Assembly (NCBI GenBank): GCA_902615625.1
Contig: CACMPM010000002.1
Span: 1 to 64,000 of the forward strand
Source of the DNA: an uncultured Alphaproteobacteria bacterium
GTDB lineage: Bacteria > Pseudomonadota > Alphaproteobacteria > HIMB59 > GCA-002718135
Length of the DNA: 64,000 bases
Direction of reading: 5' to 3'
The notes under the pieces are model-generated. The model ran no database searches and was not told the origin of the DNA. It was given only the letters and a program-made list of their open reading frames with translations. A program made the position numbers and the translations under genes. Positions 1-64,000 of the stretch are shown here, piece after piece (position 1 is the first letter of the stretch; the number at the start of each line of letters is the position of its first letter).

Positions 1-2
1 CT

Positions 3-695
3 GTAGTATTAGATGGAGTTGTTATCACTGCCCCTAGAATAAGTAGTGCAATTACTGGCGGCTCCGGAATTATAACTGGAAACTTCAATGCACAAGAGGC
101 TTCTGATCTAGCTGTCTTATTAAGAGCTGGTGCTTTACCAGCACCTTTAGAAATAGTTGAAGAGAGATCAGTAGGGGCTGGTTTAGGAGCAGATTCTATA
201 GCTGCTGGTCAAATAGCAGCAATTATTGGTATGGTATTGGTATGTATTTTTATGATACTCATATATGGAACTTTTGGCGCTTTAGCCAACGTTTCTTTGA
301 TAGTTAACTTATTTATTATAATTTCATTACTAGGAACAATTGGTGCAACATTAACACTGCCAGGTATTGCTGGAATTGTGTTAACAATTGGTATGGCAGT
401 AGATGCAAATGTTTTAATTTTTGAAAGAATTAAAGAAGAGAGTTTAAAACAAACAAAAGTATTTCAAATTGTAAAAAATGGTTTTGATAGAGCTATGTCA
501 ACTATACTTGATGCTAATATTACTACTCTGATTGCTGCTGTTCTATTATTTGCTTTTGGCTCTGGTCCAATAAGAGGATTTTCCATAACATTATCTTTGG
601 GTGTAATAGCTTCCATGTTCACTGCTTTAATGCTTACAAATTTCTTGGTGTACATGTACTTATCATTTGCAAATAAAAAGGAATTAAAGCTCTAA
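3..695 (+). CDS. secD: Protein translocase subunit SecD, C-terminal part (5' truncated by window edge)
   Basis: Frame open from position 3 (VVLDGVVITAPRISSAITGGSGIITGNFNAQEASDLAVLLRAGALPAPLEIVEERSVGAGLG...), continuous with the listed ORF at 231; followed directly by secF. Confidence 0.95.
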   Translation, partial: VVLDGVVITAPRISSAITGGSGIITGNFNAQEASDLAVLLRAGALPAPLEIVEERSVGAGLGADSIAAGQIAAIIGMVLVCIFMILIYGTFGALANVSLIVNLFIIISLLGTIGATLTLPGIAGIVLTIGMAVDANVLIFERIKEESLKQTKVFQIVKNGFDRAMSTILDANITTLIAAVLLFAFGSGPIRGFSITLSLGVIASMFTALMLTNFLVYMYLSFANKKELKL

Positions 696-1594
696 TGTTT
701 GGTTTAAATAGAATTATCCCTGTTGAACCTAATATTAATTTTTTAGGTTTAAGAAAAAAATTCTTAATTTTTTCTATTTTAGCAATATTACTTTCAATTG
801 GTTTATTAAGTATAAAAGGATTAAACCTAGGGATTGATTTTAAAGGAGGTACGCTAATAGAGGTTAGTACAAAAAATACCTCAATTGGAGAGTTAAGAGA
901 AATTTTATCTTCTTCTTATGGTGATGTATCTTTACAAGAATTTGGTAATGAAAATATTATTTTAATTAGACTTCAAAATAAAAGTAATCAAGAAAGCATT
1001 GAGACAGTTAATTCTGTTAAAAATTTAATTCAAGACAAAGTTGTTGAGTTTAGAAGATCTGAATTTGTAGGGCCTACAATTAGTTCTGAGTTATTGTTTC
1101 GAGGTTTTCAAGCTGTCTCTTTTGCTTTAATAGCAATTTTAATTTATATTTGGTTGAGATTTGAATGGCAATTTGGTTTTGGTGCCGTTGTTGCTTTAAC
1201 TCATGATGTATTATTTACACTAGGTTTGCTATCTATTTTAAATGTTGAATTTTCCCTCGCAACAATAGCAGCAATTCTTACAATTGCTGGTTACTCAATA
1301 AATGATACAGTTGTAATTTTTGATAGGGTTCGTGAAAATTTAAGGAAATATAAAAAGTTAGAGTTAGTAGATCTATTCAACTTATCGGTTAATAATACTC
1401 TATCAAGAACCATAATGACGAGTTTAACAACGCTTCTTGCTTTAGTATCTTTATTTACATTTGGAGGTGAGGTTATTAGACCTTTCGCTTTAACAATGAT
1501 TATTGGCGTAATAATTGGGACATACTCATCAGTATTTATTGCGGTCCCAACTTTATTAATCTTTAAGTTTAGACCGCAAGATGAGGAAGATTAA
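695..1594 (+). CDS. secF: Protein translocase subunit SecF
   Basis: GLNLGIDFKGGTLIEV, AGYSINDTVVIFDRVREN, SRTIMTSLTTLLAL motifs; adjacent to secD. Confidence 0.97.
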   Translation: MFGLNRIIPVEPNINFLGLRKKFLIFSILAILLSIGLLSIKGLNLGIDFKGGTLIEVSTKNTSIGELREILSSSYGDVSLQEFGNENIILIRLQNKSNQESIETVNSVKNLIQDKVVEFRRSEFVGPTISSELLFRGFQAVSFALIAILIYIWLRFEWQFGFGAVVALTHDVLFTLGLLSILNVEFSLATIAAILTIAGYSINDTVVIFDRVRENLRKYKKLELVDLFNLSVNNTLSRTIMTSLTTLLALVSLFTFGGEVIRPFALTMIIGVIIGTYSSVFIAVPTLLIFKFRPQDEED

Positions 1595-2187
1595 GCGTTA
1601 TTTAAGTTTTCTGTAACTTTTTCCCAATTAACTAAATTATCAATAAAAGCTTTTAAATAATCAGGTCTTCTGTTTCTATAATCAACATAATATGAGTGTT
1701 CCCAAACATCACATCCAAGTAGAGGAGTGTGACCATGTACGATTGGGTTTTCTCCATTTGGTGTTTTAGTAATTTCTAAATTTCCATTATTTAGAACTAA
1801 CCAACACCAACCTGATCCAAATTGACCAATGCCTGCATTTATAAAATCTTCTTTCATTTTTTCAATTGAACCAATATCTGAAACTATCTTTTTTTCGAGC
1901 TCAGAGGGAATTTTTCCATCTGGATTATTTTTCATCACTTCCCAAAAATGAACATGATTTAAATGTTGTGCCACATTGTTGAATACCGGAGCATTTTTTT
2001 GATAAGAGTTGATTACTATATCATTAACATTATCATCTGATATATTCTGTTCTTTAATAAACTTATTTCCATTAGTAATGTAAGCCATGTGATGCTTATC
2101 ATGATGCAACTCTAAAGTTTCAGCCGACATATACGGCATTAGAGCATCTTTACTGTAGGGTAGATCTGGTAACTCTAGATTAATCAT
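1591..2187 (-). CDS. sodB: Superoxide dismutase (Fe/Mn family)
   Basis: LPYSKDALMPYMSAETLELHHDKHHMAYI; FGSGWCWLV; DVWEHSYYVDYRNRRPDYLKAF. Confidence 0.96.
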   Translation of the reverse strand: MINLELPDLPYSKDALMPYMSAETLELHHDKHHMAYITNGNKFIKEQNISDDNVNDIVINSYQKNAPVFNNVAQHLNHVHFWEVMKNNPDGKIPSELEKKIVSDIGSIEKMKEDFINAGIGQFGSGWCWLVLNNGNLEITKTPNGENPIVHGHTPLLGCDVWEHSYYVDYRNRRPDYLKAFIDNLVNWEKVTENLNNA

Positions 2188-2202
2188 TTTATTTCCTTTG
2201 AT

Positions 2203-5007
2203 TTATAAAATTTTCTTTAAAAATTCACCTGTAAAGCTTTTTTTATTATTTGCAATATCTTCGGGGGTACCAGTGCCAACAATTTGACCACCATTTACAC
2301 CTCCTAAAGGACCAAGATCAATTATATGATCAGCTGTTTTAATAACATCAAGATTATGCTCAATAACGATTACAGTATTACCTTCATCAACTAGTGTATG
2401 AAGAATTTTAAGTAATTTTTTAACATCATCAAAATGAAGACCAGTTGTTGGCTCATCTAAAATATATAGTGTTTTTCCTGTTGATCTTTTTGATAATTCT
2501 TTTGATAATTTTATTCTTTGCGCTTCACCACCTGACAAAGTAGTAGCTGATTGACCTATTTTTATATAATCTAATCCCACATCCATTAAAGTTTGTAATT
2601 TTTGTTTTATTGAAGGAATTTTGTCAAAAAATTTATAACCTTCTTCAACAGTCATTTCTAAAACATCAGAAATAGATTTATCCTTATATTTTACTTCTAA
2701 GGTTTCTCTATTATATCTTTTACCTTTGCAAATATCACACTCTACATAAACATCAGCTAAAAAATGCATTTCTATTTTTTTCACCCCATCACCTTCACAT
2801 GATTCACATCTACCGCCTTTAACATTAAATGAAAAACGACCTGGCTTATAGCCTCTAGCACTTGATTCATTTAAATTCGCAAACCAATCTCTTATCGGAG
2901 TAAAACATCCTGTATATGTTGCTGGGTTTGATCTCGGTGTTCTTCCAATAGGTGATTGATCAATATCAATTACTTTATCGATATGATTAATACCTTTAAA
3001 GTTAAAACGACTTTCATCTTTATTTAATGATTTATTAAAATACTCATCTAACCTTTGATACAATGTATCAATTATCAATGAAGATTTACCACTTCCAGAT
3101 ACACCTGTAACAGTAATAAAATTTCCTAAAGGTAAAGTTATATTAAGATTGTCTAAGTTGTTTGTTTTTATTTTATTAAGCTTAAAAACTTTATTTTTAT
3201 TAAATTTTCTTCTATTTTTTGGAACTTCTATTTCTAAGGATTTATTCAAATATTTTGCTGTCAAACTTTTTTTATTTTTAAGTATTTTTTTAAGTCCTCC
3301 CTCTGCAATTATGTGTCCTCCATTAACTCCTGCTTTAACACCAATATCAATTATATGATCAGATTGTCTAATTGCATCCTCATCATGTTCAACAACAATT
3401 ACAGTATTTCCTAAATCTCTTAATCTAAATAAAGTTTCAATTAGTTGCTGATTATCTTTTTGATGTAATCCAATAGATGGTTCATCCAAAACATATAAAA
3501 CTCCTGTTAAACCTGAGCCAATTTGACTTGCCAATCTAATTCTTTGACTTTCACCTCCAGACAAAGTTTTACTAGCTCTTGCTAATGATAAATAATCTAA
3601 ACCAACTCTATTTAAAAAAACTAATCTATCTTTTATTTCTTTAATCACTCCTTCAGCAATTTTTTTATTATTTTTATCAAGTTTACTTTCAAGTGATGAA
3701 AACCAATTTAAACATTCGCTAATTGATTTTTTAGTAATATTTCCAATATGATTTTCATCTATTCTTACTGCTAAAGCTTTATTGTTAAGACGGAAACCAT
3801 TGCAAACTTCACAGTCTCTTTCAGATAAATATTTTTCTAATTCATACTGAAGCCACCATCTCTCCGTTTCCTCATATTTTCGATCAATAAAGTTAATTAT
3901 TCCCTCAAAATCATATAAAAAATTTAGTTCATTATTCTCATCTCCATAAAGGATTATATTTTTTACTTTTTTTGGAATTTCACTCCATGGAACATTTTTC
4001 TTAACTTTGAATTGTTTTAAAATTTTATCTATTGTTTCAACAAAATATTTTTTTTGATAACCAAATACTTTTGTTTCCCATGGTTTAATAGCTCCATCAG
4101 AAATTGATCTAGTCTCATCTGGCACAATCTTGTTTTCGTCAAAATATTTTTCAACTCCTAACCCATCACACTCAGAACATGCACCCTGTGGTGCATTAAA
4201 ACTAAATAATCTAGGTTCAATCTCTTCAATACTAAATCCAGACACAGGACATGCAAATTTTGATGAAAATATCGATATTTTATTCGTATCTAGATTTTCT
4301 AAATATAACAAACCATCTGATAAAGTTAACGCAACTTCTATACTTTCACTCAGTCTTTGTTGGATATCTTTTTTTACAACAAGTCGATCAATTACAACAT
4401 CAATATTATGTTTAAAATTCTTTTTAAGTGAAGGCACTTCATCAATATCATAGACAACATTATCTACTTTAAGTCGTTGATAACCTCTTTTTTTTAAATC
4501 TTCGATTTCTTTTCGATATTCACCTTTTCGATCTCTAACTATTGGAGATAAAATATAAATTTTTTTATCAATATTATTTTTAATTATAAGATCAGTTATT
4601 TCACTAACTGATTGCGATTTAATTGGTTTACCTGTTGCTGGAGAGTAGGGAACGCCAACTCTAGCATATAGCACTCTTAGGTAATCGTAGATTTCTGTGA
4701 CTGTACCTACGGTACTTCTTGGATTTTTTTGTGTAGTTTTTTGTTCAATAGAAATAGCCGGTGATAGACCATCAATACTATCTACATCAGGCTTATTCAT
4801 CATTTGAAGAAATTGTCTTGCATATGCTGATAGACTCTCAACATATTTTCTTTGTCCTTCAGAATAAATTGTATCAAATGCTAAAGTTGATTTTCCTGAG
4901 CCACTTACACCTGTAATTACAACAAGTTTATTTTTTGGTATTTCTAAGTTGATATTTTTAAGATTGTGCTCTCTTGCACCTTTTATAACAATTTTATCTA
5001 AATTCAT
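2203..5007 (-). CDS. uvrA: Excinuclease ABC subunit A
   Basis: [37 protein letters not shown]; two ABC signatures; zinc-binding CxxC motifs. Confidence 0.99.
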
Positions 5008-5064
5008 GAATATTAGTGTTATCTAATAACGTTAATATGTTATATGGATATATATAGAATTATT

Positions 5065-5538
5065 ATGGTTGGTAGTGTTAATAAAACAATTTTATTAGGT
5101 AACTTAGGAAGAGATCCTGAAATTAGGTCTATGCAGTCTGGAGCTAAAATGGCTTCATTTTCAATTGCAACTTCAAAAAGATGGAAAGATAGAAATACTC
5201 AAGAACAAAAAGAAAAAACATCTTGGCATAACATTGTTGTTTTTGGAGACGGCTTAGTTGATATAGTAGAAAAATACGTAAAAAAAGGATCTAAAATTTA
5301 CGTTGAAGGAGAGCTTCAAACAAGGAAGTGGCAAGATAAAGATGGAAATGATAGATACACCACAGAGGTTATTTTACAGGGATATAATTGTAATTTAACC
5401 CTCTTAGACAGCAGAAATAGTAATTCTCAGGTATCTGATAATTCTCAAGAAATGGATCAATCTAAGCCTATTGAGGAAAATTCATTTGGAAACCAATCAG
5501 TTGATTCTGAAGATTTAGATGAGGATATCCCTTTTTAA
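5065..5538 (+). CDS. ssb: Single-stranded DNA-binding protein (ORF track extends to 5044; start at 5065 preferred)
   Basis: VNKTILLGNLGRDPEIRSMQSGAKMASFSIATSKRWKD; acidic tail ending DEDIPF. Confidence 0.96.
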   Translation: MVGSVNKTILLGNLGRDPEIRSMQSGAKMASFSIATSKRWKDRNTQEQKEKTSWHNIVVFGDGLVDIVEKYVKKGSKIYVEGELQTRKWQDKDGNDRYTTEVILQGYNCNLTLLDSRNSNSQVSDNSQEMDQSKPIEENSFGNQSVDSEDLDEDIPF

Positions 5539-5680
5539 ATATTTTAATTAGATATTATTATTTATTTACTGAAAAATATAGTTTTTTTAATATAACTTAA
5601 TCATTTATTTATATTGGTTTAAATTGTGCTTTTTGATATAAAAAATTCTTAATTTTTCTTAGAAAACTTGGATTTTTTTA

Positions 5681-8356
5681 GTGCCTGACGAAATAGATAC
5701 ATCAAATAACGACAATCAAGAACCTACTAATATACCTTCAGTAAGTTTAGAGCAAGAAATGCAAAAATCCTATCTGGATTATGCAATGTCTGTAATAGTT
5801 AGTAGGGCACTTCCAGACTGTAGAGATGGTTTAAAGCCAGTTCACAGAAGAATATTGTATTCTATGAGTGAGTCAGGGTACAATTTTAATAAACCATACA
5901 AAAAATCTGCAAGAATAGTAGGTGATGTAATGGGTAAATATCATCCTCACGGAGACTCAGCTATTTACAATTCTATGGTTAGAATGGCACAAGATTTTTC
6001 TATGCGATTAGAGTTAGTTGATGGTCAAGGAAATTTTGGATCTTTAGATGGAGATCCTCCTGCAGCAATGAGATACACTGAGGCAAGACTTGCTAAAGTA
6101 TCCGAAAAGCTTGTTGAAGATATTGATAAAAATACCGTTTCGTTTCAACCTAATTATGATGACACAACAAAAGAACCCTCAGTCTTGCCATCCCAATTTC
6201 CAAATCTTTTAGTTAATGGTGCATCGGGAATTGCAGTTGGAATGGCAACTAATATTGCCCCACATAACTTAGGAGAAGTAATAGATGCATCTTTATATCT
6301 TATTAAAAATCCAGATTGTAATATCTCAGATCTTCAAAAACATATTTTTGGTCCTGATTTTCCAACAGGAGGTCAAATAATTGGTAAAAAAGGCATAACT
6401 GAAGCATTTGAAACTGGAAAAGGAGGGTGTGTAGTTAGATCGAAAACTAGTATTGAAAATTTTAAAAAGGATCGAGAGGCAATTATTCTCCATGAAATAC
6501 CTTACCAGGTTAATAAATCAAAATTATTAGAAAGGATTGCAGAAATTGTAAAAAATGGAATTGTTGAAGGAATTTCAGATTTAAGAGATGAGTCAGATAG
6601 AAACGGTGTTAGGGTTGTTATAGAATTAAAAAAAGATGTAGACTCAAATATTATCCTCAATCAATTATATAAACACACTTTAATTCAAACGACATTCAAT
6701 TCTAATATGCTTGCTTTAAATAAAGGTAAGCCAGAACAAATGAATTTAAAAGAAATTTTATCTTCATTTTTAGATTTTAGAGAAGAAGTAATAATAAAAA
6801 GAACATTATTTGACCTTAATAAAGCTAGAGAAAAAGCTCATATTTTAGTTGGATTGGTTGTTACTAATGAACATATTGATGAAATTATAGAATTAATAAA
6901 AAGTTCAAAAGATACAAAAGAAGCCAAAGAAAAATTAATTAAAAAGAAATGGAAAGTATCTAAACAAAATCTTAATTTTATTAAGTCAGTTGAGGATGAT
7001 ACTGTAGAGTTAAAAAACAATACTTTCAATTTTTCTGAAGCACAGGCTAAAGCTATTTTAGAATTAAGATTACAAAAATTAACTGCTTTAGAAAGAGAAG
7101 ATATACAAAAAGATTTAGAAAGTTTAATTTTAGAAATTAAAAATTACCTATCTATACTTAATTCTAGGGATATTCTTCTAAAGGAAATAGAAAATGAATT
7201 AACTGAGATTAAAAAAGAATTTGCAACTGTAAGACGTAGTGAGATTATTGATCAAGAATATGAGCAAGTAGATGATTTAAGATATATTCAACAAGAAGAT
7301 ATAGTTTTAACTATTTCTAATAATGGATACATAAAAAGATCACTATTATCTAATTATCGTTCTCAAAATAGAGGAGGCAAAGGCAAAACTGGTATGTCAA
7401 CAAGAGAAGAAGATTTTGTTAAAGAAATTCACTTTGCAGATACTCATACTAAACTTTTAGTTTTTTCTTCATTAGGAAAAGTTTATTCTCTAAAATCTCA
7501 TGATGTTCCTGAAGCTAGTTTAAAGGCAAGGGGAAAGCCTATAGTTAATTTACTGCCTTTTAAAAATTCTGAAAAAATATCAACTTTTCTACCGTTACCT
7601 CTAGATGAAAATCAGTGGGAAAAATTTTATGTTATTTTTACAACCAAAAATGGAATGGTTAGAAAAAATAAATTAATTGATGTTGCTAAGAGTGGAAAAA
7701 GAGAATTGAGGGATTCAGGCAAGGTATCTATTAAGCTTGACGAAAAAGATGAATTAATCGGTGTTAAGCTTTGTACTATAGATGATGATATTTTACTTTC
7801 TTCATCAAGTGGAAAATGTTTACGTTTTCCTGTTGAAAAATTAAGATTATTTTCTGGTTTAAATTCATCTGGTGTTAGAGGCATAAAATTAGATAAGGGT
7901 AATACTATTATTTCTCTAGCAATTCTGAAACACTCAGTGATTGATATGAACATTCGACAACAATATTTAAGAGCAGCATCTGAAAGTAGAAAAGAATCCT
8001 CATCTCTTAAAAATGGATTTGAAGAATTAAATAAAAATGAAGAATTTCTATTAGCTATAACATCAAAGGGTTTTGGAAAAAGATCATCCGCTTATGAATA
8101 TAGAATTTCAAATAGAGGAGGAAAAGGCATAACTGGCATAATAACATCTGAAAAAAATGGAGAAGTTGTTGATTGTTTTGTTGTTCAGGACAATGATGAA
8201 ATTATTCTTGTTAGTGACAAAGGTCAAATTATTAGAGTTAATGTAAATCAAATTAGAATAGCAGGAAGGTCCACCAAAGGTGTAAGTATTTTTAAGATAC
8301 CTGAAAGTGATAGAATTGTTTCTGTTTCTAGAATACAAGAATTTGAAAATGATTAA
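5681..8356 (+). CDS. gyrA: DNA gyrase subunit A (GTG start)
   Basis: [64 protein letters not shown]-terminal repeats. Confidence 0.98.
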
Positions 8357-8843
8357 TAAAATTGGAATATATCCGGGTACTTTTGATCCTATGACTGCAG
8401 GCCATATGGACATAATTAAAAGATCACTAAGAATAGTAGATAAATTAGTAATAGCAGTCGCTAATAATATTAACAAAGATTCATTATTTAGTGTTCAAGA
8501 AAGAATTAATATTATCAAAAGTGATATCAGTTCTGTAAACGAATTAAATTCAAAAATTAATATTACTGAATTATCAGGATTACTTACAACTTTTGCTAAA
8601 GATCAAAATGCCACATGTATAATACGTGGTTTAAGAGCAGTTTCTGATTTTGAGTATGAATTTCAAATGACAGGCATGAACTACCAACTTAACCCTGATA
8701 TTGAGACAATATTTCTTATGACTTCTGAAAAAAATTCATTCATTTCATCTAATTTTGTTAAAGAGGTACATAAACTAGGTGGAGATGTTTCAAATTTTGT
8801 TTCTAAAAATACTTTAGAACAACTTAATAAAAAAAACTCTTAG
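8349..8843 (+). CDS. coaD: Phosphopantetheine adenylyltransferase (listed ORF begins 8307; start at 8349 preferred)
   Basis: [48 protein letters not shown]. Confidence 0.96.
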
Positions 8844-8893
8844 TTAATCACTTGCGCTTACAATATTTGAACTATATAGAGTACAGATTCGAT

Positions 8894-8969
<76 letters not shown>

Positions 8970-8975
8970 TCCAAA

Positions 8976-9158
8976 ATGAAAAAAGCAAAAATTAAAAATA
9001 TTGCATCAGGTATTGAGAAAAACTGTGATATTTTAAGAAAAAATGATAACATTCTTGAAGTAGTTCTTGAAGGAACAACAATAAAGATATTGCTTAAAAA
9101 AAAGGTTAATAAGTATATCGGATATTTTAAAGAAATGGAATTTGAGTCTGATGGTTAA
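8976..9158 (+). CDS. Hypothetical protein, 60 aa, lysine-rich
   Basis: Complete ORF fills the gap between tRNA-Lys and the convergent 9155 gene; no recognised family. Confidence 0.55.
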   Translation: MKKAKIKNIASGIEKNCDILRKNDNILEVVLEGTTIKILLKKKVNKYIGYFKEMEFESDG

Positions 9159-9592
9159 TTTTTATTCCTAATATTTAATTCGTTTTCATAATCAACTTGT
9201 ACTTGCTTTAAAATTTCTTTCTTTGTTTTTACTTTACCTTTACCTACACCAGGGCAATTTTTAGCAATATCGTTATTCCAAGTTTTTGTATTCATATTTT
9301 CAGGCCAAAAAGGCCAAGTTCTACATTGTATTGGTCTTGATTTATAAACAGTGCATTTGTTATCTTTCAAAAATATGCAATTTCCATTATTTTTTTTTAG
9401 TTCCTTTAAGTGAATGAAACCATCAGTTTTTTTACAATAGTTTTTTACAAAGTTTTGTTTTGTTATTTTAAATCCATCTGACAATTTTTTAATATCTTTC
9501 TTACTTAAATAAACAAAACCATAGGTACCTCTTGAAACACAACAATTTCCAGAACCCTGGCATTCAAATCTAATACCTTTTTCTATATCCAT
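9155..9592 (-). CDS. YkgJ family cysteine-cluster protein
   Basis: FECQGSGNCC ... CIFLKDNKCTVYKSRPIQCRTWPFWPE ... CPGVGKG cysteine cluster. Confidence 0.85.
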   Translation of the reverse strand: MDIEKGIRFECQGSGNCCVSRGTYGFVYLSKKDIKKLSDGFKITKQNFVKNYCKKTDGFIHLKELKKNNGNCIFLKDNKCTVYKSRPIQCRTWPFWPENMNTKTWNNDIAKNCPGVGKGKVKTKKEILKQVQVDYENELNIRNKN

Positions 9593-9597
9593 AACTA

Positions 9598-11679
9598 TTA
9601 TCCAGCAGTAAGTGTTAAAATTGCTGCATCTCTCTCTTGAAGATACAATAAGTTTCGAAGATTTTCTCCTTCTATGTTTTCCAATTTTGGGTTTTTGGAT
9701 AATATATCCTCTACCATAATTTTAGCATCTTCTAATAGATCGTAATCAAAACTAAGATCAGCTACATAAAAAGATGGGCTGCCAGATTGTTTTTTTCCTA
9801 AAATTTCTCCTGGACCTCTTATTTTTAAATCCTCTTCAGCAATTTTAAAACCATCATTTGTTTGCTTCATTATATCAATTCTTTGTTTTGAAATTTCTCC
9901 AATATTATCTTTATGTAAAAGTACACAATATGATTGAATCTCATTTCTACCAACACGACCTCTCAATTGATGAAGTTGAGCTAAACCAAATCTTTCTGCA
10001 TGTTCAATTACAATTGTTGTTGCAGAAGGAATATCTACACCAACTTCAATAACAGTTGTTGAAACTAAAATTTTATAATCCTCATTTTTAAACTTTGTCA
10101 TTATTTCTTCTTTTTCTATTTCACTTAAACGTCCATGCATTAAAAGAACTTTATTTTTAAAATATTTTTTTAAAATTTTGTATCTTTCCTCTGCAGCTTT
10201 TAGATCTAATTCTTCAGATTCTTCTATTAAAGGGCATACCCAGTAAAATTTAGATGATGAATTTTTAATTTTTTCTTTTATTCTATCAACAAGTTGATTT
10301 TCCTTTTTTAATGACAAAGAGCTAGTTATAATTGGTTTACGACCTAAAGGTTTTTCAATTAATTTACTTTCTTTCATATCTCCATATGCTGCTAAAGTTA
10401 ATGTTCTTGGAATGGGAGTCGCACTCATTACTAATATATTTGGTTTATGATTTTTATGGTTAAATACCATTCTTTGATAAACTCCAAATCTATGCTGTTC
10501 ATCAATAACTGCTAAACCTAAATTATTAAATTTTACAGTATCTTGTATTAAAGCATGTGTCCCAATTATAATATCTGCTTTTCCAGTTTCAATTTCATCT
10601 AATTTTTCTTTCCTTTCCTTGCCTTTATCCTTTCCTGTAAGAACAAGCACATTTATTTTTGAATCTTTTAATAAATTTAGAATATTTTCATAATGCTGAA
10701 ATGCAAGAATTGTAGTAGGCACCATTAAAGCAGATTGAAAATTACTTTCAAATACTTTTATCATTGATATTAAAGCTACAATAGTTTTTCCAGATCCAAC
10801 ATCTCCTTGCAACAATCTGATCATTTGATTAGAGCTTCCAAGGTCTTGAAGTATTTCTTTGATTACATTATTTTGTGAATTTGTGAGTTTAAAATTTAAA
10901 TTACTATAAAATTTTTTTAATGTTTTATTTTCACTAGTAATTTTAAGACCTTTTTTCTTTTGATTAAAATTTCTCATAATGCCTATAGCTAATTGATGCG
11001 ATAATAATTCATCAAATGCCAGTCTTCTTCTGAGTAAATTTTTATTTTTTATATTATCATCACTTGGACTATGAAGATTTTTAACTACTTCATTCCATCC
11101 TTTAAATTTATATTTATTTAATATTGAAATTTCTATCCATTCATTAATATTTGGTAAATTATTTAAAATTTGATTAGTTAATTTATTCATTATGTTTTGA
11201 TTGAGACCTCTAGTTAAGCTGTAAACTGCCTCTTTACTTTTAATTATTTTATCATTGTTTAAAGCACTTACATGGCTAGGGTGTGTTATTTGAAAAGTAT
11301 TTCTAAAATACTCTAATTTTCCTGATATTAATCTATTTTCATTTGTTGGAAGCATTTGTCTCAACATAGGATGTCTTGCATTAAAATATACTAAATCAAT
11401 ATTTATATCTCCGCAGATACATTTAATTTTGTAAGGTTGTCTTTTAAACCTCGAGGGCTCATGTTTGATAATTTTTAAATTTAATGTTACTAAAGAATTA
11501 ATTTCTGCATCATGAATATTTTCATAGAATTTTCTTTCAAGAATGTTATTTGGTATGTTCCAAACAAAATGAATATTCTTATAAATACCTAATTTATTAA
11601 TTATTTGTTCTAACTTTGGACCAACTCCTTTGAGAGATGATATTGAAGATAATATGTAATTTAATTTTTCTGGTCTCAT
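9598..11679 (-). CDS. recG: ATP-dependent DNA helicase RecG
   Basis: LKGVGPK N-terminus; LLQGDVGSGKT; VIDEQHRFGVYQR; MSATPIPRTL; QLRGRVGR. Confidence 0.97.
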   Translation of the reverse strand: MRPEKLNYILSSISSLKGVGPKLEQIINKLGIYKNIHFVWNIPNNILERKFYENIHDAEINSLVTLNLKIIKHEPSRFKRQPYKIKCICGDINIDLVYFNARHPMLRQMLPTNENRLISGKLEYFRNTFQITHPSHVSALNNDKIIKSKEAVYSLTRGLNQNIMNKLTNQILNNLPNINEWIEISILNKYKFKGWNEVVKNLHSPSDDNIKNKNLLRRRLAFDELLSHQLAIGIMRNFNQKKKGLKITSENKTLKKFYSNLNFKLTNSQNNVIKEILQDLGSSNQMIRLLQGDVGSGKTIVALISMIKVFESNFQSALMVPTTILAFQHYENILNLLKDSKINVLVLTGKDKGKERKEKLDEIETGKADIIIGTHALIQDTVKFNNLGLAVIDEQHRFGVYQRMVFNHKNHKPNILVMSATPIPRTLTLAAYGDMKESKLIEKPLGRKPIITSSLSLKKENQLVDRIKEKIKNSSSKFYWVCPLIEESEELDLKAAEERYKILKKYFKNKVLLMHGRLSEIEKEEIMTKFKNEDYKILVSTTVIEVGVDIPSATTIVIEHAERFGLAQLHQLRGRVGRNEIQSYCVLLHKDNIGEISKQRIDIMKQTNDGFKIAEEDLKIRGPGEILGKKQSGSPSFYVADLSFDYDLLEDAKIMVEDILSKNPKLENIEGENLRNLLYLQERDAAILTLTAG

Positions 11680-11722
11680 AGATTTTTATAAAATTATAAA
11701 CTATATTCTATATTCAATTTTT

Positions 11723-11971
11723 ATGTCATTCAATTCACTTAAAAAAACTATAAAATATAGGGTTTCTTACTCCGGAACGAAAGAGACAGATATTTTATAC
11801 GAAAGATATTTTATAAATCAGTTAGATAAATTTAGTGAAAAAGATCTTGAGGATATTAAATCGATATTTAATCAATTCTCAGATAATGAAATTTATGATT
11901 TTCTCACTTCTAAGGTAGATATTCCATTAGAATTTATGGGAATATTTAATAAAATACTTAATGACAAATAA
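11723..11971 (+). CDS. sdhE: Succinate dehydrogenase assembly factor SdhE-like (FAD assembly factor family)
   Basis: 82 aa, YRVSYSGTKETDILYERYF matching the RGTKExD region; between recG and mfd. Confidence 0.75.
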   Translation: MSFNSLKKTIKYRVSYSGTKETDILYERYFINQLDKFSEKDLEDIKSIFNQFSDNEIYDFLTSKVDIPLEFMGIFNKILNDK

Positions 11972-14900
11972 AAATACCATCGGTCCATCAATTTACAATA
12001 TTGAGCCTTTTTTTATTTCACAATTCTTTCACCATTCCAATAAATCAATTTTATACATTGGAAAAGATGAGAGAGAAATCTCATCTATGGAACAAAAAAT
12101 TAAATGGTTATTATCTGATGTTGAAATTTTATTATTTAAATCTTGGGATCAAATACCCTACGATAATGTCTCTCCTTCAAAAGAAGTTCAAATTGAAAGA
12201 TTAAAAACACTTAAAATTTTATCAAATTCCAAAGCAAAAAGAATAATACTCACTACAATTAATTCAATAACACAAAAAATAATCCCTAGATCAATTATTA
12301 ATTCACAATTTTTTAAAATTTCAAAGAAACAAAAATTTAAATTAGAAGATCTTATAAATAACCTTGTCCTTTTAGGTTTCCAAAGAACTTCTTTAGTGCG
12401 TGATAAATCAGAATTTTCTGTCAGAGGGTCAATTTTAGATATTTTTCCAAATGAAAGATTTAAGCCAATAAGAATAGATTTTTTTGATGAAGAAATAGAG
12501 TCAATTTTTGAATTTGATCCAATTACTCAAAAAAGATTAAAAGAGATAGATAGTGACTTGGAGTTTAACATTGTTAATGAATTAATTCTTAATGAAGATA
12601 ATCTAAACTTATTTAGAAAAAATTTTAGGGAAATTTTTCCAGAGTATAGAAATAGTCAAGTTTATAATCTTTTTTCTGAAAATATTATTCCATCTGGTGG
12701 TGAACAATTTATACCTTTATTTTATGATAATCTCGAAACATTGTTTGATTACGTTGAAGACTATAAAATATTATTAAATGACGAATTTAAAAATATATTT
12801 GAAAATAGATTAGAAAATATAAATGATTTTTATTTAGCTAGAAAAAATAATAAAGAAAGCTTTTTTCTTTCACCTGAATATTTTTACCTGAAAAAAGAAG
12901 ATTTAAATAAATACTTAGATAACAATGAGCATTATTATTTTAATACATTTGATAAAAATAATCATATTAACATTGATGTAAATATTGTTCATAATTTATC
13001 ATCTATTAAAAAAGAAATAGATTTTAATTTTATAAATCAATTTTTTGTTACTAACTCTAAAGATAATATAATTTATATATGTTGCCGTAGTAAAGGAAGT
13101 TTAGAAAGGGTATCTAAAATATTACTGAATAATTTAAGTTTAAATTTAAATAATGTAACAAACTTTAATCATTCACTTTCAGATAGTATTCTTTTAACTA
13201 TTATGGATATTGAAGAGTCATTTAAATTTAATAAATATATTTTTATTAATGAAAAATCCTTGTTTGGTTATTTTTTTAATACTCAAATATCTAAATCACG
13301 TAAACAAACTATTTTTTTTGAAGAATTAAATAAGTTATCAATTGATTCTATTCTGGTACATTCTGAGTATGGTCTTTGTAAGTTTAATAATATAAGAAAA
13401 ATTGAATTAAATGACTCAATTCATGAGTGTTTAGAACTAGAATTTTTTGAAAATCAAAAACTTTTTTTACCAGTTGAAAATTTAAGTTATGTATCAAAAT
13501 ATAGTGATGATGCAGATGGAAACATTATTTTAGATAAACTTGGTGCTTCACATTGGCAAAAAAGGAAAGCAGATGCAAAAAAGAAAATTAGAGATGCTGC
13601 AAAAAAACTTATTTCCATAGCTTCTAAGAGACTGCAATCTCAATCTTATGAAATTAATACAAATATTCCTGAATACGATAAATTTGTAAGTACTTTCCCA
13701 TATGTTGAAACTGATGATCAATTAAATGCAGTTCAAGATGTAATTAACGATTTTTCTAAGATGATACCATCTGATAGATTAATTGTAGGAGATGTTGCAT
13801 TTGGAAAAACAGAAGTAATTTTAAGAGCTATTTTTCTAGCTGCAAAATCAAATTTACAATCTGTTGTTTTAGTTCCAACTACAATTTTATCTAGACAGCA
13901 TTTTATTAATTTCAAAAAAAGATTATCAATTTTTGATATTAATATTGCAGAAATTTCTAGATTAGTATCTTTAAAAGATAAAAAAGAAATTTTTGAAAAA
14001 TGCAATGATGGTAATATAGATGTTTTAGTTGGTACTCATGCTTTATTAAACGATAAATTAAAATTTAACAGACTTGGTCTAATAGTTTATGATGAAGAGC
14101 AAAAACTAGGAACAATTCAAAAAGAAAAATTTAAAGAAATTGCACCAAAAGCTCACTGTATCTCACTTAGCGCAACACCTATTCCAAGAACTTTAAGTAT
14201 GTCTCTTTCAGGGATTAGAGATTTAAGTTTAATTCTTACAGCTCCATTTGAAAGGATGGCAGTTAGAACTTATGTTTCACCTTTTGATACTTTGACTATC
14301 ACAGAAGCTATAAAGAGAGAGATATATGGCAGAAAAAATGGGGTTTACTTTGTTGTGCCAAGAAAAAAAGATTTACCTTTTGTCGAACAATTTTTAAATG
14401 ATAATTTACCAGAAATAAAATATGTAATTACTCACGGTCAGCTTAGCCCTAAATTATTAGAAAGTAGAATTTCAAAATTTTATAATCAAGAAGTTCCTTT
14501 AATGCTTAGCACAAATATTATTGAAAATGGTTTAGATTTGCCTCACGTAAATACAATTATAGTTTACCGATCCAATATTTTTTCTTTAGCCGCACTATAT
14601 CAATTGAAAGGAAGGGTAGGTAGATCTTCTCAACGTGGATATGCGTACATTACATACAAAGAAAATGAATTAAAAGATAATGGTAGAAAAAGATTATCAA
14701 TAATTAATTCCTCCGATCATCTTGGAGCGGGTTTTAATATCGCATCTCAAGATTTAGATCTTCGAGGTGGTGGCTCTATTATTGGAGAAGAACAGAGCGG
14801 TTTCATAAAAGAAATTGGAACAGAGCTCTACCATCAGATGCTTGAAGAAGAGATAAATTTACAAAAAAGTAAAATTAATTCTGACTTTATAAAAAAAGAT

Positions 14901-15338
14901 AACTTTCAACCAATTATAAAAATCCCTGTTGAAATTTATATACCTGAAGATTTCATAAATGATGTCGATCTAAGATTATCTATTTATAAAAGAATCTCAA
15001 ATATAAATAATAATAAAGAAATTGAAGAGATTAAAATAGAATTAATAGATAGGTTTGGTAAATTACCTAATCAATTAATTAATTTACTAAAATTAGTACA
15101 AATTAAAATCATTTGTATAAAAAATAATATTGAAAAGTTTGAATTTAGCAGAAAAGGCGTATTAATTAGTTTTTTTCAAAATAAACCAAAAAATCCAGAA
15201 AAATTATTAGAACTTTCACTATCAAGTAATAGTTCTTTAATATTAAGACCAGATCAAAAAATATTTTATGATTTTGGTGGTAATTTAATTGATGATAGAT
15301 TTGAATTATCAAAAAAAATTATTAATTTAATAAAATGA
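11961..15338 (+). CDS. mfd: Transcription-repair coupling factor
   Basis: LPVENLSYVSKY (RID), DRLIVGDVAFGKTEVILRA, LSATPIPRTLSMSLSGIRDLSLI, LKGRVGRSSQRGYAY; ~1125 aa. Confidence 0.96.
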   Translation: MTNKNTIGPSIYNIEPFFISQFFHHSNKSILYIGKDEREISSMEQKIKWLLSDVEILLFKSWDQIPYDNVSPSKEVQIERLKTLKILSNSKAKRIILTTINSITQKIIPRSIINSQFFKISKKQKFKLEDLINNLVLLGFQRTSLVRDKSEFSVRGSILDIFPNERFKPIRIDFFDEEIESIFEFDPITQKRLKEIDSDLEFNIVNELILNEDNLNLFRKNFREIFPEYRNSQVYNLFSENIIPSGGEQFIPLFYDNLETLFDYVEDYKILLNDEFKNIFENRLENINDFYLARKNNKESFFLSPEYFYLKKEDLNKYLDNNEHYYFNTFDKNNHINIDVNIVHNLSSIKKEIDFNFINQFFVTNSKDNIIYICCRSKGSLERVSKILLNNLSLNLNNVTNFNHSLSDSILLTIMDIEESFKFNKYIFINEKSLFGYFFNTQISKSRKQTIFFEELNKLSIDSILVHSEYGLCKFNNIRKIELNDSIHECLELEFFENQKLFLPVENLSYVSKYSDDADGNIILDKLGASHWQKRKADAKKKIRDAAKKLISIASKRLQSQSYEINTNIPEYDKFVSTFPYVETDDQLNAVQDVINDFSKMIPSDRLIVGDVAFGKTEVILRAIFLAAKSNLQSVVLVPTTILSRQHFINFKKRLSIFDINIAEISRLVSLKDKKEIFEKCNDGNIDVLVGTHALLNDKLKFNRLGLIVYDEEQKLGTIQKEKFKEIAPKAHCISLSATPIPRTLSMSLSGIRDLSLILTAPFERMAVRTYVSPFDTLTITEAIKREIYGRKNGVYFVVPRKKDLPFVEQFLNDNLPEIKYVITHGQLSPKLLESRISKFYNQEVPLMLSTNIIENGLDLPHVNTIIVYRSNIFSLAALYQLKGRVGRSSQRGYAYITYKENELKDNGRKRLSIINSSDHLGAGFNIASQDLDLRGGGSIIGEEQSGFIKEIGTELYHQMLEEEINLQKSKINSDFIKKDNFQPIIKIPVEIYIPEDFINDVDLRLSIYKRISNINNNKEIEEIKIELIDRFGKLPNQLINLLKLVQIKIICIKNNIEKFEFSRKGVLISFFQNKPKNPEKLLELSLSSNSSLILRPDQKIFYDFGGNLIDDRFELSKKIINLIK

Positions 15339-16432
15339 GATTTTTTGTATTTTCATCTATCTTAATTATTTTTTTAATATTAAATAAAAATGTTTTTTCT
15401 TTAAGTAATGATTTTAAATTATCAATATTAAAAAAAGATCTAGACCAGCCCTGGAGTATTTCATTTATTAATAAAAATGAAATATTGATTAGTGAGAAAA
15501 CTGGTAAAATAAAATTATTTAATCAATCCAATGGAAGTATTATTGAGATAAAACATAATTTAAGTTTTATTGAGGATATAAACTCCCAAGGTGGTTTGCT
15601 CGAAATTTTATATCATGATGATCATGTTTATATTACCTACTCTGAGAAAAGAGGTGAATTTAAATTATATGGACCATCATCTACTTCAATTGCAAAAGCA
15701 AAATTTAATAGAGAAAAACTAAATTTTAATAATATATTTAGATCTGAGCCCCCAATAAGATCGCCTTATCATTTTGGCTCTAGAATAGTAATTAAAGATA
15801 ATTATTTATTTGCTTCTTTAGGTGAAAGAGGCAAAGGAATGATTGCTCAAGAAGCAGATAAACATCCAGGTAGTATTATTAGAATTAATTTAGATGGATC
15901 AGTACCAAAAGATAATCCACATTTTATAGACCAACCTTTATGGCTTCCTGAAATTTTTCAAATTGGTGTTAGAAATCCTCAAGGAATGGCAATTTCTTCT
16001 TTTGATAATAAAATATACATCAGTAATCACGGAGCTAAAGGTGGTGATTGGATCGGTGAAGTAAAGAAAGGTGAAAACTATGGATGGAAAATACTTGGTT
16101 GGGGTGGAACAAATTATAATAATACAAAAATAGGACCTAAATGGTTACCAGGTTATACAAAAGCAATTCATTACTGGGTACCTTCAATTGCTGTTAGTGC
16201 AATCACAATATATGATGGAGAAGAATTTCCAGAATTTAAAGGATTAGCACTTGTAACATCATTAAAAGATCAATCTTTACGCTCATTAAATTTTTCAAAT
16301 TTAGATAATGTAGAAGAAGATATTATTTTTAAGAATGAAATAGGAAGAATAAGAGATATTAAAATTCATCCAGAAAGTGGTAAAATTTTCTTTTTAGCTC
16401 AAGATAAATTATGGAAATTTGAAAAAAAATAA
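15335..16432 (+). CDS. PQQ-dependent sugar dehydrogenase-like protein (aldose dehydrogenase, YliI type)
   Basis: N-terminal signal; LDQPWSISFINKNEILISEKTGKI; GVRNPQGMAI; GENYGWKILGWG; beta-propeller-like repeats. Confidence 0.85.
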   Translation: MRFFVFSSILIIFLILNKNVFSLSNDFKLSILKKDLDQPWSISFINKNEILISEKTGKIKLFNQSNGSIIEIKHNLSFIEDINSQGGLLEILYHDDHVYITYSEKRGEFKLYGPSSTSIAKAKFNREKLNFNNIFRSEPPIRSPYHFGSRIVIKDNYLFASLGERGKGMIAQEADKHPGSIIRINLDGSVPKDNPHFIDQPLWLPEIFQIGVRNPQGMAISSFDNKIYISNHGAKGGDWIGEVKKGENYGWKILGWGGTNYNNTKIGPKWLPGYTKAIHYWVPSIAVSAITIYDGEEFPEFKGLALVTSLKDQSLRSLNFSNLDNVEEDIIFKNEIGRIRDIKIHPESGKIFFLAQDKLWKFEKK

Positions 16433-16477
16433 TATCTTCATGTTTTAGAAATATTCTTTTTGATTTATAATAAGTAT

Positions 16478-16594
16478 ATGTTTGAATTTTTAGCTTTTTT
16501 AGTTGGTGTTATGATAATGGGACCAATCGTATATATTTATTTTTTAGTTCAAGATTTAAAAAAAAGAGTTGATAAACTAGAAGATAAAAATTAA
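16478..16594 (+). CDS. Small predicted membrane protein, 38 aa (not in ORF track)
   Basis: ATG..TAA MFEFLAFLVGVMIMGPIVYIYFLVQDLKKRVDKLEDKN; one hydrophobic helix plus charged tail. Confidence 0.45.
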   Translation: MFEFLAFLVGVMIMGPIVYIYFLVQDLKKRVDKLEDKN

Positions 16595-16617
16595 TTTTTG
16601 TTATTTTAAAGAAATGT

Positions 16618-16707
16618 TGGCGGAGAGAGTGAGATTCGAACTCACGAACGAGTTGCCCCGTTGCCGGTTTTCAAGACCGGTGCTTTCAACCGCTCAGCCA
16701 TCTCTCC
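16618..16707 (-). tRNA. tRNA-Ser(UGA), CCA encoded
   Basis: Reverse complement GGAGAGATGGCTGAGCGG...CTTGAAA anticodon loop... long variable arm ...GAGTTCGAATCTC...TCTCTCCGCCA. Confidence 0.95.
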
Positions 16708-16800
16708 GTTAAAGTGCTTACTATAGTTTCAACATAAAAAAGTCAAAATATTAAGTATATATCGTTTCCTAATTAACGATAGTTTTGGTAATTTTATATA

Positions 16801-17844
16801 ATGATTTTTAGGTTTGTATTAATATTAATATTTTTATTTTTATCATTTAATGCTCAAACAACTGATTGTGAACAACCAAAAATGCCAACTGATGATGAAT
16901 GGAATAATTGGCTTTCTAATATTAAAAAAGAAGCTTTAGAAATAGGTATAAGTCAAAATACTATCTCAAAACAATTAAATAATGTTAAGCCACAAAGTAA
17001 AATTATTATGCGTGATCGATGCCAGCCAGCATCAACAATGACTCTAGATGAGTATTTATTTTATACAATTACAAAAGATAAAATTTTTGCAGGAAAAAAT
17101 TTTTTAAAAAAACACGAAGATTTATTAAAAGAAATTGGAGAGTATTTTAAAATACAACCCAGATTTATAGTTGCTGTATTAGGTATGGAAAGTTATTATG
17201 GAAGAAATCAAGGAAAAATAAATTCAATAATTGCAATCACAACTCTTGCATTTGATAGAAGAAGAAGTGATTTTTATAAAAAACAATTGTTTGCAGCTCT
17301 TGAAATTTTAGATAAAAATCTTGTTCCTAGTGGGGAATTAAAAGGAAGTTGGGGTGGTGCAGTTGGTATGACCCAAATGATACCAACAACCTTTTTAGAA
17401 ACAGCATATGACTGGGACGGTAATGGAATTGATATATGGAGTAGTTATGCAGATGCTTTTGCAAGTACTGCAAATTATTTAACTTCTTTAGATAAAAATC
17501 CATGGTCTAATGATAGTACTTGGGGAAGAGAAGTACTCCCTCCAAAAAATATTTCTTCATCATTTTTTGATACTATAAAGCAAATTAATCCAAAAGGTTG
17601 TGGAGCAGTTAAACGTAGATCAATTCCAAAAACTCTATCTGAATGGTCAAAATTAGGATTTACAAAAATTAATGGAGATCCTTTACCTATAAGAGATGAT
17701 TTAGAAGCTAGATTAATAATGCCAGATGGGATAGATGGTAGAATGTTCATAGTATATCCTAATTATAAAAATATACTTTATTATAATTGTTCATCATATT
17801 ATGCTGTATCAGTGGGTCTTCTAAGTGATAAAATATCTAATTAG
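16801..17844 (+). CDS. Lytic murein transglycosylase (MltB family)
   Basis: AVLGMESYYGRNQGKINSI; WGGAVGMTQMIPTTFL; AYDWDGNGIDIWSSYADAFASTANYL. Confidence 0.93.
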   Translation: MIFRFVLILIFLFLSFNAQTTDCEQPKMPTDDEWNNWLSNIKKEALEIGISQNTISKQLNNVKPQSKIIMRDRCQPASTMTLDEYLFYTITKDKIFAGKNFLKKHEDLLKEIGEYFKIQPRFIVAVLGMESYYGRNQGKINSIIAITTLAFDRRRSDFYKKQLFAALEILDKNLVPSGELKGSWGGAVGMTQMIPTTFLETAYDWDGNGIDIWSSYADAFASTANYLTSLDKNPWSNDSTWGREVLPPKNISSSFFDTIKQINPKGCGAVKRRSIPKTLSEWSKLGFTKINGDPLPIRDDLEARLIMPDGIDGRMFIVYPNYKNILYYNCSSYYAVSVGLLSDKISN

Positions 17845-18760
17845 TTTAATTGTATTATTATTTATATTTTCTTGTAATGAATTAAATCTTAATAATGTTT
17901 CTGATGTTGTAGAAAATAGTACAAATAAAATAGAAGAAATAATTGATAATAAAAAAGAAGATAAAAAAGAAAATAAGCAATCAAATAATAAACAAACAAA
18001 AGATAATATTTTTTATTATGTTGGTGAGCCTTATTTTATTGAAGGGGTTAGTTACATTCCAGAGGAAAATTATAATTATTCGGAAATTGGACTTTCTTCT
18101 TTTTACGGTAAAGAATTGCACAATATTAAAACTGTAAACAATGATATAAATAAAGTTACAGAGTTACTTGGTAGACATAAAACATTACCTATACCAAGTA
18201 TGGTCAAAGTAACTAACTTGGATAATGGACTTTCTATAAATGTAAAAATAATAGATAGACATGATGATAATGCAGTTATTATTCAGGTTTCAAGAAAAGT
18301 TGCACAACTTCTTGGATTTTATAAATCTAAAATAGCTACTGTAAAAGTAGAAATACTTTCTGATGCTAGTAAACAATGGAAGAGCGTTGCAAATTCATTA
18401 AATGAAGAAAATTTTGATGAAACTATCTCCTCTGCACCAACAGATATTGTATCTATTGAAGAAATTGATGAAAATATGGACACTAATGATGAAGCTGCTA
18501 CAATTACAGAAGAGCCAATTGAACTTAAATCAGAAAAAATAACTGATTTTAAATTGTATTTAAGAGTTACTGGGTTTGAAAACTATGAGAGTATTCGATC
18601 AGTATTAGATAATTATGATAATAATCTAAAATATACTTCTGAAAAAAATAATTCCAAATATGACGTAATTATCGGTCCTTTAGAAAATACAAAAGCAAAT
18701 AATTTGGTTTCATACTTTATCTCAAAAGGTTATAAGGAGACTGAAATTCTTATTGAATAA
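17825..18760 (+). CDS. RlpA-like DPBB/SPOR lipoprotein (degenerate lytic transglycosylase)
   Basis: Lipobox-like IFSC; GLSSFYGKE...RHKTLPIPSMVKVTNLDNGLSINVKIIDRHDDN; SPOR-like C-terminus. Confidence 0.75.
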   Translation: MIKYLISLIVLLFIFSCNELNLNNVSDVVENSTNKIEEIIDNKKEDKKENKQSNNKQTKDNIFYYVGEPYFIEGVSYIPEENYNYSEIGLSSFYGKELHNIKTVNNDINKVTELLGRHKTLPIPSMVKVTNLDNGLSINVKIIDRHDDNAVIIQVSRKVAQLLGFYKSKIATVKVEILSDASKQWKSVANSLNEENFDETISSAPTDIVSIEEIDENMDTNDEAATITEEPIELKSEKITDFKLYLRVTGFENYESIRSVLDNYDNNLKYTSEKNNSKYDVIIGPLENTKANNLVSYFISKGYKETEILIE

Positions 18761-18795
18761 CAAATAAAGGTCATAATTAAGAATTATTAATATTT

Positions 18796-19929
18796 ATGGT
18801 AAAAATTTTTAGCTTTTTTTTATTTTTTATTATTTCTTTAAAACTTTACGCTATTGATACAAAGGCAGAGCAAGCAGTTGTTATTGATTTCGATACAAAT
18901 GAAGTTCTTTTTGAAAAAAATTCTAATGCAAAAGTAATTCCTGCTTCTATGACTAAAATTATGACTGTTTACGTTGCATTTGATAGAATAAAAAATACAA
19001 ATTTTGCAATTTCTAATGAATGTAAAGTTTCTCCTAAGGCTTATAAAAAGGGAGGTTCCAGAACATTTTTAGAGATAGATGATAATGTAACAGTTGATGA
19101 TTTATTAAAAGGTATAATTGTTCAATCTGGTAATGATGCTTCTATAGCTTTAGCTGAATGTTTAGGTGGTACTGAGGAAGATTTTGCTAAACTTATGAAT
19201 GTTTATGCAGAACGTTTAGGAATGACAAATACAAATTTTATTAATTCATCTGGCTGGCCTGATGATAATCACTATTCCACTGTTTATGATCTTGGAATTC
19301 TTTCAAATGCAATAATTAGAGATTTCCCAGATCTTTATACATATTTCAAAATGGAAGAGTTTACTTATAATGATATTACTCAGCCAAATAGAAATAAACT
19401 TTTATATCAAGTTCAAGGAGCAGATGGATTAAAAACAGGTTTTACAAAAGAATCCGGGTGGGGAATAGCTGCTACAGCATTAAGAAATGATAGAAGAATT
19501 ACAGTTGTTATCAATGGTACCAATAGCTCTAGATCAAGGTTAAATGAGTCATCTAATTTAATAAATTGGGCATTCAATCAAACTTCTCAACAAACTTTAG
19601 TTGAAAAAGATCAATTTATTAAAGAAGTAGATGTATGGCTGGGTAGTGAGAGTAGTATTAATTTAATTAGTGCACAAAAATTAGTCTCAACATTATCATT
19701 TGATCAAATTCAATTAATGAATTCATCTATTGAATATACAAAACCTATTTCTGCCCCAATCAAAAAAGGTGATGAATTAGGAAAATTAATAATTGATATA
19801 GATGGAAAGCCAAAAATAGAAATAGCCCTTATTGCCGAAAAAGATGTATCTGAAATCAATCCTTTATTTAAAATTTTTGCTGCAGCAAAATACTTAATTT
19901 TTGGAAGAAGTTTAGATGAAATTAAATAA
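18796..19929 (+). CDS. D-alanyl-D-alanine carboxypeptidase (PBP5/6 family)
   Basis: VIPASMTKIMTVYVAF (SxxK), QSGNDASIALAE (SxN), DGLKTGFTKESGW (KTG). Confidence 0.95.
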   Translation: MVKIFSFFLFFIISLKLYAIDTKAEQAVVIDFDTNEVLFEKNSNAKVIPASMTKIMTVYVAFDRIKNTNFAISNECKVSPKAYKKGGSRTFLEIDDNVTVDDLLKGIIVQSGNDASIALAECLGGTEEDFAKLMNVYAERLGMTNTNFINSSGWPDDNHYSTVYDLGILSNAIIRDFPDLYTYFKMEEFTYNDITQPNRNKLLYQVQGADGLKTGFTKESGWGIAATALRNDRRITVVINGTNSSRSRLNESSNLINWAFNQTSQQTLVEKDQFIKEVDVWLGSESSINLISAQKLVSTLSFDQIQLMNSSIEYTKPISAPIKKGDELGKLIIDIDGKPKIEIALIAEKDVSEINPLFKIFAAAKYLIFGRSLDEIK

Positions 19930-20527
19930 AGGTTTGTTCATTACTTTTGAAGGACCCGAAGCTAGTGGAAAATCATCTCAAATATTACTTTTATCAAAAT
20001 ATTTAAAAAAAAATAAAATTCCTTTTACTATATCTCGAGAACCAGGAGGAACTGATTTCGCAGAAAAGTTAAGAAAATTAATTTTAGATAATAAATCCAC
20101 AATTAATAATTTAGAAGAATTGCTTCTTCTTATGGCAGCTAGGTCAAATCATATAAATGAAGTAATTATTCCTAATCTTAAAAAAGGTAAGATTGTCATT
20201 TCTGATAGATATGCAGATTCTTCATTTGTTTATCAAGGATATGTAAATAAGTTTGGTATTGAAAGAGCTCAAAAACTTCATAAAGAACTTCTCAATAATT
20301 TCTTTCCTGACTATACTTTTATTTTTAAAATCAGTCCAAAAGAAATAATCAAAAGGTTAAAACAGAGGAAGGTTAAAAACAAATATGATAAGTCTAACTT
20401 ATTATTTCATCAAAAAGTAATTCAAGGATATAAAAGAATAGCAAATGCAAAAAGATATATAACGGTAGATGCTTCTTTATCTAAAAATATAATTCACAAA
20501 AATATAATTAATAAATTAAAGTTATAA
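19916..20527 (+). CDS. tmk: Thymidylate kinase
   Basis: FITFEGPEASGKSSQI; TISREPGGTDFAEKLRKL; ISDRYADSSFVYQG. Confidence 0.96.
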   Translation: MKLNKGLFITFEGPEASGKSSQILLLSKYLKKNKIPFTISREPGGTDFAEKLRKLILDNKSTINNLEELLLLMAARSNHINEVIIPNLKKGKIVISDRYADSSFVYQGYVNKFGIERAQKLHKELLNNFFPDYTFIFKISPKEIIKRLKQRKVKNKYDKSNLLFHQKVIQGYKRIANAKRYITVDASLSKNIIHKNIINKLKL

Positions 20528-20530
20528 TTA

Positions 20531-21514
20531 ATGATTGAATTAATAGGTTTTGTAAAAGAATATAACGATCTTCTCAAAAGATACAAATCAAATAATCTTC
20601 CAAATTCAATTTTAATTCATGGATTGAGCGGTATAGGCAAAAGAACTTTTCTCAACAAACTAGTTAAAAATATTTTAAATATAGAATTTAAAGATAATAA
20701 TTTGGATCATCATTTAAATTTATTTAAAAATAATACACATCCAAATATAAAAATAATTGAAAAAGAGATTGATAGCAAAACTGGAAAAATAAAATCTAAT
20801 ATAACAATTGATCAAATTAGAAGATTAAAAACATTTTTAAATTCAACATCAATAATTAATAATTCTTCTAAAATAGTTATTGTTGATTCTGCTGATTATT
20901 TAAACATCAATTCAGCAAATAGTATTCTCAAGATATTAGAGGAACCAAAAGAAAGAACATATATTTTTTTAATATCAAGCCAGATTTCATTACTTTTGCC
21001 AACAATCAGATCAAGATGTTTAAAAATTAAATTTAATACTCATAATTTAACTAATTTTACTAATATCATTAAAAATAATATCGATGAAATATCTAATGAA
21101 GAGATAAATTTTTACTTTGAATTAACATATGGATCACCAGGAACTGCTATTCTTTATTACAATAATGATTTCTTGGATATTTTCCAATTATCAATAAAAT
21201 GTCTTTTATCAAACGATCTAGATGATGATAAAATAAATTTATCAAATATGCTATCAAAACTTACTAATGATGAGTTTAATAATTATTTATCCATGCTTAA
21301 ATTTATCCTAATCGTTGCAAATAAGCTAAAAGTTAATAGAGATGATAAAAGCTTTGTAAATATCCCAAATTATCTAGAGTTAGAGTCTTTATCTGTAAAT
21401 CTTACTCAAAAAAATCTTATTGATAGATTTGATTATTTAACTAATAACCAAAAAGAATTATTTAGTTTAAATCTTGATAAGAAAATATTTATATTAAATT
21501 TTTTAACCCAATAA
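20531..21514 (+). CDS. holB: DNA polymerase III subunit delta'
   Basis: SILIHGLSGIGKRTFLN; VIVDSADYLNINSANSILKILEEPKERTYIFLIS; between tmk and metG. Confidence 0.88.
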   Translation: MIELIGFVKEYNDLLKRYKSNNLPNSILIHGLSGIGKRTFLNKLVKNILNIEFKDNNLDHHLNLFKNNTHPNIKIIEKEIDSKTGKIKSNITIDQIRRLKTFLNSTSIINNSSKIVIVDSADYLNINSANSILKILEEPKERTYIFLISSQISLLLPTIRSRCLKIKFNTHNLTNFTNIIKNNIDEISNEEINFYFELTYGSPGTAILYYNNDFLDIFQLSIKCLLSNDLDDDKINLSNMLSKLTNDEFNNYLSMLKFILIVANKLKVNRDDKSFVNIPNYLELESLSVNLTQKNLIDRFDYLTNNQKELFSLNLDKKIFILNFLTQ

Positions 21515-21515
21515 A

Positions 21516-23036
21516 ATGAATTTTTATATAACTACACCAATTTATTACACTAATGATATTCCTCATATAGGTCATGCTTATACAAGTATAGCTTGTGATA
21601 TTATTGCGCGATATAATAAATTATTAGGAAACAATGTATTCTTTTTAACAGGTACAGATGAGCATGGGCAAAAAGTAGAAAAAGCAGCTATTAATTCAAA
21701 CTTAAAACCTAAAGAATTTGTCGATAAACTTTCAGTTAATTTTATAAATTTAATACCTTTTTTAGGATGCGAAATAGATGATTTCATAAGAACTACTGAA
21801 GAAAGGCATATTAAAGCGTCGCAAGAACTTTGGATGCAATTAGAAAAAAATAATCAAATATATCTTTCTAATTATGAAGGTTGGTACTCAGTTAGAGATG
21901 AAGCATTTTATTTAGAAAATGAATTAAAAAAGATTGATGGTAAATACGTTACCGATAATGGATCTCCTGTAGAGTGGGTCAAGGAGGAGAGTTATTTTTT
22001 TAAACTTTCAGAATGGCAAGATAAGTTAATCGACTATTATGAAAAAAATCCAGAATCAATCTTGCCAAAAACGAGATATAATGAAGTATTAAGTTTCATT
22101 AAAGGTGGATTAAAAGATCTGTCTATTTCAAGAACAACTTTTAATTGGGGAGTGCCAGTTCCAAATAATTCTAAGCATGTGATGTATGTTTGGATTGATG
22201 CATTATGTAACTACCTAACCGCAATTGGTTATCCAGATACAAATAATAATAATTATAATAAATTTTGGCCCGCAACACATATTGTGGGGAAAGATATATT
22301 AAGATTTCATGCAGTTTATTGGCCAGCTTTTTTAATGGCCGCAGGTATCGAGCCACCTAAAAGAATATTTGCACATGGTTGGTGGACTAATGAAGGACAA
22401 AAAATTTCTAAATCACTTGGTAATGTCATTGACCCTTATGAAATAATTGATGAATATGGTTTGGATCAAATAAGATTTTTTTTATTTAGAGAAGTACCTT
22501 TTGGGAATGATGGAGATTTTTCAAAAAAAGCAATCGCAAATAGAATTAATGCAGATTTATCGAATAATTTTGGTAATTTAGTTCAAAGGATTTCATCATT
22601 TGCTGTAAAAAATAATGATTCTTTACTAAAACCAACAGAAAATTTAACCAATGAAGATTATGATTTAATTAATATTCTTCAAAATAAATTTGATGAATAT
22701 TGTAACTTTATGAATAATCAACAAATTGATAGAGCAATTAAGTCTGTCCTGGAGTTAATTTCTGCTGGTAACGCATATGTTGACACTCAAGCACCATGGA
22801 CACTAAAAAAAACAAATAAAATTAGAATGGAAGAAGTTTTATATGTAGTTACAAATATAATTATTAAATCAGCTATAATGCTCTATCCAATTATACCAAC
22901 TAGTTCTAAAAAAATTCTTAATATCTTTAACTATAATATGGACAATAAAAAATTTGAGAATTTCACTAAACTAATAAATCAAAATATAAAAATAAATAAT
23001 CCAGAACCAATATTTCCAAGAATATTGAATGATTGA
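21516..23036 (+). CDS. metG: Methionine--tRNA ligase
   Basis: TTPIYYTNDIPHIGHAYTSIACD; FLTGTDEHGQKVEKAA; KISKSLGNVIDP. Confidence 0.98.
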   Translation: MNFYITTPIYYTNDIPHIGHAYTSIACDIIARYNKLLGNNVFFLTGTDEHGQKVEKAAINSNLKPKEFVDKLSVNFINLIPFLGCEIDDFIRTTEERHIKASQELWMQLEKNNQIYLSNYEGWYSVRDEAFYLENELKKIDGKYVTDNGSPVEWVKEESYFFKLSEWQDKLIDYYEKNPESILPKTRYNEVLSFIKGGLKDLSISRTTFNWGVPVPNNSKHVMYVWIDALCNYLTAIGYPDTNNNNYNKFWPATHIVGKDILRFHAVYWPAFLMAAGIEPPKRIFAHGWWTNEGQKISKSLGNVIDPYEIIDEYGLDQIRFFLFREVPFGNDGDFSKKAIANRINADLSNNFGNLVQRISSFAVKNNDSLLKPTENLTNEDYDLINILQNKFDEYCNFMNNQQIDRAIKSVLELISAGNAYVDTQAPWTLKKTNKIRMEEVLYVVTNIIIKSAIMLYPIIPTSSKKILNIFNYNMDNKKFENFTKLINQNIKINNPEPIFPRILND

Positions 23037-23811
23037 CTCACATTGTCATTTAAATTTTAAAAAATTATCAGAAAATATTGAGAATATAATTAATAACTCC
23101 AAAAAAAATAATATAAGCTCAATATTATCAATCAATACCAATCCTGAAGATTTTCAGGATCATTTAAATTTAATAAAAAATTATAATTCTATTTATCTTT
23201 CATATGGACTTCATCCAAGTGATGTTCAATCAATGAACCAAATTGAATTACAAAACTTTGATCAATACTGTAATAATGAAAAAGTAATAGGAATAGGTGA
23301 AACAGGTATTGATCTCTATCATAATGATCAATTTCTCAAAGAACAAACACAAGTATTTGAAACCCATATTGAAGCTTCAATAAAGCATTCACTTCCAATT
23401 ATCATTCATCAAAGAAATTCTGAAAAAGAAATTGTAGATATTTTAAAAAATTATAAATCAAGTAATTTAAAACTAATTTTTCACTGTTTCACTGGTTCAT
23501 ATCAACTGTTAAACTTTTGTCTTGAGAATAACTACTACATTTCAATTTCTGGAATAATAACATTTAAAAATGCATCAAATCTAAGAGATATAATTAAGGA
23601 AGCTCCTTTAGATTCTATACTTATAGAAACTGATAGTCCTTTTTTAGCACCAGAACCAATGAGAGGTAAAGTTAATGAGCCATCTTTTGTGAAATATACA
23701 GCCGAATATTTAGCAAAATTTTTTAAATTATCCTTAGAAGAATTTGAAAAAATCACTGATAATAATTTTTTTAATTTGTTTACGAAAGCTAAAAGAGATA
23801 ATTATCTGTAA
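23029..23811 (+). CDS. TatD family hydrolase
   Basis: MIDSHCHLNF; IGIGETGIDLYH; LPIIIHQRN; ILIETDSPFLAPEPMRGKVNEPSFV. Confidence 0.95.
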   Translation: MIDSHCHLNFKKLSENIENIINNSKKNNISSILSINTNPEDFQDHLNLIKNYNSIYLSYGLHPSDVQSMNQIELQNFDQYCNNEKVIGIGETGIDLYHNDQFLKEQTQVFETHIEASIKHSLPIIIHQRNSEKEIVDILKNYKSSNLKLIFHCFTGSYQLLNFCLENNYYISISGIITFKNASNLRDIIKEAPLDSILIETDSPFLAPEPMRGKVNEPSFVKYTAEYLAKFFKLSLEEFEKITDNNFFNLFTKAKRDNYL

Positions 23812-24563
23812 TGAAAATAACAATTTTAGGTTGTGGAGGTTCTTTCGGATCTCCTTTAGCATGGAATAGACATGGTAATATTGATCTTAATAATAAAAGA
23901 AATTTTAGAACCAGATCATCAGTACTTATTGAATATAAAAATATAAATATTCTAATTGACACTAGCCCAGATCTTAGACAGCAACTTTATAATGCTAAAT
24001 GTACTAATATTGATGCAGTACTTTATACTCATATTCATTCTGATCATACATCAGGCGTTCCAGATATGAGAGCAATGTCATTAATAAACAAAAAAATTAT
24101 ACCTGCATATATGCCAAAAGAAATGATTTCTGAGATGGAGGCAAATTATAAATATATTTTTAAAGGAGAAAAAGATTATTTACCATTTATGGAAATTAAA
24201 GAATTAAATTCTAGTATAAATTTTCAAAATATAAATATTGAAACATTTAAGCATAATCACGGATCAATTGATGTTCAAACATACAAAATTGGTAATTTTG
24301 CATATTCTACAGATTTAAAAAAATTTTATAATCAAGATATTGATAAATTAAAAAATCTAGATTTATGGATAGTTGGTTTGTTAAGAGAAGATACTCATCC
24401 AGCTCATGCTGGATTTGATCAAATAATGGATTTCATTTCATATATTAAACCTAAACAAACTATTTTTACTCATATGACAGCTTTACTAGATGAAAAAGAA
24501 TTAATAACAAAGTGTCCACCTAATGTTAGACCTGGATATGATGGTATGTCTATTGATTTATGA
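23811..24563 (+). CDS. MBL-fold metallo-hydrolase (PhnP-like)
   Basis: ILGCGGSFGSPLAWN; LYTHIHSDHTSGVPDMR; TDLKKF; overlaps next start by 4 nt. Confidence 0.88.
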   Translation: MKITILGCGGSFGSPLAWNRHGNIDLNNKRNFRTRSSVLIEYKNINILIDTSPDLRQQLYNAKCTNIDAVLYTHIHSDHTSGVPDMRAMSLINKKIIPAYMPKEMISEMEANYKYIFKGEKDYLPFMEIKELNSSINFQNINIETFKHNHGSIDVQTYKIGNFAYSTDLKKFYNQDIDKLKNLDLWIVGLLREDTHPAHAGFDQIMDFISYIKPKQTIFTHMTALLDEKELITKCPPNVRPGYDGMSIDL

Positions 24564-25495
24564 AATCAGAATCTATTGGTTTCATAGGTATAGGAAACGT
24601 TGGTTCAAACCTTGCAAATAATTTATTAAAATCAAATAACAATGTATTTGTTTATGATAGGAATAAAAAATCTTATTCAAGATTAAAAAAATTAAAAAAC
24701 AAACCTTGTAAAAGTTTAGATGAATTAGTAGAAAAAAGTAATATTATAATAACTTGCCTACCTTCTCCCAAATCAGTTAATAACGTTATTGAAACTTTAT
24801 TAAAATATTTAACAAAAAAAAATATTTGGATTGAAATGAGTACAACAGATAAAGATGAAATGATTAGATTGTCAAAAAAAATAAATTCCAAAGGTGCTAA
24901 CGTATTAGAATGTCCAATTACTGGGGGAGAGCATAGAGCTAAATCAGGCAATATATCTATTTTAGCTGCTGGTAAAAAATCAACTTTCAAAAAATGTTTC
25001 CCAATTTTATCATTGCTTGGTCATGAAATTTTATACTGTGGAAAAATTGGAAATGCCTCGATATTAAAAGTAATTACAAATTATTTAGCATCATTACATT
25101 TAGTAGGCATAGGTGAAGCACTGAGTGTTGCAAAAAAAAATAAAATTGATTTAGGTTTAACTTATAAAGCTATAAAAATAAGCTCTGGAAATAGTTTTGT
25201 TAATGAAACTGAAACTAAGGTTATACTTGGAGGCAGTTATGATGTTGGATTTACAATGGATCTAGTCAATAAAGATATAAATCTTTTTAATAAACTTGGA
25301 AAAAATATAAAATTAGAACTGGGAGATTATCTAAGTAAAAAATTTAAACTTGGTATCAAAAATTTAGGTGAAAGATCATTTAGTACTAGTATTATTAAAT
25401 TAATTGAAAAAGATGCAAAAATTAAATTAAGAGCAAAAAATTTTCCAAAACAATTAATTGATAAACAAAAAAAACAAAAAGGTGTAGAAGTATAA
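24560..25495 (+). CDS. NAD(P)-dependent oxidoreductase, 3-hydroxyisobutyrate dehydrogenase family
   Basis: IGFIGIGNVGSNLANNLLKSNNNVFVYDRN; ECPITGGEHRAKSGNISILAAG; beta-hydroxyacid DH architecture. Confidence 0.85.
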   Translation: MKSESIGFIGIGNVGSNLANNLLKSNNNVFVYDRNKKSYSRLKKLKNKPCKSLDELVEKSNIIITCLPSPKSVNNVIETLLKYLTKKNIWIEMSTTDKDEMIRLSKKINSKGANVLECPITGGEHRAKSGNISILAAGKKSTFKKCFPILSLLGHEILYCGKIGNASILKVITNYLASLHLVGIGEALSVAKKNKIDLGLTYKAIKISSGNSFVNETETKVILGGSYDVGFTMDLVNKDINLFNKLGKNIKLELGDYLSKKFKLGIKNLGERSFSTSIIKLIEKDAKIKLRAKNFPKQLIDKQKKQKGVEV

Positions 25496-25496
25496 T

Positions 25497-26450
25497 ATGT
25501 CAGATAAAAAATTATTACCTGCTAATTTAGATCCCAGAAATCCAAGTTATGCTTTCAAAAATAAATATAATGAACTTGTAGAAAATACTGATCAATTCAA
25601 TAACTATGTAAAGTCTACTGAAGTTAAAAAAGTTTTTTCTGGAATGTTATGGGGAGAAGGACCAGCTTATATTCCTCATTTAGATACATTAGTCTGGAGT
25701 GATATACCAAATAACAGGATGCTAAAGTTATCAAATGATTTAGTATCTGAATATAAAAATCCCTCCAACTATTGCAATGGAAATACTATTGATAAAGAAG
25801 AGAATGTAATTTCGTGTTCACATGGAGGAAGATGTATCTATAAAACTAATGATAATTTAGAAGTCGAAGTCTTAGTTGATAGTTATAATGGTAAGAAACT
25901 TAACTCTCCAAATGACCTATTTGTTAAATCGGATGATACAATTTGGTTTACAGATCCACCTTATGGTATTCTATCAGATTATGAGGGATATCCTGGCGAA
26001 CAAGAATATGGTGGTTGTAATGTGTTTTCTTTTAATCCTAAACTAAATACTTTAAAAGTTATGATTGACGACCTTGATAGACCAAATGGAATTGCCATTT
26101 CTCCAGACGAAAAAAAATTATATGTTGCAGATACTGGAGAAAATATCAAACATTTATATGTTTATGATATGATTGACGGATTACCCATTAACAGAAAATT
26201 AATTTATGATTTTAAACCCTTTTTCTCCGATGGTTTTAGATGTGATAAAGATGGTAATGTTTGGACAAGTGCAGGAAAAGCAATTAAATGTTTTAATCCT
26301 CAAAACGAATTAATTGGGCAACTTATAATCCCTGAATTAGTATCTAATTTAGAATTTGGAGGAGTGGAAGGAAATATCTTGTACATAACGGCAACAACTA
26401 GTTTATATTCCATTGAATTAAATCAACAAGGTGCAAGATTTTATGAATAA
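25497..26450 (+). CDS. SMP-30/gluconolactonase/LRE family protein
   Basis: WGEGPAYIPHLDTLVWSDIPNNRML; KLNSPNDLFV; DRPNGIAISPDEKKLYVADTG metal-ligand motifs. Confidence 0.88.
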   Translation: MSDKKLLPANLDPRNPSYAFKNKYNELVENTDQFNNYVKSTEVKKVFSGMLWGEGPAYIPHLDTLVWSDIPNNRMLKLSNDLVSEYKNPSNYCNGNTIDKEENVISCSHGGRCIYKTNDNLEVEVLVDSYNGKKLNSPNDLFVKSDDTIWFTDPPYGILSDYEGYPGEQEYGGCNVFSFNPKLNTLKVMIDDLDRPNGIAISPDEKKLYVADTGENIKHLYVYDMIDGLPINRKLIYDFKPFFSDGFRCDKDGNVWTSAGKAIKCFNPQNELIGQLIIPELVSNLEFGGVEGNILYITATTSLYSIELNQQGARFYE

Positions 26451-26778
26451 ACCTTTATCTTCAGGAAAGTGTGAACCATGTAATGGGAACACTCCTAAAT
26501 TAGATTATCAAGAAATTAGTAAATTTTTATCTGAACTCAATGAATGGTCAGTTAATGATAATCAAGAAATGATTTTCAAAAAATTTAAATTTAGCAATTT
26601 TAAAAAAGCTATATCATTTGCTAATGAAGTAGGAGAAGTAGCAGAAAAAGAGGGTCATCATCCTGATATATCAATAGGATGGGGTTATTGTTTAGTAATG
26701 GTCCATACTCACGCAATAGAGGGGTTATCAGTTAATGATTTTATATTAGCTTCCAAAATTGATTTAATTAAAAGTTAA
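26431..26778 (+). CDS. 4a-hydroxytetrahydrobiopterin dehydratase (pterin-4a-carbinolamine dehydratase)
   Basis: CEPCNGNTPKL; EWSVNDNQEMIFKKFKF; EKEGHHPDISIGWG; VMVHTHAIEGLSVNDF. Confidence 0.9.
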   Translation: MQDFMNKPLSSGKCEPCNGNTPKLDYQEISKFLSELNEWSVNDNQEMIFKKFKFSNFKKAISFANEVGEVAEKEGHHPDISIGWGYCLVMVHTHAIEGLSVNDFILASKIDLIKS

Positions 26779-26782
26779 ATTA

Positions 26783-28159
26783 ATGAAAAAAAAAATTTTT
26801 ATTTGCGGTATTCATACTGAATGTTGTTCTTATTCAACATTAATACAAAATAAAAAAGATTTTGAAGTTTTAAGTAGCAAAAAATTATTAAAATATATTA
26901 ATTTCCCTTACTCTAAACATGAAAATATAACATTTATACCAAATAAATTTTATCGAAGTTTGCCTGGAGGGCCTGTAGATAAAAAATTTTTTATAAAAAC
27001 TATTAATAACATTACAAAGGGTTTAACAAAATCAAAACCTATTGATGGTATTTTGCTAATCATGCATGGCGCTATGTATGTTAAAGGTATTAGTGATCCC
27101 GAAGGTTTTTTTATTAAAAAAATTCGCTCTAAGGTATCTAAAGACTGTAAAATATCATTATCCTATGATCTTCATGGACAGATGACTGATACAATTATAA
27201 AAAATATTGATTATTTTGCAGCTTATAAAACGGCCCCACACATTGATGTTAAGCAAACTTATTATAGGGCAATGAAAATGCTAATAAATGGAATATTAAA
27301 AAATAAGAAAAATCATATTATTTGGGAAAAAATACCAGTTTTAGTTTCAGGTGAAATGTCATCAACAATAGTTGAGCCATGTAAAAAAATTTATGAAAAT
27401 CTGAATATATTTAATAAAATAAAAGGGGTTAATGATTGTAATTTACTTATTGGATATGTTTGGGCTGATACTAAGAGGGCAACAGCTTCAGCAATCGTAA
27501 ATTGTGCAGATATTAATATTGGTAAAAGAATATGTAAGAAAATAGCACTAAGTTATTGGAATAATAGGTTTAAATTGGTTTATGATATGCAATCTTATAA
27601 ATTAAATAGGATTTTTCATGTAATTAATAAAAAAAGATTTACAATTTTAGCTGATAGCGGGGATAATCCAACAGCTGGGGGAGTTGGAAGTAGAATTGAT
27701 GTATTAGAACACGTATTTAAAAATAAGATACAGAATACATTATTTGCAGGAATTTTTAATGAAGAAATTTATAGAGAGCTTAAAAATAAAAAAAACAGAA
27801 TCGTAATAAAAGATACTTTCTCAAAAAAGAAAATTTCTATTTCTATTGATAAATTTTATCTAAAAAATGATAATGCGATTGTAACCTCAAATTATAATAC
27901 GATAATTTTTACAAAGTACAGAAAACCTTTTCATTATCTGAGTGATTTTAAGGAATTAAATATAAATTTAAAAAAATATAAAATATTGATTGTAAAATCA
28001 GGATATCTTTCGCCAGAACTTAAAAAACTTAAAGCAGATAATTTTATGATTTTAACAGATGGATTTGTTACCCAAGATTTTAAAAGAATTAAAAATTTTT
28101 ATAGAGAAAAGCCAATTTATCCTTTCCAAAAAAAATTTAGATATAATATAGCTATTTAA
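26783..28159 (+). CDS. M81 family metallopeptidase / MlrC-like protein
   Basis: FICGIHTECCSYSTL; LIMHGAMYVKGISDPEG; SYDLHGQMTDTI; DSGDNPTAGGVG. Confidence 0.88.
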   Translation: MKKKIFICGIHTECCSYSTLIQNKKDFEVLSSKKLLKYINFPYSKHENITFIPNKFYRSLPGGPVDKKFFIKTINNITKGLTKSKPIDGILLIMHGAMYVKGISDPEGFFIKKIRSKVSKDCKISLSYDLHGQMTDTIIKNIDYFAAYKTAPHIDVKQTYYRAMKMLINGILKNKKNHIIWEKIPVLVSGEMSSTIVEPCKKIYENLNIFNKIKGVNDCNLLIGYVWADTKRATASAIVNCADINIGKRICKKIALSYWNNRFKLVYDMQSYKLNRIFHVINKKRFTILADSGDNPTAGGVGSRIDVLEHVFKNKIQNTLFAGIFNEEIYRELKNKKNRIVIKDTFSKKKISISIDKFYLKNDNAIVTSNYNTIIFTKYRKPFHYLSDFKELNINLKKYKILIVKSGYLSPELKKLKADNFMILTDGFVTQDFKRIKNFYREKPIYPFQKKFRYNIAI

Positions 28160-29548
28160 TTAAGTACCACAAAAAGTTTCTAAAACTTTTTCACTTTCTA
28201 AAGGTGGGGTAGTATACTTTTTATTTTCTATTTTCTCATAAGGATTTTTCAGTATTTTTTCGAAATCATATAATTGACCGTAATTATTGCTATACACTTC
28301 ATTAATTATTTCTTCAATAATATGATTCCTAGGTATAATTTGAGGATTAACATTTTTAAACTTTCTTAATTTATTATTTTTATATTTTTCTTCCCAATTT
28401 TTAAAAATTTTTTTATCAAGAGCATTATTTTCTAAATCTAAAAATGTATTTGTATAATCAAGTTTATAAATATGCATCAAATCTAAAAATTCATTAACAA
28501 TTTCTTCATTATTATTATTTGTATCCAAATGTAATTTCATAGACATCATTGTTAACCAAGATTGATCAAATAATTTTTTATATTTATTTAATATATCTTC
28601 GATTTTTTTAATTGCCGTTTTTTCATTTGAATCAATTAAATCAAGAAAAGTTTCAGCAAATCTTGCTAAATTCCACAACGTTATTTTTGATTGATTTTCA
28701 AAAGAATATCTTCCCATTTTATCAATTGAGCTAAAAACTTTTTTTGGATTATATTCATCCAAATATGCTGCTGGACCATAATCTATAGTTTCACCAGATA
28801 AAGACATATTATCGGTATTCATAACACCATGAATAAAACCAACTCTCATCCAATCTACGACTAACTTAATTTGTAAATCACAGATTGTCTCATAAAATTT
28901 TAAATATTTATCATTATTATTGTCTATATAAGGATAAAGCCTTGAAATTGTATAGGATATAAAGTTTTGAAATTCCTCTCTATTTTTTAAAAGGCTTCCA
29001 AATTGAAAAGTTCCCACTCTAATATGCGAATTCGCAACTCTAATTAAAATTGCACCAGGCTCTAATCTATCACGCAATACATTTTCACCTGTAGTAATAA
29101 CAGCTAGTGCTCTGGTTGATGATATGCCAAGATTATGCATAGCTTCACTCAATATGTATTCCCTTATCATTGGACCTAGTGCAGCCTTTCCGTCTCCATT
29201 TCTAGAGTAGGGTGTCTGTCCTGATCCTTTTAACTGTATATCTACCCTTTGTTTATTATTAGTAATATGTTCACCAATAATTACAGCTCTACCATCGCCT
29301 AAAATTGTAAAATTTCCAAATTGATGTCCAGCATAAGCTTGAGAAAAGTAATTTTTATTTAATTTATTTTTTCCCAAAAGAATATTACACTTTTCATCAT
29401 CATCATATTTACTAAAATCTAAATTTAACTGCCTTGCAAGATCACTATTAAACAAAACTAATTTTTTATTACTAAAATTTTCAGGATTAACTTTACTATA
29501 AAAAATACTAGGTAATTTTGTATAACTATCTTGAAAATTCCAAACCAT
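28160..29548 (-). CDS. selO: Protein adenylyltransferase SelO (YdiU/UPF0061 family)
   Basis: YAGHQFGNFTILGDGRAVIIGEH; QLKGSGQTPYSRNGDGKAALGPMIREYILSEAMH; FIHGVMNTDNMSLSGETIDYGPAAYLD. Confidence 0.95.
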   Translation of the reverse strand: MVWNFQDSYTKLPSIFYSKVNPENFSNKKLVLFNSDLARQLNLDFSKYDDDEKCNILLGKNKLNKNYFSQAYAGHQFGNFTILGDGRAVIIGEHITNNKQRVDIQLKGSGQTPYSRNGDGKAALGPMIREYILSEAMHNLGISSTRALAVITTGENVLRDRLEPGAILIRVANSHIRVGTFQFGSLLKNREEFQNFISYTISRLYPYIDNNNDKYLKFYETICDLQIKLVVDWMRVGFIHGVMNTDNMSLSGETIDYGPAAYLDEYNPKKVFSSIDKMGRYSFENQSKITLWNLARFAETFLDLIDSNEKTAIKKIEDILNKYKKLFDQSWLTMMSMKLHLDTNNNNEEIVNEFLDLMHIYKLDYTNTFLDLENNALDKKIFKNWEEKYKNNKLRKFKNVNPQIIPRNHIIEEIINEVYSNNYGQLYDFEKILKNPYEKIENKKYTTPPLESEKVLETFCGT

Positions 29549-29618
29549 TTTGAATAAATATATATAAATTTTTTGAATTTAACATCTACAACTTTAGTAT
29601 ATAAGTGTTAAGTCAGCA

Positions 29619-30401
29619 ATGAATACCATAATTGATATAGTTAATCAGTCAAAACATCCAATAGATAGTGATGAATATATTCAATATTGCAATGATGAAA
29701 TTAAAAAAAATTCTATACTAATATTAAATGATTTTTTAACAAATAGCTGCCTAAATGAATTAATTACTGAAGCACATGGATTACAAGATCAAGCTTTCTA
29801 TTGTTCTCAAAATCATACTATCTTACTTAATAAACAAGATAAATTAAGTGCCTTGAATGATCCTTTAAATAGAGAGGTCGTAAGTGATAAAGGTTGTGTT
29901 CCTCATGATCTGTTAAATCAGCAATCAAAATTAAATATTTTATATCAATCAAATATTTTTAAAAATTTTTTAAAAGGTGTCTTAAATTTAAAAGATATTT
30001 ATCCATACAGTGATACCTTATCTTCCATAAATTATAATTATTATCAAAAATCACAACAGCTAGGATGGCATTTTGATAATGCATCATTTGCTATCACTTT
30101 AATGATACAATCATCAGATAATGGTGGTGAGTTTGAATATGTTAGTAAAGGTAGAAATTTTTCAGAAAACTATATCGATAAATCATATATTAAAGATATT
30201 TTAGATAGAAAAATTTCAGCACAAAAAGCTAATGTTGATTCCGGTACTCTTATATTATTTTATGGTAGAAATTATTTGCATCGTGTAACACCAGTAGAGT
30301 CAGAAAAACCAAGAATATTAGTAACACTAAATTATAATGAAGAGGAAGGTACAATGCTCTCAGAAAATGCAAGATTAACATTTTTTGGTAGAATTAACTA
30401 A
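29619..30401 (+). CDS. Fe(II)/2-oxoglutarate-dependent oxygenase, possibly of the HalD/BesD-like lineage but with an intact HxD motif
   Basis: GWHFDNASFAITLMIQSSDNGGEFEYV; distal His/Arg LFYGRNYLHRVTPVESEKPRILVTLNY. Confidence 0.7.
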   Translation: MNTIIDIVNQSKHPIDSDEYIQYCNDEIKKNSILILNDFLTNSCLNELITEAHGLQDQAFYCSQNHTILLNKQDKLSALNDPLNREVVSDKGCVPHDLLNQQSKLNILYQSNIFKNFLKGVLNLKDIYPYSDTLSSINYNYYQKSQQLGWHFDNASFAITLMIQSSDNGGEFEYVSKGRNFSENYIDKSYIKDILDRKISAQKANVDSGTLILFYGRNYLHRVTPVESEKPRILVTLNYNEEEGTMLSENARLTFFGRIN

Positions 30402-31192
30402 TTATGATTAAAGAAAAATAATTGTTTTCCATTTACTCGATAATTATTAATCAATTGTTTTGCTTCTTCTGATGTAATCCAATCAATATATTTTTTAGCT
30501 TCTTCAATATTTAAATTGTTATTTATCTTATTGCTTACTAAAATTATTCCATATTGATTAAATAATGGCGGTAAATTTTCACAGACAATTTGTAGATTTT
30601 CTTTTTTATTAAAAGCTATCCAAGTGCTACGATCACTAAGAGTGTAAGCATTTTTTTGATTAGCTATTAATAATGTTGATCCCATTCCCTGACCAACACT
30701 GAGATACCAATTTTCTTCAAATGGTACTCTTATATTTGATAATTCCCAAAGTTCCCTTTCTTTTTTATGCGTACCACTCTCATCACCTCTAGATACAAAT
30801 AACAATTTTGATTTTTTAATTTCAATCATTTTGTTTTCAATTGAAGAGCATGTTTTTTTATCTTTTTTCGGTCCTATCAAGACAAAATCATTATACATCA
30901 AATCATGTCTAAGAATGCCATACCCATTATTCATAAATTCTAGTTCTGATTTTTTATGGTGAACTAATAAAATTTCAACATTGCCATCCATTGCAACTTT
31001 AATTGCCTGCCCTGTTCCAAGAGATAATGCCCTAACTTTTGTCTGATATTTATTTTCAAATTTTTTGTTAATATATTCTAATAAGCCCGTATCGTGAGTA
31101 GAAGTAGTGCTAGCTATGGTTATATATTTATTATTTGCAAGAGCACTCTTTATAAAGAATATTAAACTAAATATTAATAAAACTCTAATCAT
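30398..31192 (-). CDS. Tungstate/molybdate-type extracellular substrate-binding protein (TupA-like)
   Basis: Signal peptide; TIASTTSTHDTGLLEYINKKFE; LSLGTGQAIKVAMDGNVEILLVHHKKSELEFMNNGYGILRHDLMYNDFVLIGPKKD; SRGDESGTHKKE. Confidence 0.85.
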   Translation of the reverse strand: MIRVLLIFSLIFFIKSALANNKYITIASTTSTHDTGLLEYINKKFENKYQTKVRALSLGTGQAIKVAMDGNVEILLVHHKKSELEFMNNGYGILRHDLMYNDFVLIGPKKDKKTCSSIENKMIEIKKSKLLFVSRGDESGTHKKERELWELSNIRVPFEENWYLSVGQGMGSTLLIANQKNAYTLSDRSTWIAFNKKENLQIVCENLPPLFNQYGIILVSNKINNNLNIEEAKKYIDWITSEEAKQLINNYRVNGKQLFFFNHN

Positions 31193-31251
31193 AAACTTGA
31201 TACATCATATAGTACTTACTAAATATATTTATATATTTTGAAAGGACAGTT

Positions 31252-31437
31252 ATGAAAATTATTAAAGTTTTGGAAAAAACTGAATTAGTTATAGTCGATT
31301 TAGAGGTAAATCTAGGTAAAGAAAAAAGGAATGGCTTAACATTATGCGTTAAATATAATGGTGATTATTACCCATTAAATACTGCACATGATGGAAGACC
31401 AATTTTAATGAATAAAGAGAATGTTATTAAAAATTAA
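31252..31437 (+). CDS. Hypothetical protein, 61 aa
   Basis: Complete ORF, GGACAG ribosome-binding-like sequence upstream; no recognised family. Confidence 0.5.
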   Translation: MKIIKVLEKTELVIVDLEVNLGKEKRNGLTLCVKYNGDYYPLNTAHDGRPILMNKENVIKN

Positions 31438-31774
31438 AGTTAAATTTTTTAATTATAAACATGAAAATTGCATAAGCTATTGCAGTACTGATTATTGAAA
31501 CAATTAGTGAAAAAACAAAATTTTGTTTAAATTTCAGCAGAATAGGTAAAACAATAAAAAAAACAAAAGAAGGAATACTCATAACAAGTGTACTATAAGA
31601 TAACTCTATTACTTTTTGATAATCTTTTGTGTCCCAATATAACCATATAAAAGCTAATAAAGATGTTAATGGTAAGGAAACAATTACTGCAGCAGTCCAA
31701 GTATATTTTTTTGCTATTTCAGATACTGCAACAATTATAATAGCACTTATTATAGTTTTAAGAAAAAAATACAT
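31427..31774 (-). CDS. DUF3147-like small membrane protein
   Basis: 115 aa, four hydrophobic segments, KKYTWTAAVIVSLPLTSLLAFIWLYWDT. Confidence 0.65.
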   Translation of the reverse strand: MYFFLKTIISAIIIVAVSEIAKKYTWTAAVIVSLPLTSLLAFIWLYWDTKDYQKVIELSYSTLVMSIPSFVFFIVLPILLKFKQNFVFSLIVSIISTAIAYAIFMFIIKKFNFNF

Positions 31775-32634
31775 TATTTACTCACATTTGTTCTTGTAGC
31801 TATATAGACACCAAATGTACAAATTAATAGTCCAATAATATCAATTATAAATAATTTTTCCTCTAAAACAAACCAAGCCATTACAGCAGTAGTTGGAGGA
31901 ACAAGGAAAAAAAGACTGCTAGTTTTAGAAGCTGTTCCATTTTTTATTAGATACATTAGTATTGCGTACGCTCCAAAAGACACCATAATGATTTGCCACG
32001 ATATTGATAAAATAAAACGTGTATCAAAATTAATAAATGATATTTCAAAAAAAAGTGAAATTATAAATAAAAATATTCCAGCACTTAATGCTTGATAAAA
32101 ATTATTAACTGAAAGACTGATTTCATGAGTAAATTTTTTTTGCCAAATAGTAGCTGATGTTGCTCCTAGAAGCGCAACAATAGATGCAATAACACCAATT
32201 GTCGGGATTTCAGTTCCAATTTCATAACCTATAACTAATATAGTGCCTAAAAAACCAAAAAATATTCCTATCCATTGCGTAAAAGTAACTTTTTCTTTTA
32301 AGATAGGTCCACTTAGAATATTTGTTAAAATAGGTTGGAGGCATACAATTAACGCAGATAATGTTGCAGTAAGTCCCATAGAATAAGAAAAAAATACTCC
32401 ACCTAAATAAAATCCATGAAAAAGAATTCCAGTAATCATAGCTTGAAAGATTAAATTTCGATTTATTCTTATTCTTTCTCTAAAAATAAAAGAAAAAATT
32501 AAAAAAAATGCACTTACAATACAAAACCTAAAACATAGTGCTGCAAAAGGGCTTGCTGATTGCACAATAAATTGACCACTTATAAAAGCACTACTCCAAA
32601 AAAAGATAAATAGATATGAAAGATATAGGTTCAT
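31774..32634 (-). CDS. EamA/DMT family transporter
   Basis: About ten hydrophobic segments in two EamA repeats; VCLQPILTNILSGPILKEKVTFTQWIGIFFGFLGTILVIG. Confidence 0.9.
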   Translation of the reverse strand: MNLYLSYLFIFFWSSAFISGQFIVQSASPFAALCFRFCIVSAFFLIFSFIFRERIRINRNLIFQAMITGILFHGFYLGGVFFSYSMGLTATLSALIVCLQPILTNILSGPILKEKVTFTQWIGIFFGFLGTILVIGYEIGTEIPTIGVIASIVALLGATSATIWQKKFTHEISLSVNNFYQALSAGIFLFIISLFFEISFINFDTRFILSISWQIIMVSFGAYAILMYLIKNGTASKTSSLFFLVPPTTAVMAWFVLEEKLFIIDIIGLLICTFGVYIATRTNVSK

Positions 32635-32694
32635 TATAAATAATAATTCTATTCTTTATTTATAAATGTTATGAAAATTTATTCATAGAATAAA

Positions 32695-33096
32695 ATGCTT
32701 AGCAATAAAATCAATTTTTTTTGTCCAAATTGTAGTTCAGATAAATATATTGGTAAAACTACTATAGGAAAAAAATATAAAGATGAACCATATAAAAATG
32801 TAACATCTGAAATACAATGCGCTAAGTGTTTTATGGATATTCCATCAATTATTTCAGAAAATATATCGCTAGATAAGCAAAATGAAATGTCCAAATTGTG
32901 GAATGAAATATATAAACCATCACATAAAGAAAATGCTGCACAATGTTCAAAATGTTTTAGGTATTATTGGGAAATTGAAAAATATTTATCTGAAAATAAT
33001 ATTTCTGCAAAAGACATTTTCTATCAAACTTATAATCCTAAAAAATCAATTGGAGATTTAATTTGTAAGATTTGTGATCCATCATCTTTTAAATAA
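32695..33096 (+). CDS. Hypothetical zinc-ribbon-like protein, 133 aa
   Basis: Four CxxC pairs: CPNC, CAKC, CSKC, CKIC. Confidence 0.7.
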   Translation: MLSNKINFFCPNCSSDKYIGKTTIGKKYKDEPYKNVTSEIQCAKCFMDIPSIISENISLDKQNEMSKLWNEIYKPSHKENAAQCSKCFRYYWEIEKYLSENNISAKDIFYQTYNPKKSIGDLICKICDPSSFK

Positions 33097-33101
33097 AATT
33101 A

Positions 33102-33965
33102 ATGTTAGCATATATTCTTAATATATCAGGCTGGCTGCTATTACCTTTCATGGATGGTATTGCAAAATATCTATCTTCAGAAATACATTTCATACAAGTT
33201 GTTTGGGGTAGATATTTTTTTATGCTTTTAGTTAGTTTTCCACTAGCATTTATATTTTTTAGAAAAGAAATTAGTTTTCCTAAAACAATTTCAGTACAGC
33301 TATTTAGAAGTTTTTTTTTATTTTTATCTACAATATTTTTCTTTTATGCAATTTCAATTATAACTTTAGCAGAAGCTTTAACCCTTGCCTTTATCTCTCC
33401 AATAATAGTGACAATATTATCATTTTTTTATTTAAAAGAAAAAGTTGGAATTCATCGATGGACTGCAGTTTTGATTGGGTTTTTTGGTGTTATGATCATC
33501 ATAAGGCCAGGTTTTATAGAAATTAATTTTGCATCTTTTTCAGCTATTGCTGCTGGAATTTCATACGCTTTTTATATAATTTATACTCGAAAATTATCTT
33601 TTACAGATAGTGCTGTTGTTACTTTGCTTTTTACAGGTATCGTAGGTTGTATTTTTATTTCTCTTGTTGTTCCTTTTTACTGGATAAATTTAGAATTAAG
33701 ACAATTATTATTACTCATTTCATTAGCTTCAATAGGAACTTTAGGACATTTTTTTATAATTCTTTCTTTAAGACTTGGAGAAGCTTCTAAACTAGCTCCT
33801 TTAGGCTATTTTGAGATCTCCACAAATATACTTGTTGGATATGCCTTCTTTGGTGATTTGCCTGATATTTGGATTTATTTAGGATTATCTTTGATTGTTT
33901 TTAGTGGTATTTATATTTTTATTAGAGAAAGAAAAGAGATTAAAAAAACTAATTTGTTTTTCTAG
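33102..33965 (+). CDS. EamA/DMT family transporter
   Basis: LAEALTLAFISPIIVTILSFFYLKEKVGIHRWTAVLIGFFGVMIIIRPG. Confidence 0.92.
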   Translation: MLAYILNISGWLLLPFMDGIAKYLSSEIHFIQVVWGRYFFMLLVSFPLAFIFFRKEISFPKTISVQLFRSFFLFLSTIFFFYAISIITLAEALTLAFISPIIVTILSFFYLKEKVGIHRWTAVLIGFFGVMIIIRPGFIEINFASFSAIAAGISYAFYIIYTRKLSFTDSAVVTLLFTGIVGCIFISLVVPFYWINLELRQLLLLISLASIGTLGHFFIILSLRLGEASKLAPLGYFEISTNILVGYAFFGDLPDIWIYLGLSLIVFSGIYIFIRERKEIKKTNLFF

Positions 33966-34803
33966 TTGTTTGATAAATAAATATTGTAACAGATCCAAGC
34001 AGTAGGGCTCCTCCTATAATTGTATTTAGAGGAGGTATTTCATTTATAACAAACCAAACCCAAGCAGTACCTAAAACACTTTCTAATAAAAATATTAGAG
34101 CCACTTCGTGTGCTGGAGCAAATTTAGGAGAAATTGTCAAAATCATAAATGGAATGGGTAGTATTAATAAGCACATTATAAAAAGAAATATAATTTGATC
34201 ATTATTTAAATTAAAGTTAATTCCAAAAGGTAGAGCGTAAATAGCTGATATTAAACATCCTAATAAACACGCTGGTACCAAATCTTTATTTTTAAATAAT
34301 CTAACAAGAACCATACTAAAACCCATTCCTATTGCTACAATTAGAGCCATAATATCTCCGTATAATCCTGTACTTGTAAAGCTTCCTATTCCAATGATTA
34401 TCATTGCAAGCATAGATATTAAAATTACTATCCATGTAAAAAGACTTGGTATTTCTTTAAGTATAATAACTGAAAATAATGCAGCAAAAATGGGAGCTGA
34501 TGCAATGAGAACCAATGTATTAGCTACAGCAGTATTTTGAATTGAATACACAAAACAAATATGAGTTATAGCATAGAGAATAGCATAGATTAAACCTGGT
34601 ACTCCAATTAGATAAAATGATTTAAGAAAAGATCTTTTATAAGTATAAACAAGAAAAATTAATATTGTAACAATTGGTAGAGCGCTTCTATAAAATATTA
34701 GACTAAAATCATCTAAATTTATTAATCTAATAAATAAACTATCAGGGCTAAGAATTAAAACTCCAATAAATGATAGTATAAGGCCTTTATTTCTTGCTTT
34801 CAT
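33949..34803 (-). CDS. EamA/DMT family transporter
   Basis: NTAVANTLVLIASAPIFAALFSVIILKEIPSLFTWIVILISMLAMIIIG; two EamA-like halves. Confidence 0.9.
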   Translation of the reverse strand: MKARNKGLILSFIGVLILSPDSLFIRLINLDDFSLIFYRSALPIVTILIFLVYTYKRSFLKSFYLIGVPGLIYAILYAITHICFVYSIQNTAVANTLVLIASAPIFAALFSVIILKEIPSLFTWIVILISMLAMIIIGIGSFTSTGLYGDIMALIVAIGMGFSMVLVRLFKNKDLVPACLLGCLISAIYALPFGINFNLNNDQIIFLFIMCLLILPIPFMILTISPKFAPAHEVALIFLLESVLGTAWVWFVINEIPPLNTIIGGALLLGSVTIFIYQTTRKTN

Positions 34804-34871
34804 AAATACTTGAAAATAAATAGATTATTATTATTTCTATCAGTATCGTTCTTTAATTCACACTTGTTTTT

Positions 34872-35279
34872 ATGAAAAAATTACTTTTTTTATGTTTAAT
34901 TTTTTTGTCACTAAATACTAATGCTCTAGATTCAAATAAATTAATAAATCTTGATGATTTAAAAATCCTTTTTGATTTTCAAAAAAATGATTGGAATGAA
35001 AATGTTCTTTTTTTGGTGAAAAAGAATTCATTTTCTAAAATAGATAATGACTCAGATATATATTATTTAAAAACAATATTTAATGATGTCGAAATAATTA
35101 CAATGCCAATATTTTTTAATAACATTGTTGAAAAAATAAATTTTGAGTATATTTTTAATGATCATAATAAAAAAAATTTAAAAATTATTAATAATCATTT
35201 TAATTCACTCAAAAATTTTTGTTTTGAATATTTCGATAAAGATCACAATATACAAGTAGTTGTTTCTAAATGTGATTAA
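34872..35279 (+). CDS. Hypothetical exported protein, 135 aa
   Basis: N-terminal signal MKKLLFLCLIFLSLNTNA; no recognised domain. Confidence 0.6.
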   Translation: MKKLLFLCLIFLSLNTNALDSNKLINLDDLKILFDFQKNDWNENVLFLVKKNSFSKIDNDSDIYYLKTIFNDVEIITMPIFFNNIVEKINFEYIFNDHNKKNLKIINNHFNSLKNFCFEYFDKDHNIQVVVSKCD

Positions 35280-36184
35280 TTAAAAACTATCGATGTAGCT
35301 TTAAAAATTAAACTATGTCTTTTGGCTAACTCTAATTTATCATTTGAATAACCACCACCTATTACTGTCGCAATAGGAATTGATTTATTTTTAAAAAATT
35401 CTAGTACTGTAAGATCTCTTTTTAATAATCCTTCAGTTGTTATTTTTAAATTTCCTAATTTATCATTTTTATGAATATCAACCCCTGTATCAAAAATTAC
35501 TAATTCAGGATTAAAATTTTTTAAACAACTATTAAGTGATTGATTTAATATTTCTAAATACTCATCATCTTCTAAATTATCATCTAATTCAACATCCATA
35601 TCACTTATTGATTTTCTAAAGGGAAAGTTATTTTTACAATGAATAGAACATGTAAATATTTTATCATTACTCTTAAGGATTGAAGCGGTACCATCACCTT
35701 GATGCACATCAGTGTCAAAAATTAATATTTTTTTTACTTGATGGGTTCTTATTAAATGTAATGAAGCATAAGCCAAATCGTTAAAAACACAGTATCCCGA
35801 ACCAAAATCCCTATGACTATGGTGTGTGCCACCTGCTAAATGATTTGCTATACCATTTTTAATTGCTTCTTTGCATGTTAATAGAGTTCCATTAACTGCT
35901 AAAAAGGAACGATTAGAAAGTGTTTCTGACCATTTAAAACCCAATCTTCTTATTTCTTTATCGGATAAAGTACCATTTTTAATTTTTAATACATAATCTA
36001 AATCATGACATATAGAAACTTCATCAACACTTGCTTTTTGAGGACTTAGAATTTTAGCACGATGATAAAAATCTGAAGTTTTTAATTCATTATATAAATC
36101 TGAAAACTTACTGGCAGTAAATTTATGATTTTCAGGCAGAGGAATGTCATAATCTTCGTGTGTTACCCAACTGATTTTTTTCAT
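35276..36184 (-). CDS. Histone deacetylase family protein (acetoin utilisation/polyamine deacetylase superfamily)
   Basis: GGTHHSHRDFGSGYCVFNDLAYA; ILIFDTDVHQGDGTASIL; VIFDTGVDIH; IGGGYS. Confidence 0.92.
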   Translation of the reverse strand: MKKISWVTHEDYDIPLPENHKFTASKFSDLYNELKTSDFYHRAKILSPQKASVDEVSICHDLDYVLKIKNGTLSDKEIRRLGFKWSETLSNRSFLAVNGTLLTCKEAIKNGIANHLAGGTHHSHRDFGSGYCVFNDLAYASLHLIRTHQVKKILIFDTDVHQGDGTASILKSNDKIFTCSIHCKNNFPFRKSISDMDVELDDNLEDDEYLEILNQSLNSCLKNFNPELVIFDTGVDIHKNDKLGNLKITTEGLLKRDLTVLEFFKNKSIPIATVIGGGYSNDKLELAKRHSLIFKATSIVFN

Positions 36185-36416
36185 AAATTTGCCTCTTTTT
36201 AACTCAATTTATGCCTAAATTAATTTGTACATAGATTATGTGGCACTAATCTACCAATATATATTTAGTGAGTAAATGTATTCTATCCATAAAGAATTAG
36301 TGTCACAACCAATATGGAATTTGTTTTAATATTTGATTTATTAATTATTTGTTTAATTGGTTTTTTTATTGTCAATTTTTATTGAATTAATAATCAATTT
36401 AAATAATATTTTGAGA

Positions 36417-37196
36417 ATGAAAGATCTTTATGATCGAAATGGCTATTTTTCACCATTAAAAATTTATAATGCAAAAGAAGCAAATTTTTTTAGAAATAAA
36501 TTAGAAGATTCAGAAAAAAAATTAGGTAAACTTCATTATATTGTGAAAACTTATACAATAATGAAATGGGTGTATGAAATAGCAACTAATCAAATTTTGC
36601 TTGATTTTGTCGAAGAAATAATTGGTAAAAATATATTGTTATATAATGCAACTTTTATAATAAAAGAACCAAACACTAAAACACACGTAAGTTGGCATCA
36701 AGATCTTACCTATTGGGGTTTTGATAATAATGAAAAACAAGTAAGTGCATGGCTTGCTTTATCCAAAGCTAATGATCAAAGTGGTTGTATGCAAATGATT
36801 CCAGGTTCCCATAAAAATGGATTTTTTGAACATCATTCAACTGAAGATAATAATAATGTTTTATCTAGGGGTCAAACTGTAAAAGATATTGATATAAATA
36901 AAGCGGTATCATGTCCGTTAGAACCAGGTGAAGTTTCATTTCATCATGGTCTAACATTACACGCATCTCAACCTAATTTTAGTAATGACAGAAGAATAGG
37001 TTTAAATTTTCAATTTATTTCTCCTGATATGAAACAACTAAAAAGCAAAAATGATAGTGCTATTTGTGTAAGAGGAGAAGATAAGTATAAAAATTTTAAG
37101 ACAGATCAAGTAGCTAAAGATGACTTTGATCATGAAGCCTATCAACATCTTTTAGTATTAAATAACCATTATAATGAAACAATAAGAAAAAATTGA
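36417..37196 (+). CDS. Phytanoyl-CoA dioxygenase family protein (ORF extends to 36357; start 36417 preferred)
   Basis: HVSWHQDLTYWGF (HxD); SGCMQMIPGSHKNG; LEPGEVSFHHGLTLHASQPNFSNDRRIGLNFQFI. Confidence 0.9.
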   Translation: MKDLYDRNGYFSPLKIYNAKEANFFRNKLEDSEKKLGKLHYIVKTYTIMKWVYEIATNQILLDFVEEIIGKNILLYNATFIIKEPNTKTHVSWHQDLTYWGFDNNEKQVSAWLALSKANDQSGCMQMIPGSHKNGFFEHHSTEDNNNVLSRGQTVKDIDINKAVSCPLEPGEVSFHHGLTLHASQPNFSNDRRIGLNFQFISPDMKQLKSKNDSAICVRGEDKYKNFKTDQVAKDDFDHEAYQHLLVLNNHYNETIRKN

Positions 37197-37258
37197 TATT
37201 TATTTATTAGAATCTGAAATAAGAAATCTAAAAATTAACTTCTATTTAATCAAATCAT

Positions 37259-38170
37259 ATGAATGTTTTATCTGGAATTAGTATCGGATTTATTGGTTAC
37301 ACTATATTTGTCATTTTAGATACAATAATTAAAAAATACCTAGTTAATGAATATTCTGTTTTTCAAATAAATTTTTATATTTGTCTTTTTAGCTTTATAC
37401 CAACATTATTAACTCTTTATTTTTTAAACAAATGGAGATCACTAAAAAATGACATTATTCATATACAGCTTCTTAGAGGATTATTTGGATTAATTTCAGG
37501 AGCTTTAGTAGTTTATTCATTTAGAGAACATGCATTTAGTGAAATTTACCCAATTTTATTTAGTGCTCCATTAATGATAACAATGTTATCCCATTTTTTT
37601 TTAGATGAAAAAGTTGGTATTAGAAGATGGTCAGCGGTAACAGTTGGATTTATTGGCGTATTAATAGTTAGTAGGCCTGGCACTATTCATTTTTCATTAA
37701 GTCTATTTGGTTTATTTTTTTCCGCATTATTAATGGCGATAAATATTACTTTAGTAAGAAAGTATTCAAATAATCAATCATCAATAGCATTTACTTTTTA
37801 TGCTTTTTTATCTGCAACTATTTTAAATGGATTACTTAGTTTTAATAGCCACACCGCATTATCTTTTAATGATTTAATGATACTTGTTTTTTGCGGTATA
37901 ATTTGTGGGATAGGAGGTAATTGTTTAACAATCGCTTCAAAATTTTTAGAGTCTAGTGTTTTTGCTCCTATTCAATATACACAATTAATATCTGGAGCAA
38001 TTTTAGGTTATTTATTTTTTACTGATATTCCAGATATTTATGAAATTATAGGATCATTAATTATTGTGGGAAGTGGAATATATATAATAATCAGAGAAAC
38101 AAGAATTGGCGTTAGGCCTTATATTAAAGAGAACTCAAGATTTCGTGATCAATTTAATAGGGGGCATTAA
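37259..38170 (+). CDS. EamA/DMT family transporter
   Basis: HAFSEIYPILFSAPLMITMLSHFFLDEKVGIRRWSAVTVGFIGVLIVSRPG. Confidence 0.92.
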   Translation: MNVLSGISIGFIGYTIFVILDTIIKKYLVNEYSVFQINFYICLFSFIPTLLTLYFLNKWRSLKNDIIHIQLLRGLFGLISGALVVYSFREHAFSEIYPILFSAPLMITMLSHFFLDEKVGIRRWSAVTVGFIGVLIVSRPGTIHFSLSLFGLFFSALLMAINITLVRKYSNNQSSIAFTFYAFLSATILNGLLSFNSHTALSFNDLMILVFCGIICGIGGNCLTIASKFLESSVFAPIQYTQLISGAILGYLFFTDIPDIYEIIGSLIIVGSGIYIIIRETRIGVRPYIKENSRFRDQFNRGH

Positions 38171-38194
38171 TTGAAATTATAATTAGAGCATAGA

Positions 38195-38614
38195 TTATTC
38201 ACCTATATAACTTAAAATTATTTTTCTTTTGTATTTGCTGTACCTGTGCTCAATTAGATATATTCCTTGCCAAGTACCCAAAATCATTTCTTTATTATTT
38301 ATAGGAATTGTTAATGATGTTTGAGTGAGCATTGATTTGATATGAGCAGGCATATCATCATCTCCTTCATAACCGTGTTTATATAATGAAGAATCTTCAG
38401 GAACAATTTTTTTAAAAAAAGAATTAATATCTTCCAAAACGTCAGAACTAGCATTTTCCATAATTGTTAATGACGCAGAGGTGTGTTGTATAAATAAATT
38501 TAGCTGACCTTTAATAATATTATTTTTTAAAATCCAATCATGAACATTATTTGTAATTTCATACATTCCTTGTCCATTATTAGAAATTATCAATTCATCT
38601 TGTAAATTTAACAT
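38195..38614 (-). CDS. YjbQ/UPF0047 family protein
   Basis: GQLNLFIQHTSASLTIMENASSDVLEDINSFFKKIVPED; DMPAHIKSMLTQTSLTIPI; LGTWQGIYLIEHR. Confidence 0.93.
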   Translation of the reverse strand: MLNLQDELIISNNGQGMYEITNNVHDWILKNNIIKGQLNLFIQHTSASLTIMENASSDVLEDINSFFKKIVPEDSSLYKHGYEGDDDMPAHIKSMLTQTSLTIPINNKEMILGTWQGIYLIEHRYSKYKRKIILSYIGE

Positions 38615-38796
38615 TTCATAATCTTAAAATGAAGTTGTGGCACCTACAAGGAGAATTATAATGAAAATTAATGTTATGAAAAAAAGAACTATACTATAGA
38701 TAAGCGCCACCTGTTTATTAATACTGTTAAAATATGTTTTAATAGAGATACAAATAAGGAAAAACTATGATACATTATTTATAATAAATATTTAGG

Positions 38797-40050
38797 ATGT
38801 TTTTGAGTAACAATTATTTTCATTATTGGGTTGACAGTAAGAAGGATGAAGAAATTAAGAAATTTCAAGAATGTATTGATGCATATATTTATTTTAAGAA
38901 AGATTCATTGCTCATAACTAATCAATTAATACGAGAGAATAGAAATTTTCAGGCTCCAAAATTACTGAAAGCTTTTTTATTACTTTTTTCAAGAGATATA
39001 AATAAATTAACACTAGCTAAAGATACCATAAAATCTATTTTAGTTGATAATATCAATAATCACTTTCATAAATATTTAGAAGTAGCAAAACTTTGGATTA
39101 ATAATGATTTAAAAAATTTATTAAATAAATTAGAATTAATTATAAAAGAAAATCCCAAAGATATTTTTGCCATCAGATTATTTCATTTTAATAATATTTT
39201 CGTAGGTATTGACGGTAAATTTTTAGATAAACACGAAGAAATTCTGAGTAAGTGGTCAGAAAATGATCAACATTACAATTTACTATTAGGCATGACTAGC
39301 TATGCTTATGAAGAAAATAATTTAATTGATAAAGCTAAGTTTCTAGCAATAAATTCATTAAAACAATCATCCAATGATTTATGGAGTTGGCATGCTCTTT
39401 TGCATGTACACGATAATGAAAATAATGACTCAATTAACAAAATTGATAATTTCAATAAAATTAATTGGTCTATTTATGGACCAATAAAAAGACATATATG
39501 GTGGCACCAATCATTAATATTATTCTATAATCAAGAATATAAAAAAAGCTTAAAACTATTTGATAAATATTTCTCTTCTTCACAAATTTTTTATTTAGAT
39601 TTTTGTAATGCTTGTTCTTTTTTATTAAGACTTCATTACAAGGGAGTAGATGTTAAGGATAGAATGGATAAATTAAAAGATTATGCTGAATATTTTAAAA
39701 ATCAACACATACTTCCTTTCATCGATTATCATCTTATTTTTTATTATTCATACTATGATGATCAAGGTTATTTTGAGCAACTTGAAAACAGAATGGAAGA
39801 AAATTATTTAGAAAGCTCTTTTAAAGAAAATTATATTAATTTCTTAAAGCCAATTATTAATAATATGAAAACTCATGAATTATTAAATGAAAATATAATT
39901 AAATCGCAATTTAAATACCTTGGGGGTAGTTTTGCACAACGAGAACTTATTTTTTTAAGTTTAATTCAAAATACAAAATATGAAAAAAATAAATCAAATT
40001 TAATATCAGAATATAGTAATTATAAATCAATATCAAAATTATATGTATAA
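38797..40050 (+). CDS. TTC38-like tetratricopeptide-repeat protein
   Basis: LWSWHALLHVHDNE; IWWHQSLILFYNQEYKKSLKLFD; FCNACSFLLRLHYKGVDVKDRMDKL; YLGGSFAQRELIF, resembling the TTC38 family pattern. Confidence 0.7.
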   Translation: MFLSNNYFHYWVDSKKDEEIKKFQECIDAYIYFKKDSLLITNQLIRENRNFQAPKLLKAFLLLFSRDINKLTLAKDTIKSILVDNINNHFHKYLEVAKLWINNDLKNLLNKLELIIKENPKDIFAIRLFHFNNIFVGIDGKFLDKHEEILSKWSENDQHYNLLLGMTSYAYEENNLIDKAKFLAINSLKQSSNDLWSWHALLHVHDNENNDSINKIDNFNKINWSIYGPIKRHIWWHQSLILFYNQEYKKSLKLFDKYFSSSQIFYLDFCNACSFLLRLHYKGVDVKDRMDKLKDYAEYFKNQHILPFIDYHLIFYYSYYDDQGYFEQLENRMEENYLESSFKENYINFLKPIINNMKTHELLNENIIKSQFKYLGGSFAQRELIFLSLIQNTKYEKNKSNLISEYSNYKSISKLYV

Positions 40051-41857
40051 CTCTAAATTATTGGAAGAAAATTTTAATAAAAACTCAAATAATAATTTTA
40101 CCATATTAAAAGATAATCTTTTTTTTCGAAACATAACTTTTCAAAATTTTCAAATTTTAAAAATGATATCATTCTTGGTAAGAGACAAAAATTGGAAGAA
40201 TTATGATCCTAAAATTATAAATTATGAAGAAAACTTTGATTCATCTCTAGAATATATATTTGATTTAGAATATGGAATTACTGAAATTCTTAAAACAAGA
40301 AATACCATATCATTCTCTGAAAATTCTATAACTTTATCTTCTGAAGGAGAATTCTTAACTGATTTTTGGACTAATAGAATAGGTTTTAATTTATTAATTC
40401 CATTACAAAATCATGTTGGTTCAAATATCATTGTAACAAAAGAAACCGGGGTAAAAGAGAAAAAAAAATTTCCAGTATTTGTAAAACCTGATCAACCATT
40501 TTTTAAATTTAAAAACCTAGCTTACACTTTAGACGATAGCTTCCTAGTAAATATAAATTTTAAAGGTATTTTATTTGAAATGGAAGATCAAAGAAACTGG
40601 GGTGATGCTTCTTATAAAATATATAGTGGCTCTTTATTAGATCCTTTTCCATACTTGGAAAAAGAGGGCGCTAATTTCTCTCAAACTGTTAAAATAGATA
40701 TAGCAAATAAAAAACAAAGATCATTTTCATCTAAGAATATTGTTAAAGTTGATAATACTACTTCTTATAAATTTCCTAAAATTGGTATAAAAGTTGATTC
40801 TCTAACCCTTCCTGACGATAATTTAATAAATAGCTTTGATTATTACTATTATCTTATTGATTTTACAAAATATTTTACAAGTTTTAGGTCTAGCTCTAAC
40901 AACAAAGTGTTTCTAGTAGCTTTAGTTGATCACACTAATGATCCTGAAAAAGAGTTAACAAAAATTAATAAATTTATAACTGAGAATACTGTTAATTTAG
41001 ATAAAATTTTAATTTGTCCAAAAATATATTTAAATAGTTTTCAACCTGCTGGTGAATGGCCGAAAGTTCCAGAATTAAATGAATACTATAAAATTGCTAA
41101 AAAGATGTTTTCTCATAGTCAAATTGTTTCAGGAATGGTCACTAATTTTACAGAATTAAATAGAAAGAGACCAAAAATGTTCTATGATTTGGTTAGTTTT
41201 TCCTTCACTCCAATTGTTCATGATTCTAGTGATTTTGGTGTTTTAAATACACCTGAAACTATACCTTATATATTTAAAACTTTAAAAAATTTTTCTAAAA
41301 GTTGCGATGTTCATATTGGTCCAATTTCTATTGGTATGCATTTCAATCCATATGGTGATAGTCTTGTAGAGAATAAAAACAAGATAAGATTAGAAATGGC
41401 TGATAGCGATCCAAGACATGATCAATTATTTTCATTAACTTGGACAATGGCAATTTTTATTCAATCAATAAATAAAGAGTCAAAATTTTTTACTTTTAAT
41501 TCCATTTACGGGCATCACGGAATATTAAATAAAGATAATACCAAAAGACCATTGTATCATTTAAATAATTTTCTTATTTCATTATCAAATTCAGAGATTT
41601 TTAAATTTAATCCAATTAATGAAGTTTATGGATTAAAAATTGTATTAAATGATAAAGAGTATTATTTATTTGTAAATTCTTCAAATCAAAAAAAGGTAAT
41701 TAATATTCCTAAGTTAAATTTTAGTTATCAAAATAAGCTTAATTTAAAAAATTTTACCGATATTTTTAAGAATGATTTTTCTTTTTTTAATTTTAAAAAA
41801 GATACAAATCCATATATGTTTGAACCATTAGAAATTAAATTTATAGAAGATAAATGA
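40043..41857 (+). CDS. Possible D-apionate lactonase-like protein (ApnL family)
   Basis: 604 aa; GFNLLIPLQNHVGSNIIVT, FPVFVKPDQPFFKFKNLAYT, FEMEDQRNWGDASYKIYSGSLLDPFPY, MHFNPYGDS; overlaps an ApsD-like dehydrogenase gene by 4 nt. Confidence 0.6.
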   Translation: MYNSKLLEENFNKNSNNNFTILKDNLFFRNITFQNFQILKMISFLVRDKNWKNYDPKIINYEENFDSSLEYIFDLEYGITEILKTRNTISFSENSITLSSEGEFLTDFWTNRIGFNLLIPLQNHVGSNIIVTKETGVKEKKKFPVFVKPDQPFFKFKNLAYTLDDSFLVNINFKGILFEMEDQRNWGDASYKIYSGSLLDPFPYLEKEGANFSQTVKIDIANKKQRSFSSKNIVKVDNTTSYKFPKIGIKVDSLTLPDDNLINSFDYYYYLIDFTKYFTSFRSSSNNKVFLVALVDHTNDPEKELTKINKFITENTVNLDKILICPKIYLNSFQPAGEWPKVPELNEYYKIAKKMFSHSQIVSGMVTNFTELNRKRPKMFYDLVSFSFTPIVHDSSDFGVLNTPETIPYIFKTLKNFSKSCDVHIGPISIGMHFNPYGDSLVENKNKIRLEMADSDPRHDQLFSLTWTMAIFIQSINKESKFFTFNSIYGHHGILNKDNTKRPLYHLNNFLISLSNSEIFKFNPINEVYGLKIVLNDKEYYLFVNSSNQKKVINIPKLNFSYQNKLNLKNFTDIFKNDFSFFNFKKDTNPYMFEPLEIKFIEDK

Positions 41858-42876
41858 AAAAATTAAAAGGAGCATTAATCGGTTGTGGTTTCTTTGCAGA
41901 AAATCATATCTTAGCTTGGAAAGAATTAAGGAATATAGAAATAATATGTGTTTGTGATTTAGATATAAAAAAAGCTAATAAATTTAAATCAAAATTTAAT
42001 ATTTTGCATTCTTATTCATCCATAGAATTAATGTTAAAAAAACATAAAATTGACTTTGTTGATGTTGTAACAACTATGGAGACACACTTGAATATTGGTA
42101 AAATTTTATCAAAGTATAAAATTCCAACTTCTATACAAAAACCATTTGCTGAAAATTTATTGAATGCAAAAAAAATTGTTTCTTTATATAAAAAAAACAA
42201 GACTCCACTTATGGTTCATGAGAATTTTAGATGGCAAAGTCCTTTATTAAAATTAAAAGAAATTATAAATAAAGAGAAGTTAATTAAACCACATTATGCA
42301 AAGATATCTTTTAGACATGCAAACCCTGTTGGATATACCAATCAAACGTATTTATATGATTTAAAAGAGTATTTAACTTTAGATGTAGGGATCCATTTAT
42401 TTGATTTAAGCAGATTTTTAATGGGAGAAGCAAAAAGTATATATACAGTAAATCAAAATACAAATAATAAATTTAAAGGTGAAACCGATTTTATATCACT
42501 TATAAGAAATAAAAATAAAAGTATTACTATTGTAGATGCATCTATTTCTTCAATAAAAAAACCAGATAGATTTGCTCAAACACTAGTTAATTTAGAATTC
42601 TCTAATGGCTCAATAGATTTGGACTATAATTATAAAATTATTTTACATAAAAATAATAAGAAGAAGATTTATGATGGAAAACCCAAGAAATATAAGTGGA
42701 TTTCAAAGCCTTGGGATCAAATTCAAGAAAGTGTAATTAATACACACAAGCATTTCATTTATTCATTAATTAATAGAGTTAAACATGACACTAGCGGTGA
42801 AGATAACATTAAGAGTTTATCATTAGTCTTTAATTCATACAAATCTGATAAATTAAGAAAAGAAATTAAAATTTAA
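41854..42876 (+). CDS. Gfo/Idh/MocA family oxidoreductase, resembling D-apiose dehydrogenase (ApsD)
   Basis: KLKGALIGCGFFAENHILAWKELRNIEIICVCDLD (Rossmann); QKPFAENLLNAKKIV; PLMVHENFRWQSPLLKLKEI; LDVGIHLFDLSRFLMGEA. Confidence 0.7.
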   Translation: MKKLKGALIGCGFFAENHILAWKELRNIEIICVCDLDIKKANKFKSKFNILHSYSSIELMLKKHKIDFVDVVTTMETHLNIGKILSKYKIPTSIQKPFAENLLNAKKIVSLYKKNKTPLMVHENFRWQSPLLKLKEIINKEKLIKPHYAKISFRHANPVGYTNQTYLYDLKEYLTLDVGIHLFDLSRFLMGEAKSIYTVNQNTNNKFKGETDFISLIRNKNKSITIVDASISSIKKPDRFAQTLVNLEFSNGSIDLDYNYKIILHKNNKKKIYDGKPKKYKWISKPWDQIQESVINTHKHFIYSLINRVKHDTSGEDNIKSLSLVFNSYKSDKLRKEIKI

Positions 42877-42890
42877 TTTTTATTTAAAGT

Positions 42891-45503
42891 TTAAATTATA
42901 AATTTTGATATTTCATCTCTTATTAACTTACTTAACAGACTGTAACCAAGTACATTCATGTGTAAAGGATCTTCTGAATAAAATTTTTCAAATCCAGCAT
43001 CCAGCATAGGAGAGCAAAGGTCAATATAGCGCCATTGACTAAAATTCTCAATTTTGTTTTTAATCCGTTCATTTGCATCTAAAATTGTATTTAAATAATT
43101 ATTTCTGAATACACTTGGTTTAATCGATATAAAAAAACATAATGTATGAGGTAATTTTTCATTAACCTCAGAAGCAAATAATAAAAATTCATTTTCTAAA
43201 TCTTCAGCACTCATTCCACTCCCTATATCATTATCCCCAGCATAAAAAATCATCTTATCAGGGTTATTTGGTACTACTATTCTGTTAAAATATGTACGGC
43301 ATGATACTAACGTGGAACCTCCAAATCCTAAATTTAATAAACTATCAAATGACAAATCAGTTTTTGCATTTTCCCAATCTTTAAAAGTTGAACTACCATA
43401 TAAGACTATTTTGTTATTTTTATATTGATCTGAATATAATTTAATTTCTAATTCTCTCACGTCTGCTTCAAATTCTTCTTCGATAGGGCTGACTAAATTT
43501 AAATTACTTATTACATCTTCATTATTAATTTTATTTTTTGATGCAGATTTTGCTAATTCAATTGCTTCTTCAACATATGACCTAAATGTTTTTCTATATT
43601 TAGATAGAAATCTTTCCAATTCTTTTTTATTTTTCATATCATTTACAAAATCTTTTATTTTGATTGGTTTTTTAATAACTGCAGAATAAATAGTATCAGA
43701 AATTGAATAATCAAAATTAGCTAATGCAATTGGAACAAGAAAAGGCTCTGGTCTTAATTGATCTGCTAAAAAAAATGCACCTGGTTTTAATGGACCTGGA
43801 GAGTTTGGAGTTAAATTATCTTCAGTTTCAGATGTGCCTTCTGGCGCAATAACTAAAGGTCTATTTTGATCAAAAATATTTTGAGTTTCGATAAATAATT
43901 TACTTTTTCTTTTCTTTTTTTGCTCTTGAGTTTCATTTAAATAGTCTGACTCTGGTGTATGAACGAAAATATAATCTAAATTCTCATAATAATTATATCT
44001 CCAAAATTCTGTATTTCTAGAGTATCTAGCTATTCTTTGACCTCCATCACCATATTTTGGAAACAAAATTTTTGCACTAATAAAATGACTATCTATACTA
44101 AATTGATGTCCATTAGCTAAACCATTTTCTTCAATACTTGCCAGATGATTATAAAAAAATATGTTTGTAGGCTCATCAGGTAAATTTTCCATACCTTTAA
44201 TAACATAAGGTACTTGATCAAACGCTTTTATAAAATCTGAATTTGTTAATTTTTGTAAAGCTTGTTTATTTATTGAATCATATGAAGTTGCTACTCTGTT
44301 GTAAATTTTATTTAGTTGTTTGAAAAATCTATTTTTTCTTTCTACACCACTTAATGTATCAATCATTAAACTAGCTATAGATTTTTCATCATCGTTACCT
44401 GTAATTATTAAATCATAAATTGTATCAAATGCTAAAGAATGAGTTAAATGACTTTCTAATAAATGAGGTATTGTATAAAGCTTTGAATTACTAGGTATCG
44501 TTGCAGAATTATCATCTAATAAATATTGAAAAAACTCTTTTTCATTTTTAGCTGGATAAGTAGTTAAGCCTGTTGAGCTTTGAATATAACGACCTAATTG
44601 CCATAATTGTCTTTTAAAAAATTTGATTGCCAATTCTGAATTTGTTTTAATTAAATTATCAATAAACTCATTTGAAAATTTTAAAATTGTTGTATCTCTC
44701 GTTGATCTCAATGAATAAGGTGACTCAATATCATGCAAACCTGCAGATAATGATAATGCTACTCCCGGTCTAGCTATTGATCTTGAGTTATTTTCTATCT
44801 GATCATCTTTTAAATTTGTAAAAGAAGCTTCAACTTTACCTTTTAATAAAATATTTATTCCATCTGATTTAGTGCCTTCTAACGTTATATATTCACCCGC
44901 AGAAAATAGTCTAACGTTTGCATAGTTTATTAATTCATCTAAATCGTTATCATTAAGAAATGCTAAAAACGCAGAATTTTTAATTCTTTTTGTATTTACA
45001 ATATCTCCACCAGTTTTAACACCATCTGCTAAATTAATATTTTTTTGTTCAATGGGTTTTTCTAAATTGCGTGATGACCATATTAAATTAATAGATTCAA
45101 ATAATAAATAAGAATAAAAAAAACTTGCATAATCGGGATCTATCTTTTCTAATTCTTTTAGTTTTTCTATTTTAAATGAGATATACTCTGAATTACCTTT
45201 AATAAATATATCTGACATATATCTACCTGGCGCATTTAAGCCTGAAATGCCAAGAGGTGATCCAGAATTTTTTAGTGTTGCTAGATTATAAAAAACATTA
45301 TTATGATATTTTACGAATTCCGCCTCACCTTTCAAAAGAATAAAAATTTGATCTGCAATACCATGCTGTTCAGCAATTTTTATATCTTCATTATTTTTAT
45401 GTAATTCAGCACTAGAATTGATTAAATCTTCAGTATTTTTTTTTGGAGATAAAGAAAAACCTTTATCTACTAGTATTAAAGATATTTTTTCACTTAAATT
45501 CAT
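42891..45503 (-). CDS. Multidomain protein: two cyclic-nucleotide-binding-like domains + PlsC-like acyltransferase + SGNH/GDSL hydrolase
   Basis: IFILLKGEAEF / GINILLKGKVEASF (cNMP-like); NHLASIEEN and VIAPEGTSET (acyltransferase motifs); VLYGSSTFKDW, NLGFGGST, FYAGDNDI, DPLHMNVLGY (SGNH blocks). Confidence 0.8.
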   Translation of the reverse strand: MNLSEKISLILVDKGFSLSPKKNTEDLINSSAELHKNNEDIKIAEQHGIADQIFILLKGEAEFVKYHNNVFYNLATLKNSGSPLGISGLNAPGRYMSDIFIKGNSEYISFKIEKLKELEKIDPDYASFFYSYLLFESINLIWSSRNLEKPIEQKNINLADGVKTGGDIVNTKRIKNSAFLAFLNDNDLDELINYANVRLFSAGEYITLEGTKSDGINILLKGKVEASFTNLKDDQIENNSRSIARPGVALSLSAGLHDIESPYSLRSTRDTTILKFSNEFIDNLIKTNSELAIKFFKRQLWQLGRYIQSSTGLTTYPAKNEKEFFQYLLDDNSATIPSNSKLYTIPHLLESHLTHSLAFDTIYDLIITGNDDEKSIASLMIDTLSGVERKNRFFKQLNKIYNRVATSYDSINKQALQKLTNSDFIKAFDQVPYVIKGMENLPDEPTNIFFYNHLASIEENGLANGHQFSIDSHFISAKILFPKYGDGGQRIARYSRNTEFWRYNYYENLDYIFVHTPESDYLNETQEQKKKRKSKLFIETQNIFDQNRPLVIAPEGTSETEDNLTPNSPGPLKPGAFFLADQLRPEPFLVPIALANFDYSISDTIYSAVIKKPIKIKDFVNDMKNKKELERFLSKYRKTFRSYVEEAIELAKSASKNKINNEDVISNLNLVSPIEEEFEADVRELEIKLYSDQYKNNKIVLYGSSTFKDWENAKTDLSFDSLLNLGFGGSTLVSCRTYFNRIVVPNNPDKMIFYAGDNDIGSGMSAEDLENEFLLFASEVNEKLPHTLCFFISIKPSVFRNNYLNTILDANERIKNKIENFSQWRYIDLCSPMLDAGFEKFYSEDPLHMNVLGYSLLSKLIRDEISKFII

Positions 45504-45551
45504 TATTTATCTAACTTAATAAATTTCCTTTTTTATTTAAAGAGAAAAATA

Positions 45552-46256
45552 TTATCTTCTTATAATTGACCTAAAAATGTTAATAAAAGATAACAGTATT
45601 ATTTTTAATCTAAATATACTCACAATGGATTGAGCTAAATATGTCAGTGCCGCAGCTCTTAAAACAGATTTACACTGGTACATATTCTCTTTGGGAACAT
45701 ATCGTTTAAGTATAGGTAAAGCTCTCTTAAAACTTGCATCAAATTCTACAGGAAGAGTAATCAAATGGATTAAAACATTTGTTGATAGGCATCCCATTAT
45801 TATTATTGCAGCAATAAGAGTGATAAATGGATTTTTAGTAAAGGCAAATATTGATGGTAGTCCAATAATTAATAAAAATGATCCAATTCTCTGAAAGATC
45901 ATTGTTTTTTCAATTAATGATTGTCTGAGTATGAGTGGCTTATATTTTTCTTTGTCTTGAATTGCATGGCCAATTTCGTGAGCAACAACCGCAATGCTTG
46001 TTATACTTTTTTTATCAAGTTTATCTTTATCGATGTGTATTTTTTTTTCTTTAGGATTGTAATGATCTAATTGCTGAATTGGATTAATTGACACATTAGT
46101 AATTTCTTCTTCTTCAAGTATTTTTTTTCCAAGTTCTCTCCCAGTGAAGGGCATATCAGGTAAAATTTTATTATATTTTTTTAAAATATAATTTACCCAT
46201 AAACTTGGTAGAAAGAGCATAATAAATGGTAAAAAATAGTAAAATAATTTAATCAC
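45552..46256 (-). CDS. Zinc metallopeptidase (YugP-like)
   Basis: SIAVVAHEIGHAIQDKEKYKPLILR; HLITLPVEFDASFKRALPIL. Confidence 0.92.
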   Translation of the reverse strand: MIKLFYYFLPFIMLFLPSLWVNYILKKYNKILPDMPFTGRELGKKILEEEEITNVSINPIQQLDHYNPKEKKIHIDKDKLDKKSITSIAVVAHEIGHAIQDKEKYKPLILRQSLIEKTMIFQRIGSFLLIIGLPSIFAFTKNPFITLIAAIIIMGCLSTNVLIHLITLPVEFDASFKRALPILKRYVPKENMYQCKSVLRAAALTYLAQSIVSIFRLKIILLSFINIFRSIIRR

Positions 46257-46339
46257 AATTTAAAAATAGGGATAATATTATTAAAAATCAATTTTATTTA
46301 AACTGGTAATATTAAAAATAATTAATTAATGCTTAAAAA

Positions 46340-47530
46340 GTGAAATCTAAATTTGAAAGAATTAATAGATTGCCCCCATATATATTTGGGCAGATAAATT
46401 CATTAAAAATGAAGTTAAGATCAGAGGGGAGGGATATTATTGATTTTGGAATGGGCAACCCTGATATGCCAACACCTCTTCACATAAGACAGAAATTGAA
46501 AGAGGTTATAGATAAGCCAGGTGTTGGACGTTATTCAGTTTCTAAAGGCATTAATGGACTTAGAAAAGCTCAAGCCAAATATTATAAAAAACGATTTAAT
46601 GTAGATTTAAATCCATCAAGTGAAATTATAGTAACAATTGGTTCAAAAGAAGGTTTAGCAAATTTAGCACAAGCAATAACTTCAAGAGGAGATAGGATCT
46701 TATGTCCTGATCCATCATATCCTGTTCATCCATATGGTTTTATGATTGCCGGAGCTAAACTAACACCTTTGCAAACATTTTTTAATGGACAGTTCGATAA
46801 AAATAAATTTTTATTAAATATAGTTAATAATTTAAAAAAATATTCTTCTATAAAAGTTATTATCGTTTCTTTTCCCTCAAATCCAACAGCTCAAATAGTT
46901 GATTTAGATTTTTATAAAGAATTAGTAAAAATTGCAAAAAAATATCAAGTTTATATTCTATCCGATTTAGCTTATTCTGAAATTTACTTTGGTAACAATC
47001 CGCCTCCATCAATATTAGAAGTTAATGGCGCAAAGAGCATAGCAGTTGAATTTACGACCTTATCCAAAACTTATGCAATGGCTGGATGGAGAATAGGTTT
47101 TGCGGTTGGAAATAAAACTTTAATTGAAGCATTAACAAAAATTAAATCATATGTAGACTATGGTGCTTTTACACCTGTTCAAGTAGCAGCCACTGCTGCG
47201 TTAAATGAATCTCAAAAATGTGTAGAAGAAATAAGGGAGACTTATAAAAAAAGAAGAGATGTTTTAATAGAATCTTTTGAAAGAGCTGGTTGGGATAAAA
47301 TTCCAGAGCCTGAGGCATCTATGTTTGTATGGGCTCCTTTACCTAAAAAATATAAAAAAATGGGTTCTATGAAGTTTGCCAAAAATTTAATGATAAACGC
47401 CGATGTTGCAGTAGCTCCTGGTTTGGCTTTTGGAAAAGGAGGGGAAGGTTTTGTTCGTATTGGTCTAGTAGAAAATACTCAAAGCATAAGACAAGCAGCT
47501 AAAAATATTAAAAGATATTTTAATACTTAA
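46340..47530 (+). CDS. Pyridoxal-phosphate aminotransferase class I/II (GTG start)
   Basis: IIDFGMGNPDMPTPLHIR; SFPSNPTAQIVDLDFY; LSDLAYSEIYF; TTLSKTYAMAGWRIGFAVG. Confidence 0.95.
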   Translation: MKSKFERINRLPPYIFGQINSLKMKLRSEGRDIIDFGMGNPDMPTPLHIRQKLKEVIDKPGVGRYSVSKGINGLRKAQAKYYKKRFNVDLNPSSEIIVTIGSKEGLANLAQAITSRGDRILCPDPSYPVHPYGFMIAGAKLTPLQTFFNGQFDKNKFLLNIVNNLKKYSSIKVIIVSFPSNPTAQIVDLDFYKELVKIAKKYQVYILSDLAYSEIYFGNNPPPSILEVNGAKSIAVEFTTLSKTYAMAGWRIGFAVGNKTLIEALTKIKSYVDYGAFTPVQVAATAALNESQKCVEEIRETYKKRRDVLIESFERAGWDKIPEPEASMFVWAPLPKKYKKMGSMKFAKNLMINADVAVAPGLAFGKGGEGFVRIGLVENTQSIRQAAKNIKRYFNT

Positions 47531-47532
47531 TA

Positions 47533-48510
47533 TTAAACTGATAAAATCTTAATATAATGTGATAATTTTTCACCTGCATCCCAGGCATCGCTTAGACTTT
47601 TCCCTAGAACCCAGTCTCCACTTAAAAATATTTTATTATCCTTAGAACTAATCCAATTTTTTTTTGAGATAGTATTATAACTCAATTTTGTTTGCGCATA
47701 TAACCACCTGTGTGATTTAATAAAACTTATTTCATTCTTTATATCAAATGTTTCTTCAAATATTGATTGGGCGTATTTTTCTAATTCAGTCTTGTCTATA
47801 TCAATATTATTTTTTGTATATTCAGAATTCATATTTAATACCCAACAATCATGTGATAATTCATTAAATTTTATATTTTGATTCATAAAGAAACTAATAT
47901 CTTTATGAAGATTTAATCCAGCTTTAATTTTAATGTTATTATTATCTTTATAGCTTAACATTACAGTATGTATGGGTTCATAAGATGGCTCGCTAGCAAT
48001 CTGAGTAAAATCAATTAATTCTTTTGAAAGCTCTTTTGATTGTAAATACGGTATACAAATTAAAATATAATCAAAATCTTTAAATTCTTCCTTTTCAGAA
48101 AATAGCGAGAAGAGATTATTACTATTTTTTGAAATTTTAATTATTTTTGAATTAAAATAACTTTCTAATTTTAAATTATCAAAAATAGAATTTGGAAGAG
48201 AATTCATTCCATTTTGACCAATAATAATTTTTTTTCTAGTCTTTTTATTTTTTAAATAATTTGTGGCAAAATCTATTTCTATTACTTTTCCCAAGTTATA
48301 TTTGCTTATTACTTCATTTAATTGATTTACAGAATGATTTGTCGATAAATAATGTGCACCATGATCAAAAAGATAATTATTATGTTTTCTAGTAGATACT
48401 CTTCCTCCTGGCCTCCATGATTTATCAAAGATAGTAATATTATGTTCTTGAAGATTATAAGCAAGAGATAAGCCAGTCATTCCAGCACCAATTATTGCTA
48501 TATTTTTCAC
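47533..48510 (-). CDS. FAD/NAD(P)-dependent oxidoreductase (renalase/amine-oxidase-like)
   Basis: IAIIGAGMTGLSLAYNLQEHNITIFDKSWRPGGRVSTRK; HRWLYAQ; IFLSGDWVLGKSLSDAWDAGEKLS. Confidence 0.88.
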   Translation of the reverse strand: MKNIAIIGAGMTGLSLAYNLQEHNITIFDKSWRPGGRVSTRKHNNYLFDHGAHYLSTNHSVNQLNEVISKYNLGKVIEIDFATNYLKNKKTRKKIIIGQNGMNSLPNSIFDNLKLESYFNSKIIKISKNSNNLFSLFSEKEEFKDFDYILICIPYLQSKELSKELIDFTQIASEPSYEPIHTVMLSYKDNNNIKIKAGLNLHKDISFFMNQNIKFNELSHDCWVLNMNSEYTKNNIDIDKTELEKYAQSIFEETFDIKNEISFIKSHRWLYAQTKLSYNTISKKNWISSKDNKIFLSGDWVLGKSLSDAWDAGEKLSHYIKILSV

Positions 48511-48713
48511 TAATTAATATTAATTATTTGAAAATTTTTTTTACCTGAAGATTTAATTTTTTTTAAACCAAACTTACTACATAAATTTTTGTATCTCTGT
48601 TTAGATGGCAAGTTAATTGTTTTAAAATGTATATTATCATATCCAAACATCATTTTCTGACCATTGATTTCATAAAATTTTTTAAAAATACTAGACTTTC
48701 TTCTAATAACCAT
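48510..48713 (-). CDS. Hypothetical protein, 67 aa
   Basis: Complete ORF, 1-nt overlap with downstream gene, basic. Confidence 0.5.
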   Translation of the reverse strand: MVIRRKSSIFKKFYEINGQKMMFGYDNIHFKTINLPSKQRYKNLCSKFGLKKIKSSGKKNFQIININ

Positions 48714-48716
48714 AAT

Positions 48717-48800
48717 TTAATAAAAAAAATATATAGTTAAATTTAATGCTACAAAAATAAAGACTATAGCTATAGCTGCATATAAATTTCTCTTGTTCAT
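48717..48800 (-). CDS. Very small predicted membrane peptide, 27 aa (not in ORF track)
   Basis: ATG..TAA MNKRNLYAAIAIVFIFVALNLTIYFFY; lies immediately upstream of the 67-aa ORF. Confidence 0.35.
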   Translation of the reverse strand: MNKRNLYAAIAIVFIFVALNLTIYFFY

Positions 48801-48818
48801 ATTTAATTATGGTTAAAA

Positions 48819-49328
48819 TTATTCTTCATAAGGCATAACCCTTATTACATCTCCATAAATAATTACAACTCTTTGACCATTTGGAAGGGCGTTGTTATCT
48901 CCTTGCACAAAAGCTTTTTCTTGATCATTTTGGCAATTAGAAATGTCATTACCGCATTTGTCAATATTCACTATATATTGGAAACCGTCATGATTACCAA
49001 TTTTAGCTTGTATTACTGAACCCATAGCTGCTCCACCAATAGTGCCATATACTACAGCGATATCTTGGCACTTGGTTCCTAATATTTCTTCCTCTCCACA
49101 TATTTGAGATGCTAAAAGCCCTCCTATCATTGCTCCAGCAGTTGCTCCAATCCAATCACTTTCACCTTCAATTTTTACTGGAAGAGAGGTTTTGATTGTT
49201 CCATATTCAATATTAGTTACTTTTTGTGCATCAGATTTTTTTACTTTATTTGGAGATGTGGTATTACAAGAGATTAGTGCTAAACTAATTAAAAGGGGAA
49301 ATATCAATAATTTTATTAATTTGATCAT
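48819..49328 (-). CDS. Glycine-zipper-like lipoprotein (listed ORF extends to 49382)
   Basis: MIKLIKLLIFPLLISLALISC lipobox; GATAGAMIGGLLASQ and GTIGGAAMGSVIQAKIG. Confidence 0.75.
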   Translation of the reverse strand: MIKLIKLLIFPLLISLALISCNTTSPNKVKKSDAQKVTNIEYGTIKTSLPVKIEGESDWIGATAGAMIGGLLASQICGEEEILGTKCQDIAVVYGTIGGAAMGSVIQAKIGNHDGFQYIVNIDKCGNDISNCQNDQEKAFVQGDNNALPNGQRVVIIYGDVIRVMPYEE

Positions 49329-49424
49329 TAATTCATCAATTATTATAGTTAAAAATTGTCTAAAATAAGCAATTAATTTCAATAAATCATATAAATTTTT
49401 TAATAACTTACTATTTTAATATTG

Positions 49425-50903
49425 ATGAAAAGTTTATTTTTAATTCTTGGAAATCAATTATTTCCACATAAACACCTAAGTAAATATAAAGATTCAACTA
49501 TTTTTATGTGTGAAAGTTTTGATCTTTGTACTTTTCAAAAACATCATAAATTAAAACTCATTCTTTTTCTTTCCTCAATGAGATCTTATGCTGATGAATT
49601 AAAAAAAAATAAATTTAAAGTAAATTATATTGATTTAAATAAGAATTTTAAAATATCCTACGAAAAAAAATTAGAAAATTTTATAAAAAAAAATAAATAC
49701 GAACAGTTAATCTCTTTTGAAATTGAAGATAAATTTTTTGAAAAAAAAATAAGCACTTTATGTAAAAAAAACAAGATTAAATTAATTTTTATTCAATCAC
49801 CCATGTTTTTAAATTCAAGAGATGAATTTAAAAATTATTTAAGTAAAACAAAAAAACCTTTTATGGCAAATTTTTATAAAATTGCCCGCGCAAAAATAAA
49901 TATTTTAATGGAAAATAATAAGCCCAAAGGAGGAAAATGGAGTTTTGATGAAGATAACAGAAAAAAACTCCCTAAAGATATTAAAATACCAGAAATGATT
50001 ACTGCAAAAGAAACAAAACATACTAAAATTTTAAAACAACAAATAAACACATTTTTTAAAAATCACCCAGGTAAAGTCGATAATTTTTGGCTACCAACAA
50101 CTTTTGATGATGCTGTTAAATGGTTAGATTATTTTATTATTAAAAAATTTAATTCATTTGGTGATTACGAAGATGCAGTTGATACTCATAATAATTTTTT
50201 ATTTCATAGCGTTCTAAGTCCTATGATTAATTTAGGTTTATTAACACCAGAACTAATAATTGAGAAAGTTAGAAAAGTTGAAAATAAAATTAAAATTAAT
50301 TCTTATGAAGGTTATATAAGGCAAGTTATTGGATGGAGAGAATTTATTAGAGGAATTTATCAAAATTATGATCAACAATTAGAAAAAAATAATTTCTTTC
50401 AACATAAAAATTCTCTTACTAAAAAATGGTATGATGGCACAACTGGGTTAGATCCTTTAGATCATTCAATTAAAAATGCTCAAAAATATGGATATACTCA
50501 TCATATTGAGAGATTAATGGTTCTATGTAATATAATGAACTTATGTGAAATTAAACCTAATGAAGTTTATAATTGGTTCATGGAAATGTTTGTAGATAGT
50601 TCTGATTGGGTAATGTCCCCTAATGTTTATGGTATGGGATTGTTTAGTGATGGAGGTATATTTAGCACTAAACCTTATATTTGTGGTTCAAGTTATTTTA
50701 TGAAAATGATGAATTTTAAAAGAGGTAATTGGAATGATATTATGGATGGATTGTATTGGCGTTTTATTAATAAAAATAGAAAATATTTTCAATCCAATCC
50801 ACGTTTAAATATGATGGTTAATATCTATGATAAAATGAATACAGAGAGGAAAAATCATATTTTAAAGAAAGCAAATCAGTTTATTCGTGATAATACCAAT
50901 TAA
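49425..50903 (+). CDS. Cryptochrome/photolyase-related protein (FeS-BCP type)
   Basis: LFLILGNQLFPHKHL; YIRQVIGWREFIRGIY; HHIERLMVLCNIMNLCEIKPNEVYNWFMEMFVDSSDWVMSPNVYGMG. Confidence 0.92.
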   Translation: MKSLFLILGNQLFPHKHLSKYKDSTIFMCESFDLCTFQKHHKLKLILFLSSMRSYADELKKNKFKVNYIDLNKNFKISYEKKLENFIKKNKYEQLISFEIEDKFFEKKISTLCKKNKIKLIFIQSPMFLNSRDEFKNYLSKTKKPFMANFYKIARAKINILMENNKPKGGKWSFDEDNRKKLPKDIKIPEMITAKETKHTKILKQQINTFFKNHPGKVDNFWLPTTFDDAVKWLDYFIIKKFNSFGDYEDAVDTHNNFLFHSVLSPMINLGLLTPELIIEKVRKVENKIKINSYEGYIRQVIGWREFIRGIYQNYDQQLEKNNFFQHKNSLTKKWYDGTTGLDPLDHSIKNAQKYGYTHHIERLMVLCNIMNLCEIKPNEVYNWFMEMFVDSSDWVMSPNVYGMGLFSDGGIFSTKPYICGSSYFMKMMNFKRGNWNDIMDGLYWRFINKNRKYFQSNPRLNMMVNIYDKMNTERKNHILKKANQFIRDNTN

Positions 50904-51280
50904 TGGATAAATTCGATGTTGTTGCGGCAATAATAACAAAAGATGATAAATTTTTTATTGCACAAAGAAATAGAAATAAACATATGGGATTAAGATGGGA
51001 ATTTCCTGGAGGAAAAGTGGAAAAGGGTGAAACGTTTGAAATTGCACTTAAAAGAGAAATAAAAGAAGAACTTAATATAGAAATTAAAATTAAAAATAAA
51101 CTAGGTGAAGAAATTTATCAAGATGAGAAAATAAATGTAAAATTACATTATTTTATATGCTCTCATTTTGATGGTGAAATTATTTTGAGTGAACACGAGA
51201 ATTCTGCTTGGGTTACAAAAAATGATTTTAAAAATTATAATTTTGCTGAAGGAGATAGTGATATTATAAACTTATTATAA
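50903..51280 (+). CDS. mutT: NUDIX hydrolase, 8-oxo-dGTP diphosphatase-like
   Basis: WEFPGGKVEKGETFEIALKREIKEELNIE NUDIX box. Confidence 0.92.
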   Translation: MDKFDVVAAIITKDDKFFIAQRNRNKHMGLRWEFPGGKVEKGETFEIALKREIKEELNIEIKIKNKLGEEIYQDEKINVKLHYFICSHFDGEIILSEHENSAWVTKNDFKNYNFAEGDSDIINLL

Positions 51281-51295
51281 ACTTATTATAAATCT
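51263..51295. repeat. 11-bp tandem repeat ATTATAAACTT, two exact copies plus one imperfect, over the mutT stop codon
   Basis: Direct reading: ATTATAAACTT ATTATAAACTT ATTATAAATCT. Confidence 0.85.
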
Positions 51296-51386
51296 AATTT
51301 TAAAATCCTTTAAAACCTTAATTTTCTACTCTTTTTTTCAAAAATTTTATTTTCTTTTATATTAATGATAAAGGTCAACATCATTT

Positions 51387-52097
51387 ATGAAAGTTGATAA
51401 AGATCAAATATCTGCGTGGGGTGTTCATGCCTTTACTGGTTCTGGAGCTATACTTGGTTTTCTTGCCTTAATATCAATATTAAATAATGATCAAACTGGA
51501 GCTTTCTTATGGTTAGGATTAGCATTACTTGTTGATGGAATAGACGGAACATTAGCAAGAAGAGTAGGTGTTGAAGAGAAAGCACCAAATTTAGATGGAA
51601 TTATTTTAGACAGTATTGTTGATTATCTTAACTATGTAATAAATCCTGCTTTAATGATTTATTGGTTTCAATTAGTTCCTGATGGTTTTGAAATTATCAT
51701 GCCCGCTATAATATTTGGTGTTTCTTTGTACACTTTTATTAATGTTAATATGAAAACTGATGATTATTATTTCAGAGGCTTTCCTGCAATTTGGAATATT
51801 GTAGTTTTATATTTTTTCATATTAAATTCAAATACTTGGATAAACCTTATAGTCATAATTATTTTATCAGTATTGACTTTTATCCCTTTTAAGTTTGTTC
51901 ATCCATTACGAGTAAAATCTTATCGAAATCTAACTATTTTTTTTACAGTAATATGGTCTGCAACAACTTTAAGACTCGTCACTAAATCAGAAATAAATTT
52001 AATCATCAATGACACAATAGTATTAGTCATCTGGTTAATATGTACTGGTTATTTTTCATATATTTGTTTAAATAAATCATTAAAAGATTTCACATAA
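51387..52097 (+). CDS. pcs: Phosphatidylcholine synthase (CDP-alcohol phosphatidyltransferase)
   Basis: AWGVHAFTGSGAILGFLALI; LVDGIDGTLARRVGVEEKAPNLDGIILDSIVDYLNYVINPAL. Confidence 0.93.
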   Translation: MKVDKDQISAWGVHAFTGSGAILGFLALISILNNDQTGAFLWLGLALLVDGIDGTLARRVGVEEKAPNLDGIILDSIVDYLNYVINPALMIYWFQLVPDGFEIIMPAIIFGVSLYTFINVNMKTDDYYFRGFPAIWNIVVLYFFILNSNTWINLIVIIILSVLTFIPFKFVHPLRVKSYRNLTIFFTVIWSATTLRLVTKSEINLIINDTIVLVIWLICTGYFSYICLNKSLKDFT

Positions 52098-52155
52098 TTT
52101 ATATAAAAATTAATTTTTTTATATATTTTATGAATAAATAGAATATTTTTAATTT

Positions 52156-54135
52156 ATGATTAAAATCTTCATTACAATTGTTTTATTAATTTTTACTCAA
52201 ATTAATTTATCGTTTGCAAATTGTGTAAAGGGTGACTGTAATAATGGTTTTGGAACTTGGGAAGATACTGATTTTAAATATATTGGGAAATTTGAAGATG
52301 GTTTATTTAATGGACAAGGTTCTGTAATATTTAATGATGGTGAAAGCTATACTGGTGAATTTAGTAATGATGCTTTTAATGGTTATGGCACATATATTTT
52401 TTTAAATGGAGATACATATATAGGTGATTTTTTAGATGGAGAATTTAGTGGATACGGTTTCTATTCATATAGTAATGGAGATTCATATGAAGGAGGATAC
52501 TTAAATAATCAACGAAATGGTTTTGGAAATTTTAAATTTAATGATGGTCAAGAATATATTGGTGAATTTAAAAATGATAATTATGATGGATTTGGCACAT
52601 TGTTTCTTAAAGATAATGATTTTTATGAAGGTGAATTTAAAAATGGTCTATTTAGTGGAATTGGTAAATATACATATGGAAATGGACTTATAGAGGAAGG
52701 TTATTATGAAGATGGTATATTTTTATCATCAAATTCTAATTCAGATAATTTAAATTTAGTTGAAGAATTTTTTAATATAGAATTATCTCAATCTACAATA
52801 AGAAATTTCATTGAAAATTCTGGAATTCAATATGAAGTTTTTGAGTTTATAGATGATAGTAGTTTTAGTATTAAAAATCTCTATTTTAATGACGGATTAT
52901 CAGAATTTATAATAGGTGAAGTTACACTAATTGATTTAGATTATTATGCTATAAACAAAATAAAAATAAATAGTGATATAAAAATAAACCTTTTTAAAAA
53001 GATTATAATAAAAGAATATTCATATAAAGAAGATAATATAGATCATTTTATAGATCATTTTGAAATTTCAAATTTAAATATAAATAATGCAAGTTTAATT
53101 TATGATTTTTTAAATTCTTTAGACTTTTTTAATTTTGAAAATATTTATTTTATTCTTGATACTATTAGTTTTAATGAATTTAAAATTAATGGAGCTAAAA
53201 TTGCTGAAATAGATTACTACGGTGAATGGGAAAAGTTCGAGTTTTCTAATTATAAAGATATGAATTTTGATTCAATTCTATTAGAAAATTATTATTTTAA
53301 TGAAGAAGAAGTTGAACAAGAAGGTGGACTAATTAAGATCAAAGATTTAACATTCAATAGACCTCAAAATATTTTATATTTTGACATTAATAATCCTGAT
53401 TTATTTTTTTCAATTTTTAAATCTTTAGATAATTTTGTTGCAAAAGATATCTGGTATAAAGACAAGTTTGATAATGTTACATTTAATGCAGATCTATATG
53501 AAATATCAAATTTAAATACTATAGAAATAGATAATTTATTTTTACCAGTTACATTAGATTTTAATTTAAAGAATGTAATTTTTTCAGATTTAGATTCTGA
53601 GATAAAAATGTATTTAAATATGTTAGGTTATGATGATTTATCTTTTGATTTAAACTTTCAATCATCAATAGATTATAAAAAAGAAGAATTTACTATTTCT
53701 CTTGATACCTCAGTTTATGATGCTTTTGGTTTAAAAACCAAATTAATATTTTCAAATTTAGATATAAATTCTATAAATTTTTCAAATGATATGGAATTAA
53801 TGGAATATTTTTCTAACGAATTTAAATTTAATTTATTTGAGATTGAATTTATAGATGAAGGAATGACAGACAAAATTTTCTTATTTGTAGATGAATTTTT
53901 TGGTTTCAAAAAAAATGATATAAAACAATTATTTTTACAAGAAATAAATAATGATGCAGATTTACAAAGTTCAATAGATATCAAATATCTTAAAAAAATG
54001 TTAAATTTTATTGATAATCCAGATAGTATTAAAATTACAATTCAGCCTCAAAACCCAATGTCTTTTAATGATATTTTAATTTATTCTATGAGCCCAGCCT
54101 TACTTATTGAAGAGCTTAATGTTAGTATTGAATAG
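52156..54135 (+). CDS. MORN-repeat exported protein with a large uncharacterised C-terminal region
   Basis: Signal peptide; repeats such as YIGKFEDGLFNGQGSVIFNDGESYTGEFSNDAFNGYGTYIFLNGDTYIGDFLDGEFSGYG; then ~430 aa with no recognised motif. Confidence 0.85.
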   Translation: MIKIFITIVLLIFTQINLSFANCVKGDCNNGFGTWEDTDFKYIGKFEDGLFNGQGSVIFNDGESYTGEFSNDAFNGYGTYIFLNGDTYIGDFLDGEFSGYGFYSYSNGDSYEGGYLNNQRNGFGNFKFNDGQEYIGEFKNDNYDGFGTLFLKDNDFYEGEFKNGLFSGIGKYTYGNGLIEEGYYEDGIFLSSNSNSDNLNLVEEFFNIELSQSTIRNFIENSGIQYEVFEFIDDSSFSIKNLYFNDGLSEFIIGEVTLIDLDYYAINKIKINSDIKINLFKKIIIKEYSYKEDNIDHFIDHFEISNLNINNASLIYDFLNSLDFFNFENIYFILDTISFNEFKINGAKIAEIDYYGEWEKFEFSNYKDMNFDSILLENYYFNEEEVEQEGGLIKIKDLTFNRPQNILYFDINNPDLFFSIFKSLDNFVAKDIWYKDKFDNVTFNADLYEISNLNTIEIDNLFLPVTLDFNLKNVIFSDLDSEIKMYLNMLGYDDLSFDLNFQSSIDYKKEEFTISLDTSVYDAFGLKTKLIFSNLDINSINFSNDMELMEYFSNEFKFNLFEIEFIDEGMTDKIFLFVDEFFGFKKNDIKQLFLQEINNDADLQSSIDIKYLKKMLNFIDNPDSIKITIQPQNPMSFNDILIYSMSPALLIEELNVSIE

Positions 54136-54248
54136 TGTTATCTAAATTATTCCAATTATACCTTTATTTTTTTTAATATGCATAATTTGCATATTAGATA
54201 ATGATCTTAATCATTTTATAATATCAATAAGTTTTATTATTAATTTTT

Positions 54249-54305
54249 CATCGTTCATTTTGAATAATTCAAAACGGAAGTAAACGAAAGTTGAAGGAAC
54301 GCATG
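54249..54305 (+). ncRNA. Glutamine-riboswitch-like aptamer, copy 1 (glnA / Downstream-peptide motif class)
   Basis: CATCGTTCA-TTTTGAA/TAA/TTCAAAA-CGGAAGTA-AAC/GAAA/GTT-GAAGGAACGCATG; paired elements read by eye, matching remembered CGUUCA...CGGAAGUA...GAAGGAACGC consensus. Confidence 0.82.
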
Positions 54306-54316
54306 CAAGTTATTAA

Positions 54317-54373
54317 ATCGTTCAATCTGTATTTTACAGATCGGAAGTAAGCTAAAGCTGAAGGAACGCGGAT
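54317..54373 (+). ncRNA. Glutamine-riboswitch-like aptamer, copy 2
   Basis: ATCGTTCA-ATCTGTA/TTT/TACAGAT-CGGAAGTA-AGC/TAAA/GCT-GAAGGAACGCGG; stems differ from copy 1 while unpaired core is identical. Confidence 0.85.
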
Positions 54374-54387
54374 CTTATTATTAATTT

Positions 54388-54439
54388 CCATAGCTAGGCA
54401 TGAATTATAACGGATAAGAAAGGTTTGTTATAACTATGG
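54388..54439 (+). promoter_or_regulatory. Candidate expression-platform hairpin sequestering a start codon
   Basis: CCATAG(54388-54393)...TTATAAC(54405-54411)-15 nt-GTTATAACTATGG(54427-54439): 13 bp stem with an 11-nt 5' bulge; ATG at 54436 is inside the 3' arm. Confidence 0.65.
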
Positions 54440-54498
54440 TTAAAAAGTTAGATAATAAAAAATTAATCTATTCTAATCTCAAGAGGTTTAATGATTGA
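54436..54498 (+). CDS. Candidate 20-aa peptide downstream of the riboswitch pair (not in ORF track)
   Basis: ATG..TGA MVKKLDNKKLIYSNLKRFND; stop overlaps ATG of next gene (TGATG). Confidence 0.45.
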   Translation: MVKKLDNKKLIYSNLKRFND

Positions 54499-55904
54499 TG
54501 TTTAACGAAATGTATCAATCTGAGTCAGTTATAAGAAATCATTATAATAATATTAATGATTGGTTAGATCAAATGACTTCAAAAGTAATTCTTGAAAAGA
54601 ATGCTGAAGCTGAAACTCATTTTAGAAATATTGGAATTACATTTTCTACAAATAATGAAACATCAAGAGAAAGAATTATTCCGTTTGATTTAATTCCAAG
54701 GATATTTACTTATACTGAATGGTTAAGGTTAGAAAGAGGGGTAATCCAAAGAGCTAAAGCACTAAATGCTTTTCTAGCTGATATTTATAATCAAGGTGAA
54801 ATAATAAAAGCCAATATAATTCCTAAAGAAATTATTTACAAAAAAAAATCTTTTGAACCTTCTATGTTTGGTTTTTCTCCTCCTAGAGATATTTATAGCC
54901 CTATAATTGGTATTGATTTAGTTAGAACAGGTCCAAATGATTATTTTGTTTTAGAAGATAATTGTCGAACACCAAGTGGTGTTTCCTACATGCTAGAAAA
55001 TAGAGAAATAATGATGCGAATGTTTCCTGATTTATTTCATAACAATAGAGTAACACCTATAGATGACTACCCAACAAGACTTTTGCAAACATTGATGAGT
55101 TTAGCTCCTATTAAATGTGAAAATCCTGAACCAGTTTGCGTGTTACTTACACCTGGTCCTTTAAATAGCGCTTATTACGAACACAGTTTTTTATCAGATC
55201 AAATGGGTATTGAAATGGTTGAATCAACAGATTTATTTGTTGAAGGAAAATATCTTTATATGAAAACAGTTGATGGTCCAAAAAGAGTAGATGTTGTTTA
55301 TAGAAGAATAGATGACGATTTTTTAGATCCTTTATGTTTTAATCCTCAGTCTGTAATTGGTATTCCAGGAATTATGGATGTTTATAGAACAGGTGGCGTC
55401 AATATCTGTTCAGCACCTGGAGTAGGTATAGCTGATGACAAAGCAATTTATATTTATGTGCCTGAGATGATCAAATTTTATTTAGGTGAACAACCAATCT
55501 TAGATAATGTTGAAACATGGAATTGTGAAAAGGAACAAGAATTAAAATATGTTTTAGATAATATAAATAAACTTGTCGTAAAAGAAGTTGATGGATCTGG
55601 AGGTTATGGAATGTTAATAGGTCCAAAATCTTCTAAATCCACTATAGATGAATTTAAAACAAAACTCTCAACAAATCCAAAAGGATATATAGCTCAACCT
55701 TTACTTGATCTTTCATTTTCACCAACACTCATCAAAAATCAAGTTGAGGGAAGAAGAGTAGATTTACGACCATTTTGTTTAATTGGAGAGCAGGCTCAAT
55801 TAAGTTCTGGCGGTTTAACTAGAGTTGCGATGAATGAAGGTTCTTTTGTTGTTAATTCTAGCCAAGGAGGCGGTGTGAAAGACACATGGGTATTAGCTGA
55901 ATGA
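54498..55904 (+). CDS. Circularly permuted ATP-grasp family protein (listed ORF starts at TTG 54495)
   Basis: RVIQRAKALNAFLADIYNQ-type region (RGVIQRAKALNAFLADIYNQGEI); DYFVLEDNCRTPSGVSYMLENRE; VVYRRIDDDFLDPLCF; VNICSAPGVGIADDKAIY; VKEVDGSGGYGMLIGP. Confidence 0.95.
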   Translation: MFNEMYQSESVIRNHYNNINDWLDQMTSKVILEKNAEAETHFRNIGITFSTNNETSRERIIPFDLIPRIFTYTEWLRLERGVIQRAKALNAFLADIYNQGEIIKANIIPKEIIYKKKSFEPSMFGFSPPRDIYSPIIGIDLVRTGPNDYFVLEDNCRTPSGVSYMLENREIMMRMFPDLFHNNRVTPIDDYPTRLLQTLMSLAPIKCENPEPVCVLLTPGPLNSAYYEHSFLSDQMGIEMVESTDLFVEGKYLYMKTVDGPKRVDVVYRRIDDDFLDPLCFNPQSVIGIPGIMDVYRTGGVNICSAPGVGIADDKAIYIYVPEMIKFYLGEQPILDNVETWNCEKEQELKYVLDNINKLVVKEVDGSGGYGMLIGPKSSKSTIDEFKTKLSTNPKGYIAQPLLDLSFSPTLIKNQVEGRRVDLRPFCLIGEQAQLSSGGLTRVAMNEGSFVVNSSQGGGVKDTWVLAE

Positions 55905-55913
55905 GGAATAAAA

Positions 55914-56849
55914 ATGTTAAGTAGAACTGCTGAATATCTGTATTGGATCAGTCGTTATATGGAAAGAGCTGAAACAACAGCAAGGCTCTTAGATGTTGGT
56001 TATAGAATGTCTCTTTTTCCAAATCCAAGTGGTTATAATAATGAATGGGAATCAGTTTTATCTGCTGCTGGGGCAATTGAGGGGTATAAAAATAAATATG
56101 ATACAATTGAACAGAAAAATGTGGAAGATTATTTATTTTTTGATGAAAGTAATCCTTCGTCTGTTTACAATTGTATTCTTAATGCACGAAATAACGCATT
56201 AGTAGTTAGAACTTCCTTTACCCCTGAGTCTTGGTTAGCAATTAATAAAACTTATCAAGAGATACTAAACTTAAAAGAAAAAAAATTTATAAAATCTGAT
56301 TTACCTGATCTTACAGAGTGGACAATAGAACAAGTAAATTTATTTAGGGGATCATTAAGTTCTTTACTTAGAAATGATGGTTATAATTTCCTTTTTCTTG
56401 GTTTATTTATTGAAAGAGCAGATAATTCTGCCAGATTATTAGATGTAAAGTATTTTGTTTTATTACCAAAACCTCAATATGTAGGAGGCAATATCGATAA
56501 TATGCAATGGAGTATATTGCTTCGTTCTTTATCATCTTTTAGAGCTTTTAGATGGGCATACGATGGGAATATTACTGCAACTAAAATTGCTGATTTTTTA
56601 GTTTTAAATAATAATTGTCCTAGATCTTTAAGTTTTTGTATTCAAAATATTGTCAAACATTTAACTAACCTAACATGTAGTCCAGAAAAAGTTGGAAGAA
56701 TTTATAATAATTTAAAAGATCTAAATACTAAAATTCAAGAAGAAAAAATAGAAACTATTGTTGAATATGGTCTTCATCAATTTGTAACACAATTTATTAG
56801 AAAAATATCTAGTGTTGATAACGAAATACATAAGGAGTTTTTTAATTAA
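55914..56849 (+). CDS. Alpha-E domain-containing protein
   Basis: MLSRTAEYLYWISRYMERAETTARLLDVGYRM; FLFLGLFIERADNSARLLDVKYFVLL; downstream of CP-ATP-grasp gene. Confidence 0.93.
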   Translation: MLSRTAEYLYWISRYMERAETTARLLDVGYRMSLFPNPSGYNNEWESVLSAAGAIEGYKNKYDTIEQKNVEDYLFFDESNPSSVYNCILNARNNALVVRTSFTPESWLAINKTYQEILNLKEKKFIKSDLPDLTEWTIEQVNLFRGSLSSLLRNDGYNFLFLGLFIERADNSARLLDVKYFVLLPKPQYVGGNIDNMQWSILLRSLSSFRAFRWAYDGNITATKIADFLVLNNNCPRSLSFCIQNIVKHLTNLTCSPEKVGRIYNNLKDLNTKIQEEKIETIVEYGLHQFVTQFIRKISSVDNEIHKEFFN

Positions 56850-56850
56850 T

Positions 56851-57690
56851 ATGGAACTAATAATTGAACATACAACTAAATATGAATATAAAAATCCAGT
56901 TGCGGGATTAATTCAAACCACTAAACTGCATCCTTCGGAATATAATGGTCTTAAAATTTTAGAGTGGAATGTCCATAATGATTCAGCTAAAAAATCAAAA
57001 ATTTATCAGGATGGTGAAGCTAATAATATTCAAAGTTATACAAATACAAATAAGGTAAAAAAAATACAATTTACAGTTCTAGGAAAAGTCGAAACATTTG
57101 ATACGAAAGGAATTTACCAAAGTGCTTCTGATAAAATAGATCCATTAGTTTACTTAAGAGAATCAAATTTAACAAAAGCAAATGATAATATAAAAAATTT
57201 AGCTATTGAAGCTAAAAATGGTTTTAATGAAAATGAAAATTTGGAAACATCTCATAATTTGATGAATTTAGTAGCTGAAAAAATTGAATACAAGCCATTA
57301 ACTACAAATAATCAAACAACTGCAATTGAAGCATTTAAACAGAAAAAAGGAGTATGCCAGGACCAAGCACATATTATGATTGCAGCTGCAAAAACCCTTG
57401 GAATTCCTGCCAGATATGTAAATGGTTATATGCATAACAATTCTCATTCTTCAGAATTTCAATCTACACATGCTTGGGCTGAATTTTATATTAATGATTT
57501 AGGGTGGGTAGGCTTTGATCCAACAAATAAATGCAGTCCTGATGAAAGATACGTACGTGTTTCATGTGGGCTTGATGCTAGTTACGCATCACCTATTAAA
57601 GGTGTTTTTTATGGAAATATCAATAATGATGATGTGATAGAAAACTTAGATATACATGTACAAACATTAGAAAATAACTCTCAACAATAA
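56851..57690 (+). CDS. Transglutaminase-like family protein (listed ORF starts 56812; start 56851 preferred)
   Basis: IIEHTTKYEYKNPVAGLIQTTKLHPS; KKGVCQDQAHIMIAAAKTLGIPARYVNGYM; HAWAEFYINDLGWVGFDPTN (Cys-His-Asp). Confidence 0.94.
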   Translation: MELIIEHTTKYEYKNPVAGLIQTTKLHPSEYNGLKILEWNVHNDSAKKSKIYQDGEANNIQSYTNTNKVKKIQFTVLGKVETFDTKGIYQSASDKIDPLVYLRESNLTKANDNIKNLAIEAKNGFNENENLETSHNLMNLVAEKIEYKPLTTNNQTTAIEAFKQKKGVCQDQAHIMIAAAKTLGIPARYVNGYMHNNSHSSEFQSTHAWAEFYINDLGWVGFDPTNKCSPDERYVRVSCGLDASYASPIKGVFYGNINNDDVIENLDIHVQTLENNSQQ

Positions 57691-57745
57691 TTTGTTCGAA
57701 ATATTTTCTTAACTTACTAGTATTATTTTAAAAAAAGGAGGAAAT

Positions 57746-58108
57746 ATGTTTCAAAATAAAAAACAACTTCAGTATTTATGGATTTATAAACCTGAACTTA
57801 ATGATATTGCAAAAAGAATTGCAGAAGATCATACAAAATGGATGAAGGAAACACATACAAAGGAAGGTGATAAAGCACTTCTAATGTTAAATTGGTCTAT
57901 AGGTCCTGAATTTAAAGATGGAAATAAAACAGGCAATATGTCTTTGATCCTAACAGAGGTTTATGCAAATCAAGCAGGAATAGATAATCATTTTGAGCAA
58001 GCACAAAATAATGGAGCAATTTTTAGAGATGATTTTAGTGATTTTGAAAGTAAATGTGAGAATTTAGTAAAAATTAATAGTTCAGATATTATCCATTCAA
58101 TGTGGTAA
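57746..58108 (+). CDS. Hypothetical protein, 120 aa
   Basis: Complete ORF with strong AAGGAGGAAAT ribosome-binding site. Confidence 0.75.
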   Translation: MFQNKKQLQYLWIYKPELNDIAKRIAEDHTKWMKETHTKEGDKALLMLNWSIGPEFKDGNKTGNMSLILTEVYANQAGIDNHFEQAQNNGAIFRDDFSDFESKCENLVKINSSDIIHSMW

Positions 58109-58219
58109 ATATAATTTTTAATATCTAATTTATTTTTAAATAGATTTTAATAATCTTATTGTATTATTCAAACTACATATCTAAGTTAAATACTATATTT
58201 ATTTGAATTTATACATATT

Positions 58220-58615
58220 ATGGAAATTGAAAAAATTTTTAAAAATTTAATTTTAGCAGATTTTATTGTTATAATTTTAATGGTTATATCAGCCATGTAT
58301 CAACCATCAGAAATATCCAATCTTTATGAAAATTTAAATGACGGTTTACTATCCAATTATGAAAATTTTTCTCGAATTGTATCAATTAGTTTATTCTTTT
58401 TATATCTATTTACTTTAAATCTACTTTATCGATTTATTTCTTATGGTAAACCGATGTATTTATTTTTAGTAGTAGCTGGTATAGTTCTAAATTATTTTAG
58501 TGGTTCTGTCATCTATACTGCTTTTAGTGGAATGCTTGATCAAATAGGTGGTCTGATTAGTGGTGCAATTTTAATTCTTTTGTATTTTTCACCAGTTAAA
58601 GATAACTTTAGATAA
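58220..58615 (+). CDS. Hypothetical membrane protein, 131 aa (DUF4386-like topology)
   Basis: Four hydrophobic segments. Confidence 0.6.
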   Translation: MEIEKIFKNLILADFIVIILMVISAMYQPSEISNLYENLNDGLLSNYENFSRIVSISLFFLYLFTLNLLYRFISYGKPMYLFLVVAGIVLNYFSGSVIYTAFSGMLDQIGGLISGAILILLYFSPVKDNFR

Positions 58616-58727
58616 GAAATAACTAAGTTTTCTGCAATCAAATCAATATTTATGTATTTTTTTTTAAAAAATAGTTAAGATATATAAATAGGTCGGTCTA
58701 AACCCTTGTAAAAAAAAGACCATAAAT

Positions 58728-59126
58728 TTGATTATGGTAAAAACTTTAGCTAAAATTATTATTGGTTTGTTAAGTTTGTGGGCAATAGTATTTATAATTG
58801 CAGAGATTGCTGGTGTAACTATCTATTTTCCATTCACTATAGTTGAAAGACAAGAAATACCATATCATAGAATTGCTGCGGTCAGATTAGCTGTTTTTCT
58901 AACTTTTGCTTACTTTGGTTTTAGATATATTTTTTTTCAATCAGAAAAGCTTTATCCTATTCAGTTTTTAGAAATTTATATTAAATCATTTACAGTTTGT
59001 TGTTTATTTGTTTTTTACACTAGTCAAGTTGAATATAGAGAATACTATTTTGTTCTATTTTTATTTATTGTTTCATTGATATTGCATTACGCATCAAGAA
59101 ATAAAATAAGAAGTTATTTTAATTAA
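58728..59126 (+). CDS. Hypothetical membrane protein, 132 aa
   Basis: Complete ORF with four hydrophobic segments. Confidence 0.6.
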   Translation: MIMVKTLAKIIIGLLSLWAIVFIIAEIAGVTIYFPFTIVERQEIPYHRIAAVRLAVFLTFAYFGFRYIFFQSEKLYPIQFLEIYIKSFTVCCLFVFYTSQVEYREYYFVLFLFIVSLILHYASRNKIRSYFN

Positions 59127-59165
59127 AAGGCGATTTATAAAAACCACCTTTTCTAATAAATTAAT

Positions 59166-59591
59166 TTAACTTGTAATTATTTTTAATATTACAAGAATTA
59201 ATCCTACCAATGGAAATATTAGACCTCTAGTAGTTGGTTTAAAACCATAATTATTTACTAAATTAAATACTCTTAATGCACCATTTACTGTCGCAAACAC
59301 AAAAAGAATAGCTAAAAACGAATACCAAAACTCATATTGAATTAGATTTTCTTCGTAAGTATTATTAGTGACATCAAAAGTTAATAGAATTGACATTAAT
59401 AATATAGCTAAAAAAACTACACCCAAAACACCTCTAAATATCGTTTTAGGTTCTTCATTTGAAAATCCAAGTTCATCGTAAAATTTATTATTAAAAAAAA
59501 ATTGATAAATAATAAATAAATTAAAAAGCATAAACAAAACATGAAAGGTGAAGGGAAGGGTTCCTCCAGCTTCAAGTATATGTTGGGACAT
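59166..59591 (-). CDS. Hypothetical membrane protein, 141 aa
   Basis: Complete ORF with AAGGAGAT ribosome-binding site; four hydrophobic segments. Confidence 0.65.
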   Translation of the reverse strand: MSQHILEAGGTLPFTFHVLFMLFNLFIIYQFFFNNKFYDELGFSNEEPKTIFRGVLGVVFLAILLMSILLTFDVTNNTYEENLIQYEFWYSFLAILFVFATVNGALRVFNLVNNYGFKPTTRGLIFPLVGLILVILKIITS

Positions 59592-59665
59592 AAAATCTCC
59601 TTTTTTTTTATAATTAACAAAATTTTAATGATTCTAATTAAAAAATTGTTAAATTAATATGTAAT

Positions 59666-60694
59666 TTAATTTTTACTTGATTCTGCCCAAAGGTTTATTT
59701 TTTCTTCTTTTGCAAACTTATCTATTTCTTTTAATTCATCAGAAGAAAATATTAAATTATTTTGACTGTCTAAACATTCATCTAATTGTTTCACTGTTCT
59801 TGCTCCAATTAAAGCTGATGTCATGATTGAATGACGAAGTACCCAAGATAAAGCCATTTGAGGTAAAGTTTGACCTCTTTTTTTTGCAATTTTAGTTAGT
59901 TCTTTAATTTTTAAGATATAACTTTTTGTTATCATTTTACTATCTAAAGAAGAATTGTCAGCAATCCTTGATACTTTGGGAATAGCTCTTAAATATTTAT
60001 CTGAAAGCATTCCTTGGGCAAGAGGAGAGAAAGCAATACATCCTATACCTAATTTTTTTAATGTAGATAATAAATCTTTTTCAACCCATCTATTTATCAT
60101 TGAATAAGATGGTTGATGTATGAGGCAGCTAACTCCTCTTTCTTTTAATAGTTTATCCATTTTAATTGTTTGCTTTGAACTATAAGATGAAATTCCAACA
60201 TATAATGCTTTACCACTTCTAATTGCTTGGGTTAAGGCATCAGCAGTTTCTTCTAGTGGAGTTAATGGATCAAAACGATGTGAATAAAATATATCTACAT
60301 ATTCTAAATTCATTCTCTTCAAACTTTGATCAAGGCTTGCAATAAGATATTTTTTTGAACTCCATTCACCGTATGGTCCAGGCCACATATCGTATCCAGC
60401 TTTAGTTGATATAATTAATTCATCTCTGTATTTATTTAAATCTGAATTCATTACTTTACCAAAATTAGCTTCAGCTGAACCGTAAGGAGGTCCATAATTA
60501 TTAGCTAAATCAAAATGTGTAACACCTCTATCAAATGCTCTAAAAAGTATTTTTTTAGATTCATTACTCATACATTTTTTGCCGCCAAAATTATGCCAAA
60601 GTCCAAGTGTAATAGGAGGTAATAATAATCCACTATTACCACATCTTCTGTAAATTAATTTTTGATATCTATTTGTATTAGCTTTGTAAGGCAT
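59666..60694 (-). CDS. Aldo/keto reductase (YghZ-like)
   Basis: YRRCGNSGLLLPPITLGLWHNFGG; FDLANNYGPPYGSAE; DIFYSHRFDPLTPLEETADAL; SPLAQGMLSDKYL. Confidence 0.93.
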   Translation of the reverse strand: MPYKANTNRYQKLIYRRCGNSGLLLPPITLGLWHNFGGKKCMSNESKKILFRAFDRGVTHFDLANNYGPPYGSAEANFGKVMNSDLNKYRDELIISTKAGYDMWPGPYGEWSSKKYLIASLDQSLKRMNLEYVDIFYSHRFDPLTPLEETADALTQAIRSGKALYVGISSYSSKQTIKMDKLLKERGVSCLIHQPSYSMINRWVEKDLLSTLKKLGIGCIAFSPLAQGMLSDKYLRAIPKVSRIADNSSLDSKMITKSYILKIKELTKIAKKRGQTLPQMALSWVLRHSIMTSALIGARTVKQLDECLDSQNNLIFSSDELKEIDKFAKEEKINLWAESSKN

Positions 60695-60743
60695 TATTAA
60701 AAAAAATTATAATTTTTTATATAATAATATATAAATTAAATAA

Positions 60744-60923
60744 ATGACTGAATTACAATGGTATGCTTATCTTGGGGGATTTGTAGCTTTCGCAATTGGA
60801 TGCTATTTATATTATCTTTCTAGAAATAAAGAATTAAATGATCAGCAGATCAAAAATAGAAAAAGATTTATGAATTTTTTTTTAATTATTGCTTTAGTTT
60901 GTGTTGGTTACTCGTGGTTGTAA
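60744..60923 (+). CDS. Small predicted membrane protein, 59 aa (not in ORF track)
   Basis: ATG..TAA MTELQWYAYLGGFVAFAIGCYLYYLSRNKELNDQQIKNRKRFMNFFLIIALVCVGYSWL; two hydrophobic segments. Confidence 0.5.
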   Translation: MTELQWYAYLGGFVAFAIGCYLYYLSRNKELNDQQIKNRKRFMNFFLIIALVCVGYSWL

Positions 60924-60939
60924 ATATAAGAGATAATTT

Positions 60940-62427
60940 TTGAAATATTATATTGCAATTGACGCTGGGACTTCAGTTATTAAGGCTGTAATATTCAATA
61001 CAAATTTCAAACAAATAAATTCTTATAGTATAAAAAATCCAGTACTAACTGACAAATTTGGTAAATCTGAAATTGAAATGGAAAAATTTTGGTTACTTAC
61101 TGCAAGGTGTATTAAGCTATTAATAAAGAAATCTAAAATTCAATCACAATCAATTATTGGTTTAGGCATAACCGGAAATATGGTTGGGTTTTGGTCTATT
61201 AATAATAAAAATAAACCAGTAAGAAATGCAATTTTGTGGAATGACACAAGAAGTCAAAAAATTTTTACTAATAAAAAAATATTTGATCAAATTTATAAAA
61301 TTACAGGTTCTATTGCACAATATGGCTGTACTATACCTATTCTAAAGTGGATGACTAAGTTTGAAAAAGAAAATTTAACAAAAATTAAATATATCTTAAC
61401 TTGTAAAGATTGGTTAAGATTTAAATTAACAGGAAATATAAATAATGATGAAACAGAAGTTTCAGTATATCCAGGAGATATAAAAAATAAAAAATTATCA
61501 AAAAAGATTTTCAAAATATTTAATCTAAACACTAAATATTTTAAACTTTTTCCAAAAATAAAAAAATCAAATGAATTAGGTGGATACGTTACTAAAAATT
61601 CATCAAAATTAACTAATTTAAAAATTGGTACGCCAGTGATTATAGGATGTGGTGATGTAATAGCTTCAATATTAGGAGCTGGAGGAATTAACCATAATAA
61701 AAAAATAAGTATAGTTGGAACTACATGTCACAATATTATAGTTAAAAATAATTCAAAAATATCTAAAGACGGTTCAGGATTATTTTTTGCTTCTTTAAAT
61801 AATACTTGGTTAGAAACTAAAATAAACGTTGCAGGAACTACTAATATTGATTGGGTTATTAATAATTTCTACAAAAATTCAAAAAAGTATTCAAATAAAA
61901 TTAAAATAATTAATAATTTTGAAAAAAAATATTTAACTTTCAATAATCCAGAAAATTCATTGATATTTCTTCCTTATATAAATTATGGAGGATCTATATC
62001 TCCATTTGTAAATTTAAATTCTAAAGCGGAAATTTTTGGAATTTTACCACATCATAATAATTTTGATATTATGACTGCTTGTTACGAAGGTTTAGCATTA
62101 TCTATTAAAGATTGTTTTGCTAATAAAATTAAATCTAAAGACATTCTTTATCTTGCAGGAGGTGCATCAAAAAGTAAAATTTTACCTCAATTAATTTCAA
62201 GTATTTTAAATATTAATGTTAAAATTTTAACTAATTCAGAATTGGGTGCACTAGGTATTGTATTCTTAATTGACAGTTACTTGCATCAAAAAGATTTAAA
62301 AAAATTGATTAACAATCATCAAAATATTGGTCATATTTACACACCCCAAAGAAAACAATCCAAATATCTTAATAATAAATATCAAAAATATAAAAAATTA
62401 AGAGAGTCATTGAATAATATTTGGTGA
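60940..62427 (+). CDS. FGGY family carbohydrate kinase (TTG start)
   Basis: YIAIDAGTSVIKAVIFN; NAILWNDTRSQK; ILYLAGGASKSKILPQLISSILNINV. Confidence 0.9.
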   Translation: MKYYIAIDAGTSVIKAVIFNTNFKQINSYSIKNPVLTDKFGKSEIEMEKFWLLTARCIKLLIKKSKIQSQSIIGLGITGNMVGFWSINNKNKPVRNAILWNDTRSQKIFTNKKIFDQIYKITGSIAQYGCTIPILKWMTKFEKENLTKIKYILTCKDWLRFKLTGNINNDETEVSVYPGDIKNKKLSKKIFKIFNLNTKYFKLFPKIKKSNELGGYVTKNSSKLTNLKIGTPVIIGCGDVIASILGAGGINHNKKISIVGTTCHNIIVKNNSKISKDGSGLFFASLNNTWLETKINVAGTTNIDWVINNFYKNSKKYSNKIKIINNFEKKYLTFNNPENSLIFLPYINYGGSISPFVNLNSKAEIFGILPHHNNFDIMTACYEGLALSIKDCFANKIKSKDILYLAGGASKSKILPQLISSILNINVKILTNSELGALGIVFLIDSYLHQKDLKKLINNHQNIGHIYTPQRKQSKYLNNKYQKYKKLRESLNNIW

Positions 62428-62498
62428 AAGTCTCTAATTTAGTTGATAATATTAGTATATTTATATTAAAATATTAATCATAAATTAAGTGAGGAAAA

Positions 62499-63770
62499 AT
62501 GAATAAAATATTATTATTTTTTATTACAATTCTATTTTCTTTTAATGCTTATGCTGTAACGAATGTTACTTTTTGGCATATGGAAGGTGTTCCACATAGA
62601 GTTGATAGAATTCAGACATTAATAGATGAGTTTAATTCTGCAAATCCAGATATTAATGTAACTCAAGAAGTTCAAAACTGGGGTGAAATTTATGCGAAAG
62701 CACCTGCATCAGTAGCTGCTGGAACTGCCCCTGAAATATTAGTTGGTATTCCAGATTTTACTCCTATACTTGCTGATATGGGTGCAGCACAACCTGTAGA
62801 GGATTTTGTTGCAGAACTAGATTCAAAATATGGTTTTTATCAAAAAGCACTTGATCAATATACTTACAATGGTCACACTTGGGCTGTTCCTTTATGGAAC
62901 ATGGGTTTATCACTTTGGTATAGAAAAAGTGATTTTGAAGCTGCTGGAATTGAACCTCCAAAAACTTGGTCTGATCTAAAAAAAGCTGCTAAGGCTTTAA
63001 CTAAAGATGGTGTTTATGGAATAGGTCTTCCTGGTAACAAACAACTTTATACTGATCAAACAATTTATAGTTTTATGGTTAATTCAGGTGCAGAAGAAAT
63101 TTATAATGCTGATGGTACTTTGAGATTTGATAACCCTGAAACTGTAGCAGCTTATGATGTCTATAAAGAATTATATCAATATTCAGCACCAGATGCTGCA
63201 AACTGGACTTGGGGAGAAGCTGAAGCTTGCTTTGCTAGTAAAGGTTGTGCAATGATATTGCAGTTTACTGTAATTTCTACATATGACTCACAAGCTGGTG
63301 GCGATGCTAGTGACTTAGGTGTTATTCAAATACCACACGCAAATGGTAAACATCACAAAGCTGGAACTGTTTCATATGTTAATTCTGCAATGATTATGAC
63401 TGATGATGAAGCAAAAATGGAAGCTTCTAAAAAGTTTTTAAGTTTCTTAATGGAGCCTGGAAACTATGGAAGATTTATTAATATGGAACCAGGATTATTT
63501 TTACCAATAACTGAAGCCGGAAGTCAAGATTCAACTTATTGGGATGATCCTGTAGTTGTAAAATATAAATCACAAGTAGAAACGATGTTAGACAACTCTA
63601 CAAGAGGAAGTTTATTTGGTTTCACGAATGGTAATACTTTTACAAGTATATCTTCTATATCAGCTCAGAATTTATTAGCTCAAACTCTTCAACTAACTTT
63701 AATCGATGGCAAAAGTGCAAAAGATGCAGTTAATGAAGGTATGGAAATAATGACTGAAGCTATTGAATAA
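62499..63770 (+). CDS. Extracellular sugar-type solute-binding protein (ABC transporter)
   Basis: Signal peptide; NVTFWHMEGVPHRVDRIQTLIDEFNSANPDINV; VPLWNMGLSLWYRKSDFEAAGIEPPKTWSDLKKAAKALT. Confidence 0.93.
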   Translation: MNKILLFFITILFSFNAYAVTNVTFWHMEGVPHRVDRIQTLIDEFNSANPDINVTQEVQNWGEIYAKAPASVAAGTAPEILVGIPDFTPILADMGAAQPVEDFVAELDSKYGFYQKALDQYTYNGHTWAVPLWNMGLSLWYRKSDFEAAGIEPPKTWSDLKKAAKALTKDGVYGIGLPGNKQLYTDQTIYSFMVNSGAEEIYNADGTLRFDNPETVAAYDVYKELYQYSAPDAANWTWGEAEACFASKGCAMILQFTVISTYDSQAGGDASDLGVIQIPHANGKHHKAGTVSYVNSAMIMTDDEAKMEASKKFLSFLMEPGNYGRFINMEPGLFLPITEAGSQDSTYWDDPVVVKYKSQVETMLDNSTRGSLFGFTNGNTFTSISSISAQNLLAQTLQLTLIDGKSAKDAVNEGMEIMTEAIE

Positions 63771-63784
63771 TTTAATAATTTTTT

Positions 63785-63809
63785 CAGCACCTCTCCATAA
63801 GAGGTGCTG
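63785..63809 (+). terminator. Intergenic hairpin between binding protein and permease (terminator/attenuator or processing stem-loop)
   Basis: CAGCACCTCT-CCATA-AGAGGTGCTG, perfect 10-bp stem; weak T tract after it. Confidence 0.75.
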
Positions 63810-63817
63810 TTAATTCT

Positions 63818-64000
63818 GTGAAAAAAAATAATATTGAAGGTTGGTTATTTGTATCTCCATTAATTATTTGGATATCTCTTGTTATTTTAGTTCCAATTTA
63901 TATAGCATTTGAATTAAGCTTATTTAATGTAAAGATTATTGGTACATCAGGAAAATTTGTAGGAATTGATAATTATATAAAATTACTTGGTAAGTCTAAA
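63818..64000 (+). CDS. Sugar ABC transporter permease, N-terminal part (truncated by window edge)
   Basis: GTG start, VKKNNIEGWLFVSPLIIWISLVILVPIYIAFELSLFNVKIIGTSGKFVGIDNYIKLLG. Confidence 0.88.
   Translation, partial: MKKNNIEGWLFVSPLIIWISLVILVPIYIAFELSLFNVKIIGTSGKFVGIDNYIKLLGKSK

Follow-up and report, generated by a model that had tools for sequence, protein, structure and literature searches.

Two RNA-like units stand in series upstream of an operon for ATP-grasp, Alpha-E and transglutaminase-like proteins in the window, the 64,000-nt stretch of alphaproteobacterial DNA analysed here, raising the question of which signal they sense and how it acts on these genes. A cmscan search returned two matches to the glutamine riboswitch model RF01739 here (gathering score 35 bits), aptamer 1 at 54250–54305 with 66.0 bits and aptamer 2 at 54317–54372 with 65.7 bits (E ~2e-12 for the whole window), each spanning the full covariance model; these and all leader and operon features given below lie on the forward strand. 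Thus two complete aptamers for one ligand class follow each other at 54250–54372. A preliminary description, made from the DNA letters, had put two units at this place and assigned them to a "glnA / Downstream-peptide" class. The location and the glnA half of the assignment hold, with RF01739 far above threshold, while the Downstream-peptide half does not: the Glutamine-II / Downstream-peptide model (RF01704) reached 16.4 bits in the window against a cut-off of 33 bits, and this identity was dropped. The stems quoted there (TTTTGAA/TTCAAAA versus ATCTGTA/TACAGAT, and AAC/GTT versus AGC/GCT) are present in the sequence, and the suggestion that their covariation marks a conserved RNA agrees with an alignment of 44 non-redundant tandem leaders. 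In this alignment, P2 and P3 of both aptamers covary, with two-sided changes at 15 pairs in 184 cells; 99.2% of the P2/P3 cells are paired, falling to 22–40% when the partners are slid by 1–3 columns. P1 provides no evidence of covariation because it is invariant across the tandem leaders, and the core CGTTCA/CGGAAGTA/GAAGGAACG is likewise invariant in all 44. The tandem pair is conserved clade-wide in orthologous leaders, which rules out a chance or isolated pair. Judged by its sequence, the window leader is a tandem type-1 glutamine riboswitch (RF01739) with glutamine as the predicted ligand. A shift of this RNA to a different ligand, or its persistence as a degenerate relic, is very improbable: ligand specificity is not readable from sequence alone, but the invariant core, the high RF01739 scores and the remaining targets, which belong to glutamine and ammonium metabolism, all argue against it.

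The operon had been described as encoding an ATP-grasp protein, an Alpha-E protein and a transglutaminase, and the Pfam domains agree. The first gene (54498–55904) encodes a circularly permuted ATP-grasp protein of type 2 (CP_ATPgrasp_2, PF14403, E 1e-152) of 468 aa, whose likely ATG is at 54498, the listed ORF starting at a TTG at 54495. It is followed by the genes for the Alpha-E protein (55914–56849; PF04168, E 2e-86) and the transglutaminase-like protein (56812–57690; PF01841 and PF08379). NCBIfam has no name for the operon proteins. This gene set has been described together with the proteasome-like Anbu, and peptide synthesis or modification was proposed as its function (PMC5666114, PMC3597751). 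No Anbu gene is found among the genes following the window operon, and the sole PF00227 match in the 88%-complete genome lies on another contig and has the size of HslV. Three small ORFs (120, 131 and 132 aa) lie downstream of the transglutaminase gene, at 57746–59126, and are not matched confidently by Pfam or NCBIfam; in a relative (genome G079, locus L343, 5930–7310) the operon is likewise followed by ORFs of comparable size and spacing. The gene upstream of the riboswitch (52156–54135) encodes a 659-aa protein with MORN repeats.

The host, an abundant marine alphaproteobacterium with a genome of 1.31 Mb (88% complete), belongs to the genus AG-337-I02, which appears in the literature as AEGEAN-169, order HIMB59, or SAR11 clade V (PMC8692485, PMC12965618). 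Six RF01739 matches in this genome form three tandem pairs; each of the other two pairs is located ahead of an ammonium transporter gene (marine subtype TIGR03644). Relatives have an additional tandem pair upstream of glnA, and in G079 glnB is the gene immediately ahead of glnA. RF01739 is carried by 106 of the 110 genomes of the window's family and, in a class sample of 385 genomes, was found only in this family and in a second one, f10. Within the genus, the tandem pair precedes every ATP-grasp ortholog with enough upstream DNA; a contig end removes aptamer 1 at two loci, and at one locus all upstream sequence is missing. Some near-complete relatives are without the ATP-grasp gene, so the operon is patchy in the clade.

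The same association recurs in f10, also an alphaproteobacterial family, in which 23 of 32 genomes carry RF01739 and all 23 have a single aptamer 3 to ~50 nt before the ATP-grasp start. One f10 locus has the same three operon genes, with glnB and glnA ~2 kb further on (L341). The f10 ATP-grasp proteins are ~60% identical to that of the window and form their own fully supported clade; the tree places the window's family with Pelagibacteraceae, which have no aptamer at these genes. Inheritance of the riboswitch with one ATP-grasp lineage was rejected, since the two families form separate clades with riboswitch-free groups between them. Because the proteins are only ~60% identical, the link between riboswitch and operon probably arose twice, two separate acquisitions being the simplest reading of the tree; an ancestral linkage followed by losses may also account for the distribution. 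Two other observations concern f10 genomes. An extra glutamine aptamer (L317, G550:C1:3262–3312) precedes a gene for a putative outer-membrane protein, and since G550 is 5% contaminated this aptamer may not belong to it. G547 contains three identical single aptamers (L337–L339) with identical downstream sequence encoding a phage-like protein, possibly phage DNA or contamination.

Pelagibacteraceae, which are without the glutamine riboswitch, have a conserved TGTCAATTTGGCAA upstream of the ATP-grasp gene at many loci. A search of four genomes placed the motif, exact or with one mismatch, upstream of an amt gene in one and of glnB in two, and in one case (L374) glutamine synthetase then follows the glnB that bears the motif; other matches in these four genomes fall within or close to sdh genes, perhaps by chance. 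A near-palindromic TGTCAATTTGGCA(A/T) lies upstream of the ATP-grasp operon, an amt gene and glnB (L086, L099, L098, L110, L363–L374), possibly a nitrogen-regulon operator. Pseudomonas putida on nitrate expresses its ATP-grasp (PP_2688) and Anbu (PP_2685) genes at levels 16- to 22-fold above those on ammonium (PMC8050072). Taken together, the recurrence in f10, the Pelagibacteraceae motif and the P. putida expression tie the operon to nitrogen status, and the ATP-grasp/Alpha-E/transglutaminase gene set very probably belongs to the response to nitrogen shortage.

How, then, are the two aptamers connected to the genes? The linker between them is only 17 nt long and is complementary to a conserved element, CCATAGCTAGGCATGA, located after aptamer 2 at 54388–54403. 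The proposed helix, which we call P0, has its 5' strand in the linker at 54302–54313 (CATGC at 54302–54306 and AGTTAT at 54308–54313) and its 3' strand in the element (ATAGCT at 54390–54395 and GCATG at 54398–54402). In the 44 aligned leaders, linker (CATGCAA..GTTAT) and element (CATARCTA..GCATG) are both conserved and mutually complementary; RNAalifold found CAUGC:GCAUG unprompted, and the minimum-energy fold of the window leader contains the whole P0 helix, enclosing aptamer 2. All 47 distinct leaders, which represent three gene classes, have the duplex in one common register; mean z is −3.8 for ATP-grasp, −4.2 for amt and −4.4 for glnA leaders, and the total folding energy of the window leader is unremarkable (z −1.15). 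The 16-mer pattern CCATAGCTANGCATGA of the element occurs in 90 of the 110 family genomes and, in the host genome, only at the three tandem leaders, and its reversed control gave no match. Since the linker pairs with the post-aptamer element, both aptamers probably share one downstream platform.

Tandem glutamine aptamers have been classified as pseudo-cooperative, with 157 doublets and 4 triplets reported (PMC9481103), and the window pair could accordingly be two independent riboswitches in series, with P0 incidental and the linker and the element serving as separate platforms. This would fit the near absence of two-sided changes in P0, whose covariation support is slight because most of its positions are invariant. 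We nevertheless consider independent switches rather unlikely, since the shared register extends over all 47 leaders and three gene classes, and the stretch between the aptamers contains no second gene-start element. In addition, an unusual glnA linker, AGTTTGAAAT (L013, with a similar one in L279), still forms P0 in a shifted register. The AUAGCU/AUAACU difference among elements also preserves P0 pairing.

Further features lie downstream of the element. A hairpin at 54405–54433 in the minimum-energy fold presents the Shine-Dalgarno-like AAGAAAGG (54416–54423) in its loop region, and by inspection its stem is re-formed with different bases in other subclades. A leader uORF of 20 codons follows (MVKKLDNKKLIYSNLKRFND, 54436–54498), its stop TGA overlapping the ATG of the ATP-grasp gene (TGATG); AAGAAAGG lies 12 nt from the uORF start, a distance longer than usual. 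A uORF of 16–25 codons is present in 47/47 distinct ATP-grasp leaders, and because its stop is close to the ATP-grasp start, often overlapping it, the two reading frames are likely to be translationally coupled. The element itself may reach the gene start: CCATAG can alternatively pair with CTATGG at the uORF start (54434–54439), and across leaders the element can pair with the amt Shine-Dalgarno, the glnA start codon or, in the main ATP-grasp subclade, the uORF start, the last pairing being weak outside this subclade. Cognate pairs of element and start have energies of −8.8 kcal/mol for amt and −7.7 kcal/mol for glnA, against −5.0 to −5.9 kcal/mol for most swapped pairs, the exception being the ATP-grasp element, which has nearly the amt-element sequence, with amt starts (−7.9 kcal/mol). 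Both P0 and the anti-start pairing use the element's AUA. An intrinsic terminator was rejected as the platform, since leaders read by eye have no clear U-runs after the post-P0 hairpins.

Our main reading, to which we give a probability of about 70%, is that the tandem glutamine riboswitch places the operon in a nitrogen regulon with amt and, in relatives, glnA, and switches it off through the shared platform and the uORF. Both aptamers of the window RNA would bind glutamine, perhaps cooperatively, and the linker and post-aptamer element would form P0, joining them to one downstream platform. With abundant glutamine, the ligand-bound fold would be coupled to hiding of the uORF Shine-Dalgarno and start region, and since the uORF ends on the ATP-grasp start, translation of the operon would drop with that of the uORF. 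When glutamine is scarce, the operon would be translated, suggesting a role in nitrogen handling at low glutamine.

That glutamine turns translation off is the most likely direction. amt and glnA are normally needed at low glutamine, and repression is favoured by what the co-regulated genes do, namely ammonium acquisition and glutamine synthesis. It is also favoured by two f10 leaders, L329 and L334, whose ATG comes so soon after the aptamer that the GAAGGA of the aptamer core must serve as the Shine-Dalgarno; in the models, formation of the aptamer lowers the accessibility of GAAGGA, from 0.80 to 0.45 in one leader and from 0.75 to 0.53 in the other. In the other f10 leaders, folds with P1 blocked or forced showed unchanged Shine-Dalgarno accessibility, so that the comparison is uninformative on direction for them. 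The opposite sign, in which glutamine would activate the operon by stabilizing P0 and freeing the gene start from the element, appears improbable. Its appeal is that P0 encloses aptamer 2, so the ligand could favour P0, at the expense of an anti-start pairing that overlaps it in the element, and that the well-studied gifB switch of Synechocystis and type-2 switch of Prochlorococcus both activate expression (PMC6316151). Activation is, however, difficult to reconcile with the rise of the P. putida ATP-grasp without ammonium (PMC8050072), with the position of the Shine-Dalgarno inside the aptamer in L329 and L334, or with the needs met by amt and glnA.

A more far-reaching proposal, which we put forward tentatively and at somewhat less than even odds, is that P0 makes the two aptamers one composite cooperative sensor, that this module was copied across the ammonium/glutamine regulon of an abundant marine clade (glnA, two amt genes and the ATP-grasp operon), and that the operon represents a nitrogen-scarcity pathway which three marine lineages have each linked to nitrogen status through different regulators. 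For a riboswitch class whose tandem members have so far been treated as independent units, it provides a two-aptamer architecture that is open to testing.

Glutamine aptamers are also found in viruses. At least 120 viral stretches (viral_contigs L155–L274) contain the glutamine aptamer core; in some it occurs as tandem copies joined by linkers of 6–11 nt, and often a Shine-Dalgarno is present that could pair with sequence just after the aptamer; glutamine riboswitches are known from the marine phages Melnitz and Mosig (PMC9004378). Tandem phage aptamers were discarded as the source of the linker because phage linkers differ. Spread of the post-aptamer element by phages was discarded as well: eight viral contigs match the 16-mer, and since none of them has aptamers we take the matches as chance.

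The aptamer class and the tandem arrangement are already known, while the target operon, the host regulon and the composite architecture appear to be new within the literature searched. According to a 2018 review (PMC6316151), the glutamine riboswitches seen ahead of glnA and amt in environmental sequences lacked a cultured host, and the open literature searched (reviews and other open papers) contains no report of a glutamine riboswitch in the AEGEAN-169 clade or on an ATP-grasp operon. The present results place leaders of the glnA/amt type in genomes of this clade. They also suggest glutamine scarcity as a concrete physiological signal for a widespread, uncharacterised ATP-grasp/Alpha-E/transglutaminase system, backed by two riboswitch lineages, by the motif that the operon has in common with nitrogen genes in SAR11 proper, and by published expression in P. 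putida.

Among known systems, the Anbu/amidoligase operon (PMC5666114, citing Iyer et al. 2009) has adjacent ATP-grasp, Alpha-E and transglutaminase genes, as does the window, but the window is without Anbu, and control by a glutamine riboswitch is not described for that operon in the literature searched. The marine-phage riboswitches (PMC9004378) have this aptamer too, in viruses that infect streamlined marine bacteria, and tandem copies occur in viral contigs, although with short linkers, no post-aptamer element and other genes downstream. Glutamine-II / Downstream-peptide RNAs (RF01704) also sense glutamine and also lie 5' of a small ORF, like the window leader. The gifB riboswitch of Synechocystis (PMC6316151) is of the same aptamer class and controls nitrogen metabolism, but it activates at high glutamine, whereas the window leader most likely represses. 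With the type-1 leaders of glnA (RF01739) the window shares the core sequence and three-helix structure; it differs in its alphaproteobacterial host, in a target operon not named in the literature searched, and in its fixed linker, enclosing helix and post-aptamer element. The pseudo-cooperative tandem glutamine riboswitches (PMC9481103) likewise have two complete aptamers in series, whereas the window linker pairs around aptamer 2, suggesting that here both aptamers act on a shared platform.
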